Shown here in pieces: positions 1 through 64,000 of a stretch of 64,000 nt of DNA. This stretch comes from Chryseobacterium cucumeris. GTDB taxonomy: Bacteria; Bacteroidota; Bacteroidia; Flavobacteriales; Weeksellaceae. Each line of letters opens with the position of its first letter. The stretch's first letter is position 1. The stretch covers positions 62,001 to 126,000 of the forward strand of contig NZ_CP068760.1 of assembly GCF_016775705.1 (NCBI RefSeq), in the 5' to 3' direction. The notes beneath the pieces were generated by a model. The model had not been told where the DNA came from and made no database searches. It saw only the letters and a list, made by a program, of their open reading frames with translations. The translations under genes and the position numbers were made by a program.

Positions 1-896
1 TCTACATCCCCAAGTTCTCCAGTAAGTCTTTTAATTCTGTCTTCAATAAAGTCCAATGTCTTTTTAGATTCAGAATTCTTATCTAAAATAGCGTCATTGT
101 TATATGCTACAACCAAAGCATTAAGTACATCTTCCGCTTTTGTAATTTGTGGATAGCTCATATCCAATTTTAATACAGTAGCATCCTTATTAATTAAGCT
201 AACCGCAAGCATGCTTTGCAGCATGTCTACTTTTGCATCTACTGTTGAAATGTAAAGTTCAAGATCATTCAGATTTACTTTTTTTAAAGCAGCCGGATTA
301 TATTTATCATTTTTAGTGATAATAATATTGGCAAAGGGAAGACCTATTGTCTTACCATAACCGGTAATAATTTCTTTTTGAGGTTCGTCTGTACTTACTA
401 TTAGTTTTTCCCCCTCTATTTTTAGCAGAACAGGAGTAGAAATCCCCCCCGGTTTTTCATTAATTACCCTTACTTCAATCGGTGAGGTATCTTTATAGAG
501 TTCAATTTTTCTAAGTTTAGACTTTGCAAAAATATCGGTCTGAAGGTTTTTATTAATGACTACTTCTTTCATTAGTCTTTTTGACTTCAGCATCTCAATT
601 TCATTAGCAATACTGTTTGTTTTCAGACCACCTAAATTCGAAAAGTCTGGTAAAACACCCAAATCATTATTTATGGGAGACGAGGAGTTTTTAGCATCTT
701 TTACAAGTACTGTTGTCTGTACATTGTAAACAGGAGTCATAAACTTCAATGCAATATAGCCAATTACCAAAGCAATAAAGGCACTCAGAGCAAACCACGG
801 CCATTTTCTTAAATAGGGCTTTACTATTTCATTAATATCAATATTCCTTGAACTATTTTCTACTTCTAAAGGTGCTGAAGACTGTTGGGTGTTCAT
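1..896 (-). CDS. Wzc/Wzz-type polysaccharide co-polymerase, tyrosine autokinase-like (partial, 3' end outside window)
   Basis: The reading frame starts with ATG at 894-896 and runs open to the window edge, giving about 298 N-terminal residues and no stop. It begins with a short hydrophilic stretch, then a membrane segment near residues 35-55 (WPWFALSAFIALVIGYIAL), then a long extracytoplasmic region with the Wzz-family look (PVYNVQTTVLVKD, NEIEMLKSKRLM). These proteins control chain length and export of capsule or exopolysaccharide; the family often ends in a BY-kinase domain, which would lie beyond the window. It sits 8 bp downstream of the Wza-like lipoprotein gene on the same strand, the usual export pairing. 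The Wzz part is clear; whether the kinase domain is present cannot be seen. Confidence 0.85.
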   Translation of the reverse strand, partial: MNTQQSSAPLEVENSSRNIDINEIVKPYLRKWPWFALSAFIALVIGYIALKFMTPVYNVQTTVLVKDAKNSSSPINNDLGVLPDFSNLGGLKTNSIANEIEMLKSKRLMKEVVINKNLQTDIFAKSKLRKIELYKDTSPIEVRVINEKPGGISTPVLLKIEGEKLIVSTDEPQKEIITGYGKTIGLPFANIIITKNDKYNPAALKKVNLNDLELYISTVDAKVDMLQSMLAVSLINKDATVLKLDMSYPQITKAEDVLNALVVAYNNDAILDKNSESKKTLDFIEDRIKRLTGELGDV

Positions 897-904
897 TAAT
901 TTTT

Positions 905-1726
905 TTATTTCTTAAATAAACTTATTACTACTGCTATTGCTGTGATAGCTATAGAAGCTGCCGTAAGGTAAAGAGTTGTATTGGGATTCTGTTTTGCTAA
1001 AACATCTTTGGTATTACTTGAGGAAACAATAATGGCATCCCCTTGCTTCAGGTTGTAATAAGGAGAATTAATGAGATTGGCATCCCGAATATTAATACGG
1101 CCATGAGAAACAACACCATTTTCTGTTCTGATTACCAATATGTCTTCTCTTTTCCCATATTGCGTCAGGTCACCAGCCATACCTAATGCATTTAAAATAG
1201 TTGCCTGCCCGCTTGCTATAGTATAGTCTCCCTGTCTGCTGACTTCTCCAAGTACTGTAACTTTAAAATTTGAGAGCCTGATATTAATTGTTGGGTTAAT
1301 AACATATCTCGTCATTTTTTCTCTAAGTTCGTCTTTAAAAGCGGTCAGACTTTTATCCGATGTATTCAGTTTACCTAATATAGGGAAGTCGATATCTCCA
1401 TTTGCATCTACAATATAAGTTGGTCCTGAAATTACTGTTGATCCCTGATTAGGAGTATTTCCGCCGGCCATTGCATTTGTCTGGATAAGTTCTGAGGAAG
1501 AATAATTCTGATTAAAAGGCTTTACAACATCCATATCTTTTGCAGTGATCAGAATAACCAACTGATCTCCCACCTGGATTGTGTTTGCTGAATTTTTCGC
1601 AGATGCATTAATTGCGACCTGTTCTATATTCTGCATATAATTTAAATCATTCTTAGCATTGGGGTTCACTTTGCAGGAAATCACCAAAGAGGACACCAAT
1701 ACTAATGTTAATATTTTTCCTTTCAT
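905..1726 (-). CDS. Wza-like polysaccharide export lipoprotein
   Basis: A 273-residue outer-membrane export protein of the Wza/BexD family. I chose the ATG at 1724-1726 because it gives a clean lipoprotein signal (MKGKILTLVLVSSLVISC, lipobox-like VISC); the longer frame up to 1786 adds 20 charged residues and overlaps the upstream gene. Next come a poly-export domain (TYIVDANGDIDFPILGKL about residues 100-115), a SLBB-like region (VTVLGEVSRQGDYTI) and a C-terminal membrane segment (LTAASIAITAIAVVISLF) ending in FKK. The C-terminal helix is typical of family members. It lies between the co-polymerase and CapD-like genes, so it most likely exports capsule or exopolysaccharide with Wzc. Confidence 0.88.
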   Translation of the reverse strand: MKGKILTLVLVSSLVISCKVNPNAKNDLNYMQNIEQVAINASAKNSANTIQVGDQLVILITAKDMDVVKPFNQNYSSSELIQTNAMAGGNTPNQGSTVISGPTYIVDANGDIDFPILGKLNTSDKSLTAFKDELREKMTRYVINPTINIRLSNFKVTVLGEVSRQGDYTIASGQATILNALGMAGDLTQYGKREDILVIRTENGVVSHGRINIRDANLINSPYYNLKQGDAIIVSSSNTKDVLAKQNPNTTLYLTAASIAITAIAVVISLFKK

Positions 1727-1766
1727 TATCTTGTTAAATTGTGCAAATATACATTTATATTTTTTC

Positions 1767-3695
1767 CTATTTATCCAAAGCTTCATAAATTGAATTATTG
1801 CTTCGGAATTCCGGCACTATTGTTTTAAGAATCCTTACAACCTCCACTTTATCCCTTCGCAGGGAAGCCTTGGTAATTTCTTTAGTAAGCCTGTCTATAT
1901 CTTCAAATCCCATTGAAGGATCTTTAGAAATCATAATTTTGTCGTTATGAGTAGGAAGTGTTTTTGCATCATCACTCAGAAGTTCTTCATACAGTTTTTC
2001 TCCCGGTCTCAATCCCGTATAGATGATCTTGATATCTATATTAGGTTCGAATCCTGATAACTTTATCATTCTTTTCGCAAGATCAATAATTTTTACAGGC
2101 TCACCCATATCAAAAACAAAGATCTCACCTCCTTCTCCCATTGTTCCGGCCTGAAGTACCAGTTCACATGCCTCAGGAATTGTCATGAAATATCTTACAA
2201 TTTCCGGATGAGTAATTGTTACCGGCCCTCCGGCTTCAATCTGCTTTTTAAAATGAGGAATTACAGAACCGTTGGATCCTAATACATTTCCAAATCTTGT
2301 TGTAATAAATTTGGTAACGTTACCTTCAACATTCTGAAGCGATTGTACAAAAAGTTCAGCAGCACGCTTTGAAGCTCCCATTACATTGGTTGGATTTACA
2401 GCTTTATCTGTAGATACCATTACGAACCTGTTTACTTTATACTTGCTGGATAGTTTTGCAACAATCTTAGAACCTAATATATTAACAAAGATCGCTTCAT
2501 GAGGGTTTTCCTCTACTAAAGGTACATGTTTATAAGCAGCCGCATGATATACCATTGAGAAATTATAGGTCTGGAAAAGAGATTCCATCCTGTGATGATT
2601 GGATACATCTCCCAAGACAAATTTGAAAGCGATATGAGGGAACTTTTCTCTCATTTCAAGTTCAATTTCATAAAGTGGTGTTTCTGCCTGATCTAAAACG
2701 ACAATCAATGAAGGATTGAAAAGAGCAACCTGTCTTACGATCTCACTTCCTATGGATCCTGCTCCACCGGTTACTAATACTGTTCTATCAAAATGTCTGC
2801 TTTTAACTTTTTCGTTCTGAATTTTGATAGGTTTTCTATTTAACAAATCTTCAATCTGAAGATTTCTAATAGATCCACCCAGATCACTGTCTCTCAGTTT
2901 TTGTACTGATGGTGCTTTAAAGACATTAAGATCTTTCTCTAAAAATAGATTCACCCATGAATTCATCTCATCTCTGGCCATCATTTCTTTAACAATAAGA
3001 ACGCCGTCAATAATAAGATCTTCTTTGGTATTTTCTTCTATTTTTTCTTTTTCATAAATGGGCTTTCCCAACAGGGACGCTCTTTTAGAATCTGTTCTTT
3101 GTGTCAAGAAACCTACTACCTGATAAGGTAAACTCGGGTTATCAAGAATTGCACGTGCAATAGCAATAGACTGCTCATCAATTCCCAATACTAAAATTCT
3201 TTTTTTCAGTGCGCTTCTTCTGTATTCCCTCACAATATGGAAAAATTCCTTCACATAGAGTCTGAAAAGAAATAATCCCATAAATGAAATTACGAAATAA
3301 AGCATCAGATAAGGAGTAAGGATAAACTTACTTCCTGTGATCCAGAAATAGCAGATGTTTATTGTTCCGATAGCCAGCATTGTGCAAAAACAGGATATCA
3401 GAAGCTTAAATAAGTCTATAAATGTGGAGTGACGGATAATCCCGGCATAAGTCTTGAAGACATACATAAAAGCAGCATTCACAAGGATAATAAAAGCGAA
3501 AATCAGGCTTTTATCATCATGATATATAAATTCCTGCTTGGTAATCTTTGCGATAATGTAAGTGGAAAGAAATAAAGATATTACAAGAATAATAATGTCT
3601 ATTACAAGAATTATCCATCTAGGAAGATATCTTACGTCTGAGAGATTGACAACATTATCCCCTCCAAATATTGTTTTTCTAAGAGAATTGTACAT
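1767..3695 (-). CDS. CapD/WbpM-like membrane nucleotide-sugar 4,6-dehydratase
   Basis: 642 residues. Four N-terminal membrane segments (about 28-50, 63-80, 95-118, 127-146) are followed by a CoA-binding-like Rossmann region and a large SDR-type domain with the NAD(P) motif TGGAGSIG near residue 310. The active site reads STDKAVNPTNVMGASKR, with Met in place of the usual SDR tyrosine, as is known for the WbpM/PglF/CapD subgroup that dehydrates UDP-GlcNAc-type sugars. It therefore probably makes a dideoxy-amino-sugar precursor at the inner membrane for the surface polysaccharide exported by the two genes downstream. It is the first gene of this operon: a promoter lies about 52 bp upstream. Confidence 0.9.
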   Translation of the reverse strand: MYNSLRKTIFGGDNVVNLSDVRYLPRWIILVIDIIILVISLFLSTYIIAKITKQEFIYHDDKSLIFAFIILVNAAFMYVFKTYAGIIRHSTFIDLFKLLISCFCTMLAIGTINICYFWITGSKFILTPYLMLYFVISFMGLFLFRLYVKEFFHIVREYRRSALKKRILVLGIDEQSIAIARAILDNPSLPYQVVGFLTQRTDSKRASLLGKPIYEKEKIEENTKEDLIIDGVLIVKEMMARDEMNSWVNLFLEKDLNVFKAPSVQKLRDSDLGGSIRNLQIEDLLNRKPIKIQNEKVKSRHFDRTVLVTGGAGSIGSEIVRQVALFNPSLIVVLDQAETPLYEIELEMREKFPHIAFKFVLGDVSNHHRMESLFQTYNFSMVYHAAAYKHVPLVEENPHEAIFVNILGSKIVAKLSSKYKVNRFVMVSTDKAVNPTNVMGASKRAAELFVQSLQNVEGNVTKFITTRFGNVLGSNGSVIPHFKKQIEAGGPVTITHPEIVRYFMTIPEACELVLQAGTMGEGGEIFVFDMGEPVKIIDLAKRMIKLSGFEPNIDIKIIYTGLRPGEKLYEELLSDDAKTLPTHNDKIMISKDPSMGFEDIDRLTKEITKASLRRDKVEVVRILKTIVPEFRSNNSIYEALDK

Positions 3696-4051
3696 TGTCT
3701 GTATTGGTGTTCATATTTAATTAGGTATAATATCTGATTATCCAATCAAAGATAATTTTGATACAATCATGCAAAAATAAATAAATTTATTTCAATATGT
3801 TGAAATCAAAAATAAATTTGATGTTATATTTATAAAATCTAACAATTTCATTTCGATACAGCTAAATCCAGAGACAAAAATCATACCATATAAACTCTTT
3901 ATGAAGATAATATTTACCTGTATAAATTCTTGTTATCAGCTGTTTTTCTTTAAAATAATTATTAAATGTTTATATATCAACATATTTCCATGAACTGATT
4001 GTTTTTTTTCTATAAGTCATACTTCAAGTTTTTTTTTAAATTTATTAATAT
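3696..4051. other. Gene-free spacer between recX and the polysaccharide operon
   Basis: 356 bp, very AT-rich. It holds the promoter at 3747-3777. A second TAnnTTTG box (TATTTTTG, 3779-3772) overlaps the -33 element. I see no reading frame with coding character and no strong hairpin after recX. Confidence 0.6.
3747..3777 (-). promoter_or_regulatory. Bacteroidota promoter of the polysaccharide operon
   Basis: Read on the - strand: TTTTTG (3777-3772), 17 bp, then TATCTTTG (3754-3747). This is a full match to TTG-N17-23-TAnnTTTG. Predicted start is near 3741, about 45 bp before the CapD-like ATG. Confidence 0.65.
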
Positions 4052-4510
4052 TTAGCCAAAAATATCGATTATTTTCTCATATTCAAAACCTTTACTCATC
4101 AAATGTTTTATAGTTTTGGTTTTTTTTTGATATTCTTTCAAGCCTGTTTGTTTGGTGTAATAATTATCATAAATTTTTCTGATTGTTTTTTCATAATCAA
4201 CATCATCAATTTCATCAAAACAGGAATTTATCAACTTTTCAGAAATCTGTTTTTGTTTCAGATTGATTTTAATTTTGGTTTTCCCCCAATGTTTGATGTA
4301 AAATTTTCCCCGGATATAGCTTCGGGTAAATCTTTCTTCGTTGAGATAATTTTCTTTCAGAAGAAATAAAATTATTTCTTCTTTCGCTTCATCAATAAGC
4401 AAAAACTCCCTCATCTTCTGTTCCACTTCGGCATGACAGCGATCCTGGTAAACACAGTAATTAACCAGTTTCTGTTTAATTTCGTCGAAGGTATACGATT
4501 TCTTTTCCAT
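4052..4510 (-). CDS. recX: RecX regulatory protein
   Basis: 152 residues, the usual length for RecX, which binds RecA filaments and inhibits recombinase activity. The sequence shows the three-helix repeat pattern: YCVYQDRCHAEVEQKMREF, then LLKENYLNEERFTRSYIRGKFYIKHWGKTKIKINLKQKQI, then the C-terminal repeat (KTIKHLMSKGFEYEKIIDIF). It follows glyA on the same strand but a strong terminator separates them, so it may depend on read-through or a weak promoter I could not identify. recA is not in the window. Confidence 0.9.
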   Translation of the reverse strand: MEKKSYTFDEIKQKLVNYCVYQDRCHAEVEQKMREFLLIDEAKEEIILFLLKENYLNEERFTRSYIRGKFYIKHWGKTKIKINLKQKQISEKLINSCFDEIDDVDYEKTIRKIYDNYYTKQTGLKEYQKKTKTIKHLMSKGFEYEKIIDIFG

Positions 4511-4520
4511 TTGAATAAAA

Positions 4521-4547
4521 AAAGAATGAGCAATCCGCTCATTCTTT
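4521..4547 (-). terminator. Intrinsic terminator after glyA
   Basis: Perfect 11-bp stem AAAGAATGAGC / GCTCATTCTTT with a 5-nt loop, followed on the - strand by a run of T (positions 4520-4514). It separates glyA from recX. Confidence 0.85.
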
Positions 4548-4567
4548 ATATGATATTGGAATGTCTG

Positions 4568-5833
4568 TTAGTAATTGAACAGAGCTTTACCTTCCATTAA
4601 TTCGTTCACTTTCTTTCTTACAGATCCAAGAACCTCTTCATTTTTGATATTGTCTACCACTTCAGAAATCAATCCTGCAATAGTATCCATATCGTTTTCT
4701 TTCAATCCTCTTGTTGTAATCGCTGCAGTTCCCAATCTGATACCAGATGTTGTAAATGGTGACTTATCATCAAAAGGAACCATATTTTTGTTACATGTAA
4801 TATCAGCAAGTACCAATGCTTTTTCGGTTTCTTTACCGTTTACCCCTTTATTTCTAAGGTCTACCAGCATCAGGTGATTATCTGTACCACCACTTACGAT
4901 ATCAAAACCTCTGTCGATCATTGCTTTTGATAATGCCTGAGCATTAGCTTTAACCTGTTTTGCATAATTTTCGAACTGTACATCCAAAGCTTCCCCGAAA
5001 GCTACAGCCTTACCAGCAATCACGTGCTCAAGAGGTCCTCCCTGAATACCCGGGAATACAGCTCCGTCCAGCACCTGGCTCATCATTTTGATTTCTCCTT
5101 TTGGAGTTTTGTGACCGTATGTATTTTCAAAGTCTTTCCCCATCATGATCATACCTCCTCTTGGCCCTCTCAGCGTTTTGTGAGTAGTAGTAGTTACAAC
5201 ATGGCAGTGTTCGAATGGAGAGTTTAATAATCCTTTTGCCACTAAACCAGCCGGGTGAGCGATGTCTGCCCAAAGGGTAGCCCCAACTTCGTCTGCTACT
5301 TCTCTGAATTTAGCATAATCTAAATCTCTGGAATACGCTGAGAAACCTGCGATAAGCATTTTTGGTTTTTCTCTCAACGCTACTTCTCTCATTTGGTCAT
5401 AATCAATAAGGCCTGTTTCCTGCTGAACTCCGTAAGAAACTACATTATATTGAATTCCTGAGAAGTTCACTGCAGAACCGTGAGTAAGGTGTCCTCCCAT
5501 TGAAAGGTCCATCCCCATAATTTTATCACCTGGTTTCAAAACTGCAAGATAAATGGCTGCATTCGCCTGAGAACCGGAATGTGGCTGAACATTCACATAG
5601 TCAACTCCAAAAAGTTCCTTAGCTCTGTTGATGGCTAAAGTTTCAACCTCATCTACTACTTCACATCCTCCGTAATATCTTTTTCCGGGATATCCTTCAG
5701 CATATTTATTTGTCAGTACACTTCCCATTGCTTTCATTACATTTTCAGAAACAAAATTTTCTGATGCAATAAGCTCTAAACCATGGGTTTGTCTTTGTCT
5801 TTCCTTTTCAATCAGGTCGAAAATAATATCCAT
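4568..5833 (-). CDS. glyA: Serine hydroxymethyltransferase
   Basis: Converts serine and tetrahydrofolate to glycine and 5,10-methylene-THF with PLP in the cytosol, feeding one-carbon metabolism. I start at the ATG at 5831-5833 ([27 protein letters not shown]), giving 421 residues, the family length; an upstream in-frame GTG at 5858-5860 would add nine residues but lies on the predicted transcription start. Visible hallmarks are LIASENFVS, the substrate loop [17 protein letters not shown], and the PLP-lysine motif [16 protein letters not shown] TAnnTTTG box lies 30 bp upstream and a strong terminator follows, so it is probably monocistronic. Confidence 0.97.
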
Positions 5834-5862
5834 TTTACTTTTAGTTTTTGAAATTTTCACCC

Positions 5863-5870
5863 CAAATGTA
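5863..5870 (-). promoter_or_regulatory. Putative -7 box of glyA
   Basis: TACATTTG on the - strand, a perfect TAnnTTTG. The predicted start near 5857 leaves about 24 nt before the glyA ATG. No clear -33 TTG at the normal spacing. Confidence 0.45.
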
Positions 5871-5983
5871 CGGAATTTTCATCGAGATTTCCCTATTGAA
5901 AAAATGATTTTTAAACACTAAAAAATGAAAAGACCCATGAATAAATCCTGTATTATGATTGTCTTTATTGTACTAAAAAGCCT

Positions 5984-6886
5984 CTAAAATTCTTCATCTG
6001 ACAGTTCCTTATTCACTACGGCTCCTGCAAAATTACCCTGTGCAACGGCATTGGCTACGGAGCGCATCATGGTTACATTATCTCCACAGGCAAAAACTCC
6101 GGGAACGGTTGTTTTCTGCATCATATCTACTTTAATAAATCCCTGTTCTGTTATTTCACAACCCAGATCATCAACATTGATATTTTGTTCAAAAGGAATT
6201 TTCGCATACAAAGCCTGTAAAGGAATTTCCTTTCCATTTTTGAAAATAATTCTTTGAATAAAGCCGTTCGTATGTTCTATACCTGCAATTTCATCTTCGT
6301 TAAGAATGATTTTATTCTGATTTAGTTTTTTAAGCTGTTCTTCGGTAAAAGCTGCTTTTCCATTCGTAAACAGTGTGAGATTTTTAGTCAGATTAAAAAT
6401 CAGTTTCGAAAATTCATAAGCCATATCTCTGTTGGAAAGAATTCCCGTAACCTCGTTTTTCACTTCATAACCATGACAGTATGGGCAATGTATCACAGAA
6501 ATCCCCCAGCATTCTGCAAACCCGGGAATATCCGGCATTGTATCTTTTACGCCTGAAGCCAGAATCAGTTTTTTAGCCTTAAATTTTTCACCGGAGGAAA
6601 TTTCAACCTCAAAACCTCCGATCACTTTTTCTGTTTTCGCTACAGTTCCGTTATAAAAATGTACTGTATTGTATTTTTCGACATCTTTTCTGGCAAGCTG
6701 TGCAATTTCTGATGGTGTTTTCCCATCGTGAGTGACAAAGTTATGAGAATGCGGAGTTTGTCTGTTGCAAGGTTTTCCGTTATCAATAATCAGGACATTT
6801 CTTAAAGATCTTCCCAAAGCCATTGCTGCAGATAATCCTGAATAACTTCCTCCTGTTATGATGACATCAAAGTTTTTGTTTTCCAT
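5984..6886 (-). CDS. Thioredoxin-reductase-like NAD(P)/FAD-dependent oxidoreductase
   Basis: 300 residues, the length of low-molecular-weight thioredoxin reductase-fold enzymes. It has an N-terminal FAD-binding start (DVIITGGSYSGLSAAMALGRSLRNVLIIDNG), the redox-like pair CPYC at about residues 134-137 (IHCPYCHGYE), and the C-terminal FAD motif GVFACGDNVTMMRSVANAVAQGNFAG. The NADPH Rossmann motif is degenerate (TGILSNRDMAYEF instead of GxGxxA), so the hydride donor and the true partner are uncertain; such proteins are often not genuine TrxB. Single-gene unit with its own promoter; its 5' leader consists almost wholly of a heptamer repeat (see 6894-6970). Confidence 0.85.
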   Translation of the reverse strand: MENKNFDVIITGGSYSGLSAAMALGRSLRNVLIIDNGKPCNRQTPHSHNFVTHDGKTPSEIAQLARKDVEKYNTVHFYNGTVAKTEKVIGGFEVEISSGEKFKAKKLILASGVKDTMPDIPGFAECWGISVIHCPYCHGYEVKNEVTGILSNRDMAYEFSKLIFNLTKNLTLFTNGKAAFTEEQLKKLNQNKIILNEDEIAGIEHTNGFIQRIIFKNGKEIPLQALYAKIPFEQNINVDDLGCEITEQGFIKVDMMQKTTVPGVFACGDNVTMMRSVANAVAQGNFAGAVVNKELSDEEF

Positions 6887-6893
6887 AGTTTAG

Positions 6894-6970
6894 TTGATAA
6901 TTGATAATTGATAATTGATAATTGATAATTGATAATTGATAATTGATAATTGATAATTGATAATTGATAA
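6894..6970. repeat. Eleven perfect tandem copies of a 7-bp unit (TTGATAA)
   Basis: 77 bp of unbroken TTGATAA repeats (TTATCAA on the coding strand of the gene below), beginning 7 bp upstream of the flavoprotein ATG and ending 2 bp before its -7 box. Being perfect, it is likely recent and prone to copy-number change by slippage. Confidence 0.97.
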
Positions 6971-6972
6971 TG

Positions 6973-7001
6973 CAAAGTTAATCTAAAATCAATTAACGCA
7001 A
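6973..7001 (-). promoter_or_regulatory. Promoter of the thioredoxin-reductase-like gene
   Basis: On the - strand TTG (7001-6999), 18 bp, TAACTTTG (6980-6973): a complete Bacteroidota promoter. Predicted start is near 6967, inside the first repeat unit, so the leader RNA is essentially the heptamer array. Confidence 0.65.
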
Positions 7002-7072
7002 TAAAGTTGCAATAACATTTATCTATTAGCTTTATCCTATCTGCAAATCATCATTTCCAACGTTATTGAAAA

Positions 7073-8599
7073 CTATTTCCATTCATTTTTAACTTCGATA
7101 ATTTCGTCCTGAATTCTCTTGTTGATATCTATTTTCGCTCCCTGCAAACTGAAAATTGCAGTTCCTCTTTCTCTCGCGTAAGGATTGGTAATGGAATCTT
7201 TTAATGTTGCAACTTCGAAAAAGGAACCGGATTCTTTAAGTTCTTTTCCTGCTTCAGATGCCTCTTTAACCCTGATCACATTTTTATATTTTTTGCTTAC
7301 ATCTATCCAATTGATATAATCTGCATTAAATGACACTGCCACGACTCCGGCTTTTGAGTAATAATTAATAGCTCCGGTCTGTCCGTAATTATCACATAGT
7401 ACCATGGTATTTCTGGTTTTTGACAATCTGGAATACTCTTTATCTACTTTTTGAGCCAGCTCTTTCCAACCCTGCATATCAGCAAAATCCTGTGGCAGCG
7501 GATGATCTTTTCCATCTTCCCAGCGAAGCAGTCCTAATTTTTTATACTGGCTTTGGTGGGATACGATATATTCAGGACTTTTATTTGGAAAAGCCACATT
7601 ATACAAAGGCAGGAATAAAAGTATTGGAATAAGTATGCTAACCGGTTTTAAAAATCTTTTCCAGCCTTTTTCAAATACATTTCCGAGAAAAACAGCACCA
7701 AAAGCAATATAAACAGGATAGAGCCCTATCGCGTAGTAATCTTTTGCTTTAAAGAACAAAAACAAAGTAATTGTGATGATATAGCTCCAAAAGAAAAACC
7801 TGTATTTTTCAAAAGGTTTGTATAACAGCAATGCTCCCCAGCCAGCAATAATCACAAAAATAACTCCGGCAAAAAATAAAATCTGGGATTTCATAAAATC
7901 CATTCTATCTACATGTACAAGCTGCCGTTCAGAAAGTTCTTTCATATGATGGACAACCGGGAACTGATTCTGATACTGCCAGAGGAGATTAGGAAAAATA
8001 ATAATTAAAGCCAAAACAGCTGCCCAATATATATGAGGCTGCATAAAAACCTTCCTTTGCTCCGTCAGTAATAAGGCAGGAATAAGCCCTAATAATGAAA
8101 AGGCAATATTGTATTTATTTAATAATCCGATTCCGACAATGACGGCTCCTGTGTAAAGCCACTTTACTTCTTGGGAATTGAAATATTTGATCAGGCTGTA
8201 ATAAAGGAAAAGCCAGAGAAAGATCTCCAGAGATGTCGGCTGGAACAGCATATTGACCCGAAGAAGTACTGAAAATAATATTCCTGTAGAAGCCAGTATT
8301 TTAGCAAACAGGCTTCCCTTGAGTTCTTCCACAACTTTCCATGTAAGGACAATCGTCAAAGTTCCAAACAGAGCTGGAAAAAATTTAACCCAAAATATGG
8401 AATTCCCCAACATTTTAATGATCCAGGCTATCCAGGAATTGGCAGGCGGAACCGAAAGATATCCCCATGCAGGATGATTCGCCTGATCAAGATGCAGGTA
8501 TTCATCCCGGTGAAGTTCATACTCAGGGCTTATCAGAGAGTATTGAAGGGCAAACTTTGCAACGATAAAAAGAAACAGAATCCAATAGTCTTTTTTCAT
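7073..8599 (-). CDS. ArnT/PMT-like membrane glycosyltransferase (GT-C fold)
   Basis: 508 residues with about ten hydrophobic segments and a soluble C-terminal part, the layout of the PMT_2/ArnT group, which transfers sugars from undecaprenyl-phosphate donors to lipids or proteins on the outer face of the inner membrane. The first extracytoplasmic loop holds the acidic motif YELHRDEYLHLDQANHPAWG with the catalytic-type Asp-Glu pair and the SVPP segment seen in bacterial members. The acceptor cannot be told. It stands alone, 187 bp upstream of the flavoprotein gene on the same strand and 50 bp after the zinc-ribbon gene; the polysaccharide locus nearby is suggestive but not adjacent. Confidence 0.82.
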   Translation of the reverse strand: MKKDYWILFLFIVAKFALQYSLISPEYELHRDEYLHLDQANHPAWGYLSVPPANSWIAWIIKMLGNSIFWVKFFPALFGTLTIVLTWKVVEELKGSLFAKILASTGILFSVLLRVNMLFQPTSLEIFLWLFLYYSLIKYFNSQEVKWLYTGAVIVGIGLLNKYNIAFSLLGLIPALLLTEQRKVFMQPHIYWAAVLALIIIFPNLLWQYQNQFPVVHHMKELSERQLVHVDRMDFMKSQILFFAGVIFVIIAGWGALLLYKPFEKYRFFFWSYIITITLFLFFKAKDYYAIGLYPVYIAFGAVFLGNVFEKGWKRFLKPVSILIPILLFLPLYNVAFPNKSPEYIVSHQSQYKKLGLLRWEDGKDHPLPQDFADMQGWKELAQKVDKEYSRLSKTRNTMVLCDNYGQTGAINYYSKAGVVAVSFNADYINWIDVSKKYKNVIRVKEASEAGKELKESGSFFEVATLKDSITNPYARERGTAIFSLQGAKIDINKRIQDEIIEVKNEWK

Positions 8600-8649
8600 G
8601 GGATATAGTTTGGAATTTTAAAGATAAGACAGTTTCAACCTCTTTTCCG

Positions 8650-9216
8650 TTACAATATTATTTCAAATCTGTTATCAATAATTTCAGTTTTTATCTTCTG
8701 GATATTGTCAGACCAATACTTTATTTCGTCATTCTTCTCAGGACATTTTTCTATAGGAAGCTTCTGGCAGGCAGCTAAATATTCCTGATATGTTTTCAAT
8801 ATATTATTCAGATACGTTTCATAGTCTTTAGGATTTCCAGGAATATACCCTATTCCATCACAGCCACATGAGTGAAAGCATTTCCCTGTTTTAAAAAGGC
8901 TTTCTATAATCTTCCATTCTTTGAGAGCTGTTTTTTTAGGGGCTTTAAAATCTTTCCCCATATCAGCCATCATACTGCTGCATTCAGGACATTTTATAGT
9001 CCGGTTTTCAATCTCTGAAACAATTTTTTCCAGCTCTTGTGTTCCTGCCTTTGTAAAAGCATATCCTACATTACGGACTGACTTCCCTGGTTCATGGTAT
9101 ACTTTTTCTTTTTCGATCCTTTTTATAATATCATAAGCATCCGGCTGTTTAAATGATTTCCGGCATTTGAAACAGACATAATGTGATTTATAAGTTTTCT
9201 GGGCGTAGCGACACAT
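8650..9216 (-). CDS. Uncharacterised zinc-ribbon protein
   Basis: 188 residues, no family recognised with certainty. The N-terminus has CFKC (HYVCFKCRKSF), the middle has CPEC (TIKCPECSSMM) and a later CFHSCGCDG cluster, arranged like one or two zinc knuckles; the rest is helical and charged. No signal peptide or membrane segment, so cytoplasmic. The TAnnTTTG box at 9245-9238 (- strand) would start transcription about 16 nt before the ATG, supporting this start. Function is unknown; zinc binding is inferred from cysteine spacing only. Confidence 0.7.
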   Translation of the reverse strand: MCRYAQKTYKSHYVCFKCRKSFKQPDAYDIIKRIEKEKVYHEPGKSVRNVGYAFTKAGTQELEKIVSEIENRTIKCPECSSMMADMGKDFKAPKKTALKEWKIIESLFKTGKCFHSCGCDGIGYIPGNPKDYETYLNNILKTYQEYLAACQKLPIEKCPEKNDEIKYWSDNIQKIKTEIIDNRFEIIL

Positions 9217-9237
9217 TTTTTCATGGATTTATATATT

Positions 9238-9245
9238 CAAATATA
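9238..9245 (-). promoter_or_regulatory. Putative -7 box of the zinc-ribbon gene
   Basis: TATATTTG on the - strand, a perfect TAnnTTTG, about 22 bp before the ATG at 9216. No TTG found at the standard distance. Confidence 0.45.
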
Positions 9246-9281
9246 AGAATTTACACCTGCAAAAGATTTTGACGTAAAAAA

Positions 9282-9313
9282 GAATCCCCGAGAAAAAAAT
9301 TCCTCAGGGATTC
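9282..9313 (-). terminator. Terminator of the ABC exporter operon
   Basis: Stem GAATCCCCGAG / CTCAGGGATTC (one mismatch) with a 10-nt A-rich loop, followed on the - strand by TTTTTT. Lies 29 bp after the adaptor gene stop. Confidence 0.8.
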
Positions 9314-9341
9314 ACAGTTTAAAAGTGTATAGTGTAGTTTA

Positions 9342-10553
9342 TTATTTTTTATTCGCTTTTTCTTTAAGCTCTTCTTTATCTTTATCAGATGGATTCCACA
9401 CTTTAATTTCGGTGTCTTTTGTAATATTTGATCCCGGAAGAATCTGAACATTGATCCCATCACTTGCTCCCAGTTTTACATATACTTTTTTGAATTTCCC
9501 GTCTTTTTGTTTCACTTCCACGAAAGGAACATCTTTTCCTTGTTTCTTTTCATACTGAATTAAAGACTCATCCAATAATAATGCATTTTTCTGAGAACTT
9601 AAAACAATTTCACCGTTGGCAGAAAAACCTGCTCTAATATACTCATTATTAGGATTAGTTACATTACCTTCTACCGGAAATTTAATAGTTCCTGCATTAT
9701 CCTTACCTTTTGGAGCAATCATGGTTAGTTTTCCGGGGAAAGTTTTATTCTGAAGAGCACCGATCACGATGTTCATATCCATACCTTCACTTAGCTTTCC
9801 GGCCTGGGCTTCATCAATTTCACCTTTAAAGATCAGAACATTCAGATCTGCCACTGAACAGATGGTAGTTCCGGCGTTAAAGTTATTGGCTTCAATCACC
9901 TGGCTTCCTGCTTTTACAGGAACTTCAAGTACAGTACCTGATGCTTTGGAACGGATTTCTGTAGTGGCCAAACCTTGTCCTTTAAGTTCAGGAGTTGCCC
10001 CTGTTTTAGCGATCTGCAATCTTTTTTGAGCGGTATTCAACTGCTGCTGGGCATTTTTCAAAGTCTGCTGCTGAGAGTACAACTGCTGCTGAGCGTTCAG
10101 ATACTCCTGCTTAGAAGCGACTCCCTGCTTGTAAAGCTTATCCTGCATATCAAACTGCTTCTGCATGTTTCCTACATTCATCTGGGCATTACTGATCTGA
10201 ATCTTTGCATTCTGAACTTCCTGCTGAGCGGCATTTACTTCAGAGATACTCGGAACAATTTTTACGGTAGCAATTAACTGCCCTACTTCTACCTTATCTC
10301 CTTCTTTTACTAAAATTTTATCTATAATCCCTGCAATGTTGGGCTTGATTTCAATTTCTTCTTTGGGAACAATTTTTCCTGTTGCCATTACTTTATCATC
10401 CATATTCTGAACGGTAGGCTTACGGGTAAGGAAAGCTTCTCCTTCTTTAGAGTTTGATTTGATAAGATAGCCAAGCCCTGAGAACAATGCCACTGCAAAT
10501 AAAAGCCCTAATACTATATAAATGGCTTTTTTCCAGGTGAATTTCTTTTTCAT
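9342..10553 (-). CDS. MacA/HlyD-like periplasmic adaptor of an ABC exporter
   Basis: 403 residues. One N-terminal membrane anchor (AIYIVLGLLFAVALFSGLGYLI), a biotinyl-lipoyl half (IKPNIAGIIDKILVKEGDKVEVGQLIATV), a long Gln-rich coiled-coil hairpin (about residues 108-190, with QQQLYSQQQTLKNAQQQLN), the second lipoyl half (IRSKASGTVLEVPVKAGSQV), a beta-barrel and a Lys-rich tail. Such adaptors bridge an inner-membrane ABC transporter to a TolC-like channel. It is the last gene of the four-gene operon read from 14008 downwards. No TolC homologue is in the window, so the outer-membrane partner must be elsewhere. Substrate unknown. Confidence 0.9.
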   Translation of the reverse strand: MKKKFTWKKAIYIVLGLLFAVALFSGLGYLIKSNSKEGEAFLTRKPTVQNMDDKVMATGKIVPKEEIEIKPNIAGIIDKILVKEGDKVEVGQLIATVKIVPSISEVNAAQQEVQNAKIQISNAQMNVGNMQKQFDMQDKLYKQGVASKQEYLNAQQQLYSQQQTLKNAQQQLNTAQKRLQIAKTGATPELKGQGLATTEIRSKASGTVLEVPVKAGSQVIEANNFNAGTTICSVADLNVLIFKGEIDEAQAGKLSEGMDMNIVIGALQNKTFPGKLTMIAPKGKDNAGTIKFPVEGNVTNPNNEYIRAGFSANGEIVLSSQKNALLLDESLIQYEKKQGKDVPFVEVKQKDGKFKKVYVKLGASDGINVQILPGSNITKDTEIKVWNPSDKDKEELKEKANKK

Positions 10554-10654
10554 ATGTATAGTTTATTTTTTATTCAATAGATTGAAAGATTTAAAAAGGC
10601 TGATTCTCTATATCCTCTTATTTAAATCTTAAAATTGTTTTATTTTCAAATTAA

Positions 10655-11926
10655 TTACTCTGTTCTTAATGCTTCAATAGGCCTGATCTTTACGGCTCTC
10701 TGTGCCGGAATCATCCCGATTATTAATCCCAGAATCACCATAACAGCCATTGCAGCAAATACGTTTCCGTAGTTCACTGTCGGATTATAGAAAGGAAATG
10801 AATCCTGACCCTGGGTAACCGCATTGAGAATCATTAATACAAAGATTCCAAACATGAAACCTATTAATCCCGAAGAGAGTGTAATGACAACACTTTCCAG
10901 GAGAATCTGATTTCTTACTTCAGCAGGCTTCGCTCCTAACGCTCTTCTGATCCCGATTTCTTTGGTTCTTTCTTTTACTGTAATCAAAAGGATATTTGAA
11001 ATCGCAATGACTCCCGCAAGGATAGTCAGTGTACCTACAATGATTGTTAACAACTGCATTCCCGTAAGGAAACCTGTGAGCTTTTTAAATTCTTTTCCAA
11101 GGTTGAAACTTCCGAAAGCATTGGTATCTTCAGGGGACACTTTATTTTTGCTTTTTAAAACCTGTTTTACATCTTCTTCTACGGAATTGACATTGGCATT
11201 CGGCTTACTGACAATGGCAAACATGTCTATCTGATCTCCTGCATTATACATTTTCGTATAAGTGGAAAGTGGAATAAAAGCCGTTTGGTCATTTTCAAAT
11301 CCTCCTCCTTTTTTTACCCGGAAAACGCCGATAACATTGAAGAACAGCCCTTTAATATTGATTGATTTTCCTATTGGATTCTCTTTTTTCTTGGAATCGA
11401 AGAAGTTTTTGTAAATCTCTTCTCCAATAACAACTACATTTTTATTCCCGGAAACATCGGCATCATTGATATAACGTCCGAAGATCAGTTTCTTTTCTGA
11501 AATTTTATTTCCCACAGAATAATCTCCGGTAAGCGAATAGGTTCCGTTCTTACCGTTTCTGGACATTGCTTCTCCGGGAGTTCCTGTAAAGCTTCCTCTC
11601 GCATTTTGCGGCGAGATATAATCTATGGCTGTTACTTTTCTTTTCAGCATTTCCATATCGTTTAAGTTCAGATGAACTTCTCTTCCTTTAGGAAATCCTT
11701 CATAGGGAATTGATGTTTTTTGTGCCCACAGGAAGATTGAATTGGTGGCAAAACCGGAAAATAATTTATCAAAACCATTCTCCATTCCTTTTGCTGCTCC
11801 AAGAAGGCTTACATACAAAAACATTCCCCATCCTACACCGATCATGGTAAGAAATGTCCGGAGTTTATTATTCCTCAATGAATAATAAATTTCCTGCCAA
11901 GTATCTTTTTTAAATATGATATTCAC
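10655..11926 (-). CDS. MacB-type ABC transporter permease (second of two)
   Basis: 423 residues. Pattern of the MacB/FtsX permeases: an N-terminal membrane segment after a short amphipathic start (LRTFLTMIGVGWGMFLYVSLLGAA), a large periplasmic MacB-PCD domain (about residues 45-290), then three membrane segments, with the cytoplasmic coupling motif VKERTKEIGIRRALGAKPAEVRNQILLESV and the ending RAVKIRPIEALRTE. It lacks a fused ATPase, which is supplied by the gene at 13319-14008. Paralogue of the neighbouring permease (same motifs and end), so the pair probably forms a heterodimer. Confidence 0.92.
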   Translation of the reverse strand: MNIIFKKDTWQEIYYSLRNNKLRTFLTMIGVGWGMFLYVSLLGAAKGMENGFDKLFSGFATNSIFLWAQKTSIPYEGFPKGREVHLNLNDMEMLKRKVTAIDYISPQNARGSFTGTPGEAMSRNGKNGTYSLTGDYSVGNKISEKKLIFGRYINDADVSGNKNVVVIGEEIYKNFFDSKKKENPIGKSINIKGLFFNVIGVFRVKKGGGFENDQTAFIPLSTYTKMYNAGDQIDMFAIVSKPNANVNSVEEDVKQVLKSKNKVSPEDTNAFGSFNLGKEFKKLTGFLTGMQLLTIIVGTLTILAGVIAISNILLITVKERTKEIGIRRALGAKPAEVRNQILLESVVITLSSGLIGFMFGIFVLMILNAVTQGQDSFPFYNPTVNYGNVFAAMAVMVILGLIIGMIPAQRAVKIRPIEALRTE

Positions 11927-11934
11927 CTTGTTGA

Positions 11935-11960
11935 ATTATGAGTTATACATTATGAGTTAT
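11935..11960. repeat. Two direct copies of a 12-bp unit (ATTATGAGTTAT), 14-bp period
   Basis: Copies at 11935-11946 and 11949-11960 in the 71-bp gap between the two permease genes. Resembles the other intergenic short-period repeats in the window. Confidence 0.8.
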
Positions 11961-11997
11961 GAATTCCATCAATCTGCATTTTTGCCTTTTGTTTATA

Positions 11998-13227
11998 TTA
12001 TTCCGTTCTCAGCGCTTCAATCGGTTTGATTCTGGAAGCTCTGTATGCGGGTACAAATCCTGCGATCAGTCCTGAGAAAATCAGTGCAATGAATGCCATA
12101 ATGATGGATCCCCAGCCTACACTTGGGTTTTTAATAAAAAACTCTTCAAGGCTGTTCCCGATAAGGTTTAAGGTCAAAACACCTATTCCTACTCCAACAA
12201 GTCCGGACACCACTGTAATCACAACACTTTCCTGAACAATCAGCCCTACAATTCCGCTTGGTTTTGCGCCAATAGCTTTTCGTACTCCGATTTCTTTGGT
12301 TCTTTCTTTTACGATATACACCATAATGTTACTGATCCCAATGATTCCGGCAAGCAATGTTCCTAATCCGATAAACCCTACAATTGCTGTAAGTACCGCC
12401 ATAAACATGAATGTGTCGTTCATATTTTTAGCATTATTCCAGACACGGACACCGTTTTCATCATCAGGAGAAACATTTTTCCTTGATTTCAGCTTATCTT
12501 TAAGTTCATCTCCGTATTTAATGGCTTCCTGAGGAGTCAGTTTATCACTGTATGAGATATAGGCAATATTCACCGTATCGGAACCTTTTTTCATCTGCTG
12601 CAAAGTGGTAATCGGCACCGTGATATGTCTTTCATCCCAGTCTCCACCATCATCTGAAAATACGCCCACCACTTTAAACATAGTTCCATTGATATCCAGT
12701 TCTTTTCCTACAGGACTTCCGTTCTTGATCAAATCCCGCTGTACCATTCTTCCAATGACTGCCACATTTTGCTTTCCTTCCAGATCTCTTGGAGAAATAT
12801 ATCTGCCGTCTATCATTTTCCGGTTCTCAATCACCTGCTCTCCGGGTTCTGCTCCATGGATCTGATAGATTCCGCTTTCTTTACCATATTTCACCATTAA
12901 ACTGGCATTGTATCTCGGGCTGGAAGCTCCTACATTTTTTTTCTCAGCGTTAATAAGAAAATCATAGTCACCATTATTCAGTGTAACGGTTCGGTCTGAC
13001 TGCAGTCCTTTATAGGCCAATGTCGTTTTTCCGGTAGTAATGGTGATCAGGTTTTTGGCATCACCTGAGAATCCTTCAGAAAAAGCATTCTGAAGACCTG
13101 TTCCAATTCCAAAAAGTACGATGAAAATAAACAGTCCCAAAGCTACTGTAAACCCTGAAAGCACTGTCCGAAGTACATTACTCCGGATAGAACTGAATAT
13201 TTCCTGCCAACGATCTAGGTCAAACAT
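11998..13227 (-). CDS. MacB-type ABC transporter permease (first of two)
   Basis: 409 residues, same architecture as its neighbour: first membrane segment VLRTVLSGFTVALGLFIFIVLFGIG, periplasmic MacB-PCD domain, three C-terminal membrane segments, coupling helix VKERTKEIGVRKAIGAKPSGIVGLIVQESV and the end RASRIKPIEALRTE. MacB-like permeases transmit ATPase conformational changes across the membrane to drive periplasmic substrates out through the adaptor and outer-membrane channel rather than moving them through the inner membrane. Substrate (peptide, lipid or macrolide-like drug) cannot be read from sequence. Confidence 0.92.
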   Translation of the reverse strand: MFDLDRWQEIFSSIRSNVLRTVLSGFTVALGLFIFIVLFGIGTGLQNAFSEGFSGDAKNLITITTGKTTLAYKGLQSDRTVTLNNGDYDFLINAEKKNVGASSPRYNASLMVKYGKESGIYQIHGAEPGEQVIENRKMIDGRYISPRDLEGKQNVAVIGRMVQRDLIKNGSPVGKELDINGTMFKVVGVFSDDGGDWDERHITVPITTLQQMKKGSDTVNIAYISYSDKLTPQEAIKYGDELKDKLKSRKNVSPDDENGVRVWNNAKNMNDTFMFMAVLTAIVGFIGLGTLLAGIIGISNIMVYIVKERTKEIGVRKAIGAKPSGIVGLIVQESVVITVVSGLVGVGIGVLTLNLIGNSLEEFFIKNPSVGWGSIIMAFIALIFSGLIAGFVPAYRASRIKPIEALRTE

Positions 13228-13237
13228 TTTTATCGGT

Positions 13238-13312
13238 ATTTAAAGATTGAAAAATTTAAAGATTAAAAAACAGAATCATTAAATTTTCAAATTATCTCAT
13301 TTTCAAATTATC
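13238..13312. repeat. Two adjoining 16-bp-period direct repeats
   Basis: ATTTAAAGATT at 13238-13248 and 13254-13264; ATTTTCAAATTATC at 13283-13296 and 13299-13312. Both have a 16-bp period. They fill the gap between the permease and ATPase genes of one operon. Confidence 0.75.
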
Positions 13313-13318
13313 AAAATC

Positions 13319-14008
13319 CTAAAGCACAATCTGCTTAATAAACTCATCACTTTCAATAATCCCATCTTTCAGTACTACATTTCTTTTGGTCTGTGCAGCT
13401 ACATCAGGCTCGTGGGTTACAACGATGATTGTTTTTCCTTCATTATTGATATCCTGAAGAAGTTTCATAATATCATGAGTTGTTTTGGAGTCTAATGCTC
13501 CGGTTGGCTCATCTGCCAGTACTACTTTAGGATCTGTAATCAAAGCTCTTGCAATGGCTACTCTCTGCTTCTGCCCTCCGGAAAGTTCACTTGGAAGGTG
13601 GTTTGCCCATTGTGCCAATCCTACTTTTTCCAGATATTCCATAGCTTTCTGATTTCGCTCTTTTCTTGGTACATTCTGATAGTACAAAGGCAGGGCAACA
13701 TTTTCCAAAGCTGTTTTATAATTGATAAGGTTAAAAGACTGGAAAATAAATCCCAGGAATCTGCTTCTGTATTCTGCAGCCTTTACCTCGGATAAATGTT
13801 CAATAGGAACTCCATCCAACTCATAGGTTCCGGAATCTTTTTCATCCAGAATTCCAATAATATTAAGAAGGGTAGATTTTCCGGAACCGGAACTTCCCAT
13901 AATGGAAACAAACTCCCCTTCAGAAATATTCAGATTAATTCCTTTGAGAACATGAAGCTTGCTTTTCCCTGTATCGTATGACTTATTTAAATCCTGAATT
14001 ACTAACAT
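13319..14008 (-). CDS. MacB/LolD-type ABC transporter ATPase
   Basis: 229 residues, a stand-alone nucleotide-binding domain. Walker A GSSGSGKSTLLN (about 39-50), Q-loop region FIFQSFNLI, signature LSGGQKQRVAIARAL, Walker B VVLADEPTGALD and H-loop VVTHEPD are all intact, so it should be active. It powers the two MacB-like permeases encoded downstream; together with the adaptor the four genes form a tripartite exporter. First gene of the operon on the - strand; spacing to the first permease is 91 bp and is filled with repeats. Confidence 0.95.
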   Translation of the reverse strand: MLVIQDLNKSYDTGKSKLHVLKGINLNISEGEFVSIMGSSGSGKSTLLNIIGILDEKDSGTYELDGVPIEHLSEVKAAEYRSRFLGFIFQSFNLINYKTALENVALPLYYQNVPRKERNQKAMEYLEKVGLAQWANHLPSELSGGQKQRVAIARALITDPKVVLADEPTGALDSKTTHDIMKLLQDINNEGKTIIVVTHEPDVAAQTKRNVVLKDGIIESDEFIKQIVL

Positions 14009-14432
14009 TAAGTGATGTATGTTTTATACCCAATAAGTAGATGATATTTTCAAATTGTTACAAGAATAAAAATTTATTCAAATATTTTTTTGTTTAATAC
14101 ATTAATACTTTATTAATAATACTTTACAAAATATTGTTTAACTGTAACTCCCAATTTATATCTATTTATCCTCAAGATTGCTGTCCAGCCTATTATCCGA
14201 GCCAGTTTCATGTAAATGTGGAAAACTTTTCAGGCTAAAAGTCAGCCTATTAGTATTTACCCCTTTCAAAATCAGTTCTTTTTTTCGAACTTTGCTATTA
14301 GTTCTTTACAAGAAATATGAATTTGGGGAAGTGAATAACTTTAATTCACAACTTCCAGATAAACAAAAAGTTAAGTATTTCCGGAACGTTATCCACAAGG
14401 ATCTAAATTATTTAATTATAAAGATATTTAAT
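14009..14432. other. Gene-free spacer between the divergent exporter operon and nrdB
   Basis: 424 bp, AT-rich. An open frame upstream of nrdB (from 14178) exists but reads as non-coding. For nrdB, TTG (14292-14294), 23 bp, TGAATTTG (14318-14325) is the best promoter-like match, one base off TAnnTTTG; it would give a leader of about 100 nt. For the exporter operon I see only TATTCTTG (14068-14061, - strand), again one base off. No NrdR-box-like palindrome was recognised. Confidence 0.4.
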
Positions 14433-15407
14433 ATGGGAATTTTTGATAAAAGAGTAAGTTATAAGCCATTTGAATACCCGGAGGTTCTTCAATTTGTAGA
14501 AGCCATCAACAAATCGTTCTGGGTGCATTCGGAAGTGGACTTTACTGCAGATGTTCAGGATTTTCATTCGCAGTTGGAACCACATGAGAAGCATGCTGTG
14601 AAAAATGCGCTGTTAGCCATTGCACAGATCGAGGTGTCTGTAAAGACATTCTGGGGAAATTTATACAACCACCTACCCAAACCGGAATTCAATGGATTAG
14701 GATCTACTTTTGCAGAATGCGAATTCCGCCATTCTGAAGCATATTCCCGTTTATTAGAGGTATTAGGATATAATGATGAGTTCCTTAATGTTATCGAAAT
14801 TCCTGCTGTAAAAGGAAGAATAGAGTTTCTGGGAAATGCTTTAAAACATGCTAACTCTGCAACACCTAAAGAGTATGTTTCCGCTTTATTATTATTCAGT
14901 ATTTTAGTGGAAAACGTTTCTCTTTTCTCGCAGTTTGCCATCATCCTTTCTTTCACAAGATTCAAAGGGTTTATGAAAAATGTTTCCAATATCATTGCAT
15001 GGACTTCCGTAGATGAGCAAATTCACGCTAACGCAGGAATTTATCTGATCAACAAAATCCGTGAGGAACAGCCTGACTTGTTAACAGACAGCGATATCGA
15101 AGACATTTACACTTTGGTGGATGAATCTATCGCAAGAGAAGGAGACATTCTTAGCTGGATCTTTGAACTGGGAGAAATCGACAACGTTTCTAAAGAAGAT
15201 CTGTTAAACTTCATGAAATACCGTGTGGATGACAGCTTGAAGAAAATCAACATGAAAACAAAATACAACATTACGCCTGAACAATACAGACCAATGGTAT
15301 GGTTCGAGGAAGAAGTTTTCGCCAATTCATTAGATGATTTCTTTGCAAAAAGACCTGTTGACTATACAAAACACGATAAGAGTATTACAGCAAACGATTT
15401 GTTCTAA
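14433..15407 (+). CDS. nrdB: Class I ribonucleotide reductase small (radical) subunit
   Basis: 324 residues from the ATG at 14433 (MGIFDKRVSYKPFEYPEVLQ); the in-frame extension to 14178 has no family similarity. The subunit holds the dimetal centre and generates the radical used by NrdA to reduce ribonucleotides. The ligand/radical motif ExxHxxxY is seen in AECEFRHSEAYSRLL, with Tyr as the probable radical site, and the second half-site in DEQIHANAG. The first ligand position appears to be Glu (AQIEVSVKTF) where E. coli NrdB has Asp, by my manual alignment. No N-terminal ATP cone. First gene of the nrdB - small gene - nrdA operon. Confidence 0.93.
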   Translation: MGIFDKRVSYKPFEYPEVLQFVEAINKSFWVHSEVDFTADVQDFHSQLEPHEKHAVKNALLAIAQIEVSVKTFWGNLYNHLPKPEFNGLGSTFAECEFRHSEAYSRLLEVLGYNDEFLNVIEIPAVKGRIEFLGNALKHANSATPKEYVSALLLFSILVENVSLFSQFAIILSFTRFKGFMKNVSNIIAWTSVDEQIHANAGIYLINKIREEQPDLLTDSDIEDIYTLVDESIAREGDILSWIFELGEIDNVSKEDLLNFMKYRVDDSLKKINMKTKYNITPEQYRPMVWFEEEVFANSLDDFFAKRPVDYTKHDKSITANDLF

Positions 15408-15414
15408 TATTGGG

Positions 15415-15433
15415 GCGCGAGCGAAGCGAGCGT
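15415..15433 (+). repeat. GC-rich direct repeat GCGAGCGAAGCGAGCG
   Basis: Two GCGAGCG heptamers separated by AA just after nrdB. Conspicuously GC-rich in an AT-rich genome. It is a direct rather than inverted repeat, so not a hairpin terminator. Confidence 0.6.
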
Positions 15434-15515
15434 CAAAGCGGTCAGTATCAGGACTACCCTTTTCTGATTAATAAGTGAAATTGTTGTTCATCAGTAAAGC
15501 ACAAATACAAAAGAA

Positions 15516-15806
15516 ATGATTAATGTAATAGTAACCTATACGGTAAACCCCGAATTTGTTCCAAACAATAAAACCAATATCCAAAAATTTCTGGTAGACT
15601 TCAAGAATTTAGATGCTTCCACTTTTGAATATAAGGTTTTTGTAAAGGAAGATGGTGTTACTTTTGTACATTATTCAAACTACATCAATGAAGAAGTTCA
15701 GCATGAGGTTTTGAATGTTCCGTCTTTTAAAGAATTTCAGAGATTAAGAGATGAAAGCGGGCTGAACGGTTCCCACAAAGTAGAAATTTTACAATCAATA
15801 ATATAA
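15516..15806 (+). CDS. Small protein of the dimeric alpha/beta-barrel (antibiotic-biosynthesis-monooxygenase-like) type
   Basis: 96 residues. The pattern of a short beta-strand start (MINVIVTYTVNPEFV), a helix (NKTNIQKFLVDFKNL), a Phe-rich strand (FEYKVFVKEDGVTFVHYSNY) and a closing helix plus strand (SFKEFQRLRDESGLNGSHKVEILQSI) is that of the ferredoxin-like ABM/EthD/Dabb proteins, which form small dimers. No enzyme activity can be assigned. It lies 108 bp after nrdB and 55 bp before nrdA on the same strand, so it is very likely co-expressed with ribonucleotide reductase; a functional link is inference from position only. Confidence 0.7.
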   Translation: MINVIVTYTVNPEFVPNNKTNIQKFLVDFKNLDASTFEYKVFVKEDGVTFVHYSNYINEEVQHEVLNVPSFKEFQRLRDESGLNGSHKVEILQSII

Positions 15807-15861
15807 AAAAACAAAATTCCGGAGTGATTCTCTCATTCCGGAATTCGAAAATATAACATCT

Positions 15862-17520
15862 ATGGAAGAGCAAAATTCAAATATATGGTGGCTCAATGAA
15901 GAGTCTGAGCAGATGCTGAACAGAGGATATCTGTTGAAAGGTGAAACGGTAGACGGCGCTATCGACAGAATTACCACTGCCGCTGCAAAAAGGTTATATA
16001 AACCTGAACTTCAGCCGGCTTTCAAAGAGATGATCACGAAGGGATGGATCAGCTTCTCTTCTCCTGTATGGGCTAATATGGGAACAGAAAGAGGTCTTCC
16101 TATTTCATGTTTTAACGTTCACATTCCGGACAGCATTGAAGGAATTACCCACAAAATGGGTGAAGTTATCATGCAGACTAAAATCGGAGGTGGAACTTCA
16201 GGATATTTTGGAGAGTTGAGAAACAGAGGAACCGCTGTAACGGATAACGGAAAATCTTCAGGAGCTGTTTCATTCATGAAGCTTTTCGACACGGCTATGG
16301 ATGTTGTTTCTCAGGGAGGAGTAAGAAGAGGTGCCTTTGCTGCTTACTTAGATATTGACCACGGGGATATTGAAGAATTTTTATCCATTAAAGATATCGG
16401 CAGCCCGATTCAGAACCTGTTTACCGGAGTATGTGTACCGGATTACTGGATGCAGGATATGATCGATGGTGATATGGAAAAACGTAAAGTTTGGGCAAGA
16501 GTATTGGAAAGCCGCCAGCAAAAAGGGCTTCCGTATATTTTCTTTACAGATAACGTCAACAGAAATAAACCTCAGGTTTATAAAGACCTGGGAATGACCG
16601 TGAATGCAAGTAACCTTTGTTCTGAAATCATGCTTCCGTCTACTATGGAAGAATCTTTCATCTGCTGTCTGTCTTCCATGAACCTGGAATTGTATGATGA
16701 ATGGAAAGATACAGACGCTGTAAAACTGGCAGTATACTTCCTTGATGCTGTATTATCAGAATTTATTGATAAAACTGAAGGAAACTATTACCTACAGGGT
16801 GCAAGAAACTTCGCGATGCGTCACAGAGCTCTTGGATTAGGAGTTTTAGGATACCACTCTTATTTACAGAAAAACATGATTCCGTTTGAAAGTTTTGAAG
16901 CGACTCAGTTCAATGCGAGAGCATTCAGACATATCAAAGAGCAGGCTGAGCAGGCTTCAAGAGAACTTGCCAACATCTATGGAGAACCAGAAGTATTGAA
17001 GGGATACGGATTAAGAAATACCACAACAATGGCTATTGCTCCTACCACTTCAAGTTCTGCCATCTTAGGACAGACTTCTCCGGGAATCGAGCCTTTCTCT
17101 TCCAACTATTATAAAGCAGGTCTTGCGAAAGGAAACTTTATGCGTAAGAATAAATACCTTGCACAACTATTGAAAGAAAAAGGACTGGATAACGAAGAAA
17201 CATGGAGAACAATCATGCTGAACCACGGATCGGTACAGCACCTGAACGAGCTTACTCCTGAAGAAAAGGCAGTATTCAAAACGTTCAAAGAAATTTCTCC
17301 AATGGAGATTATTTCTCAGGCAGCGCAGAGACAGCAATATATTGATCAGGCACAGTCTCTGAATCTTCAGATTCCTTCTACAATGCCTGTAAAAGATGTC
17401 AACTACCTTTATATTGAAGCCTGGAAAAAAGGAGTTAAAACACTTTACTACCAAAGAAGTTCATCTGTTTCAAAAGAAATGATGGTTAACTTCGTATCAT
17501 GTTCAAGCTGCGAGGCATAG
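15862..17520 (+). CDS. nrdA: Class I ribonucleotide reductase large (catalytic) subunit, short form
   Basis: 552 residues, clearly shorter than E. coli NrdA (about 760). Catalytic features are all present: redox Cys83 (ISCFNVHIP), thiyl-radical Cys253 in NLCSE, redox partner Cys269 (FICCLSSMNL), the radical-transfer tyrosine pair in TLYYQRSS, and the C-terminal CxxC (SCSSC) that exchanges with thioredoxin/glutaredoxin. The N-terminal ATP-cone domain is missing, so activity regulation by dATP, if any, must differ; the specificity-site region is retained. Supplies dNDPs for DNA synthesis together with NrdB. A strong terminator follows 27 bp after the stop. Confidence 0.95.
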   Translation: MEEQNSNIWWLNEESEQMLNRGYLLKGETVDGAIDRITTAAAKRLYKPELQPAFKEMITKGWISFSSPVWANMGTERGLPISCFNVHIPDSIEGITHKMGEVIMQTKIGGGTSGYFGELRNRGTAVTDNGKSSGAVSFMKLFDTAMDVVSQGGVRRGAFAAYLDIDHGDIEEFLSIKDIGSPIQNLFTGVCVPDYWMQDMIDGDMEKRKVWARVLESRQQKGLPYIFFTDNVNRNKPQVYKDLGMTVNASNLCSEIMLPSTMEESFICCLSSMNLELYDEWKDTDAVKLAVYFLDAVLSEFIDKTEGNYYLQGARNFAMRHRALGLGVLGYHSYLQKNMIPFESFEATQFNARAFRHIKEQAEQASRELANIYGEPEVLKGYGLRNTTTMAIAPTTSSSAILGQTSPGIEPFSSNYYKAGLAKGNFMRKNKYLAQLLKEKGLDNEETWRTIMLNHGSVQHLNELTPEEKAVFKTFKEISPMEIISQAAQRQQYIDQAQSLNLQIPSTMPVKDVNYLYIEAWKKGVKTLYYQRSSSVSKEMMVNFVSCSSCEA

Positions 17521-17546
17521 GACCAAGTAATAAACACGCTATATTT

Positions 17547-17576
17547 ACAAAAGCATACCGAAAGGTGTGCTTTTGT
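17547..17576 (+). terminator. Intrinsic terminator after nrdA
   Basis: 13-bp stem ACAAAAGCATACC / GGTGTGCTTTTGT with a GAAA tetraloop and one G-T pair; T-rich 3' side. Ends the nrd operon. Confidence 0.85.
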
Positions 17577-17644
17577 CGTTTTCAATACTGATTCTGTCTG
17601 ATTACTTTCCATAGAAATCATAGAATGCTCTGAGATTTTTGGTT

Positions 17645-17652
17645 TATATTTG
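17645..17652 (+). promoter_or_regulatory. Putative -7 box of the DUF72 gene
   Basis: TATATTTG, a perfect TAnnTTTG; predicted start near 17658, 25 nt before the ATG at 17683. It also argues against a start at 17650. No standard -33 TTG seen. Confidence 0.5.
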
Positions 17653-17682
17653 TGTTCATTGTTTAATACCAAAACTACAGAT

Positions 17683-18573
17683 ATGAAATTCGGACAAGTA
17701 GAAGACCCATCAAAAATAGATTTCACATTACCTAAAGATCATCCCAGAACGAAAGAAATACTGGCCCTTAATAAAAAAGGCCTGGAAAATATTTCTATCG
17801 GGTGTGCAAAATGGAATAAAACAGATCTCAAAGGATTCTATCCTAAAGGAACCAAGGATGAACTCACCTATTATGCCACTCAGTTTAATTCTATCGAATT
17901 GAATGCTACTTTCTATGGAATGCCCACTCCGGATCAGGTAAAAACCTGGAAAGAAAAAACACCGGAAAATTTTAAATTCTTTCCTAAAATCACAAATACC
18001 GTTTCCCATTTCAGAAGGCTGATTGATGTGACGGATCCTGTGACTCATTTTGCTTCCGCTGTTATTAATTTTGATGAAAAACTGGGAATGGCTTTCCTTC
18101 AGCTTCATGATAATTTTAAACCTAAGGATTATGACAGACTGGAAAAGTTTGTAAAGGAATGGCCAAAAGAAGTTCCGTTAGCCATAGAACTCCGAAATAC
18201 GGAATGGTTTACCGATGAAGAAATACTTAATACAACATGCGAACTCTTTGAAGCTCATAATATTACCAATATCATTGTAGATACTGCAGGAAGAAGAGAT
18301 ATGCTTCACATGCGTCTTACCACACCCAACGCATTTATCCGTTATGTGGGAGCCAATGCAGAAAGTGACTACGAAAGACTGGATGACTGGCTGAAGCACC
18401 TTACCAAATGGAAGAAAGAAGGTCTTCAGAACCTTTACTTCTTTGTACACCAGAATATTGAAAAAGCATCTCCTCTATTATCTGCTTATTTTATCAAAAA
18501 AGTGAATGAGGAATGGAAAACGGATATTCATATTCCGCAAATGGCAGCAGAAAGCACCGGAACCCTCTTTTAA
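17683..18573 (+). CDS. DUF72 (YecE-like) family protein
   Basis: 296 residues starting MKFGQVEDPSKIDF at the ATG 17683-17685. DUF72 is a TIM-barrel family of unknown biochemical role. The hallmarks are visible: the start of the barrel SIGCAKWNKTDLKGFYP, the conserved YATQFNSIELNATFYGMP segment, the KFFPKITNTVSHFRRL strand-helix, and the C-terminal barrel residues LYFFVHQNIEKASP. No signal peptide, so cytoplasmic. Own promoter; no obvious operon partner. Confidence 0.9.
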   Translation: MKFGQVEDPSKIDFTLPKDHPRTKEILALNKKGLENISIGCAKWNKTDLKGFYPKGTKDELTYYATQFNSIELNATFYGMPTPDQVKTWKEKTPENFKFFPKITNTVSHFRRLIDVTDPVTHFASAVINFDEKLGMAFLQLHDNFKPKDYDRLEKFVKEWPKEVPLAIELRNTEWFTDEEILNTTCELFEAHNITNIIVDTAGRRDMLHMRLTTPNAFIRYVGANAESDYERLDDWLKHLTKWKKEGLQNLYFFVHQNIEKASPLLSAYFIKKVNEEWKTDIHIPQMAAESTGTLF

Positions 18574-18688
18574 TATGATATAAAGTCAATGTGGAGATAG
18601 ACTGTAGCTTATTCCTTTACATAACGAAAAAATTCATATATTAGAGTATAATGTATTTCACTCAACATTATACTTTAAAACATAAATC

Positions 18689-18919
18689 ATGGAAAAGGAA
18701 ATTTGTACAATCAGTATTGCTACCAACTGGCTTGGTGATGACTATATTTTTTATGAAAACCATACGATAAAAAGAGTATATGATAATCACAGTCTGAATT
18801 TCAACAAGATTGAATGGCTTGAACCCAAAGAAATCAGTAAACAAAATAAGGATAGATTGATTAAAGCCTGTCCTGAAGAGTTTAAAGAGCGGATTATGCA
18901 AATTCTGGATTATCCTTAA
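18689..18919 (+). CDS. Small hypothetical protein
   Basis: 76 residues, no recognised domain. Acidic-to-neutral, no membrane segment; Trp/Tyr-rich N-terminal half (ATNWLGDDYIFYENHTIKRVYD) and a helical C-terminal half (RLIKACPEEFKERIMQILDYP). Retained because it is a complete frame with normal local codon use, is isolated in a 390-bp window between genes, and is followed 11 bp later by a strong terminator on its strand. Confidence 0.55.
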   Translation: MEKEICTISIATNWLGDDYIFYENHTIKRVYDNHSLNFNKIEWLEPKEISKQNKDRLIKACPEEFKERIMQILDYP

Positions 18920-18926
18920 TAGAAAC

Positions 18927-18964
18927 AAAAAGGTAATGAGTATTTGAAACTCATTACCTTTTTT
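18927..18964. terminator. Bidirectional terminator
   Basis: Stem AGGTAATGAGT / ACTCATTACCT (11 bp, 7-nt loop) flanked by A-run on the left and T-run on the right, so it can end both the small + strand gene and the convergent - strand gene. Confidence 0.85.
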
Positions 18965-19556
18965 ATTTATTTTTTCTAAGAAGCAATACGAGATTGAGAA
19001 ACAGGAGCAGGAAGTCTAATGTAATCCAGATACCTAGCTTTGTATTCTCATAATTATAAGCATCCACCTGTTTTTTGGCAGCATCAGAAAGCTTCATACT
19101 TTGATTGATGTAGTTCTGCACTTCTACAATCTGGTCGATATTTTTATTGGGTACAGAATGTTGAGAAAAGTACACAAGGTTTTTCTTTCCAAGATAGCCT
19201 GCAATCCAATATTCATCAGACTTATCCATTTTGAGATACTCTACTCTGTAGTACTCCGGACGTATTTTTCCGATATGTTTAGGTTCAAGAGTAGTGTTCT
19301 GATCTGTTTTATTTACTTTGATTAAATAAAAGTCTAATGCCTGTGGAAGCTTATTAATCACCTGAAGCCCCACAGAATTATCCACGAATGCCACAGCACT
19401 TTTCTTGATAAACCAATACGTAAAAACAGAAATTGAAAAAACCACCGTTACAATACGAAACAGCTTTGTCCATCTGGCCACGCTTCCTGATTTAACCTTA
19501 AAGAGAACCAAGGAAAGAACAGAAGCTAAAAATATTATGAAAATAATGAGTGTCAT
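18963..19556 (-). CDS. Hypothetical membrane protein
   Basis: 197 residues. Two N-terminal membrane segments (about 2-19 and 31-50), a soluble domain of about 115 residues rich in Lys, Asp and Tyr (EYYRVEYLKMDKSDEYWIAGYLGKKNLVYF), and a C-terminal membrane segment (WITLDFLLLFLNLVLLL). The soluble part would lie between helix 2 and helix 3. I do not recognise a family. Convergent with the small gene at 18689. Confidence 0.65.
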   Translation of the reverse strand: MTLIIFIIFLASVLSLVLFKVKSGSVARWTKLFRIVTVVFSISVFTYWFIKKSAVAFVDNSVGLQVINKLPQALDFYLIKVNKTDQNTTLEPKHIGKIRPEYYRVEYLKMDKSDEYWIAGYLGKKNLVYFSQHSVPNKNIDQIVEVQNYINQSMKLSDAAKKQVDAYNYENTKLGIWITLDFLLLFLNLVLLLRKNK

Positions 19557-19783
19557 ATTTTACAAAGATACTTCTTATCTCTATTTTATCCATGTCCAAG
19601 GCCAATTTTTAATTTTAACCAGCCCTAAAAATAGTTTTTTATCTTTATTTCCTTTGAAGTAACCTGGCATATATGTTCATAAAAACTATCCGAACAGATA
19701 ATGTTAAATACCATATTTATTCAGATAGTTAATTTTTGGCAAGCAGAAGCAGACTCTGATTCAATTCATTCCAATTCTATTTT

Positions 19784-20428
19784 CTAATCTACATTCCATT
19801 CTTTATAAAACTGGTCGAGGAAATTCAGCATATAATTATGTCTTTCTTCGGCCATTTTTTTCCCTTTTTCAGTATTCATCATATCTTTCAGAAGCAGTAA
19901 TTTTTCATAGAAATGATTAATAGTGGTCCCGTTAGATTTTTTATACTCTTCTTTTGACATTCCCAGTTTGGGCTTCATATCCGGATGATACATCAGATTA
20001 TTTTTAAAACCTCCAAAATTGAACGTCCTGGCAATTCCAATAGCGCCTATGGCATCAATACGGTCTGCATCCTGTACAATCTGAAGTTCAATGGGTGGGT
20101 TTACCGGCGCCTGATCTCTGTTTTTGAACGAAATATTTTCGATTACAAATAAAACCTTCTGAATGGTTTCTTCAGGTACATTCTGCCCTTCAAGAAATAC
20201 TCTTGATATTTTGGGAGCGATGGTTTCATCTCCGTTATGAAATTTAGGATCAGCAATATCATGAAGAAGGGCAGACAATTCCACGACCTCTTTGTTACAA
20301 TCTTCTGTTTCTGCTATCTGAGCAGCCAGTTTCCAGACCCTTTCAATATGGAACCAGTCGTGCCCGGCTTCTGCCCCTTCTAATTTTTCTTTTACAAATG
20401 CTACTGTGTTGTCAATCGTACTTTTCAT
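19784..20428 (-). CDS. HD-domain phosphohydrolase (YedJ-like)
   Basis: 214 residues. The metal-binding motif set of HD hydrolases is present: H23..D24 (AGHDWFHIERVW), the HD pair in SALLHDIADPKFHNGDE, and the downstream Asp in VQDADRIDAIGAIGIARTF. The GHDWFHIERV and QDADRLDAIGA patterns match the YedJ/YfbR-like group of uncharacterised HD hydrolases, probably acting on nucleotides or other phosphomonoesters. Its start overlaps the stop of the upstream alpha/beta hydrolase by 4 bp (ATGA), so the two are translationally coupled. Confidence 0.88.
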   Translation of the reverse strand: MKSTIDNTVAFVKEKLEGAEAGHDWFHIERVWKLAAQIAETEDCNKEVVELSALLHDIADPKFHNGDETIAPKISRVFLEGQNVPEETIQKVLFVIENISFKNRDQAPVNPPIELQIVQDADRIDAIGAIGIARTFNFGGFKNNLMYHPDMKPKLGMSKEEYKKSNGTTINHFYEKLLLLKDMMNTEKGKKMAEERHNYMLNFLDQFYKEWNVD

Positions 20429-21270
20429 TTATCTGTCAGTTCATTTAAAATAATATCCCAGAGTTTGCTGTTGTAACTTCTAAAAAAATTAATATGTCCG
20501 ATTTCTTTTTTATCAGATTCTGAAGCAGCCACCAGTCTGTACGTAGGTTTAAGATTTGAATAGGTATTATTTAATAAACTTAATACTCCTTTTTCTGTTA
20601 ACCATACATCATCTTCAGCCCGGATTACAAATACTTTCTGAGTTAAATTTTTAGAAAAATCATCAATTTTTTCCAACAGCTTGTTGGTTGATTTCTTGTT
20701 TAAAATTAAGGTTCTCCAGTCATATGCACAATTTTTTGGAAGACTTTCTCCCAATCCAAACCAATGCGCCGGAAAATATCCTAACAGTGAAGTAGTTAAA
20801 GGCTGCGCAATTCCAAAGCCTAAATACGCTTCAACTTTTGTTCTCCCTTTAAGGTTTCCTACAAAGGCATTTTGAGTTCCTACAAAAACAAATTCTTCAA
20901 AGATGTTGGAATCCTCATTCATTCCCAGAATCAATGCACCTACAGAATGCCCCAAACAGTACTTTTTATAGTCTTTAAATTCTGATTTGATATATTGAGT
21001 TACCGTTTTATAATCTTTTGAACCCCAAAGCCTCATAGAGCCTTGAAATCCTCTCATATTTTTCGGTTTGGAAAGTCCAATTCCCCTGTAGTCATAGGTA
21101 ATGACTGTAAATCCCTGTTCACAAAAGTAGCTGGCAAAAGAAAAATAGATCTGCTGCTTTACTCCTGTCGCCGAATTGATCAGTAATAATTTTCCATGGT
21201 CTCTTTCCGGTTTAAACAAATGGGCAGTTAGTGTGACATGGTCTTCTGTGGTTAATATTAGTTTTTCCAT
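20425..21270 (-). CDS. Alpha/beta hydrolase
   Basis: 281 residues, serine-hydrolase fold. Nucleophile elbow GHSVG (about residues 108-112 in YCLGHSVGALILG), candidate acid Asp in VIRAEDDVWLT and catalytic His in KKEIGHINFFRSY. An early strand-turn INSATGVKQQIYFSFASYFCEQGFTVITYDYRGIGLSK gives the oxyanion region. Resembles YdjP/YheT-like esterase or lipase-like proteins; the substrate is not predictable. Probably the first gene of a two-gene operon with the HD hydrolase. Confidence 0.88.
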   Translation of the reverse strand: MEKLILTTEDHVTLTAHLFKPERDHGKLLLINSATGVKQQIYFSFASYFCEQGFTVITYDYRGIGLSKPKNMRGFQGSMRLWGSKDYKTVTQYIKSEFKDYKKYCLGHSVGALILGMNEDSNIFEEFVFVGTQNAFVGNLKGRTKVEAYLGFGIAQPLTTSLLGYFPAHWFGLGESLPKNCAYDWRTLILNKKSTNKLLEKIDDFSKNLTQKVFVIRAEDDVWLTEKGVLSLLNNTYSNLKPTYRLVAASESDKKEIGHINFFRSYNSKLWDIILNELTDK

Positions 21271-21287
21271 AGTATAAAAAGAAAAAA

Positions 21288-21304
21288 TCCACTATAAAAG
21301 TGGA
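21288..21304 (-). terminator. Terminator after the PfkB-family kinase
   Basis: Short stem TCCAC / GTGGA with a 7-nt loop followed on the - strand by TTTTTT. Stem is only 5 bp, so moderate strength. Confidence 0.5.
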
Positions 21305-21360
21305 CATTTTACTTATATTTTTATGTTAAGTTTCAGACTTTTGATATGTCGTAAATAGCT

Positions 21361-22251
21361 TTAGGAAAAGAAATCTGAGATTCTTGGCAATCCTGTCTGA
21401 GAGCCTTTGCCTCCTGAAACCCTTGATGAAACTTCATTCCCGAATTTCACACAATCTTCGATAGAATTCCCATGGCATAATGCAATGGCAAATCCTGATG
21501 TAAATGCATCCCCCATTCCCATTTTATATACTTTTTCGTCCTTATCGTTTCTGTAATATTTCATTTCTGTACCATCAAAGTAAATGGTTGAATTGGTGTC
21601 ATCCCTTACAAATACCTTATTGAAATATTTTTTAAGAACTTCTTCTCTTTTTTCTTCCCCAAAAATAACATACAGCTCATTACTTTTAGCCACAATAAAG
21701 TCAACCATTTCTAAAATTTCTTCACTGACTCTCATGGCAGGTGAGGCATATAATCCTACCTTTTTCCCATATTTTTTAGCTTTTTTAACGGTATGCTCTA
21801 CAACATCCATAGAGACTTCAAGCTGTACCAGCACAAGATCGGTGGTGTTGAAATATTTCTCAGCTTCATCTATATGCGATTTGCTGAGATATTTATTGGC
21901 TGCAGGTACTACAACAATTGCCGCATTTCCGTGAGAAGTCGTCACATAGGCCGTTCCCGTAGCTTCTTTATCTGTTTCATGAACAAATCCTACATTTACA
22001 TTTTCACTTACCAGATTCCTCATGATCTGCTGTCCAAGAGGATCCATCCCAACGCATCCGATAAAGTATACACTTGCTCCCAACCTGGCTGTACCTACTG
22101 ATTGATTAGCACCTTTACCTCCAAAATAACTATCTGATTTGACAGCTAAGACGGTTTCATTAGGCAAAGGAAGTTTTTCGGTTTCAAGAACCAAATCTAT
22201 CGATGAGCTGCCCACAACAATAATACGAGGTTGTTCTGATGAGAAATTCAT
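21361..22251 (-). CDS. PfkB/ribokinase-family sugar kinase
   Basis: 296 residues. Ribokinase hallmarks: the N-terminal strand VVGSSSIDLVLETEKLPLPNETV, signature 1 FGGKGANQSVGTARLG, and the catalytic/anion-hole signature 2 KMGMGDAFTSGFA (family GAGD here GMGD, with the catalytic Asp kept). Phosphorylates a sugar with ATP; the overall order is closest to ribokinase, but no ribose transporter or repressor is adjacent so I do not give rbsK. A TAnnTTTG box lies 48 bp upstream; a hairpin follows the stop, so the gene is likely monocistronic. Confidence 0.88.
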   Translation of the reverse strand: MNFSSEQPRIIVVGSSSIDLVLETEKLPLPNETVLAVKSDSYFGGKGANQSVGTARLGASVYFIGCVGMDPLGQQIMRNLVSENVNVGFVHETDKEATGTAYVTTSHGNAAIVVVPAANKYLSKSHIDEAEKYFNTTDLVLVQLEVSMDVVEHTVKKAKKYGKKVGLYASPAMRVSEEILEMVDFIVAKSNELYVIFGEEKREEVLKKYFNKVFVRDDTNSTIYFDGTEMKYYRNDKDEKVYKMGMGDAFTSGFAIALCHGNSIEDCVKFGNEVSSRVSGGKGSQTGLPRISDFFS

Positions 22252-22298
22252 TGTGTTTTGTATTAGCTTTAAAATTTATAACTGACAAAATTGTGTCT

Positions 22299-22306
22299 CA
22301 AAAATA
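22299..22306 (-). promoter_or_regulatory. Putative -7 box of the PfkB kinase gene
   Basis: TATTTTTG on the - strand, perfect TAnnTTTG. Predicted start near 22293, leaving a leader of about 42 nt. Confidence 0.45.
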
Positions 22307-22318
22307 ACTAATTTAAAA

Positions 22319-22954
22319 TTAACTTATCTCAATAAATTCAGTAATTATTTTCACGGGTTGTTGATCTTTATCATAAGCGATATAGCTGGCATAAAATCCT
22401 TCTCCATATCCGGTTTCAAAAGCAAATATAGTTCCGGGATGGTCCTTTGCCGGCTTGAGAAAGGCATATTGATCTATGGCACCGTTTTCATCAAAGAAAT
22501 AATCATGGAAAAACTCTTCATAGATTCCCATAAAATCTCCTCCTTTATTCTGATACAATCTCTGTTCCAGTTCGTTAAGACTGTTTTGGGTATCAACATC
22601 CATCAGGCATCCCATCCCGCTTTCTACAGGATATCCAAACACTTCTCCTTCTTCAAGATCTTTTATTTTCTGTCCTGCTGTGGTTGCCAGTTTCCATTCT
22701 TTAATTTCGGAATCACTGAATATAATCTCGGCATAGGCCACACAGTTACTTTCTCTTTCTTTATGAAGCATTACCGAAAAATCTCCTTTTGGAAATTCTG
22801 TAGTGAAAGGAAGCATATCATTGGTGATCAAGGGATCACAGGCAACCAGTTTCCCGCTTGAAAGATAAATCTTTCCTACTTCAAAACTTTCAAGTAACGG
22901 ACTTTCTACAAAGTCTTTCGAGAATAGTTTTTGTATGTTTTCTATATGTGTCAT
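22319..22954 (-). CDS. DUF4241 family protein
   Basis: 211 residues. The family pattern is visible: GKIYLSSGKLVACDPLIT near residues 27-44, FPKGDFSVMLH, a strand VAYAEIIFSDSEIKEWKLA, then GYPVESGMGCLMDVDTQ and the closing GFYASYIAYDKDQQPVKIITEF. DUF4241 proteins are cytoplasmic and of unknown role; in other bacteria some occur beside immunity or toxin-related genes, but nothing like that is adjacent here. Stands alone between valS and the PfkB kinase. Confidence 0.8.
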   Translation of the reverse strand: MTHIENIQKLFSKDFVESPLLESFEVGKIYLSSGKLVACDPLITNDMLPFTTEFPKGDFSVMLHKERESNCVAYAEIIFSDSEIKEWKLATTAGQKIKDLEEGEVFGYPVESGMGCLMDVDTQNSLNELEQRLYQNKGGDFMGIYEEFFHDYFFDENGAIDQYAFLKPAKDHPGTIFAFETGYGEGFYASYIAYDKDQQPVKIITEFIEIS

Positions 22955-22975
22955 TGTATTTATTCTTTTAAACCA

Positions 22976-23012
22976 TCAGGCTGGATACAATTTTCATCTG
23001 TACCCAGCCTGA
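22976..23012 (-). terminator. Strong hairpin 3' of valS
   Basis: 14-bp stem TCAGGCTGGATACA / TGTACCCAGCCTGA with one mismatch and a 9-nt loop, 28 bp after valS. The following run on the - strand (TGGTTTAAAA) is poor in T, so termination efficiency is uncertain. Confidence 0.6.
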
Positions 23013-23040
23013 GATTTTGACAAAATTTATTGTCTATACT

Positions 23041-25656
23041 TTATAAACTTTTCAGTTTTTCTTCAAGGATCGCAATCTTATCCTGAGCATCTTTTTGCTT
23101 TTGACGCTCTACTTCTACGATTTCTGGTTTTGCATTCGCAACAAATTTTTCATTGGAAAGCTTCTTCTCTACTGAAACCAGGAATCCCTTCAAATATTTC
23201 AGTTCTTCCTCAGTTTTAGCTTTTTCCTCTCCTAAATCTAAGTTTTCACTTAAAGGAATAGAAACTTCAGTTGCTCCTACCAGGAAGGTAAAACTCGGCT
23301 TATCAGTTTTCTGTCCGAAATGGATATCAGAAACATTAGCAAGCTTTCTTACTACAGCTTCATTGGCAAATTCAGATGCATTGGTATAAACCTCAACTGC
23401 TTCTCTTGGTGATATTCCTTTTGTCTGGCGGTAGTTTCTAACTCCTGAAATCAATTCAGCTGTGATTTCAAAGTTTTTAATTACTTCTTCATTAAAGCTT
23501 TCTGCATTCTTCTGTTGAGCAATAACCAGCGCATCATCAATACTTCTTTCTGAAATCAACTGCCAGATCTCTTCAGACTGGAATGGCATGAAAGGATGAA
23601 GGAGCTTCATCAATTCTTCAAAGAAATAGATCGTTTTATGATATACTTCTTTAGAAATTCCTTCGCCATAGTTAGGTTTAATCGCTTCAAGATACCAACC
23701 GCAAAAATCATCCCAAATTAATTTGTAGATCAAATGCAATGCATCAGAAATTCTGAATTTCTCGAATTGATCATTAATTTCAGCAATTGTTTTATTAAGC
23801 TTGTTTTCAAACCACTCAATAGCCTGATTATCGGTTTCAATAGCTGGCTTATCTTCATGATTCCACATATTGATCAGACGGAATGCATTCCAGATTTTCG
23901 TCATGAAATTTCTTCCCTGAAGCATTAAATCTTCATCAAAAAGAAGGTCATTTCCAGCTGCAGAACTCAATAGAATTCCTACACGTACTCCATCTGCTCC
24001 ATATTTGTCCATTAATTCAAGAGGGTCCGGAGAGTTTCCTAAAGATTTTGACATCTTTCTTCTCTGCTTATCTCTTACAATTCCTGTAAAATAAACATTT
24101 TTAAACGGAACTTCTTTTCTGTATTCCAATCCGGCCATAATCATTCTGGCTACCCAGAAGAAAATAATATCCGGACCTGTAACCAGATCAGAAGTAGGAT
24201 AATAATAGTTGATATCTTTATTTTCACGATCAAGTAATCCGTCAAAGACAGACATTGGCCACAGCCATGATGAGAACCATGTGTCTAATGCATCGTCGTC
24301 TTGTCTAAGGTTTTCTGCAGTCAGATCCGAATTTCCTGTTTTTTGTTTGGCCAGTTCTAAAGCTTCCTCTTTAGTTTCTGCCACTACGAAATCATTTTCT
24401 CCTTCTCCAAAGTAATAAGCAGGAATCTGCTGTCCCCACCACAACTGACGGGAAATATTCCAGTCACGGATGTTTTCCATCCAGTGCTTGTATGTGTTTT
24501 TGAATTTTTCAGGATAGAACTTAACCTCATCATCCATTACTACATCCAAAGCGGGTTTAGCAATTTCAGACATTTTTAGGAACCATTGTACTGAAACTTT
24601 AGGCTCAATAACGGCTCCAGTTCTCTCGGAAGTTCCTACTTTATTTACGTAGTCTTCAGCTTTCAGCAAAAGATCTTTTTCTTCAAGTTCTTTTGCAATC
24701 TGCTTTCTTACGTCAAATCTGTTTTTCCCTGCGTAATGTAAACCATGCTCATTAAGATTTCCGTCATCATCCAGCGCATCAATCATTTTCAGCTGATGTT
24801 TCTGTCCGATTTCGTAGTCATTAACGTCATGTGCAGGAGTAATTTTCAAAGCTCCTGTTCCGAATTCAATGTCAACATATTCATCTTCAATGATTGGGAT
24901 TACTCTGTCAACAATCGGTACGATTACATTTTTACCTTTCAGGTGTGCATATCTTTCATCATTCGGATTGATACATACCGCTGTATCCCCGAAAATAGTT
25001 TCAGGACGTGTAGTAGCTACTGAAAGGAACTCTTCTGAACCTTCAATCTTATATTTAAGGAAATATAATTTCCCGTTTTGCTCTTTAAAGATTACTTCTT
25101 CGTCAGAGATATTCGTTTTCGCTTCCGGATCCCAGTTCACCATTCTATAGCCTCTGTAGATGAGTCCTTTATTATATAGGTCTACGAAACTTTTGATAAC
25201 CTGCTGCGAAAGTTTATCTTCCATAGTGAACCGGGTTCTGTCCCAGTCACATGAACATCCCAGTTTTTTCAACTGCTCAAGGATAGTTCCTCCGTATTTG
25301 TGAGTCCAGTCCCATGCGTGGGCTAAAAACTCTTCACGGGTAATATCTGACTTATTGATTCCTTCAGACTTCAATTTAGCAACAACTTTAGCTTCAGTAG
25401 CAATTGAAGCATGGTCTGTTCCCGGAATCCAACAAGCATTAAACCCGCGCATTCTTGCACGGCGGACCAGAACATCTTGAAGGGTATTGTTCAACATATG
25501 CCCCATGTGTAGTATCCCCGTCACGTTTGGCGGAGGAATAACCACGGTATAGGGTGGTTTGTCGTTAGGTTCTGAGTGGAAATATTTGTTTTCCAGCCAG
25601 TAATTGTACCATTTCTGTTCTGTTTCCTGTGGATTGTACTTTTCTGAAATCTGCAT
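23041..25656 (-). CDS. valS: Valyl-tRNA synthetase
   Basis: 871 residues from the ATG at 25654-25656 (MQISEKYNPQETEQKW), the canonical start; an in-frame TTG at 25680 would add eight residues. Class I synthetase charging tRNA-Val. The HIGH motif is HMGH in PPPNVTGILHMGHMLNN, the KMSKS motif is intact (RRKMSKSLGNSPDP), the editing domain shows TTRPETIFGDTAV, and the C-terminus has the Val-specific coiled coil (LKGFLVSVEKKLSNEKFVANAKPEIVE). No leader-like element is seen upstream. Confidence 0.97.
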   Translation of the reverse strand: MQISEKYNPQETEQKWYNYWLENKYFHSEPNDKPPYTVVIPPPNVTGILHMGHMLNNTLQDVLVRRARMRGFNACWIPGTDHASIATEAKVVAKLKSEGINKSDITREEFLAHAWDWTHKYGGTILEQLKKLGCSCDWDRTRFTMEDKLSQQVIKSFVDLYNKGLIYRGYRMVNWDPEAKTNISDEEVIFKEQNGKLYFLKYKIEGSEEFLSVATTRPETIFGDTAVCINPNDERYAHLKGKNVIVPIVDRVIPIIEDEYVDIEFGTGALKITPAHDVNDYEIGQKHQLKMIDALDDDGNLNEHGLHYAGKNRFDVRKQIAKELEEKDLLLKAEDYVNKVGTSERTGAVIEPKVSVQWFLKMSEIAKPALDVVMDDEVKFYPEKFKNTYKHWMENIRDWNISRQLWWGQQIPAYYFGEGENDFVVAETKEEALELAKQKTGNSDLTAENLRQDDDALDTWFSSWLWPMSVFDGLLDRENKDINYYYPTSDLVTGPDIIFFWVARMIMAGLEYRKEVPFKNVYFTGIVRDKQRRKMSKSLGNSPDPLELMDKYGADGVRVGILLSSAAGNDLLFDEDLMLQGRNFMTKIWNAFRLINMWNHEDKPAIETDNQAIEWFENKLNKTIAEINDQFEKFRISDALHLIYKLIWDDFCGWYLEAIKPNYGEGISKEVYHKTIYFFEELMKLLHPFMPFQSEEIWQLISERSIDDALVIAQQKNAESFNEEVIKNFEITAELISGVRNYRQTKGISPREAVEVYTNASEFANEAVVRKLANVSDIHFGQKTDKPSFTFLVGATEVSIPLSENLDLGEEKAKTEEELKYLKGFLVSVEKKLSNEKFVANAKPEIVEVERQKQKDAQDKIAILEEKLKSL

Positions 25657-25734
25657 AAATTCTATTTCTTTGGCTTGCAATTTGCAAAAATAGTCTAAAG
25701 AAAAAAATTTTTAAGCATGAATTAAAATAATTTT

Positions 25735-25742
25735 TAACTTTG
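25735..25742 (+). promoter_or_regulatory. Putative -7 box of the DUF1573 gene
   Basis: TAACTTTG, perfect TAnnTTTG, 43 bp before the ATG at 25785. No standard -33 TTG. Lies within the divergent valS/DUF1573 spacer. Confidence 0.5.
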
Positions 25743-25784
25743 TTTCACAAAATTTATCTAACAAACGTATTAACATTCAAGAAT

Positions 25785-26249
25785 ATGAAAAAATTAATTG
25801 CAGGAATTGCACTATTCGGGACATTTGCTCTGGCATCTGCACAAACCATTACATTTGATAAAACGACTTTCGATTATGGTACTATCAAGCCTAATGCTGA
25901 TGGTACAAGATTCTTTACAGTAACGAATTCAGGGGATAAGCCTTTGATTCTTTCAAATGTAAAACCTTCTTGTGGATGTACAACTCCTGAATTCAGCCAG
26001 GATCCTATCATGCCTGGAAAGTCTGCGAAGATCAAGGTTGGATACAATACAGCGATCCCCGGCCCTTTCAACAAAATGATTGAGGTTTTCTCTAATGACC
26101 CTGCAAACAACAGAAGTGTAATCTACATCAAAGGTAACGTAGACGCAAACGCTCCTGAGCCAAAAGTACTGACTCCTGCTGAGCAGAAAGAGGCTGCCAA
26201 AGCTGAGAAAAAAGCTGCAAAACTTGCAAAAAAGACTGCTGCAAAGTAA
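25785..26249 (+). CDS. Secreted DUF1573 protein
   Basis: 154 residues. The ATG at 25785 gives a clear signal peptide (MKKLIAGIALFGTFALASA-Q); a start at 25740 would put 15 residues before it and lies on the promoter. The mature part is a single Ig/MSP-like beta domain of the DUF1573 type with the typical FDYGTIKPNADGTRFFTVTNSGDKPLILSNVKPSCGCTTP stretch split over residues 25-63, and ends in an Ala/Lys-rich tail. DUF1573 is common and multi-copy in Bacteroidota; role unknown, presumed periplasmic or surface. Confidence 0.9.
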   Translation: MKKLIAGIALFGTFALASAQTITFDKTTFDYGTIKPNADGTRFFTVTNSGDKPLILSNVKPSCGCTTPEFSQDPIMPGKSAKIKVGYNTAIPGPFNKMIEVFSNDPANNRSVIYIKGNVDANAPEPKVLTPAEQKEAAKAEKKAAKLAKKTAAK

Positions 26250-26272
26250 GCTCTACTCAAAAAAAATAAAAG

Positions 26273-26301
26273 AACCGTCTCTATTGAGGCGGTTTTTTTA
26301 T
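26273..26301 (+). terminator. Intrinsic terminator after DUF1573 gene
   Basis: 9-bp stem AACCGTCTC / GAGGCGGTT (one G-T pair), 4-nt loop, then seven T. Confidence 0.9.
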
Positions 26302-26413
26302 TACATTTATGTTTGATTAGGTGGAAGATGATAGGTAATAGGTTGCAGTAAATGTATGGACGCTGATCATATATATGATTTAGGTTTTAGCTCCTTGGTT
26401 TTTTTTAAATGGC

Positions 26414-26427
26414 TGGGCTAAAGCCCA
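26414..26427. repeat. 14-bp perfect palindrome TGGGCTAAAGCCCA
   Basis: Lies in the spacer between DUF1573 and PPK2. A shorter related string GCTAAAGCC occurs at about 59842. May be the core of a dispersed element; no T-run follows. Confidence 0.5.
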
Positions 26428-26448
26428 CCCCTATTGAGTTTTAATAAC

Positions 26449-26508
26449 ATCTTTACTTTTATCTTTTTACTTTTATCTTTTTACTTTTATCTTTTTACTT
26501 TTATCTTT
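26449..26508. repeat. 14-bp tandem repeat upstream of PPK2 (ATCTTTTTACTTTT)
   Basis: Three perfect 14-bp copies (26461-26502) flanked by a 12-bp shortened copy (26449-26460) and a 6-bp partial copy. Ends 12 bp before the PPK2 ATG, so it occupies the promoter/leader zone. Confidence 0.95.
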
Positions 26509-26520
26509 AAATAAAAAAAT

Positions 26521-27390
26521 ATGGACACCGACTTCTCAGATAACTTTAAGGTAAGTGGAAAATTTTCTATAAAAAAAGCATCAACATCTTATAATGGAAA
26601 GCTCACTAAAGAAGAAGGAGAGCAAATGCTGATTCAGGAGAAGGAAAAACTTCGTGAGCTGCAGGAAAAATTATATGCTGACGGAAGCCAGTCTTTGCTG
26701 GTGGTATTACAGGCTATGGATGCAGCAGGGAAAGACAGTATGATTGAGCATGTTTTCGGAGGAGTGAATCCTCAGGGATGTAATGTAACCAGTTTTAAAA
26801 CACCCAGCTCGAAAGAATATTCTCATGATTTTTTATGGAGGCATTATCTGGCACTGCCACAGAAAGGAATGATCGGGATTTTCAACCGTTCTCATTATGA
26901 AAGTGTTTTGGTTTGTAAAGTACATCCTGAATATAATCTGAGTGAAAAGACATGGTCTTCCGTAAAAGATTTTGACAGCAAATTCTGGGAAAACAGGTAT
27001 GAGAGCATCCGCAATTTTGAAAAGCACCTTTCACAGAATGGAACTACTATTGTGAAGATATTTTTACATGTTTCTAAGGATGAACAGAAACAAAGACTTC
27101 TGGACAGAATTGATGAACAGGAAAAAAACTGGAAATTCTCAGCCGGAGATCTTCCTGAAAGAGCGTTGTTTGGCCAATATATGGAAGCTTATGAGGAAGC
27201 CATCAATGAAACATCAAAAGATTATGCTCCATGGTATGTAATCCCGGCAGACAGTAAATGGTTTGCAAGAGTAGCAGCTATTCAGATTATTATTGATACC
27301 CTGGAGAAAATGAATCTCAAATATCCTACTCTTTCCGATAAGGACAGACAGGAATTACAGGAATCCAAAAGACAATTGGAAAGTGAATAA
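26521..27390 (+). CDS. Polyphosphate kinase 2 (PPK2 family, class III-like)
   Basis: 289 residues. Transfers phosphate between polyphosphate and nucleotides in the cytosol. Walker A AMDAAGKDS (about 66-74), the VNPQGCNVTSFKTPSSKE segment, Walker B-like IFNRSHYESVLVCKVHPE, and the lid region RLLDRIDEQEKNWKFSAGDLPER are intact. The VNPQG, HDFLWRHYLALPQKG and FNRSHYE patterns point to the class III type that can phosphorylate AMP and ADP, but class assignment is by eye. Start ATG follows a 14-bp tandem repeat, so expression may vary with repeat number. Confidence 0.92.
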   Translation: MDTDFSDNFKVSGKFSIKKASTSYNGKLTKEEGEQMLIQEKEKLRELQEKLYADGSQSLLVVLQAMDAAGKDSMIEHVFGGVNPQGCNVTSFKTPSSKEYSHDFLWRHYLALPQKGMIGIFNRSHYESVLVCKVHPEYNLSEKTWSSVKDFDSKFWENRYESIRNFEKHLSQNGTTIVKIFLHVSKDEQKQRLLDRIDEQEKNWKFSAGDLPERALFGQYMEAYEEAINETSKDYAPWYVIPADSKWFARVAAIQIIIDTLEKMNLKYPTLSDKDRQELQESKRQLESE

Positions 27391-27492
27391 AATAGGGTTG
27401 GATGGTGGAAGCGTGAAGACGGAGATTTAAAATCATTACGTTTTGAGAAACTTCATTCTTCAAGCCTATGACTTCCAGCTTAAAAAAAACCA

Positions 27493-27812
27493 CGAGAAAA
27501 TCTGTAAGCCGGATTCTGTACTTCCGAAGAAGTGCCTGTTATTTATCTACGTATTACATTGCTGCAATACTTGAGCTGATTACCCCTCGGCTTTCAGGAC
27601 GAGCCGCCCCTATTTTCATTGCTGAAAAGAACCGATATACTTATCATTGCACCGCAAAGAGTTTACCTGGTTTCACTACAGCCGAACTGTACCTGCTTTC
27701 TGTTGCACTTGTCCTACCCTCACGGGTGACGGATGTTATCCGCTTTGCTGCTCTATGGTGTCCGGACTTTCCTACCTCCTGTAAACAGGAAATCAACAAG
27801 CCGATTTTCTCG
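27493..27812 (-). ncRNA. rnpB: RNase P RNA (M1-type)
   Basis: About 320 nt on the - strand. Conserved blocks are recognisable: GGTAGGAAAGTCCGGAC (complement of about 27760-27776) near the 5' end and ACAGAATCCGGCTTA (complement of 27505-27519) near the 3' end. The ends pair perfectly as helix P1: 27803-27812 with 27493-27502 (CGAGAAAATC / GATTTTCTCG), which sets the boundaries. A run of eight T follows on the - strand at 27488-27481, serving as terminator. The catalytic RNA matures tRNA 5' ends. Apparent protein frames across this region are artefacts. Confidence 0.95.
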
Positions 27813-28000
27813 CAGATGCAAAGGTACACAAATTTTGTGGTAAAAAGGCAAAACGGTAAAATGGCTAAATGGTGTTAGTGCTGCGTAAACGATATGGATG
27901 TATCAATATTATTCTTGCATTTTTTTACCTTTTTACTATTTTACATGATAATTTTCCCCTAATTACCAGTTTATTATTATCTTCGTGCCATTATATATCT

Positions 28001-28492
28001 ATGGATTCCAGAGAAAAAGAATTTGCGCAGCTTATCAAAGATAATCAGGGACTGATTATTAAAGTATCGCGTTTGTATACCAATTCTCTGGAAGATGAAG
28101 AGGATCTTTTCCAGGAAATCGTGTTACAGCTCTGGAGAAGTTATGATTCTTTCAAAGGAAACTCTAAAATTTCCACATGGATGTACCGTGTAGCGCTCAA
28201 TACAGCCATTACCCTCTTTAGAAAAAAAAGCAAAAGCCTTCCTACCAATGAGCTTGATATCAACCACAGAGATTTTGTGGAAGATGATGACGAAAAACAA
28301 CAGCAGGTATCACTTTTGTATACGGTAATCAAGACTCTTCCTAATGTAGAAAGAGCCATTGTCATGATGTATCTTGACGATCTGCCTTACAAGGACATTG
28401 CAGAAAACCTCGGAATCACTGAAGTTAATGCACGTGTAAAAATGAACAGATTAAAGAAAACCCTTAAAGAACAGATGGAAAAATATGCCTGA
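28001..28492 (+). CDS. ECF-type RNA polymerase sigma factor
   Basis: 163 residues from the ATG at 28001 (MDSREKEFAQLIKDNQ); the frame open to 27869 upstream lacks family similarity. Sigma region 2 is seen in NSLEDEEDLFQEIVLQLWRSYDSFKGNSKISTWMYRVALNTAI and region 4 in LPNVERAIVMMYLDDLPYKDIAENLGITEVNARVKMNRLKKTLKE. Its 3' end overlaps the next gene by 8 bp, as for a sigma/anti-sigma pair. A one-off -7 box (TATCTTCG, 27978-27985) lies just upstream. Regulon unknown. Confidence 0.92.
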   Translation: MDSREKEFAQLIKDNQGLIIKVSRLYTNSLEDEEDLFQEIVLQLWRSYDSFKGNSKISTWMYRVALNTAITLFRKKSKSLPTNELDINHRDFVEDDDEKQQQVSLLYTVIKTLPNVERAIVMMYLDDLPYKDIAENLGITEVNARVKMNRLKKTLKEQMEKYA

Positions 28493-29159
28493 ATTTGATT
28501 TAGATAGCTTTAAGAAAACATGGCAGGAACAACCTGTCCAGCCTAAATATGACAACAAGGAGATTCTTCAGATGTTGAATAGAAAATCACGTAATTATGT
28601 GAAGTATATTTTCTGGATCAGCGTTATTGAATTCCTGTTCTTTTCTGTATTTGGGTTGTTCTACTTTTTTCAGGAAGAAGAGTCGGAAAGTTTTCGTAAA
28701 ATGCTGACAAGATTGGGTGCGCAGGAAGCTCCTGAAGTAGAAAGCAACTTCGGCCATGCCTATCTGGCTATAAAAATCTTAAGCTTGTTGATTACAGCTT
28801 ATTTCGTCTTGAAATTCTATCAGAATTACCGGAAAATAAAGATCGAGGAAAATCTGAAAGGGCTTATCACACGAATCATCAAGTTCAAAAGAACGGTGAA
28901 TGCCTTTATTCTGATCAGCATTGTATTGCTGCTGCTATTCACTTTTGTGCTGATCGCTTTTATATTATATATATTAGATTCCCAGAATATACAGCCTACC
29001 AGCTCCAGTCTCACCATCATTATTGTTGGAATTACTGTCAGCACACTACTGGCAATCTCTATGATCTGGGTTTATTACAGACTGGTATATGGTACTATTA
29101 TTAAAAAGCTTGATAAAAATCTGAAGCAGCTTAAAGAGATAGATTCTCAGGAAAATTAA
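28485..29159 (+). CDS. Four-helix membrane protein coupled to the ECF sigma factor (candidate anti-sigma)
   Basis: 224 residues. An N-terminal cytoplasmic tail of about 38 residues (FDLDSFKKTWQEQPVQPKYDNKEILQMLNRKSR) precedes four membrane segments (about 41-62, 95-113, 137-162, 172-195) and a charged C-tail. No zinc-binding HxxxCxxC motif of classical anti-sigma factors is present, so inhibition of the sigma factor is inferred from the 8-bp overlap alone. The DSFKKTWQEQ start is shared by Bacteroidota proteins found beside ECF sigma genes. Confidence 0.75.
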   Translation: MPEFDLDSFKKTWQEQPVQPKYDNKEILQMLNRKSRNYVKYIFWISVIEFLFFSVFGLFYFFQEEESESFRKMLTRLGAQEAPEVESNFGHAYLAIKILSLLITAYFVLKFYQNYRKIKIEENLKGLITRIIKFKRTVNAFILISIVLLLLFTFVLIAFILYILDSQNIQPTSSSLTIIIVGITVSTLLAISMIWVYYRLVYGTIIKKLDKNLKQLKEIDSQEN

Positions 29160-29217
29160 TATACATAGGCATAGTTCGGGATATAATCATTAATTTTATT
29201 CCACCAAATCTTAAACT

Positions 29218-30843
29218 ATGCCCTTATCTTATGTGTATGGAACTTCTGACGTTTCATTATTAGGACAGACCATCGGAGCCAATCTTAAAAGTACTGTCGA
29301 AAAATACCCTCACCAGGAAGCACTTGTCTGCGTTCATCAGAATTACAGAGCGACTTATCAGGAATTTTACAATCAGACCACAGCTGTTGCAAAAGCTTTA
29401 TTGTTTTTAGGAGCAAAAGCAGGTGACAGAATCGGGATCTGGTCTTCCAACCGTTATGAGTGGGTACTTTTACAGTATGCCACTGCCAGGATAGGAACTA
29501 TTTTAGTGAATATCAATCCGGCTTACAGAACTCATGAACTGACCTATGTACTCAATCAGTCCGAAGTTCGTTTTATTTTTTCTTCTTTAAGCTTTAAAAC
29601 CAGCAATTATAAAGAAATGGTTGAATATGCAAAAGAAGTTTGTCCAACCCTGGAGCATGAAATATTCTTTGATGAAAACTGGGAATATTTTGTGAATAAC
29701 GGCCAGGAAATTTCAGACGAAGTACTTCACAGTTTTGAAGAACATGTACAGTTTGACGATCCTGTTAATATCCAATATACTTCCGGAACAACCGGTTTCC
29801 CGAAAGGGGTTACTCTTTCTCATCATAACATTCTCAATAACGGTTATTTTATAGGGATCCGATTGAAATATACTGAGAAAGACCGCGTCTGCATTCCAGT
29901 GCCCTTCTACCACTGTTTTGGGATGGTTATCGGAAATATGTGCTGCACAGCTCACGGGGCCTGTATGGTAATTCCGAATGACAGCTTTGATCCGGAGATT
30001 ACTTTAAAAGCTGTTTCAGACGAAAAATGCACTTCTTTGTATGGCGTGCCCACCATGTTTATTGCGGAACTGGCAGTAAAAGATTTTGACAGCTATGATT
30101 TTTCAAGTTTAAGGACAGGTGTTATGGCTGGTTCCGTATGCCCTCCGGAGATTATGAAAAAAGTGGAAAGCCTTATGAATATTAAAGAAATGAGCATCTG
30201 CTATGGGATGACGGAAACTTCACCAGTATCTACTCAGACTTTAATAGGAACACCGCTGGAAAAACAGGTCAGCACTGTAGGAACTGTTCAGGATCACCTT
30301 GAGATCAAAATCATTGATGAAAACGGAAGGACTTTAAAACGTGGAGAGCATGGTGAACTTTGTACCAGAGGATATTCTGTGATGCTGAAATACTGGAATG
30401 ATCCTGAAAATACAAAGAAAGTACTGGATGATGCCCGCTGGATGCATACCGGAGATATGGCTGTAATGGACCAAGACGGTTATATTACTATTTCAGGAAG
30501 GATAAAAGACCTCATCATCCGTGGTGGAGAAAATATTTCGCCTAAAGAAATTGAAGACTTTTTATATACGTATACCAACATTCTGGATGTTCAGATCATT
30601 GGTGTTCCGAGTGAGAAATTCGGGGAAGAAGTAATGGCCTGGATAAAGGTGAGAAAAGGATTTACCATCACGGCAGAAGAACTTCAGGAATACTGCAAAG
30701 GAAGGATAGCCCATTATAAAGTTCCGAAATACTGGAAATTTGTAGATGAATTCCCAATGACCATTTCCGGAAAAATAAGAAAGGTGGAAATGAGGGAAAT
30801 TTCAATGAGGGAGCTGGGACTGGAACACGTAAAGCAGGGCTAA
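29218..30843 (+). CDS. AMP-binding acyl-CoA synthetase (ACSF2-like)
   Basis: 541 residues, adenylate-forming enzyme that activates a carboxylic acid to acyl-AMP and then acyl-CoA. P-loop YTSGTTGFPKGVTLSHHN (about 187-204), the A5 motif YGMTETSPVSTQ, the A7 motif MHTGDMAVMDQDGY, the hinge/A8 segment SGRIKDLIIRGGENISPKEIEDFL, and the catalytic Lys in MTISGKIRKVEMRE are intact. The pattern is of medium/long-chain fatty acyl-CoA synthetases of the ACSF2 group; exact chain length is not predictable. Followed by a bidirectional terminator; no operon partner. Confidence 0.92.
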   Translation: MPLSYVYGTSDVSLLGQTIGANLKSTVEKYPHQEALVCVHQNYRATYQEFYNQTTAVAKALLFLGAKAGDRIGIWSSNRYEWVLLQYATARIGTILVNINPAYRTHELTYVLNQSEVRFIFSSLSFKTSNYKEMVEYAKEVCPTLEHEIFFDENWEYFVNNGQEISDEVLHSFEEHVQFDDPVNIQYTSGTTGFPKGVTLSHHNILNNGYFIGIRLKYTEKDRVCIPVPFYHCFGMVIGNMCCTAHGACMVIPNDSFDPEITLKAVSDEKCTSLYGVPTMFIAELAVKDFDSYDFSSLRTGVMAGSVCPPEIMKKVESLMNIKEMSICYGMTETSPVSTQTLIGTPLEKQVSTVGTVQDHLEIKIIDENGRTLKRGEHGELCTRGYSVMLKYWNDPENTKKVLDDARWMHTGDMAVMDQDGYITISGRIKDLIIRGGENISPKEIEDFLYTYTNILDVQIIGVPSEKFGEEVMAWIKVRKGFTITAEELQEYCKGRIAHYKVPKYWKFVDEFPMTISGKIRKVEMREISMRELGLEHVKQG

Positions 30844-30853
30844 ATTAAAAAAC

Positions 30854-30884
30854 AAAAAGCATTTCAGACTGAAATGCTTTTTTT
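30854..30884. terminator. Bidirectional terminator between acyl-CoA synthetase gene and rpoN
   Basis: AAAAAGCATTTCAG / CTGAAATGCTTTTT stem with a very small loop, A-run left and T-run right; serves both convergent genes. Confidence 0.9.
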
Positions 30885-30889
30885 ATATT

Positions 30890-32353
30890 TTAAAGTTCTT
30901 TTCTTAATCTTGCGACAGGAATATTGAGCTGTTCACGATATTTTGCAATCGTTCTTCTGGCAATATTATAGCCCTGCTCTTTCAGGATCACCACCAACGC
31001 ATCATCTGTAAGCGGCTTTCTTTTATTCTCTTTACTGATCACTTCCTGCAGATGGGTTTTGATCTCTTTGGTAGAAACTTCTTCTCCATCGTCATTGGTT
31101 AAACTGTCTGAGAACAGATCTTTAAGGTATACAATCCCGTTCGGTGTATCTGCATATTTGCTTTTTACCACCCTTGAAATCGTAGAGATATCAAAACCTG
31201 TAATATCAGCAACATCTTTTAAGATCATTGGTTTCAGGGACTTTTCGTCACCTGTAATGAAATAATCTTTCTGGAACTTTACAATCGCTGTAATCGTTTG
31301 TAATAAGGTATTTTGACGTTGATTAATCGCATCAATATACCATTTTGCAGCATCCAGTTTTTGCTTGATAAATAAAGCAGCCTGTTTGTGTTCCGATGAG
31401 TTTTTATCATGGGAATAGGTTGTCAGGATATCTTTATATTCTTCAGACACTCTTAAAGTAGGCGCATTTTTGCTGTTCAGCATAGGAATTACCTGTCCGT
31501 CTTTCACCTGAATTACAAAATCCGGAATAATTTCCTGATTGATCGTAATCGTCTGGGTATCAAAGTTTCCTCCAACCTTCGGAGATAATTTTGAGATTTC
31601 ATCCAGCGCATCTTTCAGATCATCTTCTTCAATATCATATTTCTGAATGATCTTGTTATAGTGCTTATTGGTTAAGGCATCAAACTGATGTCTTAAGATA
31701 TTGGCAGCCAAAGAAACAGCTTTATCAGAGCTTACTTTCTTTTCGATCTGCAGTAAAAGACACTCCTGAAGGCCTCTTGCTCCCACTCCCGGCGGATCCA
31801 GCTTCTGCACATAGTTTTCAAGGATATCCTCCACTCTTTCTTTAGTGGTATAGATTCCCTGTGAGAAGGCAAGATCATCAACAATTGATTTGATCTCTCT
31901 TCTCAGGTATCCGTCTGTATCTAAATTTCCGATAAGGTATTCTGCAATCTTAAGATCTTCCTCACCGATATTCACCAGGTGAATCTGTTCTGTAAGATAA
32001 TCATATAAGGACTGTCCTTCCGTTAAAAGACTCTCGTTATCAAATTCTTCATCATCCGGAGAATAGTTGCTGGATGCGGTTTTATAGCTGGGTTCATCGT
32101 CATAGATATATTCGTTGACGTCGAAATCTGTCTCAATGCTGTCTGTACCCTCATCCTGATAAGCGTCTTCAAGGGAAGAATAGTCATCTTCCTTAGAATC
32201 TTCTTTTGCAATTTCCAAAGCTGGGTTTTCTTCCAACTCCCTCTCCAACTCCTCTTCAAATTCAAGAGTATGAAGCTGAATAAGCTTCATCAACTGAATC
32301 TGCTGAGGGGCCAGCTTCTGTCCTAATTTGAGTTGTAAGTGTTGTTTAAGCAT
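30890..32353 (-). CDS. rpoN: RNA polymerase sigma-54 factor
   Basis: 487 residues. Region I is the Gln/Leu-rich N-terminus LKQHLQLKLGQKLAPQQIQLMKLIQLHTLEFEEELERELEENPALE (given here as a motif spread over residues 2-47), followed by an acidic region II (about 50-110), the core-binding domain, and the C-terminal RpoN box ARRTIAKYREQLNIPVARLRK. It directs RNA polymerase to -24/-12 promoters and needs an AAA+ activator; none is in the window. Probably monocistronic. Confidence 0.96.
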   Translation of the reverse strand: MLKQHLQLKLGQKLAPQQIQLMKLIQLHTLEFEEELERELEENPALEIAKEDSKEDDYSSLEDAYQDEGTDSIETDFDVNEYIYDDEPSYKTASSNYSPDDEEFDNESLLTEGQSLYDYLTEQIHLVNIGEEDLKIAEYLIGNLDTDGYLRREIKSIVDDLAFSQGIYTTKERVEDILENYVQKLDPPGVGARGLQECLLLQIEKKVSSDKAVSLAANILRHQFDALTNKHYNKIIQKYDIEEDDLKDALDEISKLSPKVGGNFDTQTITINQEIIPDFVIQVKDGQVIPMLNSKNAPTLRVSEEYKDILTTYSHDKNSSEHKQAALFIKQKLDAAKWYIDAINQRQNTLLQTITAIVKFQKDYFITGDEKSLKPMILKDVADITGFDISTISRVVKSKYADTPNGIVYLKDLFSDSLTNDDGEEVSTKEIKTHLQEVISKENKRKPLTDDALVVILKEQGYNIARRTIAKYREQLNIPVARLRKEL

Positions 32354-32472
32354 ATTCTTATTTGGCGTTTTAACATAACATATTCTACGAATTTAATAAA
32401 TTTATTTGATAAAAAACATATTTAGCATGATTTTTGCATTACTTGTCCTAATATAATAAACTATTAAAGAAT

Positions 32473-32508
32473 AAAAAAAGCCTTAACTTGTGATTAAGGC
32501 TTTTTTTA
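32473..32508 (-). terminator. Terminator after asnS
   Basis: AAAAAAAGCCTTAA / TTAAGGCTTTTTTT stem, 7-nt loop, T-run on both strands. Six bp after the asnS stop, and upstream of rpoN. Confidence 0.92.
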
Positions 32509-32513
32509 TTGTT

Positions 32514-33962
32514 CTAGAATTCAGCACTTTTGGGTGTTCTAGGGAAAGGAATTACGTCTCTGATATTCGTCATTCCTGTTACGAAAAGAACCAATCTTTC
32601 CAATCCTAAACCGAAGCCTGCATGCGGCACAGAACCGAATTTTCTGGTATCAAGATACCACCAAAGTTCATGCTCATCTACGTGCATATCTGCCATTTTC
32701 TGTTTTAAGACATCTAATCTTGCCTCTCTCTCAGATCCTCCGATGATTTCACCGATACCAGGGAAAAGAACATCCATAGCAGCAACGGTTTTGTTGTCAT
32801 CGTTCAGTTTCATATAGAAAGCTTTGATTTCTTTCGGATAGTCAAATAATACTACCGGGCTTTCAAAGTGTTTTTCAACAAGATATCTTTCATGCTCAGA
32901 CTGAAGGTCTGTTCCCCATTTTTCAACAGGGTACACAAATTTTCCTTTTTTATTTTCTTTAGAGTTCAATAAAATTTCGATTGCTTCTGTATAGCTTACA
33001 CGCTTGAAACGCTTCGCTACCACATTCTGAAGTTTTTCGATAAGACCTTCTTTTGCTCTTTCTTTTTCCGGTTTTGTCTTTTGTTCTTCTGTAAAACGGT
33101 TATCCAGGAACTCAAGATCATCTTTGCAGTTATCCAATACATACTGGATCACATATTTTAAGAAATCTTCCGCAAGGTCGATGTTATCTTCAAGGTTGTT
33201 GAATGCCACTTCCGGCTCAATCATCCAGAACTCGGCAAGGTGTCTTGTCGTGTTGGAATTTTCAGCACGGAAAGTAGGTCCGAATGTATAAATTCTTCCC
33301 AATCCCATAGCTGCAGTTTCTCCTTCCAACTGTCCTGAAACGGTAAGGTTTGTTTTTTTACCGAAGAAATCCTGTGCAAAATCAATTTCACCTTCTTCAG
33401 TTTTCGGCATATTGTTCAGATCAAAGTTGGTTACCCCAAACATTTCACCTGCTCCTTCTGCATCTGCTCCTGTAATTACCGGTGTGTTGATATAGAAAAA
33501 CTGATTCTGGTTGAAGAATGAGTGAACAGCAAAACTTACTGCATGACGCACTCTGAACACCGCTCCGAAAAGGTTTGTTCTGAATCTTAAGTGAGCCTGC
33601 TCACGAAGTTTCTCAAGACTGTGTTTCTTAGGCTGAAGAATTGTACTCTGAAGTTCTTCTGTAAAGTTATCTCCTAAAATAATGATCTTTTTAGCAATAA
33701 TTTCCACAGATTGTCCTGCTCCCTGGCTTTCCACCACTTCTCCTACCACTTTCAGGGAAGAAGCCGTACTGATATTTTTGATGATTGCTTCATCAAAATT
33801 TTCGAAATCAACAACTATCTGCAAATTATTAATCGTAGAACCATCATTAAGCGCAATAAAGCGATTAGCACGGAAGGATCTTACCCATCCGTAAACAGTA
33901 ATGTCATGATGTAATACTTTCTTGTAATCCTTTAGGATTTCTTTGATCGTTTGCTTTTTCAT
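32514..33962 (-). CDS. asnS: Asparaginyl-tRNA synthetase
   Basis: 482 residues, class IIb synthetase for tRNA-Asn. N-terminal OB fold ([20 protein letters not shown]), then the catalytic core with motif 2 [26 protein letters not shown] (residues about 220-245) and motif 3 [15 protein letters not shown] near the end. The AENSNTTRH and GGSERE strings separate it from AspRS. An insertion rich in Lys/Glu at about 300-330 is family-typical in Bacteroidota. Own -7 box at 34002-34009 and terminator, so a single-gene unit. Confidence 0.96.
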
Positions 33963-34001
33963 TTGTTGATGATAAATTTTTTATATAAAAATTAATGTCT
34001 G

Positions 34002-34009
34002 CAAAGTTA
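34002..34009 (-). promoter_or_regulatory. Putative -7 box of asnS
   Basis: TAACTTTG on the - strand, perfect TAnnTTTG, about 40 bp before the ATG. The upstream half of the promoter overlaps the hairpin at 34017-34042. Confidence 0.5.
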
Positions 34010-34016
34010 CAAAAAA

Positions 34017-34042
34017 ACAGCGCAACTTGATGATTGCGCTGT
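34017..34042 (-). terminator. Strong - strand terminator upstream of asnS
   Basis: Perfect 9-bp stem ACAGCGCAA / TTGCGCTGT, 8-nt loop, then seven T on the - strand. There is no protein gene immediately on its 5' side (34043-34700), which raises the question of what transcript it ends. Confidence 0.85.
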
Positions 34043-34700
34043 CTTTAAAAATCATTTAACTGGTATTTAAACTCTCAGTTCAGGAAATTCACCTTTTCTT
34101 CTTCGGACTCTTCTGCATTTTCAGGTACATTTCCACTCAATATTATCCTGAACTTCAATAAAATCCGGAATACCCGGAATGAACACTTACACGATCACTT
34201 TTAAAAAGAATAAAATATGATTTTATTCTGAGTTTTCATGGAATTAGTTATTGAAATGGTTATTAGTTTTTAGATGATACGTTCGTGGTCATTACCGGGG
34301 CTTACATCCATTTTTAGACTATACTATACTTTTAAACTGTGGCGGATTCACCGGATTTATACTGTTTAATGATTTTTAAATAATCACTACACTTTATATT
34401 CTAAATTTCTAAACAAGTACTTCATTATTTACATTTAATTTTCTGGTTATTATTTCTGTTTTTACCCTCATTTGTTATTCTTTTTCTGATACAATTCCAG
34501 ACCTGGATTTTAAATAATCAGGAGTTTGAAACTGATATCTTGTATTGTGCACATACAAAATAAATGATTGTGTTTTTACCTGAAGCAAAGATGCAGGAAG
34601 TGAAATAATGATACAAGGGAATGGTTTATAGATTCATAAATTTATATACCTAAAATCATGAATCTATAAATAATATTAAACTGAAAATCAATCGATTAAA
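34043..34700. other. Gene-free 658-bp segment ending in a strong terminator
   Basis: No credible gene. Only short - strand frames occur (for example 12-20 codons starting at ATG) and a start-less 35-codon open stretch ending LSGNVPENAEESEEEKVNFLN at about 34085. Hairpins: 34207-34230 (AGAATAAAAT / ATTTTATTCT) and 34627-34669. A weak - strand promoter-like match, TTTG (34589-34586), 23 bp, TTATTTTG (34562-34555), could start an RNA ending at the 34017-34042 terminator. Confidence 0.45.
34627..34669 (-). terminator. Hairpin 3' of the TPR/AraC regulator gene
   Basis: TAGATTCAT / ATGAATCTA inverted repeat with a long loop, 32 bp after the stop codon. No strong T-run, so only a possible terminator or RNA 3' end. 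Confidence 0.4.
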
Positions 34701-36428
34701 TTAATCCAAAGACATATTTTCAATTTCTTTCAGGTAGATAGAAAGTGGTGTTCCGGTTCTTTTTTTGAAGGCTAAAGTGAAAGCCTGTTCATTATTATAT
34801 CCTAATTCTTCGGCGATAAAAGGAATTTTATAAGACCTGAATTTTTTGTCATTGGCCAGTCTGCTGATGGCATAATCAATACGAAGATCATTGAGATAGG
34901 TTGCAAAGTTTTTCCCTTTGTAAGTATTGATAATTTCTGACAGATATTTTGAGTTTGTTTTTATTTTTTTGGCCAGACTTCCCAACGTGATTCCTTTATT
35001 CAAAAACTGATCTTTGCTTTCAAATATCTCAAGTTCATGTAAAATATTCCTGGCAATATCTTCAGAAATAGTTCTTGATGTTTTATCTTCTGTATTTTCT
35101 GTGAGAAGAGGTTCTGATGAAATTTCCTTTTTAATTTCCCCGTCACTTTTTCTCCCTACCCTGTTTTCATTAACGGATTGAATAAGATCCTGAGCGATCT
35201 TTTTATAGTTCTTTTCAGATTTTTTATATTTAAAATAAACGTTGATAAACAGCAAATGCGAAATCAACAAAAGGCTCAACACAATATAAAAGAGGCTTTT
35301 TCTTTTTGTAAGTTCATTGGTAATATCCTCTTTCTCCTGCTGCAGTTCCGGAGTATCATATCTTCTGGGAAGCTCTCTGGAAATATACCTGAACTGTGTA
35401 TACAGTACCTGATCCACCTTTAAAAACCGGTCCACATAATACAGCTGCTTTTCTATATCATTATTTTCTTTATAATGATCAATGAGGTAAGTATATACAT
35501 CTCTCAGCTCGGGATAAATATAATTCGTTTTAAGAACCAAAGAATCGATCCTGTGGAAAAAGCCTGCTGCTTTTTCTTTTTCCTGAAGTCCGGCATAGGA
35601 TTTTCCCAGGTATAAAAGAGTGTAATTCTGGTCTCTTTTATCATTAGTATTTGTAAAGAAATATTTTTCGCACTCCAATAAGGCGTTAATTGCTTTCTGA
35701 TAATTTTTCAAATGCAGATGGTAAGATCCCAGCAGCCCAAGATTCTGGTAATATCGGTAAAGATTTTTATTTTTTCTGGAATCCAGTAAGCCTTCCTGTA
35801 TCAATGTATAAGCAGAATCCATTTTATTGATCTCTATATAGGCGTCTGCCAGATTCAACTTAAGAGATTTCTGTTCATCTTCATTCATATAATCGGTATC
35901 ATACGCATAATGTCTTAAAACTTTAGCTGTCTCAGCGTGTTTACCAATATAATTATTAAGGGAGGCAATACTGATATGTGCCATGGCAATCTGCCTTTTA
36001 TTTCCTTTTTCTTTTGCATATTTCAGACCTAAAATATAATTGTTCAATGCAGCCTGAAGATTATCATTTCTGAAATACAGATTCCCTTTTAAAAGATAAA
36101 TTCTGGCCGGATATATATTTTCTTTGGAATTCCTGGTGATCTGTTGTAAGCTGTCAAGATATTTTAATGCAATGGGCAGAGTTTCACCAAAATGGAGCAT
36201 AACATATCCTTCAGCAATCTGAATCGTATTTTTTTCAGATTTTGCTTTTTTAAGATAGCTTTCTGCAATGCTTTTACTGTTCACATCCCCGACATGGCTG
36301 TAGAATTCTTTTTCCAATTTGTCATAAGACCGTTTTTCGGGAATATTTTTTTCAGCATTATTGGTTTGTGCATGAAAAAACACATTCCCAATAACCAATA
36401 ACATTAGTAAATATTTTAATTTCATCAC
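34701..36428 (-). CDS. Membrane-anchored TPR sensor with C-terminal AraC-type DNA-binding domain
   Basis: 575 residues. Signal peptide or anchor (MMKLKYLLMLLVIGNVFFHAQ), then about 330 residues of tetratricopeptide-type helices (ARIYLLKGNLYFRNDNLQAALNNYILGLKYAKEKGN; YQNLGLLGSYHLHLKNYQKAINALLECEKYF), one membrane helix near 378-400 (LFYIVLSLLLISHLLFINVYF), a linker with coiled-coil character, and an AraC HTH (GSLAKKIKTNSKYLSEIINTYKGKNFATYLNDLRIDYAISRL ... IPFIAEELGYNNEQAFTLAFKKRTGTPLSIY). This periplasmic-TPR/cytoplasmic-AraC design is frequent in Chryseobacterium-type genomes. Ligand and targets unknown. A -7 box lies 18 bp upstream. Confidence 0.9.
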   Translation of the reverse strand: MMKLKYLLMLLVIGNVFFHAQTNNAEKNIPEKRSYDKLEKEFYSHVGDVNSKSIAESYLKKAKSEKNTIQIAEGYVMLHFGETLPIALKYLDSLQQITRNSKENIYPARIYLLKGNLYFRNDNLQAALNNYILGLKYAKEKGNKRQIAMAHISIASLNNYIGKHAETAKVLRHYAYDTDYMNEDEQKSLKLNLADAYIEINKMDSAYTLIQEGLLDSRKNKNLYRYYQNLGLLGSYHLHLKNYQKAINALLECEKYFFTNTNDKRDQNYTLLYLGKSYAGLQEKEKAAGFFHRIDSLVLKTNYIYPELRDVYTYLIDHYKENNDIEKQLYYVDRFLKVDQVLYTQFRYISRELPRRYDTPELQQEKEDITNELTKRKSLFYIVLSLLLISHLLFINVYFKYKKSEKNYKKIAQDLIQSVNENRVGRKSDGEIKKEISSEPLLTENTEDKTSRTISEDIARNILHELEIFESKDQFLNKGITLGSLAKKIKTNSKYLSEIINTYKGKNFATYLNDLRIDYAISRLANDKKFRSYKIPFIAEELGYNNEQAFTLAFKKRTGTPLSIYLKEIENMSLD

Positions 36429-36445
36429 TCATCCTGGCTATATTA

Positions 36446-36453
36446 CAAAAATA
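36446..36453 (-). promoter_or_regulatory. Putative -7 box of the TPR/AraC regulator
   Basis: TATTTTTG on the - strand, perfect TAnnTTTG; the predicted start leaves a leader of about 12 nt. Confidence 0.45.
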
Positions 36454-36545
36454 TTATTTTTCTTCAGTAGATACACCACAGCTTTTGCTTTTTTCGTGTA
36501 TTTATCCATATTTTCATTAAAAACAATGGTAATTTAATCAACAAA

Positions 36546-36579
36546 AGAGAGACAGCTTAAAAAAACTGTACTCTCTCAA
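36546..36579 (-). terminator. Probable terminator after the secreted-protein pair
   Basis: Imperfect stem GAGAGAGTACAG / CTGTCTCTCTT on the - strand with an internal bulge, followed by TTTTG. Three bp after the stop of the gene at 36582. Confidence 0.5.
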
Positions 36580-36581
36580 AA

Positions 36582-37223
36582 TTATTTCCATTCTATTTTA
36601 CCTTCCATATAATATACCCTTCCGTTGTCTTCATAGAGAAGATCATAGCCCTGAGAGGTAAGATAGAAATGACAGACTTTCATTTCATTGTTTCTATCTC
36701 TGAATTGAATTACTGCAGGACACATTTTCGCCCTATCCATTTTCTTCACCATTACATCAAAATTCTTCTGAATATTTTTCCTGCTATACAAGGACAGCAT
36801 TCTGTCGTCAATAAAGCGGACATATTTCAAAGATGACAGAGGATAGGTAATTAATTTAAAAGGCTGTCCTGCGAGCTTCGCAGCATTCTCATTGAAAAAA
36901 TTTGTGATCGAAATACTGTCCTCGGTAATACTTTTCACCACACTTGATTCATACCTTTGCCCATCCTCAAACTCCATACTGTAGATGGCTTCCATTTTAA
37001 TGGCAAAACCTTTCCCGGACTTTCTTAAATCTATCAGATCTGTAAATTCTTTTCCTTTTTTAATGACAATCAATACGTTCCCTTCTCCAAAATCACAGTC
37101 ATAATATTTTTTATAATCGAAAGGTTCTTCAATATGGGGTTTCAAGGTATCATTCACTGTATTTTGTGAAAAAACACGTATTGACAGCATCAGTAAAAAT
37201 AAGATCAGTGTATAATTTTTCAT
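36582..37223 (-). CDS. Hypothetical secreted protein
   Basis: 213 residues. N-terminal signal peptide MKNYTLILFLLMLSIRVFS-Q; the mature part is a mostly beta protein with no recognised domain (GNVLIVIKKGKEFTDLIDLRKSGKG; CPAVIQFRDRNNEMKVCHFYLTSQGYDLLYEDNGRVYYMEGKIEW). Probably periplasmic. It starts 19 bp after the LA_2272-like gene on the same strand, so the two are probably one transcript, terminated at 36546-36579. Confidence 0.7.
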   Translation of the reverse strand: MKNYTLILFLLMLSIRVFSQNTVNDTLKPHIEEPFDYKKYYDCDFGEGNVLIVIKKGKEFTDLIDLRKSGKGFAIKMEAIYSMEFEDGQRYESSVVKSITEDSISITNFFNENAAKLAGQPFKLITYPLSSLKYVRFIDDRMLSLYSRKNIQKNFDVMVKKMDRAKMCPAVIQFRDRNNEMKVCHFYLTSQGYDLLYEDNGRVYYMEGKIEWK

Positions 37224-37241
37224 GGCTTGATGATGTAATGG

Positions 37242-37904
37242 TTAAAACTTATTATGGTGGCTCTTCTGGAACGCCTTTTTTGTTTTCTGATTCTTAAAAT
37301 TCCAGTTGATAAGAGGAAGCTTCCTTCTTCCGTTCTCATTCCAACCACCAATCTGGATGCCCCGGAAATCCTTACACTGATTATACAAACCGATCTGAAT
37401 TCCTCTGCATTTCTGCCCGATATTGGCCAATGGTGCTACAGAAACACCTTTCATCTCGTGATGCACATTAAAAAAGGGAGAAACAGACATTCCATTGGTC
37501 ACCGCATACGTATTGATATTACTCGATACATTAATTTCCAGTCCGTTTGTGACGGTAGGTTCCATATTGATAAGCGACAACTGCAGACCGTTAATAGTAT
37601 TCATTTTTTTGCGGGGAACTACCACATAATCATTATTACCTGGTAATTGTAGGTTGAAAAGCATTAATGGCGGCAAGAAAATGCCCACAAAATTGAATCC
37701 CATGCCTAAGCCATTTACCTTTTTAGGCTTAAAATGATCTTCTTCATCATAATATTTAAATAAAATTCCGTTGACATTTTTTACAGTCTTTGAGGGTGAA
37801 GCGGCAATCAGTCTTGGTTTCAAAGAATCTACTTTCAGGCTGTCTGAGGCATACATCAGAGTATTGACTAAAAGAACTGCTATTAATAAGATCCGTGTTT
37901 TCAT
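37242..37904 (-). CDS. Secreted LA_2272-type surface-repeat protein
   Basis: 220 residues. Signal peptide MKTRILLIAVLLVNTLMYA-S. The C-terminal half carries the short glycine-rich repeats GVSVAPLANIGQKCRGIQIGLYNQC and FRGIQIGGWNENGRRKLPLINWNF, and earlier NGLQLSLINMEP / NGLEINVSSN units, a pattern of the LA_2272 family surface repeats, thought to form a beta-solenoid or barrel-like fold on the cell surface. Function unknown. Upstream -7 box at 37930-37937; first of a two-gene unit divergent from the HTH regulator at 38155. Confidence 0.72.
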   Translation of the reverse strand: MKTRILLIAVLLVNTLMYASDSLKVDSLKPRLIAASPSKTVKNVNGILFKYYDEEDHFKPKKVNGLGMGFNFVGIFLPPLMLFNLQLPGNNDYVVVPRKKMNTINGLQLSLINMEPTVTNGLEINVSSNINTYAVTNGMSVSPFFNVHHEMKGVSVAPLANIGQKCRGIQIGLYNQCKDFRGIQIGGWNENGRRKLPLINWNFKNQKTKKAFQKSHHNKF

Positions 37905-37929
37905 AACTCGTTATTTTAAAATTACAGTT

Positions 37930-37937
37930 CAAAATTA
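37930..37937 (-). promoter_or_regulatory. Putative -7 box of the surface-repeat gene
   Basis: TAATTTTG on the - strand, perfect TAnnTTTG, about 26 bp before the ATG. No standard -33 TTG. Confidence 0.4.
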
Positions 37938-37989
37938 TCTGCTGAAGATCCAGTTCCGAATGTGAAAAAAAATTAAAAAATATACCCGG

Positions 37990-38006
37990 TTTGTGAAAAT
38001 CGCAAA
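37990..38006. promoter_or_regulatory. Operator-like palindrome, copy 1
   Basis: TTTGTGAAAATCGCAAA: arms TTTGTGA and TCGCAAA around AAA, one base off perfect symmetry. Same sequence as copy 2 at 38135-38151 except one base. Lies in the divergent spacer between the surface-repeat gene and the HTH regulator. Confidence 0.55.
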
Positions 38007-38061
38007 ATGTAGGTTGGAAGAAGGAAGAAGGATCCTTTCAACATCCAATACTTCCCTTCTC

Positions 38062-38087
38062 CAAGCTTCAAGCTTCAAGCTTCAAGC
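38062..38087. repeat. Tandem 7-bp repeat CAAGCTT (3.7 copies)
   Basis: Three perfect copies at 38062-38082 plus a 5-bp partial copy, in the spacer between the two palindromes; follows a GA-rich string resembling the repeats near 59150. Confidence 0.9.
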
Positions 38088-38130
38088 CTTCTAAAAACAA
38101 AAAATCAAAAACTCTTTCCACAAAAAATAC

Positions 38131-38138
38131 TACATTTG
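38131..38138 (+). promoter_or_regulatory. -7 box of the HTH regulator gene
   Basis: TACATTTG, perfect TAnnTTTG, 17 bp before the ATG. Its last four bases are shared with palindrome copy 2, so a bound repressor would block it. Confidence 0.55.
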
Positions 38139-38151
38139 TGAAAATCACAAA
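38135..38151. promoter_or_regulatory. Operator-like palindrome, copy 2
   Basis: TTTGTGAAAATCACAAA, perfect inverted repeat TTTGTGA-N3-TCACAAA. It starts inside the -7 box of the HTH regulator gene and ends 3 bp before the ATG: position and symmetry suit autorepression. Confidence 0.6.
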
Positions 38152-38154
38152 ACT

Positions 38155-39084
38155 ATGCACCAGGAGGCTTTATTGAAGGAAATCCGAAGAAAAATCGGTG
38201 AGAAATCTTTGAATGATGAGATCGCCAACATTCTTAATATCAGTTATGATGCCGCTCACAGAAGAACTTCTATGAAAGCCAAGTTCAGTTTTGAAGAAGC
38301 ACTGGAGCTCGCCAAATACTATCAGATCTCATTGGATCAGTTTCTGGGAACGGAAAATCAATTGGTTGTCAAAAGAACACAGCCTGTAAAAACTACAGAA
38401 GATCTTTTAAACTATTTTGAAAACTCTCTGAAGATTTTGAATGTTTTTCAGAACATTAACAATTCTAAAGTATTTTATTCTGCAAAAGACATCCCGTTTT
38501 TTTATACTATTTCACATTCAATGTTATCCCGTTTCAAGTTTTATGTCTGGATGAATTTACTGAATCAGGATAAGTTCTTAAGCCCTTTCCATGGGTTTAC
38601 TATGGAATACCATTCTATAAAAAATGAGATGCTGAAAGATCTTTATGATAAACAAAATGTAACGGAAATATGGAATGACACTACCATTATGAGTGTATTG
38701 AGACAAATTTCATTCTATTATGAAATGGGATTATTAAAGAAAAATGAAGTGGATCTTATTCTGGAAGACCTAAGAAAATTACTGGAAGAACTGGAGACTA
38801 AAACACTGGAAAAAAATAATTTTCAGATCTATGTCAATGATTTAGTAATTTTAAACAACAGTATTTTATTCAAAAATGAAGAACAGTGTTCCTTTTTTGT
38901 GCCTTTCAGCATGTTTGGATATATGATGACCAATGATAAAATGACGTGCGAAGATTCTCTGAGCTATTTTGAACATCAGATCAAAAACTCAAGATCACTG
39001 AACGAATCCGGAAACAGAGAGAGGAAAATATTTTTTAATAAGATGTATGAGCAGATCGACAGATTAAAACAAAATTTATCATGA
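38155..39084 (+). CDS. HTH-domain regulator with long C-terminal domain
   Basis: 309 residues. N-terminal DNA-binding helix-turn-helix of the BetR/XRE kind (EIRRKIGEKSLNDEIANILNISYDAAHRRTSMKAKFSFEEALELAKYYQISLDQFLG), then about 240 residues with no family I recognise, mainly helical with many Phe/Tyr. Bacteroidota have many such regulators of unknown ligand. Its stop overlaps the start of the AraC gene by 4 bp (ATGA). Perfect palindromes flank its start, suggesting it represses itself. Confidence 0.75.
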   Translation: MHQEALLKEIRRKIGEKSLNDEIANILNISYDAAHRRTSMKAKFSFEEALELAKYYQISLDQFLGTENQLVVKRTQPVKTTEDLLNYFENSLKILNVFQNINNSKVFYSAKDIPFFYTISHSMLSRFKFYVWMNLLNQDKFLSPFHGFTMEYHSIKNEMLKDLYDKQNVTEIWNDTTIMSVLRQISFYYEMGLLKKNEVDLILEDLRKLLEELETKTLEKNNFQIYVNDLVILNNSILFKNEEQCSFFVPFSMFGYMMTNDKMTCEDSLSYFEHQIKNSRSLNESGNRERKIFFNKMYEQIDRLKQNLS

Positions 39085-39887
39085 ACAGCCTTCGTAGCGG
39101 CGAATATTTTGGGGAAACCAATCAAATGGTCAATTTGGAAGGATTGACCATCACCGATACGGAGTATACTCATCCTTACGTAGACTGGCATTATCATGAA
39201 AATGCTTATTTCACTTTTCTTCTACAGGGCACCATGACAGAAGGAAACAGAAAAGAAACCTACGGCTGTTCTGCAGGGACATTATTGTATCATCATTGGG
39301 AAGATCCGCACTATAATCGTAAACCGGATATTTTCACAAGAGGCTTTCACATTGAGCTTTCGCAAAGCTGGTTTGATCGGTTTGATATTCAGAAAAATAA
39401 AGTGGAAGGAAGTTTTAATATCAAAAATCCTGCTTTAAAACTATTGGTTTATCAGATGTTCAAAGAAACCAAAACCAATGATATTTCTTTTGATCTAAAT
39501 ATTAATCAGTTATTACTGCATCTTTTCAACCAGTTAACTCATCAGAAGGAAAATACAGAAAGAAAACCTTTGTGGGTAGGCCGGATCAATGAAATTCTGC
39601 ATGAAAGCTTTACAGAAAATCTCAGTCTTACAGAACTTTCCAAAACACTGAACATCCATCCTGTTCATCTCAGCAGGGAATTTCATAAACATTTCCATTG
39701 CAATCTGGGGGAATATCTCAGAAAATTAAAGATTAATAAATCAATGGAACTTCTCAATTCACCTTCTTCTTTAACGGATATTGCTCTGGAATGTGGTTTT
39801 TCAGATCAGAGTCACTTTATCCGATGTTTTAAAGAAAATATCGGAATTACTCCTTTGAAATACAGGAATCTGTTGAAAAATCATTGA
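39081..39887 (+). CDS. AraC-family transcriptional regulator
   Basis: 268 residues. N-terminal cupin-type sensing domain (HPYVDWHYHENAYFTFLLQGTMTEGNRKETYGCSAGTLLYHHWEDPH, residues about 32-78), C-terminal AraC double HTH (FTENLSLTELSKTLNIHPVHLSREFHKHFHCNLGEYLRKLKINKSMELL; SLTDIALECGFSDQSHFIRCFKENIGITPLKYR). Translationally coupled to the HTH gene upstream by a 4-bp overlap. A 21-bp-period direct repeat, the type of site AraC proteins bind, lies 72 bp downstream, between this gene and the SDR gene. Confidence 0.92.
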   Translation: MNSLRSGEYFGETNQMVNLEGLTITDTEYTHPYVDWHYHENAYFTFLLQGTMTEGNRKETYGCSAGTLLYHHWEDPHYNRKPDIFTRGFHIELSQSWFDRFDIQKNKVEGSFNIKNPALKLLVYQMFKETKTNDISFDLNINQLLLHLFNQLTHQKENTERKPLWVGRINEILHESFTENLSLTELSKTLNIHPVHLSREFHKHFHCNLGEYLRKLKINKSMELLNSPSSLTDIALECGFSDQSHFIRCFKENIGITPLKYRNLLKNH

Positions 39888-39959
39888 AACTTGATTGTTT
39901 GAGATTCTTCATTACATTGCATTTCATTGAGACTGACACGCGTTAAATAACATCATTCA

Positions 39960-39994
39960 CGATTTGGATACATCATTCCCCGATTTGGATACAT
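39960..39994 (+). promoter_or_regulatory. Direct repeat CGATTTGGATACAT, 21-bp period (candidate AraC operator)
   Basis: 14-bp perfect copies at 39960-39973 and 39981-39994 spaced two helical turns apart; the homology extends left (CATCATTC before each copy). Just upstream of a CATCTTTG -7-like box (40014-40021) for the SDR gene. Confidence 0.55.
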
Positions 39995-40052
39995 TTCCCT
40001 TTTCGTAAGTTTTCATCTTTGTACCATCATTTAAACAAAAAAATATTTAAAA

Positions 40053-40892
40053 ATGGAAACAAAAAAAGTATGGTTCGTGACAGGAGCTTCAAAAGGCTTA
40101 GGGTTCGAGTTGGTGAAAAAATTACTTTCAGAAGGATTTCAGGTTGCTGCAACAAGCCGTACCGTTGAATCCCTGATCTCCAACATTGGAGAAAGTTCAG
40201 AAAACTTCCTTCCGCTCAGCGTAAACATCACAGACAATAATGATATCAAATCTGCTATTGAAAAAACAGTAAACCATTTCGGACAAATTGATGTAGTGGT
40301 CAACAATGCAGGTTACGGCCAGATCGGAACGCTTGAAGAACTTACTGATGAGGAAGCAAGAGAAAATTATGCAGTGAATGTTTTCGGAACTTTAAATGTG
40401 ATCCGAAACGCCATGCCTTATCTGCGTAAACAAAGGTCAGGAAACATTTTCAATATTTCTTCTGTCGGAGGATATTCTGCTAATTTTCCAGGCTGGGGAA
40501 TCTACTGTTCTACAAAATTTGCGGTTGCCGGATTTACGGAAGCGCTGGCTGAAGAGGTAAAAGATTTCGGAGTTCATGCTACCGTGGTTTACCCGGGATA
40601 TTTCCGTACCGATTTTCTAACTAAGGATTCTGTGAAAACGCCCGCCAATCCTATCCAGGCTTATGAAGCAGCGAGAAATTCGGAACAGGCTCACCTTAAT
40701 GAAATCAATGGAAATCAGCCTAACGATCCTGAAAAAGCAGCGGATGTCCTGATTCAGATCAGTAAAGAGAAAAATCCTCCAGTACATTTATTATTGGGTG
40801 TAGGAACGATGGAATTTCTGAATAACAAAATTGATATTTTAAAGAAAGATGCTGAGAAATGGGAAAGCCTGACTGTTTCTACTGCAATTTAA
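40053..40892 (+). CDS. Short-chain dehydrogenase/reductase
   Basis: 279 residues, classical SDR. Cofactor motif TGASKGLGFE (about residues 10-19), NNAG motif (VVNNAGYGQIG), active Ser (NIFNISSVGGYS) and the YxxxK pair (YCSTKFAVAGF), all intact. Classical C-terminal PG motif PGYFRTDF. Substrate unknown; members of this length are often annotated as oxidoreductases without known role. An upstream AraC gene and repeated operator suggest that it is induced by that regulator; terminator-like hairpin follows at 40989-41014. Confidence 0.9.
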   Translation: METKKVWFVTGASKGLGFELVKKLLSEGFQVAATSRTVESLISNIGESSENFLPLSVNITDNNDIKSAIEKTVNHFGQIDVVVNNAGYGQIGTLEELTDEEARENYAVNVFGTLNVIRNAMPYLRKQRSGNIFNISSVGGYSANFPGWGIYCSTKFAVAGFTEALAEEVKDFGVHATVVYPGYFRTDFLTKDSVKTPANPIQAYEAARNSEQAHLNEINGNQPNDPEKAADVLIQISKEKNPPVHLLLGVGTMEFLNNKIDILKKDAEKWESLTVSTAI

Positions 40893-40900
40893 TATAATCA

Positions 40901-41014
40901 TGTCCTTCGACTCCGCTCAGGGTGACATTTCTAATACTGAATGTTTTAATTTATATTCCTGAATTCGATATAAAACTTTAGAGAGATCAGTCTTAGCGGA
41001 GCCGAAGACTTTTT
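40901..41014 (+). repeat. Imperfect inverted-repeat pair ending in a terminator-like hairpin
   Basis: Left element at about 40901-40927 (TGTCCTTCGACTCCGCTCAG followed by GGTGACA); right element at 40989-41010 (AGTCTT-AGCGGAGCCG-AAGACT) followed by TTTTT. Left is partly complementary to right. The right arm is a possible terminator for the SDR gene. The left string resembles the palindromic dispersed repeats common in flavobacteria. Confidence 0.5.
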
Positions 41015-41058
41015 GGATCAATGTGTTATCATTTTGAAAAAACAACTAACTTCGTTAT

Positions 41059-41973
41059 ATGAAACAACCTGTTCGTTTTAATTCTATATCCGATTTTCAT
41101 GCTTTCTGCGGACTTCCGAGTCCTGAGCATCCGCTGATCAGCCTGATCGATTACAGCAAGGTCCGCTATGTTGTAGAAAATGAAGAATTGAGATGGATCC
41201 AGAATTTTTATTCCATTGGTTTGAAAAAAAATGTTACTCCAAAGTTCAATTACGGGCAGCAGCAATACGACTTTAACTCCGGAGTGCTCTGTTTCGTTTC
41301 CCCGCAACAGTATTTAAGCCTGGAAATCAATCCGGATATAGAAGCAGAACCTACAGGATATTTATTGCTTATTCATCCTGATTTTCTGTGGAATACTTCA
41401 TTAACCCGGAAAATAAAGTCTTACGATTTCTTTAGTTATAAGGTGAAAGAAGCACTTTTCCTTTCTGATAAGGAAGAGAAAATCCTTGTTGATCTATTTA
41501 AAAATATCGAGCGGGAATATATGGCCAATATCGATAAATTCACGCAGGATCTGATTATTGCCCAGATTGAATTGTTACTGATTTATTCAGACCGCTTTTA
41601 TGAAAGGCAGTTTTTCACCAGAAAAAAATCAAGCCACGAATTGTTATATAAATTTGAAGACATTCTTTCTCAATATTTTGAAAACGGAAACCTCCTTGAA
41701 AACGGAATTCCCACAGTGAAATGTATTGCCGAGCAGATGAATATTTCACCTAATTACCTTGGAACGCTCTTACGTCTTCACACCCGGCAAAATACACAGC
41801 AGCATATTCAGAATAAATTAATTGATGCGGCAAAAGAACGTTTAAGCACCACCAATTTGTCTGTCAGTGAAATTGCTTATGAGCTGGGCTTTGAGCATCC
41901 GCAGTCTTTCAGCAAACTTTTTAAGCAAAAAACAAATCAGTCACCAGGAGAATTCAGAAAGCTTTTCAATTAG
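41059..41973 (+). CDS. AraC-family transcriptional regulator
   Basis: 304 residues. The N-terminal 170 residues have cupin-like strands (KNVTPKFNYGQQQYDFNSGVLCFVSPQQYLSLEINP), the C-terminal part a double HTH (TVKCIAEQMNISPNYLGTLLRLHTRQNTQQHIQNKLIDAAKERL; SVSEIAYELGFEHPQSFSKLFKQKTNQSPGEFRKLF). One of the AraC proteins concentrated in this zone. Close to both SDR (166 bp upstream) and serine hydrolase gene (downstream); its target is unknown. Confidence 0.9.
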   Translation: MKQPVRFNSISDFHAFCGLPSPEHPLISLIDYSKVRYVVENEELRWIQNFYSIGLKKNVTPKFNYGQQQYDFNSGVLCFVSPQQYLSLEINPDIEAEPTGYLLLIHPDFLWNTSLTRKIKSYDFFSYKVKEALFLSDKEEKILVDLFKNIEREYMANIDKFTQDLIIAQIELLLIYSDRFYERQFFTRKKSSHELLYKFEDILSQYFENGNLLENGIPTVKCIAEQMNISPNYLGTLLRLHTRQNTQQHIQNKLIDAAKERLSTTNLSVSEIAYELGFEHPQSFSKLFKQKTNQSPGEFRKLFN

Positions 41974-42043
41974 CAGCGCTTTGAAATGATCATTATAAAA
42001 TAGCAATGTTAATTTCATTCTATTTCACTCTAAAGAAGTTTAT

Positions 42044-42051
42044 TATTTTTG
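42044..42051 (+). promoter_or_regulatory. Putative -7 box of the serine hydrolase gene
   Basis: TATTTTTG, perfect TAnnTTTG; predicted start near 42057, 13 nt before the ATG at 42070. Rules out a start at 42049. Confidence 0.5.
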
Positions 42052-42069
42052 ATTAAATACTTCTTTGAT

Positions 42070-43722
42070 ATGAAATCATTTCTACTATTGATCTTTATTT
42101 TTATATTTTGTCTACATCACGGGCAAAACAACAATATTGTCAATCCTGAAAAAATTGAAAATCCGGTTCAGAAAAAAAATAGTGGAAAGATTGTTTTCCT
42201 TTCACAAAATACGCCGCTGGACAACCTGAAAGATTCAGATATTCTCACTTCTACTGTATTTCAGGAAAACGGAGATCTTGGTATTCATGCTTTTTTTGAT
42301 AACTCGCTGATCAATTATCTTCATCAGCTTGAACCCGGCTGGACTATGGATGAATTGTTGAAAAAAGGAAATTATCAGTTCTCATTTTATGTAGACGGAA
42401 AACTTATTTATCAGGAAAATATCAATACAGGAGCGGGAACTTCCGACCATAAAAAATTCAAAACCAGCTTACGAATTCCTCTTCTCAGCAGCAAAAATGA
42501 AGATTCCTGGGGAAGGTATTTATGGATGCGTTTTTATATGGCTCACGACGGAATTGATGCACTTTCAGCAGGCAATCATGTTCTAAAAATTGAAATCCGC
42601 CCTTACCTTACCACTTACACGATCATAACGGGATCAGTCATTGCAGAAGGACAAATCAATCTCACTGTTCCTGCTCAAAACACTACAGAGCAGCAAATCG
42701 CCATTCAACCTATTCAGTCCAATAGCGGTTGGAATATTTCACAGGAAAGAATCAATACGGAAAGCATCAGAACTCTGAATAAGAAAATTGCAGAAAACAG
42801 GTTCAAAAATATCACCGGAATAGCTGTTATAAAGGAAGGAAAATTACTTATTGAAGAATATTTTAACGGATCCGGAAGAGATTCATTACAGGATACGCGC
42901 TCTGTTGGGAAATCTTTTTCTTCTGCTTTAACGGGAATTGCAATCCAGGATGGATATTTAAAAAGTGAAAATCAAACTCTGAAAGAATTTTATGATCTTA
43001 AACTTTTTAAAAATTATTCTTCTCAAAAAGAAAATATTACTATAAAAAGCTTACTGACAATGAGTTCAGGATTTGACGGAAATGATGAAAATTCTGAATC
43101 TCCGGGAAATGAAGAAAATATGTACCCGACAGAAAACTGGGTAAAGTTTACGCTGGATCTGCCTTTGACAGGGAATAAAACCGGTAAAAACTGGAGTTAC
43201 TTTACGGCAGGTGTTGTATTATCCGGAGATATTTTGGATAAAACAGTTCCAAAAGGTTTAAAAAATTATGCAGATAAAACATTATTCCAGCCACTCGGAA
43301 TCACCCGCTATAAATGGCAGTTTACACCACAGCAGAAGCCTTCTTTGGCGGGAGGACTCCGTATGAGACTACTGGATCTTGCAAAATTCGGACAGTTGTA
43401 TAAAAATAATGGCGACTGGAATGGAAAAACGATATTGAGTAAGGAATGGATTAAAAAATCCTTCACCAATTATTTTCCTGATCATCCTGATTTCGAAGGA
43501 TATGGCTATCTGTTCTGGCGAAAGATTTACAAGGTGGGAAACAAAAGTTATGAAGCTTTCCACTCCAGTGGAAATGGAGGAAATAAGATTATTATTTTCA
43601 CTCAGATACCAGTTGTCATAGTAATTACAGCGCAAGCCTACAACAAGCCCTACGCACACCAGCAATCTGAAAAAATAGTACAGGATTATCTTTTACCCGC
43701 CTTAAAAATGAGTAATGAATAA
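42070..43722 (+). CDS. Secreted class-C beta-lactamase-like serine hydrolase
   Basis: 550 residues from the ATG at 42070, giving signal peptide MKSFLLLIFIFIFCLHHG-Q. The first 210 mature residues are an extra domain of mostly beta strands (QENGDLGIHAFFDNSLINYLHQLEPGWTMDELLKKGNYQFSFYVDGKLIYQ) without a known family. The C-terminal part is the class C/PBP-like fold: SxxK as SVGK (TRSVGKSFSSALTG), a WSYFTAG segment in the place of YxN with Thr instead of Asn, and an HSSGNGG box in place of KTG. So the nucleophile Ser/Lys is present; peptidase or esterase activity is likely but substrate is unknown. Confidence 0.85.
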   Translation: MKSFLLLIFIFIFCLHHGQNNNIVNPEKIENPVQKKNSGKIVFLSQNTPLDNLKDSDILTSTVFQENGDLGIHAFFDNSLINYLHQLEPGWTMDELLKKGNYQFSFYVDGKLIYQENINTGAGTSDHKKFKTSLRIPLLSSKNEDSWGRYLWMRFYMAHDGIDALSAGNHVLKIEIRPYLTTYTIITGSVIAEGQINLTVPAQNTTEQQIAIQPIQSNSGWNISQERINTESIRTLNKKIAENRFKNITGIAVIKEGKLLIEEYFNGSGRDSLQDTRSVGKSFSSALTGIAIQDGYLKSENQTLKEFYDLKLFKNYSSQKENITIKSLLTMSSGFDGNDENSESPGNEENMYPTENWVKFTLDLPLTGNKTGKNWSYFTAGVVLSGDILDKTVPKGLKNYADKTLFQPLGITRYKWQFTPQQKPSLAGGLRMRLLDLAKFGQLYKNNGDWNGKTILSKEWIKKSFTNYFPDHPDFEGYGYLFWRKIYKVGNKSYEAFHSSGNGGNKIIIFTQIPVVIVITAQAYNKPYAHQQSEKIVQDYLLPALKMSNE

Positions 43723-43775
43723 TCAGTAATGAGTAAGTAATGTAGAAAAGTGAGAATGAATTGCTTATTGCTAAA

Positions 43776-44318
43776 CTATTCGTCTTTTTTTGAAGGAACC
43801 AGAAAAACATCAATAAGACCTTCAGGAAGTTCCATTTTGATGATTCTTTCTTCTCTGTCTACCTCAAGAATCCAGTCTTTGATCATTGGAATAACCACTT
43901 CTTTTCCATCCAGATTGGTAATGAAATACACCTGTGCTGTCTGATCGTTCACAGATCTGATCACGCCACAGTTGTTATCATTCTGATCAAGAATTTCAAA
44001 TCCGATGATTTCGTGGTAATAGAATTGTTTTCCTGAAAGTTTAGGCAGTGAAGCAAGCGGAAGGTAAACACTTTTACCCAGCACCTGATCTACCATAGCT
44101 TCAGAAGAGTTTTTGAATGCAAGATTCAGAGCATCCAGTTTGCTCCATGATGATTTTTCAATAAAAAATGGAACCAATAATCCGTTGATTTCAACGAATA
44201 TTGATTCCAATTTATTGTAAAGCTCGGGTTGATCGGTATCCAATTTAAGGATCACGTTACCCGCAAGTCCATGTCTGCGTGTGATTTTTCCTAAAAAATA
44301 GCAATCTTCTTTACGCAT
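43776..44318 (-). CDS. rimM: Ribosome maturation factor RimM
   Basis: 180 residues. Binds S19 and helps assemble the 30S head; the two-domain RimM fold is seen as YFLGKITRRHGLAGNVILKLDTDQPELY (N-terminal barrel) and YYHEIIGFEILDQNDNNCGVIRSV ... KEVVIPMIKDWILEVDREERIIKMELPEGLIDVF (PRC-like barrel with the conserved MELPEGL). Lies 14 bp after rpsP, in the classic rpsP-rimM order. Confidence 0.95.
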   Translation of the reverse strand: MRKEDCYFLGKITRRHGLAGNVILKLDTDQPELYNKLESIFVEINGLLVPFFIEKSSWSKLDALNLAFKNSSEAMVDQVLGKSVYLPLASLPKLSGKQFYYHEIIGFEILDQNDNNCGVIRSVNDQTAQVYFITNLDGKEVVIPMIKDWILEVDREERIIKMELPEGLIDVFLVPSKKDE

Positions 44319-44332
44319 AACAGGTTTTGTTC

Positions 44333-44899
44333 TTAAGCTTCAGTGTTTTCTTCAGTTTCAGCAGCAGGAGCTTCTCCTTCTGTAGCTTCAGCAACAACTT
44401 CTTCAGCAGGTGCATTAGCAGCTTCTTCAGCAGCTTTAGCATCAGCTTCAGCTTGTGCAGCAGCAGCAACTCTAGCTTCGTTTACTTTTACTTCAGCTTC
44501 TAAAGCAGCTTTCTTAGCATCAGCTTTAGCAGTAGCTAAACCTTCTACTTTACCTTGTACTTTAGCATCTTTAGCTTCTACCCAAGCATTGAATCTTTTT
44601 TCAGCTTCAGCTTCGTCAAAAGCACCTTTAGCTACACCACCTTGTAAGTGTTTTTTGTAAAGAGCACCTTTGTAAGATAAAATAGCTCTAGCAGTATCAG
44701 TAGGCTGAGCACCGTTGTTTAACCACTTTACAGCAGAATCAACGTTCAATTCGATAGTTGCCGGGTTAGTAATTGGGTTGTAAGTACCTAGTTTTTCGAT
44801 GAATCTACCATCTCTTCTAGCTCTAGAATCTGCAACCACGATGTGGAAAAAAGGTTTTCCTTTTTTACCGTGTCTTTGTAATCTGATTTTTACTGACAT
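44333..44899 (-). CDS. rpsP: 30S ribosomal protein S16 with long low-complexity tail
   Basis: 188 residues; the first 80 are canonical S16 ([51 protein letters not shown]). The remaining ~100 residues are an Ala/Glu/Lys-rich extension ([20 protein letters not shown]) found in Bacteroidota S16; its role is not known. The frame opposite this tail also stays open but is a by-product of its composition. A perfect -7 box TATCTTTG (- strand, 44955-44948) lies 49 bp upstream. First gene of rpsP-rimM. Confidence 0.96.
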
Positions 44900-44947
44900 A
44901 ATGTTTGAATTTTACGGGAACTCGTCCCAGTTAAATATTTAAGAGTG

Positions 44948-44955
44948 CAAAGATA
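44948..44955 (-). promoter_or_regulatory. Putative -7 box of rpsP-rimM
   Basis: TATCTTTG on the - strand, perfect TAnnTTTG; predicted start near 44942, leader about 43 nt. Confidence 0.5.
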
Positions 44956-45013
44956 GTAAAAAAGTTTGAAGTAAAGAGCTCTGAGTAAAAAGTTTTATAA
45001 AATTCATTATTTT

Positions 45014-45598
45014 TTAACTAATCAGTGCAAAAGAGAATACTGTTGAAATAATCACAGAAATTAAAACTGCCATAAAAACAACAAAATTATCTCTTGTTTT
45101 TCCTGTAATCCCATAGATCACCAAATAGTTGATGATATACGCAGGCACCAGTAGAAAAAATGAAAACTGCCCGGTAGATGTAAGCACAGCCTTAAAAAAA
45201 AGACTCCCGGTTACAGAAGCTATGATAAGCCCTAAAAGACTTTTAAAAATGATTTTCTCATCTATCTTATCATTTTCTTTGACTTTTGAAAACTGATCAA
45301 ATTTATTCAGAATAAAAATCTTTAAATCGCTGCTGCTAATCATTTCTGAAGAAATATTTTCAAGGATAACATCTATATTTTCTCCCTTTTGTACCCTTTT
45401 GTGTACTTCAAATGAGATTCTCCCTTTTTCTTTGACTAAAACTTTCCTGTATTCTGCTGTTTTTACAAATTCATCATAATTGAATTGCTGACTGATGGCT
45501 TCCCGCAGTTCATCATTGACTTTACCAGTATGATCAGTCATATGAAGATAGGCAACATGAAGATCTTCTTCATTATAATTTCTGTAAATATTCTTCAT
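45014..45598 (-). CDS. Hypothetical protein with C-terminal membrane segments
   Basis: 194 residues. An N-terminal hydrophilic, probably helical domain (residues 1-115, EEDLHVAYLHMTDHTGKVNDELREAISQQF) is followed by three membrane segments (about 118-137, 144-160, 170-192). I do not recognise a family. Its ATG (45596-45598) directly follows the TAG stop of the nitroreductase and is in the same reading frame, so the two would form one continuous frame apart from that stop. Confidence 0.65.
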   Translation of the reverse strand: MKNIYRNYNEEDLHVAYLHMTDHTGKVNDELREAISQQFNYDEFVKTAEYRKVLVKEKGRISFEVHKRVQKGENIDVILENISSEMISSSDLKIFILNKFDQFSKVKENDKIDEKIIFKSLLGLIIASVTGSLFFKAVLTSTGQFSFFLLVPAYIINYLVIYGITGKTRDNFVVFMAVLISVIISTVFSFALIS

Positions 45599-46108
45599 CT
45601 ACACCGTTCCCATATAGAAAAGTCCAAGGCACTTCTGGTTTTCCTCAATGGTCAGAGAGTCTTTCAGCTCGTCCACGATTTTAGGAGAACTCCAGTAACA
45701 CCCGATATTATTTGCTGTACAGCTAAGATACATATTCTGAACCGCCATTGAAGTCGCTGCTATTTCTTCCCATTCAGGAACCATTCCGCTGAAGTTGACA
45801 ACAATAGAAACCACAACATTGGCTTTATTGATTTTAAAACCGATATCGTTGTATTTTTTTTCTAAAAAAAGTTGTTCTGGAGTAACGGTCTTATAGATAG
45901 CCTGCATTTCTGCTGCCAGCTGTGCTTTTTCTTCTCCTTTGAATATTTTGAAACGCCAAGGCTTAGTACGTTTGTGATTGGGAGCAAACGTGGCAGAATT
46001 TACAATCTCTTCCAAAACTTCCTGAGATATTTCTGTGTCTGTATAATCTTTCGGGAAAATACTTCTTCTCTCCTCTATAATTTCTTTTAAAATGGTTGCT
46101 TTACTCAT
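45599..46108 (-). CDS. Nitroreductase-family protein (YdjA-like), short C-terminus
   Basis: 169 residues. FMN/NAD(P)H-dependent oxidoreductase fold: N-terminal ERRSIFPKDYTD, the FMN contact region SATFAPNHKRTKPWRFKIFKGEE, the middle AATSMAVQNMYLSCTANNIGCYWSSP and the end CLGLFYMGTV. Relatives such as YdjA continue for about 20 residues after the equivalent of this GxxYxGT strand (a closing segment contacting FMN of the partner subunit); here a TAG ends the frame instead. The start follows the family pattern. See the in-frame neighbour at 45014. Confidence 0.8.
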   Translation of the reverse strand: MSKATILKEIIEERRSIFPKDYTDTEISQEVLEEIVNSATFAPNHKRTKPWRFKIFKGEEKAQLAAEMQAIYKTVTPEQLFLEKKYNDIGFKINKANVVVSIVVNFSGMVPEWEEIAATSMAVQNMYLSCTANNIGCYWSSPKIVDELKDSLTIEENQKCLGLFYMGTV

Positions 46109-46152
46109 ACCTGCAAATTTACAACATGAAATTCAATCTTCATTTTAAAATG

Positions 46153-46788
46153 TTAAGGATGTATAGCCAGTTTACGATTTTTATACGCCTGATAATTGCT
46201 TATGATAAATGTTGCTGCAATGATTAAAACAATCAGAATACTCAGCCATTTTTCATAGACTTCCCCTTTTGCCGGGTTCAGCATAAATAACACAATAAAA
46301 CTTATGGAATATACTACCCCGGCAATGATCCATCTGTTATCGGGATCAGGATATTCCTTCACGGTACTTGCTTTATTGTAATTAAAAACAGGAAGCAGTT
46401 TATGTTGATCCCAAATGACCAATATCAGTACGGCAATCATCATTAAGGAGGTGATTATCCAGGTCCCCGAAAAGGAAAGGCTGAGGGTAATAACCCAGAT
46501 ATTACTCAAGATAGCCAGAAACATCAATGCTCCCAATGTTGCAAAGCGCTGTGTCATCAGTAAAATTCCGGCTGCCACCTGTGCCAGTCCTAAAAAATTC
46601 CAATACAATCCGGATTGATATAAAGCTTCAAAAAAGTATCCGATTGGGTTATCAGCTGAAATTCTGGTAAACCTCTCTCCCATAAGCTTTATTAAACCTG
46701 ATGGAAAAAAAGCAGAGCCTACGAGATAACGAAGGTGAATAATGATCCACTGATTAATTCTGCCTGTTCTTAATTGTTCAAATTTCAT
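46153..46788 (-). CDS. DoxX-family membrane protein
   Basis: 211 residues from the ATG at 46786-46788 (MKFEQLRTGRINQW); an upstream in-frame start at 46836 is unlikely because it lies on the predicted -7 box. DoxX fold: HLRYLVGSAFFPSGLIKLMGERFT (with GLxKL), then helices at about 73-95 (GLAQVAAGILLMTQRFATLGALMFLAILSNIWV), 105-125 and two near the C-terminus (IAGVVYSISFIVLFML; WLSILIVLIIAATFII). DoxX-type proteins are small quinone-linked or oxidative-stress membrane proteins; exact role unknown. Confidence 0.82.
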   Translation of the reverse strand: MKFEQLRTGRINQWIIIHLRYLVGSAFFPSGLIKLMGERFTRISADNPIGYFFEALYQSGLYWNFLGLAQVAAGILLMTQRFATLGALMFLAILSNIWVITLSLSFSGTWIITSLMMIAVLILVIWDQHKLLPVFNYNKASTVKEYPDPDNRWIIAGVVYSISFIVLFMLNPAKGEVYEKWLSILIVLIIAATFIISNYQAYKNRKLAIHP

Positions 46789-46833
46789 AGTATAGTATTT
46801 TGCATAGCAAGGTACTAAATAAAAATAAAACTT

Positions 46834-46841
46834 CAAATATA
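46834..46841 (-). promoter_or_regulatory. Putative -7 box of the DoxX gene
   Basis: TATATTTG on the - strand, perfect TAnnTTTG; predicted start near 46828, leader of about 40 nt. Confidence 0.5.
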
Positions 46842-46896
46842 AATTTGAAGTTAATCTTATTAAGATGAATAACTATATGATACTGCAGAATCTTAT

Positions 46897-47346
46897 TTAC
46901 AATACCTCTACAATCTTCTGATGGATTTTATTCAGGGTAAACTCGTCTCCGGGTCTCATTCCCATCATTTTTTTAGCCATGGGGCTTTCCGGAGAAATAG
47001 CGTAGAATCTGTCGCCCTCAAAAAAGAACTCTCCCAGCGACACGGAAATGTAGAACCTGGCTTTATTGGTAATCACCAGTGAACCGAGCTGTACCCTTTC
47101 TGTAGCTGTATTTAGAACCTTTGCCATATTCCTCCTAAGATCATTCAATGCGCCAAGTTGCCGCTGCATCTGATAAATTTCCTCCTGCATTTCTTCTCTC
47201 ATGCTGTCATATTTCGGAGTTTTTTTGATGTCACGGCTGGCTTCCATGGTAAATTCGATAAAGTTTTTCAATTTTTCAATTTTCTCTGCGATGGTGGTCT
47301 TCACAAAGTCTCTGATATCACTTTTTTCAAATACAATCTTCTCCAT
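46897..47346 (-). CDS. GreA/GreB C-terminal-domain-like protein with coiled-coil N-terminus
   Basis: 149 residues. An N-terminal helical, probably coiled-coil hairpin (residues 1-80, SMREEMQEEIYQMQRQLGALNDLRRNMAKVLN) precedes an FKBP-like Gre C-terminal domain (VQLGSLVITNKARFYISVSLGEFFFEGDRFYAISPESPMAKKMMGMRPGDEFTLN). In Gre factors the hairpin tip carries acidic residues that enter the polymerase secondary channel; I could not identify that pair with confidence here, so it may be a Gfh/Rnk-like modulator rather than a cleavage factor. Single gene on the - strand. Confidence 0.7.
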   Translation of the reverse strand: MEKIVFEKSDIRDFVKTTIAEKIEKLKNFIEFTMEASRDIKKTPKYDSMREEMQEEIYQMQRQLGALNDLRRNMAKVLNTATERVQLGSLVITNKARFYISVSLGEFFFEGDRFYAISPESPMAKKMMGMRPGDEFTLNKIHQKIVEVL

Positions 47347-47484
47347 ACAATCTATTCTTTATATAAAGATAATATTTTTAGAATAATATTTCAATGACTT
47401 AACATAAAATAACGCTTCCTCAATCAACATGATGGGTAAAAAGAATTTAATAAAAAAGCCCTGTACATTGTACAAGGCTTCCTA

Positions 47485-48009
47485 TTATTTTTCAGCAAGT
47501 CTCTTCAGATCTCCCAGTCCCTGACTAAACATTTTATCCATATTACTGTCCATCATAGGCTTCATAATTTTCATCATGGTATTCAGCTCATTATCTATCA
47601 TCCAGGTCACTTTTGTACCGCTGCCCTCAGGAGTCAGTATGATATTACTTTTAGCAGTTCCCTCAAAAGGCTGTATGAAATGAAGCTGGGTTCCCAGTTT
47701 TTCATTCGGGATAATTTCTGTGATAGACTGTTCTCCTTCACTGCCGTCACCCTTCCAGTGATAAGAGCTGCCAGGCTGGTTACCCGCACCTGAATAAGTG
47801 ACAGAAAAGTTTTTGATTTCTTTAGAAAAAGGATCCCAGGTATTGTATGCTTGTAAAGAGCTGGTATGCTGCCATACTTTTTCCTTTGGAACATTAATGA
47901 CAATTGATTTTTCATAGTGATAATCTTTACTGAAAGCCAGCATGGCAATGACAGCATAGATAAGAATCAGTACGATGATAATACCGATAATTTTTAAGAG
48001 TGTTTTCAT
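47485..48009 (-). CDS. SRPBCC-family protein with N-terminal membrane anchor
   Basis: 174 residues. Membrane segment at residues 4-26 (LLKIIGIIIVLILIYAVIAMLAFS), then a START/Bet v1-like SRPBCC domain (YHYEKSIVINVPKEKVWQHTSSLQAYNTWDPFSKE ... GSSYHWKGDGSEGEQSITEIIPNEKL ... GSGTKVTWMIDNELN). The SRPBCC domain binds hydrophobic ligands in a cavity; this variant is a membrane-anchored type often annotated as polyketide cyclase/dehydrase. A -7 box (TAATTTTG, - strand) is at 48061-48068, so transcription starts about 46 nt upstream of the ATG. Confidence 0.82.
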   Translation of the reverse strand: MKTLLKIIGIIIVLILIYAVIAMLAFSKDYHYEKSIVINVPKEKVWQHTSSLQAYNTWDPFSKEIKNFSVTYSGAGNQPGSSYHWKGDGSEGEQSITEIIPNEKLGTQLHFIQPFEGTAKSNIILTPEGSGTKVTWMIDNELNTMMKIMKPMMDSNMDKMFSQGLGDLKRLAEK

Positions 48010-48060
48010 AGTCTGTATATTTAAGGTTACTTATTTAATGATGACTTTTTAATCTGTTCT

Positions 48061-48068
48061 CAAAATTA
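48061..48068 (-). promoter_or_regulatory. Putative -7 box of the anchored SRPBCC gene
   Basis: TAATTTTG on the - strand, perfect TAnnTTTG. No standard -33 found. Divergent from the M3 peptidase promoter. Confidence 0.4.
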
Positions 48069-48127
48069 AATATTCCCACATCACTCCTTCTTTCCATATG
48101 ACAAGATTAATTAAAGATAAGGTATTT

Positions 48128-48160
48128 TTGTCATACCACACCAGTAAGGCATTATTTTTG
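48128..48160 (+). promoter_or_regulatory. Promoter of the M3 peptidase gene
   Basis: TTG (48128-48130), 22 bp, TATTTTTG (48153-48160): full match to the Bacteroidota promoter. An identical TATTTTTG at 48123-48130 supplies the -33 bases. Predicted start near 48166, 58 nt before the ATG at 48224. Confidence 0.65.
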
Positions 48161-48223
48161 AGTGTTTCAGCTGTGATTCCCGATGAATCATTAAATTTAC
48201 CTTATCTAAAAAAGATCAAAAAA

Positions 48224-50242
48224 ATGAATATTTTAACAGAAAAATTTAACACTCCATATCATTCGGCTCCGTTCAACAGTATTAAAAATGCAGATTACCT
48301 GCCTGCATTCAAAGATTTAATTCAAAAATCTGAAGCGGAAATTGATGCTATTGTCAACAATTCTGATGCTCCCACATTCGAAAATGTTATTGAAGCTTTG
48401 GCCTATTCGGGAGAACAGCTGGATGTGGTTTCTAATATTTTTTTCAACTTAAATTCGGCAGAGACCAGCGATGAGATCCAGCAGATTGCCCAGGAGGTTT
48501 CTCCGATTTTAACGGAATATTCTTCAAAAATTTCTCAAAACGAGGCCCTTTTCAACAAAATCAAGAAAGTATATGATGAAAAGGGAAAATATAATCTCAA
48601 CGAGGAACAGGAAATGCTTTTGAATGAGACCTACAAAGGTTTTGTAAGAAGCGGAGCTTTACTGAATGAGGAAGACAAAGAAAAATTAAAGAAAATCAGC
48701 ATGGATCTTTCTGTAAAATCTTTACAGTTCGGACAAAATGTTCTGGCTTCCACCAATGCTTATTTTAAACATATCACCAATAAGGAAGATCTAGCAGGAA
48801 TTCCTGAGGCGATCATTGATCAATATGCGGAAGAAGCGAAAGAAAGGAATCTTGAAGGCTGGGTAGTCACTTTACAGTATCCAAGCTATATTCCATTCAT
48901 GACCTATGCTGAAAACCGTGAACTGAGAAAGGAACTGGCTTTAGCCAATGGTAAAAAGTCTTTCGATGGTGGTGAATTTGACAATCAGAATTTGATTAAA
49001 GAACTTCTGAATTTAAAACAACAAAAAGCTGAACTTTTAGGATATAAAAACTATGCTGATTTCGTTCTTGAAGAAAGAATGGCCAAGTCTCCGGTGAAAG
49101 TTTTCGATTTTTTAAATGAACTTCTTACCAAAGCAAAACCTTATGCCGATAAAGAAATTGAAGAATTAAAATCTTTAGCAAAAGCTGACGGAATTGAGGA
49201 AATGCAAGGTTACGACCATGCATTCTATGCTGAAAAACTTCGTAAGGCGAAATTCGACCTTAATGATGAAGAATTAAAACCTTATTTTCCATTACACCAG
49301 GTGCAGGATGCTGTATTCGGACTGGCTGGAGAACTTTTCGGACTGACTTTTGAGGAAAGAAACGATATTCCGAAATATCATGAAGATGTAAAGGTATATG
49401 AAGTAAAAGAGAACGGAAATTACAAATCATTACTATACGTTGATTATTTTCCAAGAAAAGGAAAAAGGGCCGGTGCATGGATGACCAGCTACAAAAACCA
49501 GTATAAGCGAAACGGCGAAAATTCCCGTCCGCATATTTCAATTGTCTGCAACTTCAGCAAACCGACAAAAGATACGCCTAGCTTATTGACCTTCCAGGAA
49601 GTGACGACTCTATTCCACGAGTTCGGGCATGCTCTTCACGGGATGATGGCAGATACTCAATATCCTACTCTTTCCGGGACTTCTGTAAAATGGGACTTTG
49701 TGGAACTTCCATCACAGTTTCTGGAAAACTTCTGCTATGAGCCTGAGTTCCTGAAAACTTTTGCAAAACACTATAAAACAGGAGAAGTTCTTCCTGACGA
49801 AAAAATTGAAAAAATCGAGCAGTCCAAAAATTTCATGGAAGGTTACCAGACTTTAAGACAACTAGGTTTCGGACTTCTGGACATGAATTATCATACTAAA
49901 GTGGCAGAACTGGAACATGAAAGTGTAAAAGAGTTTGAAGATAAATATACCAAAGCAACCACTCTTTATCCTTCGAATTCTGAAACAGCGATGAGCCCAA
50001 GCTTCTCTCACATTTTCCAGGGAGGATATTCAGCAGGATATTATTCTTACAAATGGGCGGAAGTTCTGGATGCTGATGCTTTCCAGTATTTCAAAGAAAA
50101 CGGAATTTTCAATCCTGAGATTGCAGCCAAATATAAAGTCTTGCTTTCTTCGGGCGGAACAAAAGACCCAATGGAGCTTTACAAAAGTTTCAGGGGCAGT
50201 GAGCCGAAAGTGGAAAGCCTGTTGAAAAGAGCATTTGGATAG
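48224..50242 (+). CDS. M3-family metallopeptidase (peptidyl-dipeptidase Dcp-like)
   Basis: 672 residues from the ATG at 48224 (MNILTEKFNTPYHSAPF), the usual start; the 42 upstream in-frame residues run through the promoter. Zinc-peptidase motif HEFGH (TLFHEFGHALHGMMAD, residues about 463-478) with the downstream Glu in a family position (WDFVELPSQFLENFCYE). Residue order and length match Dcp of flavobacteria, which trims dipeptides from the C-termini of peptides. No signal peptide is seen, so it probably acts in the cytosol on peptide degradation products. Confidence 0.9.
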   Translation: MNILTEKFNTPYHSAPFNSIKNADYLPAFKDLIQKSEAEIDAIVNNSDAPTFENVIEALAYSGEQLDVVSNIFFNLNSAETSDEIQQIAQEVSPILTEYSSKISQNEALFNKIKKVYDEKGKYNLNEEQEMLLNETYKGFVRSGALLNEEDKEKLKKISMDLSVKSLQFGQNVLASTNAYFKHITNKEDLAGIPEAIIDQYAEEAKERNLEGWVVTLQYPSYIPFMTYAENRELRKELALANGKKSFDGGEFDNQNLIKELLNLKQQKAELLGYKNYADFVLEERMAKSPVKVFDFLNELLTKAKPYADKEIEELKSLAKADGIEEMQGYDHAFYAEKLRKAKFDLNDEELKPYFPLHQVQDAVFGLAGELFGLTFEERNDIPKYHEDVKVYEVKENGNYKSLLYVDYFPRKGKRAGAWMTSYKNQYKRNGENSRPHISIVCNFSKPTKDTPSLLTFQEVTTLFHEFGHALHGMMADTQYPTLSGTSVKWDFVELPSQFLENFCYEPEFLKTFAKHYKTGEVLPDEKIEKIEQSKNFMEGYQTLRQLGFGLLDMNYHTKVAELEHESVKEFEDKYTKATTLYPSNSETAMSPSFSHIFQGGYSAGYYSYKWAEVLDADAFQYFKENGIFNPEIAAKYKVLLSSGGTKDPMELYKSFRGSEPKVESLLKRAFG

Positions 50243-50259
50243 GATATATCTTGAAAATC

Positions 50260-50673
50260 ATGACAGAAGAAATCAACAAGTTAGAGGCTGTTTTTAATCA
50301 ATCTTTAAAAACAGTTTTTGAACGTATAACTCCTAAAAAGATTGATGAAATTCTTGACAAAAGAGATTCAACAAAGTTTTCTGATGAATGGATGAAGGCC
50401 TATCAGGAAATTGAAGAAAAATCTTTTGATGAAGAAACCGAAGACAAAATAAGTGATATCCGGAAGGAAATTTTTATTTCCACCTTCAGAACCACCGGCT
50501 CTTCAGATCTTCCGGCTTATATTTCCGATGATTTTGGTTTGATCTGCTCTTACTACGTTCATCAGGTTGAAAACAGCTGGGTAACCAATCTGCTTTTCAC
50601 TTATCTTCATCATCAGATTCCAGATGGTGAACTGCTGAAAACAGAAAAAACAATAAAAGAACTGATTCAATAG
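50260..50673 (+). CDS. Hypothetical protein
   Basis: 137 residues from the ATG at 50260 (MTEEINKLEAVFNQSLKTVFE). A TTG at 50251 in frame would extend it by three residues. No recognised domain; helical N-terminal half with many Glu/Lys, then GSSDLPAYISDDFGLICSYYVHQVENSWVTNLLFTYLHHQIPDGELL. Follows the M3 peptidase gene by 17 bp, so it may be read through from it, and a strong terminator follows 12 bp after its stop. Confidence 0.6.
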   Translation: MTEEINKLEAVFNQSLKTVFERITPKKIDEILDKRDSTKFSDEWMKAYQEIEEKSFDEETEDKISDIRKEIFISTFRTTGSSDLPAYISDDFGLICSYYVHQVENSWVTNLLFTYLHHQIPDGELLKTEKTIKELIQ

Positions 50674-50685
50674 ATCAGAAAACAC

Positions 50686-50717
50686 AAAAAAAGAACAGCG
50701 TTTGCTGTTCTTTTTTG
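50686..50717 (+). terminator. Intrinsic terminator after the M3 peptidase unit
   Basis: AAAAAAGAACAGC / GCTGTTCTTTTTT stem with a 4-nt loop; T-run on the + strand (and A-run on the left). Confidence 0.9.
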
Positions 50718-50759
50718 TTTTAAATTAGCCGCTCGAAAACCTCAAATAATTCCTGATCC

Positions 50760-51179
50760 ATGACCATTCAAGAACAAATCCACGACTATATCAACAGCCA
50801 GCCTGAAAAGAAACGTAATGATATGCTCGGGCTCCACCGCATCATTCTGGAGCTTATGCCGGATGGCCAGCTGTGGTTTCTGAATGGTAAAGACAATGAC
50901 AATAAAACAGTTTCCAATCCTAATATCGGGTATGGATTTTATACATTACAATATGCTGACGGAAAAACCAGAGATTTTTACCAGATTGGGATGAGTGCCA
51001 ATACCACAGGGATTTCCATTTATATTATGAATATCAGTGACAAAACTTACCTTTCAAAAACATACGGAGAAAAGATAGGTAAAGCTGGTGTAACAGGATA
51101 TTGTATTAAGTTTAAAGCTTTAAAAGATATTAATATTGAAATACTGAAAGCTGCCATACTGGATGGACTCAAAGAATAA
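50760..51179 (+). CDS. DUF1801-domain protein
   Basis: 139 residues. DUF1801 (YdhG-like) fold: MLGLHRIILELMPDGQLWFLNGKDND, then GYGFYTLQYADGKTRDFYQIGMSANTTGISIYIM, ending in helix INIEILKAAILDGLK. The family is a small alpha/beta fold with no defined activity, frequent in Bacteroidota. No membrane or signal sequence. Stands between the terminator at 50686 and the TPR gene. Confidence 0.75.
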   Translation: MTIQEQIHDYINSQPEKKRNDMLGLHRIILELMPDGQLWFLNGKDNDNKTVSNPNIGYGFYTLQYADGKTRDFYQIGMSANTTGISIYIMNISDKTYLSKTYGEKIGKAGVTGYCIKFKALKDINIEILKAAILDGLKE

Positions 51180-51271
51180 CTTTTTTATTTCTGTAAAAAA
51201 ATACCATATCTTTTCCAGGAAAGCTAAATTTGTACAGGAAACGAATAGTATCCATTTTGTAATTTTAAATA

Positions 51272-51655
51272 ATGAGCACGTTAAAACAAAGATTAGAAAA
51301 CGTAAAAAAACTTCAGGCCAAAAGATGGGAAAACGAAGATCACTGGGATACTTTAAACGATCTGCTGATCAGAGAACTGGATGAAATTTTACTGGTTGAG
51401 CCTGAAAACACTCCGGCTTTAATTAATATGGGTGCTGTTTATTCCGATATGGGAGAAAATGAAAAAGCACTGGAATATTTAAATACAGCATTAAATTTAG
51501 GTTCTGAAGACAAAAATCTGTTTGTCAATCTTTCCATTGTGCTTGTTTATATGGGAAAACATCAGGAAGAGTATCTTGAATATCTTGAAGAAGCTGAGGA
51601 CAAAACTGAAGATCCTCTTACTTTTAAAGCACATTTTGATCCGCAATCCCTTTAA
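51272..51655 (+). CDS. Small TPR-repeat protein
   Basis: 127 residues. A helical N-terminus (LENVKKLQAKRWENEDHWDTLNDLLIRELDEILLVEPENTPALI) continues into tetratricopeptide helices (NMGAVYSDMGENEKALEYLNTALNLG; NLFVNLSIVLVYMGKHQEEYLEYLEEA). TPRs mediate protein-protein contacts; no partner is obvious. The frame opening at 51163 in another register is a by-product. The YqaE-like gene follows at once. Confidence 0.72.
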   Translation: MSTLKQRLENVKKLQAKRWENEDHWDTLNDLLIRELDEILLVEPENTPALINMGAVYSDMGENEKALEYLNTALNLGSEDKNLFVNLSIVLVYMGKHQEEYLEYLEEAEDKTEDPLTFKAHFDPQSL

Positions 51656-51683
51656 AAAATCATTTAAATTAAAACTTACAATC

Positions 51684-51917
51684 ATGTTACTGGCCATATT
51701 ATTACCCTTTTTATCTTTTATCGTCCGTGGAAAAGTTTTCACCGGAATCATCTGTCTGATTTTACAAATTACCCTTATCGGATGGCTTCCTGCGGCAATC
51801 TGGGCAGTTCTTTCTTTAAACAATGAAAGAGCTGACAAAAGAAATGACAGATTGATCAAAGCGATGCGGAAAATAAAAAATAAAACTGCTCAAACCCATT
51901 ACAAGCACCTGTTTTAA
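51684..51917 (+). CDS. YqaE/Pmp3-family membrane protein
   Basis: 77 residues from the ATG at 51684 (MLLAILLPFLSFIVRGKVFTG). Two membrane segments (LLAILLPFLSFIV and ITLIGWLPAAIWAVLSL) with the Pmp3-type start, then a charged, Lys/Arg-rich C-terminal tail (ADKRNDRLIKAMRKIKNK). Such small hydrophobic peptides influence membrane potential or lipid packing under stress. The larger open frame from 51522 lacks similarity. Close to the TPR gene. Confidence 0.7.
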   Translation: MLLAILLPFLSFIVRGKVFTGIICLILQITLIGWLPAAIWAVLSLNNERADKRNDRLIKAMRKIKNKTAQTHYKHLF

Positions 51918-52013
51918 AACCAATTAACAGATATCATCTATTATTTCTTAGTTTTTGATTTATAATTTTTATCAAAAAAAATTGCGAAACCGAAAAGTTG
52001 CACATATATTTAC

Positions 52014-52025
52014 AACCATATGGTT
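52014..52025. promoter_or_regulatory. 12-bp palindrome AACCATATGGTT (candidate ArsR operator)
   Basis: Perfect inverted repeat 20 bp upstream of the ArsR-type gene start. Location and symmetry suit autoregulation by the small HTH protein at 52046. A TTG (51998-52000) sits upstream, but no perfect -7 box. Confidence 0.55.
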
Positions 52026-52045
52026 TCATTTAAAAATCATCGTTT

Positions 52046-52366
52046 ATGAGAAGAGATATTTTTCAGGCTATAGCAGATCCCACACGCCGGGCTATTATTG
52101 CACTGATTGCAGTACAGGCGATGACACCCAATGCCATCGCAGAGCATTTTGATACCACCAGACAGGCTGTTTCAAAACATCTGAAAATTCTGACGGAATG
52201 TGAATTGGTAACCCAGAATCACCAGGGAAGAGAAATTTATTACTTTTTAGAAATTGATAAAATGAAAGAAATAGATCATTGGCTGGAACAGTTCAGAAAG
52301 ATTTGGGAAAGCCGTTTCGAGCAGCTTGATACCTTACTGGCAACATTGAAAAGCCAGCAGAAATAA
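52046..52366 (+). CDS. ArsR-family (SdpR-like) transcriptional repressor
   Basis: 106 residues, winged HTH of the ArsR type without metal-binding Cys residues. DNA-binding helix in TPNAIAEHFDTTRQAVSKHLKILTECELVTQNHQGREIYYFL, preceded by DPTRRAIIALI. ArsR genes of this sort precede SRPBCC (AHSA1) genes in many bacteria, and two such genes follow here (52432, 52938). It probably represses the three-gene operon from the palindrome at 52014-52025. Confidence 0.9.
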   Translation: MRRDIFQAIADPTRRAIIALIAVQAMTPNAIAEHFDTTRQAVSKHLKILTECELVTQNHQGREIYYFLEIDKMKEIDHWLEQFRKIWESRFEQLDTLLATLKSQQK

Positions 52367-52431
52367 AATTCAGCAATGTAAAACCTCATATTTTCATCAT
52401 TTAAGCCAAAAAAACTATAAAAAATATTATT

Positions 52432-52935
52432 ATGAAACATCATCTTCAGTTCGATTTTCTGGCAGACAAGGAAAAGAACACCCTTACGATCAGACGTGAA
52501 TTTATGGCAAACCGGCAAATGGTTTGGGACTGTTACACAAAAAGTGAACTTCTTGACCGTTGGTTTGCTCCAAAACCGTTGACCACGAAAACAAAATCAA
52601 TGGAATTCCGTGAAGGCGGACACTGGCATTATGCAATGGTAGAGCCTAATGGAACAGAATACTGGGGCTGGGTAAGCTACCACACGATAAACCCAATAGA
52701 TTCTTATACATCAGGTGATGCTTTTTGTAATGAAAAAGGAGAAATCAACACCCATCTTCCTCAGGCAGAATGGACAGTAACTTTCACTGATAAAAATGAA
52801 AATACCCTTGTAGAAACAATTGTTCACTATCAGTCCTTAGCTGATCTGGAAACCATTATCGAAATGGGTATGGAACAGGGAATGATGGCAACTCTTGAAA
52901 AACTCGACGAATTATTATCATCATTAAATCAATAA
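52432..52935 (+). CDS. SRPBCC (AHSA1-like) protein, first of two
   Basis: 167 residues. START-like Bet v1 fold of the AHSA1 type: REFMANRQMVWDCYTKSELLDRWFAPKPLTTKTKSMEFREGGHWHYAMVEPNGTEYWGWVSYH is diagnostic (first strand, W-rich, ligand cavity). C-terminal helix ETIIEMGMEQGMMATLEKLDELLSSL. Such proteins bind hydrophobic ligands; no enzymatic role has been shown for most. It is in the ArsR operon, 3 bp ahead of a second SRPBCC gene. Confidence 0.85.
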   Translation: MKHHLQFDFLADKEKNTLTIRREFMANRQMVWDCYTKSELLDRWFAPKPLTTKTKSMEFREGGHWHYAMVEPNGTEYWGWVSYHTINPIDSYTSGDAFCNEKGEINTHLPQAEWTVTFTDKNENTLVETIVHYQSLADLETIIEMGMEQGMMATLEKLDELLSSLNQ

Positions 52936-52937
52936 AA

Positions 52938-53351
52938 ATGAGCCACAAAATCACAGTTTCTGCAGCCATCAATGCAGATGCACAAAAAGTATGGAATTAT
53001 TACACCCAACCGGAACATATCACCCGGTGGAACTTTGCTGATCCTTCCTGGCAGTGTCCTTCCGCTTCAAATGATATGAAAGTCGGAGGAAAATATGCAG
53101 CAAGAATGGAAGCAAAAGACGGAAGTTTCGGTTTCGACTTTGAAGCTGTTTATAATGAAATAAAAGATGGTGAAAACTTTACCTATACCATGCCGGACGG
53201 AAGACAGGTACATGTTGACTTTAAAGAAAACAATGGCCAAACCCATGTAGATGTAGCTTTTGATCCTGAAAACCAGAATCCTGAAGACATGCAGAAAGGA
53301 GGCTGGCAGGCAATTCTTGATAATTTCAAAAAATATACGGAATCAAATTAA
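52938..53351 (+). CDS. SRPBCC (AHSA1-like) protein, second of two
   Basis: 137 residues, related in fold to its upstream neighbour: KITVSAAINADAQKVWNYYTQPEHITRWNFADPSWQCPSA, KVGGKYAARMEAKDGSFGFDFEAVYNEI, and the closing helix GGWQAILDNFKKYTES. Only 2 bp separate it from the preceding stop, so translational coupling is likely. Ligand unknown. Confidence 0.85.
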   Translation: MSHKITVSAAINADAQKVWNYYTQPEHITRWNFADPSWQCPSASNDMKVGGKYAARMEAKDGSFGFDFEAVYNEIKDGENFTYTMPDGRQVHVDFKENNGQTHVDVAFDPENQNPEDMQKGGWQAILDNFKKYTESN

Positions 53352-53506
53352 AAATTTTCAATTGAGAGTTGATATAAAGCTGGATGTTTTACATTCAGCT
53401 TTTATTTTTAAGGGATCGGAAACCTCTCATCTCTGATATTGTCGTAAATTTATATTTCAAAATCTGGAATATCTGAGATTAATATCAGAAAGAACAGTAG
53501 TCTTTG

Positions 53507-53539
53507 ATCCTTGTCAAGGTTTAAAACCTTGACAAGGAT
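53507..53539. repeat. 33-bp near-perfect palindrome
   Basis: 16-bp arms ATCCTTGTCAAGGTTT and AAACCTTGACAAGGAT around one A. Each arm itself contains the smaller palindrome CCTTGTCAAGG. In the intergenic space ahead of a methyltransferase gene; no T-run after it, so not a terminator. Confidence 0.9.
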
Positions 53540-53570
53540 AGATAATTAAGAACCCCATTTTTTTGAAGCT

Positions 53571-54302
53571 ATGAAAGAAAACAAATACGATAATCCTTCA
53601 TTTTTTGATCAATACGAGAAAATGCTTCGTTCTCAGATAGGATTAGAGGGAGCAGGAGAATGGCACACCTTAAAAAATATGCTGCCTGATTTTCAGGGAA
53701 AAAATGTTCTTGACCTTGGCTGTGGTTTCGGGTGGCATTGCCGCTATGCGATAGAACACGGAGCAAAATCTGTAACCGGAATTGATCTTTCAGAAAAAAT
53801 GCTGGCAAAAGCTATGGAAATCAATAATCTTGAAGGAATTCAATATGAAAGAAAAGCCCTTGAAGATGTTGACTATCCTGCCGAACAATTTGACATCATA
53901 TTGAGCTCTCTTACCTTGCATTATATAGAATCTTTTGGTACCATCGCTCAACAGATTTATAAATGGATTATTCCCGGCGGATCATTTGTATTTTCAGTAG
54001 AGCATCCTGTTTTCACTGCAGAAGGCGGTCAGGATTGGGTATATGATAAAAATGGTGAAAAAACCTGCTGGCCGGTAGACCGTTATTTTATAGAAGGAAA
54101 AAGGAACACTACTTTTCTGGGAGAACATGTCATCAAATATCACCATACTTTAACTTCTTATTTAAATACATTATTAAAAGCAGGTTTTAAAATCAAAGAA
54201 GTTATTGAACCTCAACCAGAAGAAGAGATGTTGAAAGAAATTCCGGAGATGAAAGAGGAACTCCGCAGACCAATGATGTTGCTCATTTCAGCTGAAAAAT
54301 AA
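53571..54302 (+). CDS. Class I SAM-dependent methyltransferase
   Basis: 243 residues. The SAM-binding motif I is VLDLGCGFGWHCRYAIEHGAKSVTGIDLSEKML (about residues 45-77); motif post-II is in QFDIILSSLTLHYIES. Resembles methyltransferase type 11/UbiE-like enzymes that act on small molecules; substrate not predictable. No signal or membrane segment. It stands alone behind the 33-bp palindrome, and is followed by a decayed VOC gene. Confidence 0.88.
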   Translation: MKENKYDNPSFFDQYEKMLRSQIGLEGAGEWHTLKNMLPDFQGKNVLDLGCGFGWHCRYAIEHGAKSVTGIDLSEKMLAKAMEINNLEGIQYERKALEDVDYPAEQFDIILSSLTLHYIESFGTIAQQIYKWIIPGGSFVFSVEHPVFTAEGGQDWVYDKNGEKTCWPVDRYFIEGKRNTTFLGEHVIKYHHTLTSYLNTLLKAGFKIKEVIEPQPEEEMLKEIPEMKEELRRPMMLLISAEK

Positions 54303-54308
54303 TTTTCG

Positions 54309-54594
54309 ACCAGAAATTCCCGCATGCATTCCCCTTATTATCTGATGATGTAAGAAATACTAAAAAAACAATATCATTTTCTGTTTTTCATTCGGAAGAA
54401 CATCGTCCGGAACTTTAAGAATATCGATCATTACAAAAAACATACAGAGAATAGTGATCAAAAATTGGAGAAAGCCGTTCACCATGGTGGTTCTGTTTTT
54501 ACCCCAAAAGAATTGATGAAAATATGAATTTGCTGCAGCAGAGTTCGAAGACCCGGAAGGAAACAGAATTGCAATGCAAAAAACAATACAATAG
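54309..54594 (+). pseudogene. Decayed VOC/glyoxalase-family gene
   Basis: The + strand reads KLEKAVHHGGSVFTPKE (frame ending in TGA at about 54525) and then, in another frame, EFAAAEFEDPEGNRIAMQKTIQ ending at TAG 54592-54594. The end EFEDPEGNRIA is the typical end of VOC fold proteins, and LEKAVHHGGSV is the matching preceding helix, so at least one frameshift separates them; upstream pieces (KKTISFSVFHSEEHRPEL) lie in a third frame. No start codon was found. The gene is thus a remnant; the exact left end is a guess. Confidence 0.5.
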
Positions 54595-54687
54595 CATACC
54601 ATTCATTGCATATTATTTTTTTTAATACAGTTGATGCATATTTTGTATATTTAAACAACCATTTGAAATCTAATTTGGTAAATAACT

Positions 54688-55311
54688 ATGGCGGAAGAAC
54701 TATATTTCATCAAGACCAATCCCACTATTGCCAAAATTAATTTGTACAATAAACTCAGCCGTGAAGAAGAACATATTCTGAAATTTCTTCAGCCTGAAGC
54801 GAAAAACAGCCTTGAAACCATTAAAGAAAAAGTAAAAAGTTCTGTTGAAGAGCTTACTCAGGAAGAACTTCTGCTTATTTTTCAATGGTTTCACAAAGTA
54901 TATTCTTCAGATCACGAAGAGACCAAAACACAGCTTTTCATCAATGGTATTGATCTTTTTTATGAAATTCCAACAACCGTTCATGCCGAGAATTTCCTTC
55001 AGATCCTTTCCGATTATGAAAAACTGCTGAAACAGGACATGAATTATATTGTGGATGCTAAAAATTTCAATCAATTTCTGATCTACGGAATATTTCTGAC
55101 AGAGATGATTAACAGAAAACAAAATTCTGATAATATCCTTTGTGAATATCTGAAACCGGATAACCAGTCTTTGTACCTTCTGGCAGAAGATCAATGTGGC
55201 TTGAAAGATTTTGATCCTGCCATCATCCCGGATCTTCAGCATTACTTTACCGATCTTTATGATCTGACTAGATTTTATAAGGGATCTATCATCAAGCTTG
55301 AACAGGAATAG
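54688..55311 (+). CDS. Hypothetical protein
   Basis: 207 residues, no recognised family. Acidic and Lys/Glu-rich, almost entirely helical (REEEHILKFLQPEAKNSLETIKEKVKSSVEELTQEELLLIFQWFHKVYSS; HAENFLQILSDYEKLLKQDMNYIVDAKNFNQFLIYG), no signal or membrane segment. Reading frame is complete and well separated from others. Role unknown. Confidence 0.6.
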   Translation: MAEELYFIKTNPTIAKINLYNKLSREEEHILKFLQPEAKNSLETIKEKVKSSVEELTQEELLLIFQWFHKVYSSDHEETKTQLFINGIDLFYEIPTTVHAENFLQILSDYEKLLKQDMNYIVDAKNFNQFLIYGIFLTEMINRKQNSDNILCEYLKPDNQSLYLLAEDQCGLKDFDPAIIPDLQHYFTDLYDLTRFYKGSIIKLEQE

Positions 55312-55474
55312 AAAATTATACGGTTTATGTAACATCCTGCATTCAATAATTGTCTTTTATAGTATTGAACCAGGATAAAAACTATAACATAGCCGGCAGT
55401 TTCCTTTTACGATGCGGAACTGCTTGCTTTTTTATGAAACTTCTGACATGAGATTAAAGAACAGCAAAAGCTTT

Positions 55475-55969
55475 ATGAACAACTTTACATCAGATAATCA
55501 AATCATCATCAGGAAAGGAGCCAGTGATGATCTTCCGGAAATGTTGCAGCTTTTTACGGCAACCATAGATGAAGTATGTAAAAAAGACTATGATACTCGA
55601 CAGCTTGAAGCCTGGAAATCCGGGGCTGGGAATGAGGAGAGATGGATGGAAGTGATCCGTGATCAATATGTTTTGATTGCGGTCATAAAAAATAAGATCG
55701 CTGGTTTTTGTACACTTGCTCACGGAAATTATATTGATCTGCTTTTTGTACACAAAGATCATCAGCATCAAGGTATCGCAGCCATGCTTTTTCGTCAGAT
55801 TGAAAAAGAAGCTTTGCTGAATCATGAAACGAAGGTTACTGCAGATGTAAGCAAAACAGCCAGACCATTTTTTGAAAAAGCAGGCTTTCAGGTTGTTCAG
55901 GAAAAAACGGTCTATGTAAAAGGAGTTCCTTTGACCAACTTTACAATGATAAAATACCTCATCGCTTAA
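55475..55969 (+). CDS. GNAT-family N-acetyltransferase
   Basis: 164 residues from the ATG at 55475 (MNNFTSDNQIIIRKGASDDLPEMLQLF); starts at 55412 or 55448 are possible but lack similarity. Acetyl-CoA-binding motif A is seen in DLLFVHKDHQHQGIAAMLFRQIEKEA (QxxGxA) and motif B in PFFEKAGFQVVQEKTVYVKGV. Substrate unknown. The next gene (AraC) starts 11 bp later, so they may be co-transcribed. Confidence 0.85.
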   Translation: MNNFTSDNQIIIRKGASDDLPEMLQLFTATIDEVCKKDYDTRQLEAWKSGAGNEERWMEVIRDQYVLIAVIKNKIAGFCTLAHGNYIDLLFVHKDHQHQGIAAMLFRQIEKEALLNHETKVTADVSKTARPFFEKAGFQVVQEKTVYVKGVPLTNFTMIKYLIA

Positions 55970-55980
55970 TTTTCAGGCTT

Positions 55981-56799
55981 ATGGAATTACATTCTGAATA
56001 TAACGAGTACAGAATTTCTGTTCCTCAGGAATTTGAAAATGTATTTACTCATTTTTATTTTGCTGAAAACACTTCCGAATCCTCCATTACCAAGACGCTT
56101 TTACCTACTTATCAGACAATTCTGTTACTTTGTTTTGGAGAAAATGCTACGATGTTTACGCGGGAAAAAACGATGATAAGTGTGGACAAATGCATGGTAT
56201 TCGGGCCGGTAAGACAAGCTTTTGAATATACACTTCCCGCAGGATGCTCTATTTTGGTTGCCAATTTTAAGGATGATGCATTCTTCAGGTTTTTTGGAAA
56301 AATATCTATTGAACAATCGGTAAAACATCCGAATGAATTACTGGAAGAAAATTGTTTTACAGACCTTTGGCATCAGCTTAAAAGCTTAGATTCAGTCACA
56401 AAACAGGTAGATTACATCCTTGAATTCTGTAAACCTTATCTGCAGGATCGGGACATTACAGGACAGCTGTTGAGTAGTTTTGAGAATGATCTGTTAAATC
56501 CCGTTAAAGTAATTGCAGAACAGACTCAGCAGACAGAAAGAAACATCCAGCGAAAGCAGAAAGAGCAGTTTGGCTATTCTTTAAAAGAACTTAACCGTTA
56601 CAATCGATTTTTAAAAGCTATACAAATCATTGAAAAGGAAACTGAAAGGCAAAACCCTGTCAAGTGGTTTACGATCATTGATGAATGTGGCTATTATGAC
56701 CAGAGCCAGCTTATCCATGATTTCAGGCATTTTATCAACATTTCTCCGGCTCAATATTTAAAATTCCAGCAGGAAATCTGTAATCCCAGGTCCGGATAG
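55981..56799 (+). CDS. AraC-family-like transcriptional regulator
   Basis: 272 residues. N-terminal ligand-binding region with cupin-like strands (TKTLLPTYQTILLLCFGENATMF; DKCMVFGPVRQAFEYTLPAGCSILVANF). C-terminal HTH region (VKVIAEQTQQTERNIQRKQKEQFGYSLKELNRYNRFLKAIQIIE; FTIIDECGYYDQSQLIHDFRHFINISPAQYLKFQ). Similar to HTH_18-type regulators that lie beside an NAD(P)H-dependent oxidoreductase gene, as here (56875), which it may control. Confidence 0.85.
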   Translation: MELHSEYNEYRISVPQEFENVFTHFYFAENTSESSITKTLLPTYQTILLLCFGENATMFTREKTMISVDKCMVFGPVRQAFEYTLPAGCSILVANFKDDAFFRFFGKISIEQSVKHPNELLEENCFTDLWHQLKSLDSVTKQVDYILEFCKPYLQDRDITGQLLSSFENDLLNPVKVIAEQTQQTERNIQRKQKEQFGYSLKELNRYNRFLKAIQIIEKETERQNPVKWFTIIDECGYYDQSQLIHDFRHFINISPAQYLKFQQEICNPRSG

Positions 56800-56840
56800 A
56801 CCGTTTCGTTTTCTTACAATTTTTGAGAAGGACGCCGCAG

Positions 56841-56848
56841 TACTTTTG
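56841..56848 (+). promoter_or_regulatory. Putative -7 box of the flavodoxin-fold oxidoreductase gene
   Basis: TACTTTTG, perfect TAnnTTTG, 27 bp before the ATG at 56875; a TTG (56823-56825) lies 15 bp upstream, slightly short of the usual spacing. Confidence 0.5.
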
Positions 56849-56874
56849 TCTCATTAATCTTAACAATCAAAACA

Positions 56875-57465
56875 ATGAGACATTTAATCATTTACGCGCA
56901 TCCAAATGAAAACAGTTTAAATCATCATCTTTTAAACACAGTTGTTGAAACCCTTCAGTTTCGTAACGAGGAAGTTGTTGTGAGAGATCTTTATACCATA
57001 GACTTTGATCCTGTACTTTCTCTGGATGATATGCAGGGACAGCGTATGGGAAAAGTTTTGGATGATGTAAAAACCGAACAGGAATACATTTCGTGGGCAG
57101 AGCAGATTACTTTTATCTACCCAATCTGGTGGACCGGACTTCCTGCGATAATGAAAGGATACATAGACCGTGTTTTCAGCTATGGATTTGCCTACCGTTA
57201 TGATCAGGGGATACAGAAAGGACTCCTGAAAGGTAAAAAGACGGTGATTATCAATACCCATGGAAAATCTCATGAAGAATATGAAAAAACAGGAATGGAT
57301 AAAGCATTGACACTAACTTCTGACAATGGCATTTTTATCTATTCAGGGCTTGAAATCATCAGGCATTTATTTTTTGATAAAGCAGATAAAGCTTCTCCCG
57401 AAAATCTGGAAATCTGGAAAGGTCAGATTAAAAATTTATACTCTGAACATGTTCTTAACTATTAA
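56875..57465 (+). CDS. NAD(P)H-dependent flavodoxin-fold oxidoreductase (KefF/MdaB-like)
   Basis: 196 residues. Flavodoxin_2 fold: N-terminal strand RHLIIYAHPNENSLNHHLLNTVVETL, FMN/FAD-binding strand ITFIYPIWWTGLPAIMKGYIDRVFSYGFAYRYDQG (the WWTGLPAIMKGYIDR string is diagnostic), and the later THGKSHEEYEKTG. Members reduce quinones or aromatic electrophiles. Probably controlled by the AraC regulator upstream. Terminator-like hairpin at 57550-57587. Confidence 0.9.
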   Translation: MRHLIIYAHPNENSLNHHLLNTVVETLQFRNEEVVVRDLYTIDFDPVLSLDDMQGQRMGKVLDDVKTEQEYISWAEQITFIYPIWWTGLPAIMKGYIDRVFSYGFAYRYDQGIQKGLLKGKKTVIINTHGKSHEEYEKTGMDKALTLTSDNGIFIYSGLEIIRHLFFDKADKASPENLEIWKGQIKNLYSEHVLNY

Positions 57466-57739
57466 TTTTTTTCTTTAAAAAAACTTATTGAAAAATGAAT
57501 GATTTACCCTTTATCAGAAGCTTTATGCAAGGCAACTAAGAAAATAATAAAATACAGTTTTTACATCTTTATCCTGTATTTTATTTTTAAGGGATTTATG
57601 GCATGAAATTAGCTTCAAAAATCGCAAGTAAAATTGTTTTGAACCATTATTTTAAGCCATTAAGATTGATGGATGGTTAAGTTTTTCTTTTAAAACAAAT
57701 CTTGTTATAACCCTGCAATGCGTCTTAATGGTTTAAATA
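57466..57739. other. Gene-free spacer before the tyrS leader
   Basis: Contains the hairpin at 57550-57587, scattered copies of a CCATTAAG / CTTAATGG-like string (for example 57657-57664 and 57723-57728), and a 14-codon frame at 57495 that I do not consider a gene. The only promoter recognised is that of the tyrS leader. Confidence 0.5.
57550..57587 (+). terminator. Terminator-like hairpin after the flavodoxin-fold gene
   Basis: 8-bp stem AAATACAG / CTGTATTT with a 16-nt loop, followed by TTATTTTT. Located 85 bp after the stop. Confidence 0.5.
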
Positions 57740-57769
57740 TTGGATCCTCAGGAATTCCCTGTATATTTG
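57740..57769 (+). promoter_or_regulatory. Promoter of the tyrS leader
   Basis: TTG (57740-57742), 19 bp, TATATTTG (57762-57769): full match to the Bacteroidota consensus. The predicted transcription start (about 57775) lies at or just before the leader ATG, so the leader peptide would be translated from a nearly leaderless mRNA. Confidence 0.7.
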
Positions 57770-57776
57770 CATCACA

Positions 57777-57875
57777 ATGAAACATCTGAACAGTATATTA
57801 CGTCTTCCATTCTTCAGTGAATATTACACTCCGGGCTATCGTTCGGGAAGACTTTCTATATCTATAATCCAATAA
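57777..57875 (+). CDS. Candidate Tyr-containing leader peptide of tyrS (32 codons)
   Basis: ATG at 57777-57779 and stop TAA at 57873-57875, located between the tyrS promoter and a terminator. Three Tyr codons occur at positions 16, 17 and 21 (EYYTPGY), a Tyr density of 3 in 6 residues just where the 8-nt string TCCGGGCT lies (57830-57837). This string is the same as the 3' arm of the tyrS terminator. Start is adjacent to the predicted RNA 5' end. Positional and codon evidence supports a regulatory leader; translation itself is not shown. Confidence 0.65.
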   Translation: MKHLNSILRLPFFSEYYTPGYRSGRLSISIIQ

Positions 57876-57896
57876 AATAATCTAACGTATATATAG

Positions 57897-57925
57897 AGCC
57901 CGGACATTACCTGTCCGGGCTTTTT
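57897..57925 (+). terminator. Attenuator terminator before tyrS
   Basis: Perfect 10-bp stem AGCCCGGACA / TGTCCGGGCT with a TTACC loop and a run of five T, 19 bp before the tyrS ATG. The 5' arm could instead pair with TCCGGGCT inside the leader reading frame (57830-57837). Confidence 0.85.
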
Positions 57926-57944
57926 CATTTTAAAACTATTCAAC

Positions 57945-59144
57945 ATGATTCATCCATTACAAGAAAATGTAGCTATCATCCTGCCTGAAAACGGTCTGGA
58001 AGAAAAACTGGCTCTGGCCTCTAAAGAAAACAGAAAACTTTCCATCAAACTGGGTTTTGATCCCACGGCTCCGGATCTTCATCTGGGGCATGCTGTGGTC
58101 TTAAAAAAACTGAAACAGTTTCAGGATCTGGGACATCAGATCATTATTGTTGTGGGAAGTTTTACAGCAAGGATTGGCGATCCCACAGGAAAAAACAAAG
58201 CAAGAAAACCTTTAAGCGCTGAAGATGTACAGCATAATGCCCAGACTTATATCAATCAGCTTTCAAAGGTAATTGATGTACAGAAGACAAAGATTGTTTT
58301 CAATTCCGACTGGCTGGATGCCCTTACTTTTTCTGAGGTGATCCAGCTTCTTTCAAGAGTTACCGTTGCACAGCTGATGCACCGAAATGATTTTAATAAA
58401 AGGTTTACAGAAAATACACCTATTGCCATGCATGAACTGGTTTACCCGATTCTTCAGGGTTTTGATTCTGTAAAAATTGAGTGCGATATCGAGATGGGAG
58501 GCACAGACCAGCTGTTCAACTGCACGATGGGAAGACAGCTTCAGGAGGTGCATCAAATGCCCGCTCAGATTGTCATGTGTATGCCCTTACTGAGAGGTCT
58601 TGACGGAAAAGAAAAAATGAGTAAATCCCTGAACAATATTATTGGATTGACGGACGAACCCAATGAAATGTTTGGAAAAACCATGTCTATTCCAGATACT
58701 TTGATTGAAGAGTTTATCAATCTTACTACCGATTTTTCTATGGAAGAAAAAACAGCAATTTTTTCCCGGTTAAACGAAGGCGAAAACCCAATGAATATTA
58801 AAAAAATCATTGCTAAAAATATCGTCAGCCAGTACCATGATTTGGCTTCAGCTGAAGATGCAGAACAGTTCTTTATCAACCAGTTTCAGAATAAAAATTT
58901 TGAAGATAAAGTGTATGAACCTGTAGCTATTGGTTCATTGAAAAGCATCAAAAATAAAATTTCTATCGTTGAACTTTGCCACCAGCTTAAAAATGACCTC
59001 AGCAAATCTGCTATCAGGAGATTGGTTGAGAGTGGAGGAATTCAGATCAATACCATTAAAATAACAGACGCAAATGAAGAGGTGGAGTTGATCCCTCAAA
59101 CTAAAATTAAAATCGGGAGAAGGGGCTTTTTTGAGCTGGTGTAA
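57945..59144 (+). CDS. tyrS: Tyrosyl-tRNA synthetase (TyrZ-type pattern)
   Basis: 399 residues. Class I synthetase charging tRNA-Tyr. HIGH motif HLGH at 46-49 (LGFDPTAPDLHLGHAVVL), Tyr-binding loop GGTDQ at 185-189, KMSKS at 224-228 and a C-terminal S4-like RNA-binding domain (KSAIRRLVESGGIQINTIKI ... KIKIGRRGFFEL). The FDPTAPDLHLGH/GSFTARIGDPTGK wording is that of the TyrZ branch rather than the common TyrS of E. coli. If the genome also carries another tyrS, this copy could be the regulated one. Controlled by the leader/attenuator upstream. Confidence 0.95.
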   Translation: MIHPLQENVAIILPENGLEEKLALASKENRKLSIKLGFDPTAPDLHLGHAVVLKKLKQFQDLGHQIIIVVGSFTARIGDPTGKNKARKPLSAEDVQHNAQTYINQLSKVIDVQKTKIVFNSDWLDALTFSEVIQLLSRVTVAQLMHRNDFNKRFTENTPIAMHELVYPILQGFDSVKIECDIEMGGTDQLFNCTMGRQLQEVHQMPAQIVMCMPLLRGLDGKEKMSKSLNNIIGLTDEPNEMFGKTMSIPDTLIEEFINLTTDFSMEEKTAIFSRLNEGENPMNIKKIIAKNIVSQYHDLASAEDAEQFFINQFQNKNFEDKVYEPVAIGSLKSIKNKISIVELCHQLKNDLSKSAIRRLVESGGIQINTIKITDANEEVELIPQTKIKIGRRGFFELV

Positions 59145-59310
59145 GGCTGGAAGATGGAAGCTGGGAGATGGAAGTTTCTGGCAGACGTGAAACATCTGAA
59201 GTTTTTTGACTGGAATATTTTTTTTAAAACAGAAGTTACAATAAAAAATGCAGAAGTTCTCCACAGCACAATAATAGCTTCCTTCTTCCATCTTCCACCC
59301 TTTACAACCT
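59143..59310. repeat. Inverted GA-rich/CT-rich repeat pair after tyrS
   Basis: Left (about 59143-59173): GGCTGGAAGATGGAAGCTGG and more; right (about 59276-59304): AGCTTCCTTCTTCCATCTTC and more, its near reverse complement. Related strings occur near 27397-27480 and 38013-38090. May form a long imperfect stem after tyrS. Confidence 0.6.
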
Positions 59311-59369
59311 TTAACCTATGCAAGAAGAAATAGGACTGAAAATTGCATTCAAGTAAGAGCTTAATTTCT

Positions 59370-59377
59370 TATTTTTG
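59370..59377 (+). promoter_or_regulatory. -7 box just before the GNAT gene
   Basis: TATTTTTG, perfect TAnnTTTG; the ATG at 59381 follows after only 3 bp, so the mRNA would be leaderless or nearly so. A TTG lies 24 bp upstream (59343-59345). Confidence 0.5.
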
Positions 59378-59380
59378 AAT

Positions 59381-59821
59381 ATGAATCTTAACCTGCGCTA
59401 TCAACAAGCTGATGATACTGATATTGATTTTCTTCTCGATCTCAGAATGAAAACCATGAATCCTCATTATGAAAATTCCGGGCTTTCTATCGACAGGGAG
59501 ACAACTTTGCAAAGAATTCTGTATCAGTTTGAAAAGGCCAATATCATTTTTTTAAATGATCAGCCCATCGGGCTGTTAAAAGTAGACAGAACATTTACCA
59601 ATATTGAGGTTCTGCAGCTTCAGATTGATCCCAGTCAACAGGGCAAAGGGCTTGGAAAAAAGATCTTGTCAGATATTTTAGAAGAAGCTTCTTTAGCAGG
59701 GAAAACGGTTTCATTAAGTGTTTTAAAAACGAATAAAGCACAGCATCTTTATAAAAGTCTTGGGTTCAGAATTGTGGGGGAAGACCAGTATTCTTATTTT
59801 ATGGAAACGGAAAGACAGTAA
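59381..59821 (+). CDS. GNAT-family N-acetyltransferase
   Basis: 146 residues from the ATG at 59381 (MNLNLRYQQADDTDIDFLLDLRMKTM); an in-frame TTG at 59375 lies inside the -7 box. Acetyl-CoA-binding loop QIDPSQQGKGLGKKILSDILEEA (QxxGxGxxL type), then SVLKTNKAQHLYKSLGFRIVGEDQYSYFM. Strand pattern and spacing are those of small GNATs; substrate unknown. Separate from the TerY-P module, which lies on the other strand. Confidence 0.88.
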   Translation: MNLNLRYQQADDTDIDFLLDLRMKTMNPHYENSGLSIDRETTLQRILYQFEKANIIFLNDQPIGLLKVDRTFTNIEVLQLQIDPSQQGKGLGKKILSDILEEASLAGKTVSLSVLKTNKAQHLYKSLGFRIVGEDQYSYFMETERQ

Positions 59822-59922
59822 ATGTTTTTTAAAAATTTTAGCTAAAGCCGTTGAATGTTTCCCTTTGATTTAAACACAAATCTCACAAATAAATGAGCAC
59901 AAATAGCCACGATCATCTGTGA

Positions 59923-59955
59923 GATTCTTCATTACATTTCATTCCATTCAGAATG
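59923..59955. repeat. Dispersed repeat GAGATTCTTCATTACATTTC
   Basis: Also near 39901-39935 (GAGATTCTTCATTACATTGC). Shared by two otherwise unrelated spacers; ends in a GACAC-like string in both. Confidence 0.6.
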
Positions 59956-59991
59956 ACACTCCGCAAACAAGCCTTGATTACCCGTTAGTCT

Positions 59992-61503
59992 TTACTGGTT
60001 TGCCATGGTTACGTAAATCAATCTTCCGCCTTCTTCTGAGGAAAGCAGTATTTTTTTACCATCGGTAAGTTCAACCATAGAGCCTGGTGGAATTTCTTTC
60101 TGTTCTGTGATATCCTTCATTCCTGATAAGCTTTGGTTGACCAATACCCATCTTCCCTGGTGGAACGTAAAATATCCTACCGGCATTTTATCCTGCATCG
60201 TCAGATTCTCGTTGCGTATCACTTTCCTGGAAACATGCCATTTGAAAAGATACTGATTATGATAAACCATGAGCCTGTGATTTTCCGGTTTCCATACCTC
60301 ATCATCAAATTTAAAATATAAGTCTAAAACGGGTAATGTTCCCTGATGTGGTGTTCCGCAAAACGGGCATTTGGGATTGCTGGTATTATCAAAGACGTAC
60401 CATTTTTCTGTACAATCCGGATTAAGACATGGTTGGATCAGATCTACGGTTTTCAACAAAGCTGTTTCCCATTCATTGGCAGTGGGACGTCTGATGGGAT
60501 CATGTAATCCATCAACGAATGTCTTTCTGAACAATTCTGAAATATAAGGGCCTGTAACCGTATAAGGAATTTTCTGAGGGTCGCCCCAGAATGCATCCCA
60601 TTTTCTGAGATGATCGGACTTCACATGGTTGGAATTATTTTGCGGATGTTCTACAAACATTGCTTTTTCTCCCATGGACAGAATTTCATCTTTTTCAGAA
60701 TCCAGGTCCCAGATTTTACCTCCACGCAGCGGATGCCTTCTTAGCAGATACATATAAATGAGAACCGCAAGAGCATGCAGGTCTGTTTTTTGATTGGGTA
60801 AATGCCTGTCCGGATCCTGAAGTTTCAGATGTTGGGTTTTTAAAACTTCAGGCGCAATAAAGTCGGCGGTTCCTATGACTTCCGGTGGAAAGAGTCTGGG
60901 AACCACAAGACCGTCAATATCGATAATACAGGCAGATTTTGTAACGGGATCTACCAGAATATTGTTATAAGACAAATCGGAGTGTGCCAGTCCCATCTGA
61001 TGCAGCTTTTTCACTCCTCTGCTGATATTGACTGCAATCTGAAAATAGCTCAGCCAATCTCCCAATTCTGACCGATCCAGTCTCAACGGATACTGCTGAT
61101 TCCGGAACATGGGAGCGGTAAACCACTTCCCCACTTTATCCTGTCCCTGGATATTATCCGAACCGATATAACCTTTGGCAAAATAAAATTTATGGTGATA
61201 AACAGGAACTACAATTCCCGTTAGTTTATTTCTTTCAACAATATCATAAGGCCATCTGAATATTTCGTTCAGAAAGTACTCTGAAGCATTTCCACTCTGT
61301 AAACTTTGCAGATAAGTGGAAACAATTCTCATGATTCTTTCTTTTTGTCCTTCATCCAGCGGATTCCGGTAAAAAGCAACTACATATTCTTTATCAGGCG
61401 AAAAATAAACATCCTTCACCCCGCCCCGGATAGGGTTTTCATCTACGTATTCATAGGATTTGGCTGTGTCCAGAACAGAGACAACCTTAATGGTCTTTTT
61501 CAT
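59992..61503 (-). CDS. TerY-P-type protein kinase with C-terminal zinc ribbon
   Basis: 503 residues. Protein-kinase-like core with catalytic loop HSDLSYNN (174-181), metal-binding DIDG (195-198) and APE (217-219); the usual VAIK Lys is not evident, with FYR at the matching strand (VVAFYR). After the core come a zinc ribbon (Cys359, Cys364, Cys379, Cys382) and a C-terminal beta domain of about 115 residues that may be FHA-like. Last of the three TerY-P module genes; it starts 5 bp after the PP2C stop, indicating an operon. Predicted Ser/Thr kinase opposing the phosphatase upstream. Confidence 0.85.
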   Translation of the reverse strand: MKKTIKVVSVLDTAKSYEYVDENPIRGGVKDVYFSPDKEYVVAFYRNPLDEGQKERIMRIVSTYLQSLQSGNASEYFLNEIFRWPYDIVERNKLTGIVVPVYHHKFYFAKGYIGSDNIQGQDKVGKWFTAPMFRNQQYPLRLDRSELGDWLSYFQIAVNISRGVKKLHQMGLAHSDLSYNNILVDPVTKSACIIDIDGLVVPRLFPPEVIGTADFIAPEVLKTQHLKLQDPDRHLPNQKTDLHALAVLIYMYLLRRHPLRGGKIWDLDSEKDEILSMGEKAMFVEHPQNNSNHVKSDHLRKWDAFWGDPQKIPYTVTGPYISELFRKTFVDGLHDPIRRPTANEWETALLKTVDLIQPCLNPDCTEKWYVFDNTSNPKCPFCGTPHQGTLPVLDLYFKFDDEVWKPENHRLMVYHNQYLFKWHVSRKVIRNENLTMQDKMPVGYFTFHQGRWVLVNQSLSGMKDITEQKEIPPGSMVELTDGKKILLSSEEGGRLIYVTMANQ

Positions 61504-61508
61504 TCGTA

Positions 61509-62786
61509 TTAATAGATTATTGCCAATGTACGGTCATCATGATTTCCTCTGCTCCAGAAATCGCTCCAGATTAAAAGTTCTTCATCAATCTTTTCATCGT
61601 TGATAAAATCTACTTTCGCCCTGTCATCATTATTCCCGGCAAGGTCTTCAAAAAGTGCTTTCCAGTTTTCTGTGTCTTCCAGTTTGTTTTCGGTGGTAAA
61701 TTTAGGATCATAAATGCCATCTGTCATCAACACCAGATAAGAAAAATCTTCTACACAGGTGATCTGAAAACGGGAAGCTATTGTATCATTAAAAATTTCT
61801 TTCATGGTGATGAAACGTGTCCCTCCACCAAATTCTCCCACATCCATCCGGTTTAAAAGCTTAACTTCAGAAAAATCCGTGTTAATAAGATTGATCGGGC
61901 AATCTCCCACTCCAAAACTCAGCACAACATATCCGAAGCTGTACTTTTTAAGCAAAATAAAAATAAGGGTTGCATGCAGATCATTTACTGAAAAATCATT
62001 TTCCACTGCTGTTTTTTCCAGTGTTTGATAAACATGTAAAACACCTTCCGATAAGATATTGATGATATTCTGTTTAGATTCTGACTCATTTTCTACGAAA
62101 GATTGGCCGTTATACAGCATGCTGACGTTATTTTCAATCTGGTTTAAAGTCTCCTTTGAGTTAAAAAACCGGTTGATCGTTTCTGTTGCCAGTCTGGAAC
62201 CTTCTCTTGCAGCTTTTGCTGAGCCCGCTCCATCTGAAACAGCAATAATATTCCAGCCATCGGAAAGCCTATTTACAGCAAAATCGTCTTCACGAAATTT
62301 GCCTTCATGCGCATGGGAACGTCCTCTTTTGGAAGCCACCACAATTTTTTTGTCTGAAAAAGAACCTTTCAATGAGTCTTCTTCCGGTTTATAAAAAGCT
62401 GCGTTTGTATCGCTTGGAATATTCTTCCATAAGTCTTTGGGATCTGCGTTAACGAAAAGTTGTATTTTCTTAGTCTCCATCTGATGCTGATCGTGAATAT
62501 GATAAAACTGAATATCCAGATGATACATATTATTGGTAACCGGGATTCCTGAGATTGTATTGTTTTCAAAAGTAAGCCCTGTTTCTTCAATGTTTCCAAT
62601 ATTCTGAATCTTTATGTTCGGGAAATCTTCCATATCGAAAGTGAATTCATAGAACTGCTTTGCACTGGCATTTTTCAATATCCAATGAGCATCTTTGAAC
62701 TCTTCTTTTTCTTTAAAAACAACAGCTTGTTCCATCGTCTTTGACTTGGATTCTGCGGCAGACTTCCTGAAAAATTTGCCCATCAT
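61509..62786 (-). CDS. PP2C-family protein phosphatase with N-terminal Ig-like extension
   Basis: 425 residues; MMGK start at 62786 or 62783. Residues 1-150 form an uncharacterised N-terminal region with Ig-like strand pattern (GLTFENNTISGIPVTNNMYHLDIQFYHI). The PP2C part has EDD (166-168), SDGAGSA (184-190), VGDC (293-296), TDG (355-357) and DDRT (417-420), the metal-binding residues of the family. Its start codon overlaps the stop of the vWA gene by one base (TAATG). Predicted partner of the kinase and TerY proteins. Confidence 0.88.
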   Translation of the reverse strand: MMGKFFRKSAAESKSKTMEQAVVFKEKEEFKDAHWILKNASAKQFYEFTFDMEDFPNIKIQNIGNIEETGLTFENNTISGIPVTNNMYHLDIQFYHIHDQHQMETKKIQLFVNADPKDLWKNIPSDTNAAFYKPEEDSLKGSFSDKKIVVASKRGRSHAHEGKFREDDFAVNRLSDGWNIIAVSDGAGSAKAAREGSRLATETINRFFNSKETLNQIENNVSMLYNGQSFVENESESKQNIINILSEGVLHVYQTLEKTAVENDFSVNDLHATLIFILLKKYSFGYVVLSFGVGDCPINLINTDFSEVKLLNRMDVGEFGGGTRFITMKEIFNDTIASRFQITCVEDFSYLVLMTDGIYDPKFTTENKLEDTENWKALFEDLAGNNDDRAKVDFINDEKIDEELLIWSDFWSRGNHDDRTLAIIY

Positions 62787-63829
62787 TAGCCCAAAGTTCG
62801 GTTAATATCAAATCCTCCTCCGGAAAATCCGTAATAATCCGAAGTTCCGCACCACGGACATTTGCTGTACCCTTCTCCTCTCAGACAGTGTATACCTCCG
62901 CAAGAGCAGGTGGCCAATGCAATAGGATTGGCACAATGAGGACATGAAGTACCTCCATCCAGTTCTTCTATATTGATTTTAAGATACGTTTTCTGATGGG
63001 AAGAAAGTCTGTAGTAGGCTTTTTCATCAATTTTATATGCTCCGTCCAGTCTGTAATATCTTGTAGCCATTCCCGGTATGCTTGATTCTGCGAATGCTTT
63101 TTTAAACTTCATCAGATAAAGCTTTTCCGTTTCCTGGCATTTTCCGTTCAATACTACAAAATTATTATCCGGGAATCTCTGTTCCATTTCTGGATCTACT
63201 TTCTCCAGAATCATGGAATCTATTTTAGACAAATTAATTCCTTCTTTTTTGGCTTCTGTGACACTCTGGCTGGTTGTTTTAATAGAATCTGTTACCCATT
63301 TGAAAAACTCTTTGTAAGAATTCTCATCAGAATTATTGAACAGTAAAACATGGTCTGCCAGAGATCCGAGAAGTTTATAATTGGTATTTTCTCCAATAGA
63401 AACAGCAATAGTGTTAGATTTTCCGTTGTATTTGTTATTCCATCTTTCAATGGCTTTGGTCGCATCATCAGTGGGCACTCCGTCTGTAAAAAGAAACACT
63501 ATAGGTTTCCAGTCGCCTTTTCTTTCATACGTTGTTTTCACAATATCCCTGTCAATACAATCCATTAGTTTAATTAAACCCTGGGAAAGTGATGTACCAC
63601 TTCCGACCGGAATTTTAGGCGGATAAAAACTGATAATATCCTGCATCGGCGTAATGATTTCAGCTTCTCCCGCAAAACCAATCACGGAAATGTAGACAGT
63701 TTCAAGTGAATAAGGATCTTTTTTTAATTCCCTGATGATATTGGCGATCCCTTCCTGTACCTGCTCAATAGGTTCTCCTACCATAGATTCGGAGACGTCT
63801 ACTAAAAAATAAATAGGCAGTCTTCTCAT
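62786..63829 (-). CDS. TerY-like vWA-domain protein with C-terminal zinc ribbon
   Basis: 347 residues from the ATG at 63827-63829 (MRRLPIYFLVDVSESM), the start used by TerY proteins; a longer frame to 63946 overlaps the preceding gene by 100 bp. vWA MIDAS pattern DVSES (residues 11-15), then GSGTSLSQGL and TDGVPTDD. C-terminal Cys-rich segment with CPHC, CSCGGIHC and CPWC (zinc ribbon). vWA proteins of this type bind metal and scaffold the kinase and phosphatase encoded downstream. Third component of the TerY-P triad. Confidence 0.9.
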   Translation of the reverse strand: MRRLPIYFLVDVSESMVGEPIEQVQEGIANIIRELKKDPYSLETVYISVIGFAGEAEIITPMQDIISFYPPKIPVGSGTSLSQGLIKLMDCIDRDIVKTTYERKGDWKPIVFLFTDGVPTDDATKAIERWNNKYNGKSNTIAVSIGENTNYKLLGSLADHVLLFNNSDENSYKEFFKWVTDSIKTTSQSVTEAKKEGINLSKIDSMILEKVDPEMEQRFPDNNFVVLNGKCQETEKLYLMKFKKAFAESSIPGMATRYYRLDGAYKIDEKAYYRLSSHQKTYLKINIEELDGGTSCPHCANPIALATCSCGGIHCLRGEGYSKCPWCGTSDYYGFSGGGFDINRTLG

Positions 63830-63846
63830 GCTGTAAAGACAATTTT

Positions 63847-64000
63847 TTAAATAATAATAGTAAGCTCCGATGGTGGCGGAGGTAATGTGATGTTTTCTCC
63901 TGTATTCTGAGATTGTCCTCCCTGCGTAATGGAAGAACTCACCCATTTGAAAAAGGAAGAGAGGGTAATGGCATCCGTAGTATCAAGCTTTACCACATGA
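63847..64000 (-). CDS. Second TerY-like vWA protein (C-terminal part only)
   Basis: The last 50 residues of an upstream gene, open to the window edge; stop TAA at 63847-63849. The segment HVVKLDTTDAITLSSFFKWVSSSI matches the end of TerY proteins (the VVLDTMDSTTFKAFFKWVSSS pattern), followed by a Gln/Pro-rich tail. It lies 17 bp before the next vWA gene. The bulk of the gene is outside the window. Confidence 0.8.
   Translation of the reverse strand, partial: HVVKLDTTDAITLSSFFKWVSSSITQGGQSQNTGENITLPPPPSELTIII

Follow-up and report, generated by a model that had tools for sequence, protein, structure and literature searches.

A predicted ribosome-sensed attenuator ahead of tyrS2, a second, tyrosine-poor tyrosyl-tRNA synthetase gene of Chryseobacterium

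The tyrS2 locus and its distribution

The locus described here belongs to Chryseobacterium cucumeris (contig NZ_CP068760.1, 4.81 Mb long) and lies in a window of 64,000 nt, which is the whole stretch of DNA that was analysed and from whose first letter all coordinates are counted. It comprises a gene for a tyrosyl-tRNA synthetase (TyrRS), designated tyrS2, which is preceded by a promoter-like sequence, a short frame with tandem tyrosine codons and an intrinsic terminator, together with several arms able to pair with one another. Conservation was followed in 81 aligned loci (hereafter rows), consisting of the window and the best 80 of 191 tyrS relatives retrieved by a protein search. The features are the following:

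57740 to 57769, + strand: Bacteroidota-type promoter (TTG, a 19-base spacer and TATATTTG), called from the sequence, with the box kept in relatives
57774, + strand: predicted transcription start, placed from the position of the box and the TAnnTTTG placement reported in PMC9723704
57777 to 57875, + strand: leader peptide frame MKHLNSILRLPFFSEYYTPGYRSGRLSISIIQ, 32 codons, ATG at 57777, called from the ORF, its conservation and selection on codons 2–17
57802 to 57808, + strand: segment 1, putative 5' arm of a protector hairpin, GTCTTCC, with partner GGAAGAC at 57846–57852; weak and clade-dependent
57822 to 57827, + strand: putative regulatory Tyr codons 16 (TAT) and 17 (TAC), each of them Tyr in all 81 rows
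57830 to 57833, + strand: putative 5' arm of a small hairpin, TCCG, with partner CGGG at 57844–57847; 85.1% of cells paired
57841 to 57847, + strand: segment 2, predicted antiterminator arm GTTCGGG, with its partner at 57899–57905; pairing in 81 of 81 rows
57854 to 57861, + strand: predicted upper antiterminator arm TTCTATAT, with its partner at 57891–57898; six or more of the 8 pairs form in 58 of the 63 rows of TTCGG type
57891 to 57898, + strand: predicted upper antiterminator partner ATATAGAG, which pairs with TTCTATAT
57895 to 57925, + strand: intrinsic terminator, a 12-pair stem and T-run, called from the sequence and from covariation in relatives
57899 to 57905, + strand: segment 3, CCCGGAC, common to the antiterminator and the terminator, called from pairing and covariation
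57945 to 59144, + strand: tyrS2, second TyrRS, 399 aa with 4 Tyr; TIGR00234 at 337.5 bits, PF00579 plus S4

Elsewhere in the window, a class A RNase P RNA (204 bits) is found at 27489–27812 on the − strand, and two adjacent ORFs, which by eye are kinase-like (503 aa) and PP2C-like phosphatase (425 aa), occupy 59992–62786, also on the − strand.

The assignment of the predicted tyrS2 protein to TyrRS is settled by TIGR00234 and Pfam. The same genome encodes another TyrRS (TyrRS-1, at G000:C1:3708264), which is 28% identical to tyrS2. Both kinds are present in all 16 chosen carrier genomes, and within the genus 118 of 173 genomes hold one match of the tyrS2 kind plus one more TyrRS match, 55 hold the other kind only, and none has tyrS2 as its sole match. 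Its absence from 55 of the 173 genomes, and the fact that it is never the only TyrRS match, mark tyrS2 as a dispensable second synthetase, and in this respect it resembles the inducible auxiliary aaRS of the Streptomyces TrpRS1 kind (second, dispensable, same amino acid). An earlier reading of this DNA from its letters (the sequence-only reading), which proposed a Tyr-codon leader peptide and an attenuator ahead of tyrS, overlooked that the gene encodes a second TyrRS and a tyrosine-poor one. Among the 118 carriers, two tyrS2 genes hold an in-frame stop (loci L265 and L266; one TAA in genome G098, a shortened gene with one TAA in genome G090) and one further match is partial; the G090 locus keeps an intact leader peptide.

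The closest named relatives of tyrS2, among the best 80 of 191, are from Chryseobacterium, and in an order-level sample the gene was found in 22 of 395 genomes, all of them of this genus. The named loci among the best 80 also include Flavobacterium, Arenibacter, Gelidibacter, Vaginella, Weeksella, Oceanihabitans, Profundicola and Telluribacter. In a protein tree, the leader-bearing TyrRS form one group separate from ten homologues (100/100). The gene and leader of Chryseobacterium tagetis (L090) are of the Flavobacterium type and group with Vaginella, Oceanihabitans, Arenibacter and Profundicola (100/97), a placement suggesting that the leader travelled with the gene. The Flavobacterium kind of leader, with a GCTCGG arm, is found at two loci of Chryseobacterium, L090 and L264. 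Carriage on plasmids was considered and rejected, as all 112 TyrRS-matching plasmid records are below 60% identity, and so was a common genomic site, given that the flanking genes differ between loci: within the flank examined, an oxidoreductase gene lies upstream in 37 of 80 loci and a GNAT gene downstream in 39 of 80, one locus having almost no downstream flank.

No such leader was found within 600 bases upstream of TyrRS-1 (15 loci), nor over the same distance ahead of the TyrRS of other classes that match best, at 43–48% identity (29 loci); at these control loci the best motif score was 5 of 11, with no Tyr-Tyr frame (for one locus, in the 437 upstream bases available). A covariance model of the leader (R1) matched 14 of 395 genomes of the phylum at E ≤ 0.01, under strict filters that lose weak matches. 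The two strong matches (152 and 155 bits) both lie ahead of tyrS2 in this genus, and the twelve weak ones (39–45 bits) were taken as chance terminators and not as further leaders. Across the TyrRS upstream regions and the R1 search, the leader frame was seen before no gene other than tyrS2. In the leader region no Rfam family reaches its cut-off, with only sub-threshold matches at E up to 10, and a T box or other known RNA family was discarded, there being no T-box match at the gathering level or at E up to 10.

The leader frame and its promoter

A frame of 24–37 codons precedes tyrS in all 81 rows, with the consensus MKxLNxILRLPFFSxYY and few changes. In the window, Tyr codons occupy positions 16, 17 and 21, the three pointed out by the sequence-only reading; those at 16 and 17 are kept in every row, but Tyr21 in only 45 of 81, and a Tyr at codon 18 is found in 29 of 81. 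Codon 16 is TAT throughout, codon 17 is TAT in 46 rows and TAC in 35, and the alignment is free of gaps up to Tyr17. A second set comprised 60 upstream stretches from genomes of the same genus, 26 of which share their first 110 bases with a row of the first set. The peptide with Tyr16–17 was found in 33 of the 34 new loci, and the last one is truncated by a contig end that falls within the leader, its Tyr codons being visible by eye. The same arrangement of peptide and terminator before tyrS, which had been suggested as a check in relatives, thus recurs at 81 of 81 aligned loci, and this conservation supports the proposal of a Tyr-codon leader peptide and attenuator. In being short, translated and provided with clustered cognate codons, the leader resembles those of ribosome-mediated attenuators.

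Over codons 2–17 the 81 rows give pS 0.596, pN 0.090 and dN/dS 0.081, a ratio which indicates that the frame is translated; it is 0.052 in the 62 Chryseobacterium-type rows and 0.211 in the 18 Flavobacterium-type rows. Over codons 18–27 the ratio is 1.17, and two shifted frames give 1.37 and 2.84. As read from these aligned codons, the residues up to Tyr17 are under selection as a peptide, and the selection ends at Tyr17, a property that the sequence-only reading did not notice. Selection at the peptide level would also be expected if the short frame encoded a small protein with its own function, the hairpin then being a constitutive terminator between transcription units. This is very improbable, considering that selection stops at Tyr17 and length varies between 24 and 37 aa, that the terminator arm is able to pair with the leader in every row, and that the frame was found only ahead of tyrS2 in the searches made.

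Peptide selection this strong exceeds what a pure codon counter needs, and for that reason help from the nascent chain is retained as a rival reading. In the strict form of this reading, a ligand (tyrosine, a drug or some other molecule) would prompt the nascent MKxLNxILRLPFFSxYY chain to arrest the ribosome through its contacts with the exit tunnel, and the same RNA switch would be operated. The purifying selection on codons 2–17 amid free synonymous change, its loss beyond them and the absence of gaps before Tyr17 in all rows are in favour of such an arrest peptide, of the TnaC or SecM kind. Nevertheless, tandem codons cognate to the controlled enzyme, sited where a stall acts, fit tRNA sensing, the Tyr-poor product described below fits plain tRNA sensing, and part of the peptide constraint (R9-L10-P11) coincides with the protector arm, so that arrest by the chain itself is regarded as unlikely.

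With respect to the promoter, TTG is found at 57740–57742 and TATATTTG at 57762–57769. A −7 box with at least five of its six fixed bases is present in 73 of 81 loci, 4–9 bases 5' of the leader ATG, but just 46 of these 73 have a TTG 17–23 bases further upstream, so that the full promoter proposed in the sequence-only reading holds in relatives for the box and much less for the TTG. In Flavobacterium psychrophilum, as far as reported in PMC9723704, the TAnnTTTG element is placed at −12 to −5 and leaderless mRNAs account for 5.5% of those mapped. With the box at the positions given in that report, transcription would begin near 57774, 3 nt 5' of the ATG, and the mRNA is predicted to be nearly leaderless, with a 5' UTR of 0–5 nt across loci. 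Promoter, frame, terminator and arms are each present where the sequence-only reading had put them. The numbers of promoter-like and terminator-like elements in the window sequence alone equal the shuffled mean; as a set, the elements exceed chance by virtue of their recurrence among the aligned sequences, since the frame, the two Tyr codons and the terminator are found together in 81 of 81 loci.

Competing hairpins and the sign of the switch

The terminator seen before tyrS in the sequence-only reading is confirmed. Its hairpin spans 57895–57923, with 12 pairs and a T-run after it, and recurs in all 81 rows; in the relatives 98.9% of cells are paired and four pairs show double changes. The same reading let AGCCCGGA (57897–57904), in the terminator 5' arm, choose between two partners, namely TCCGGGCT in the leader (57830–57837) and the same letters in the terminator 3' arm (57914–57921). 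The two copies are indeed identical in the window, but only 8 of 81 rows have the leader copy intact, and it does not covary with the terminator arm; the compensatory changes between the copies, proposed as a check, were not seen. TCCGGGCT was accordingly rejected as the antiterminator arm. The conserved partner is GTTCGGG (57841–57847), whose first six pairs with CCCGGAC are kept in 81 of 81 rows and whose seventh is kept in 62 (alignment A1). One core pair of this helix is U-A in 63 rows and C-G in 18, and is broken in none, although a single event on the TyrRS tree suffices to explain this double change, which counts against its weight as covariation. In the 34 new loci, a script found the antiterminator with at least six pairs in 31; the other three comprise two that were mis-called owing to a terminator mismatch and one cut by a contig end, and both arms can be read by eye in all of them.

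The upper helix between TTCTATAT and ATATAGAG is of narrower distribution. No single upper extension was found in rows outside the TTCGG type, and the helix falls at or below 10 of 200 shuffles in just 37 of 81 rows, for which reason it was rejected as a phylum-wide trait and is proposed for the TTCGG type alone. The folding energy is −21.0 kcal/mol for the terminator and −12.9 kcal/mol for the antiterminator, and this difference means that the order of synthesis must matter. By sequence and folding, the locus thus combines a terminator with a predicted antiterminator that excludes it through one common arm.

Two further hairpins may hide segment 2. The GTCTTCC/GGAAGAC pairing pointed out in the sequence-only reading is present in the window, but its support in relatives is weak and clade-dependent: 86.1% of cells are paired (a value reached by 34 of 500 shuffles), three pairs show double changes, and the covariation score is matched by 13 of 500 shuffles and the number of double-change cells by 1 of 500. 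The TCCG/CGGG hairpin would also hide segment 2, TCCG being the better conserved part of TCCGGGCT, and codon 19 is CCG in 60 of 81 rows; as a control, the same hairpin slid by one column scores higher on covariation.

The effect of ribosome position was modelled by folding the RNA as far as the loop of the terminator while a ribosome, with a footprint of 28 nt whose edges are assumed, covered part of it, and the antiterminator was scored as formed at three or more expected pairs per row. In this model it forms in 81 of 81 rows with codon 16 in the A site, in 76 with codon 17 and in 72 with codon 18, falling to 18 with codon 19 and to none with codons 20–24. For the window sequence, at least 5.5 antiterminator pairs are expected at codons 15–18, and fewer than one at 8–14 and 19–32. 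Tyr16–17 are thus among the last modelled positions at which stalling leaves the arm free. Some results count against a clean switch: a stall at codons 8–14 also frees the arm in 62–66 of 81 rows, the arm partly re-emerges at codons 29–34 (7 of 73 rows at 29, 24 of 69 at 30 and 18 of 68 at 31), and the antiterminator reaches three pairs in 34 of 81 rows without a ribosome and in 22 of 81 with the ribosome at the stop codon, so that many versions of the leader would leak, at least in this model.

Within the folding model, then, a stall frees the antiterminator and passage does not. The conserved arm GTTCGGG stays free when the ribosome is stalled at Tyr16 or Tyr17, from which it follows that stalling would favour antitermination; the sign would be classical, with uncharged tRNA-Tyr giving read-through. 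The sequence-only reading had feared the opposite, an attenuator of reversed sign in which TCCGGGCT is masked while the ribosome sits on the Tyr codons, so that termination is favoured. Such a ribosome would cover TCCGGGCT, and its helix is strong in the window sequence (−12.5 kcal/mol), but the poor conservation of this arm, its lack of covariation and the freedom of the conserved arm in the stall model leave the reversed sign with hardly any probability.

The composition of the product bears on the same question. Tyr makes up 1.0% of the 81 tyrS2 proteins, compared to 3.2% in 15 TyrRS-1 and 2.8% in 29 homologues, these controls being few and of other lineages, and in the 35 window ORFs of at least 200 aa it makes up 4.2%, with tyrS2 included and the lowest among them. 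Tyr occupies 11 alignment columns in at least 40% of either set. Three of them have been retained in tyrS2, each being Tyr in all 29 homologues and all 81 rows; in the other eight, one of which is Tyr in every one of the 29 homologues, tyrS2 shows F, V, L, I/T or E/D. Phe rises from 3.4% to 4.8%, and the two sets are unlike in further residues as well. The Tyr codons of tyrS2 are TAC in 192 cases and TAT in 131, and those of the window ORFs are 75% TAT. Among the best 120 of 7949 matches in a protein search, the named rows are nearly all Chryseobacterium, and these matches consequently offer no wider control for Tyr content. A Tyr-poor product, as deduced from the gene sequences, supports the classical sign independently of RNA folding, and it is likely that tyrS2 could still be made during a shortage of tyrosine-loaded tRNA.

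According to these data, it is highly probable that the leader is a classical ribosome-sensed attenuator, likely opening tyrS2 when charged tRNA-Tyr is short. In the proposed pathway, the RNA would begin some 3 nt 5' of the leader ATG, and a ribosome would load at once. With plentiful Tyr-tRNA, the ribosome would pass codons 16–17 and mask GTTCGGG on its way, after which the GTCTTCC/GGAAGAC and TCCG/CGGG hairpins may hide this arm again, and the terminator would form. With scarce Tyr-tRNA, the ribosome would stop at codons 16–17 and block the hiding arms, leaving GTTCGGG free to pair with CCCGGAC in a helix extended by TTCTATAT/ATATAGAG, so that the terminator would be prevented and tyrS2 read; with few Tyr in its product, the spare TyrRS would still be translatable in the inducing state. 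The most likely interpretation of sequence and model together is that tyrS2 is an emergency synthetase under ribosome-sensed attenuation, on an mRNA that is almost leaderless. A more elaborate version pictures a self-contained module of Bacteroidota for charging in emergencies: the nascent MKxLNxILRLPFFSxYY chain would aid halting at the Tyr codons of the almost leaderless attenuator, and the spare TyrRS would have been purged of tyrosine by evolution, which would allow its synthesis once Tyr-tRNA is exhausted. This version is put forward tentatively, as a conjecture with less than even chances.

Relation to known systems and significance

The trp/his and pheST systems of Proteobacteria are ribosome-mediated attenuators. 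As in these, tandem cognate codons are found in the leader, and protector, antiterminator and terminator would compete; unlike them, the target is a TyrRS, the phylum is Bacteroidota, the start is predicted to be nearly leaderless, the leader is conserved as amino acids and the target is a spare synthetase. Another case is TrpRS1 of Streptomyces coelicolor, which is controlled by attenuation. Candidate attenuators have been described for trpS2 and leuS of Streptomyces (PMC1262725), and the induction of S. coelicolor TrpRS1 by indolmycin is cited in PMC9437257. These systems resemble the present one in coupling a synthetase gene to a cognate-codon attenuator, trpS2 and TrpRS1 being second copies too, and differ in amino acid and phylum; no counterpart to the Tyr depletion was seen in the portions of those sources covered. 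The tyrZ gene of Bacillus subtilis encodes a second TyrRS and is controlled by a T box together with a MarR regulator, according to PMC9437257, and second synthetases, including TyrZ and TrpRS1, are treated in that article and in PMC4787780. Judging from those accounts, tyrZ likewise ties the expression of a second TyrRS to the charging of tRNA-Tyr; its T box reads the tRNA directly, whereas here the translating ribosome would be the sensor.

The comparison with Streptomyces TrpRS1 and B. subtilis TyrZ, as presented in PMC9437257, also speaks for a different role of the same switch, in which tyrS2, as a second, distant and dispensable copy, would serve in inducible self-protection and not in starvation, the main trigger being an inhibitor of TyrRS-1 or D-tyrosine. 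The few neighbouring genes examined, which vary by locus, include none that was recognised as an inhibitor or producer gene, and the idea is compatible with the emergency-synthetase reading, inasmuch as any block in charging would trip the leader. Self-protection as the main role is considered a real possibility, although not the expected one.

Within Bacteroidota, the Bacteroid-trp RNA motif is a hint of leader-peptide attenuation. In F. psychrophilum attenuation is hinted at for amino-acid operons, and structured 5' UTRs are described for aaRS genes (PMC9723704, whose main text does not mention tyrS); leader-like sORFs have been reported in 5' UTRs of Bacteroides thetaiotaomicron (PMC7366714). 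As far as these sources go, the tyrS2 leader joins such cases as a further indication of leader-peptide attenuation in the phylum. A survey of premature terminators across bacteria has a main text that mentions neither Bacteroidetes nor tyrS (PMC2965389), and distances between leaders and genes, Bacteroidetes included, are given in PMC4833913. In the literature searched, which consisted of titles and abstracts and few subscription journals, no tyrS attenuator of Bacteroidota was found. The idea that synthetases avoid their cognate amino acid predates this case. The regulatory logic is already known, and it is the TyrRS target, the peptide constraint and the tyrosine-poor product that look new.

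If true, this would be a translation-sensed TyrRS attenuator in a phylum where such switches have only been hinted at, joining the sensing of cognate codons to a second, dispensable synthetase that itself contains little of the scarce residue. It would allow a direct test of whether the enzymes of a shortage state are selected to avoid the residue that is short, as well as of the way in which translation begun on an almost leaderless mRNA is coupled to transcription in Bacteroidota.
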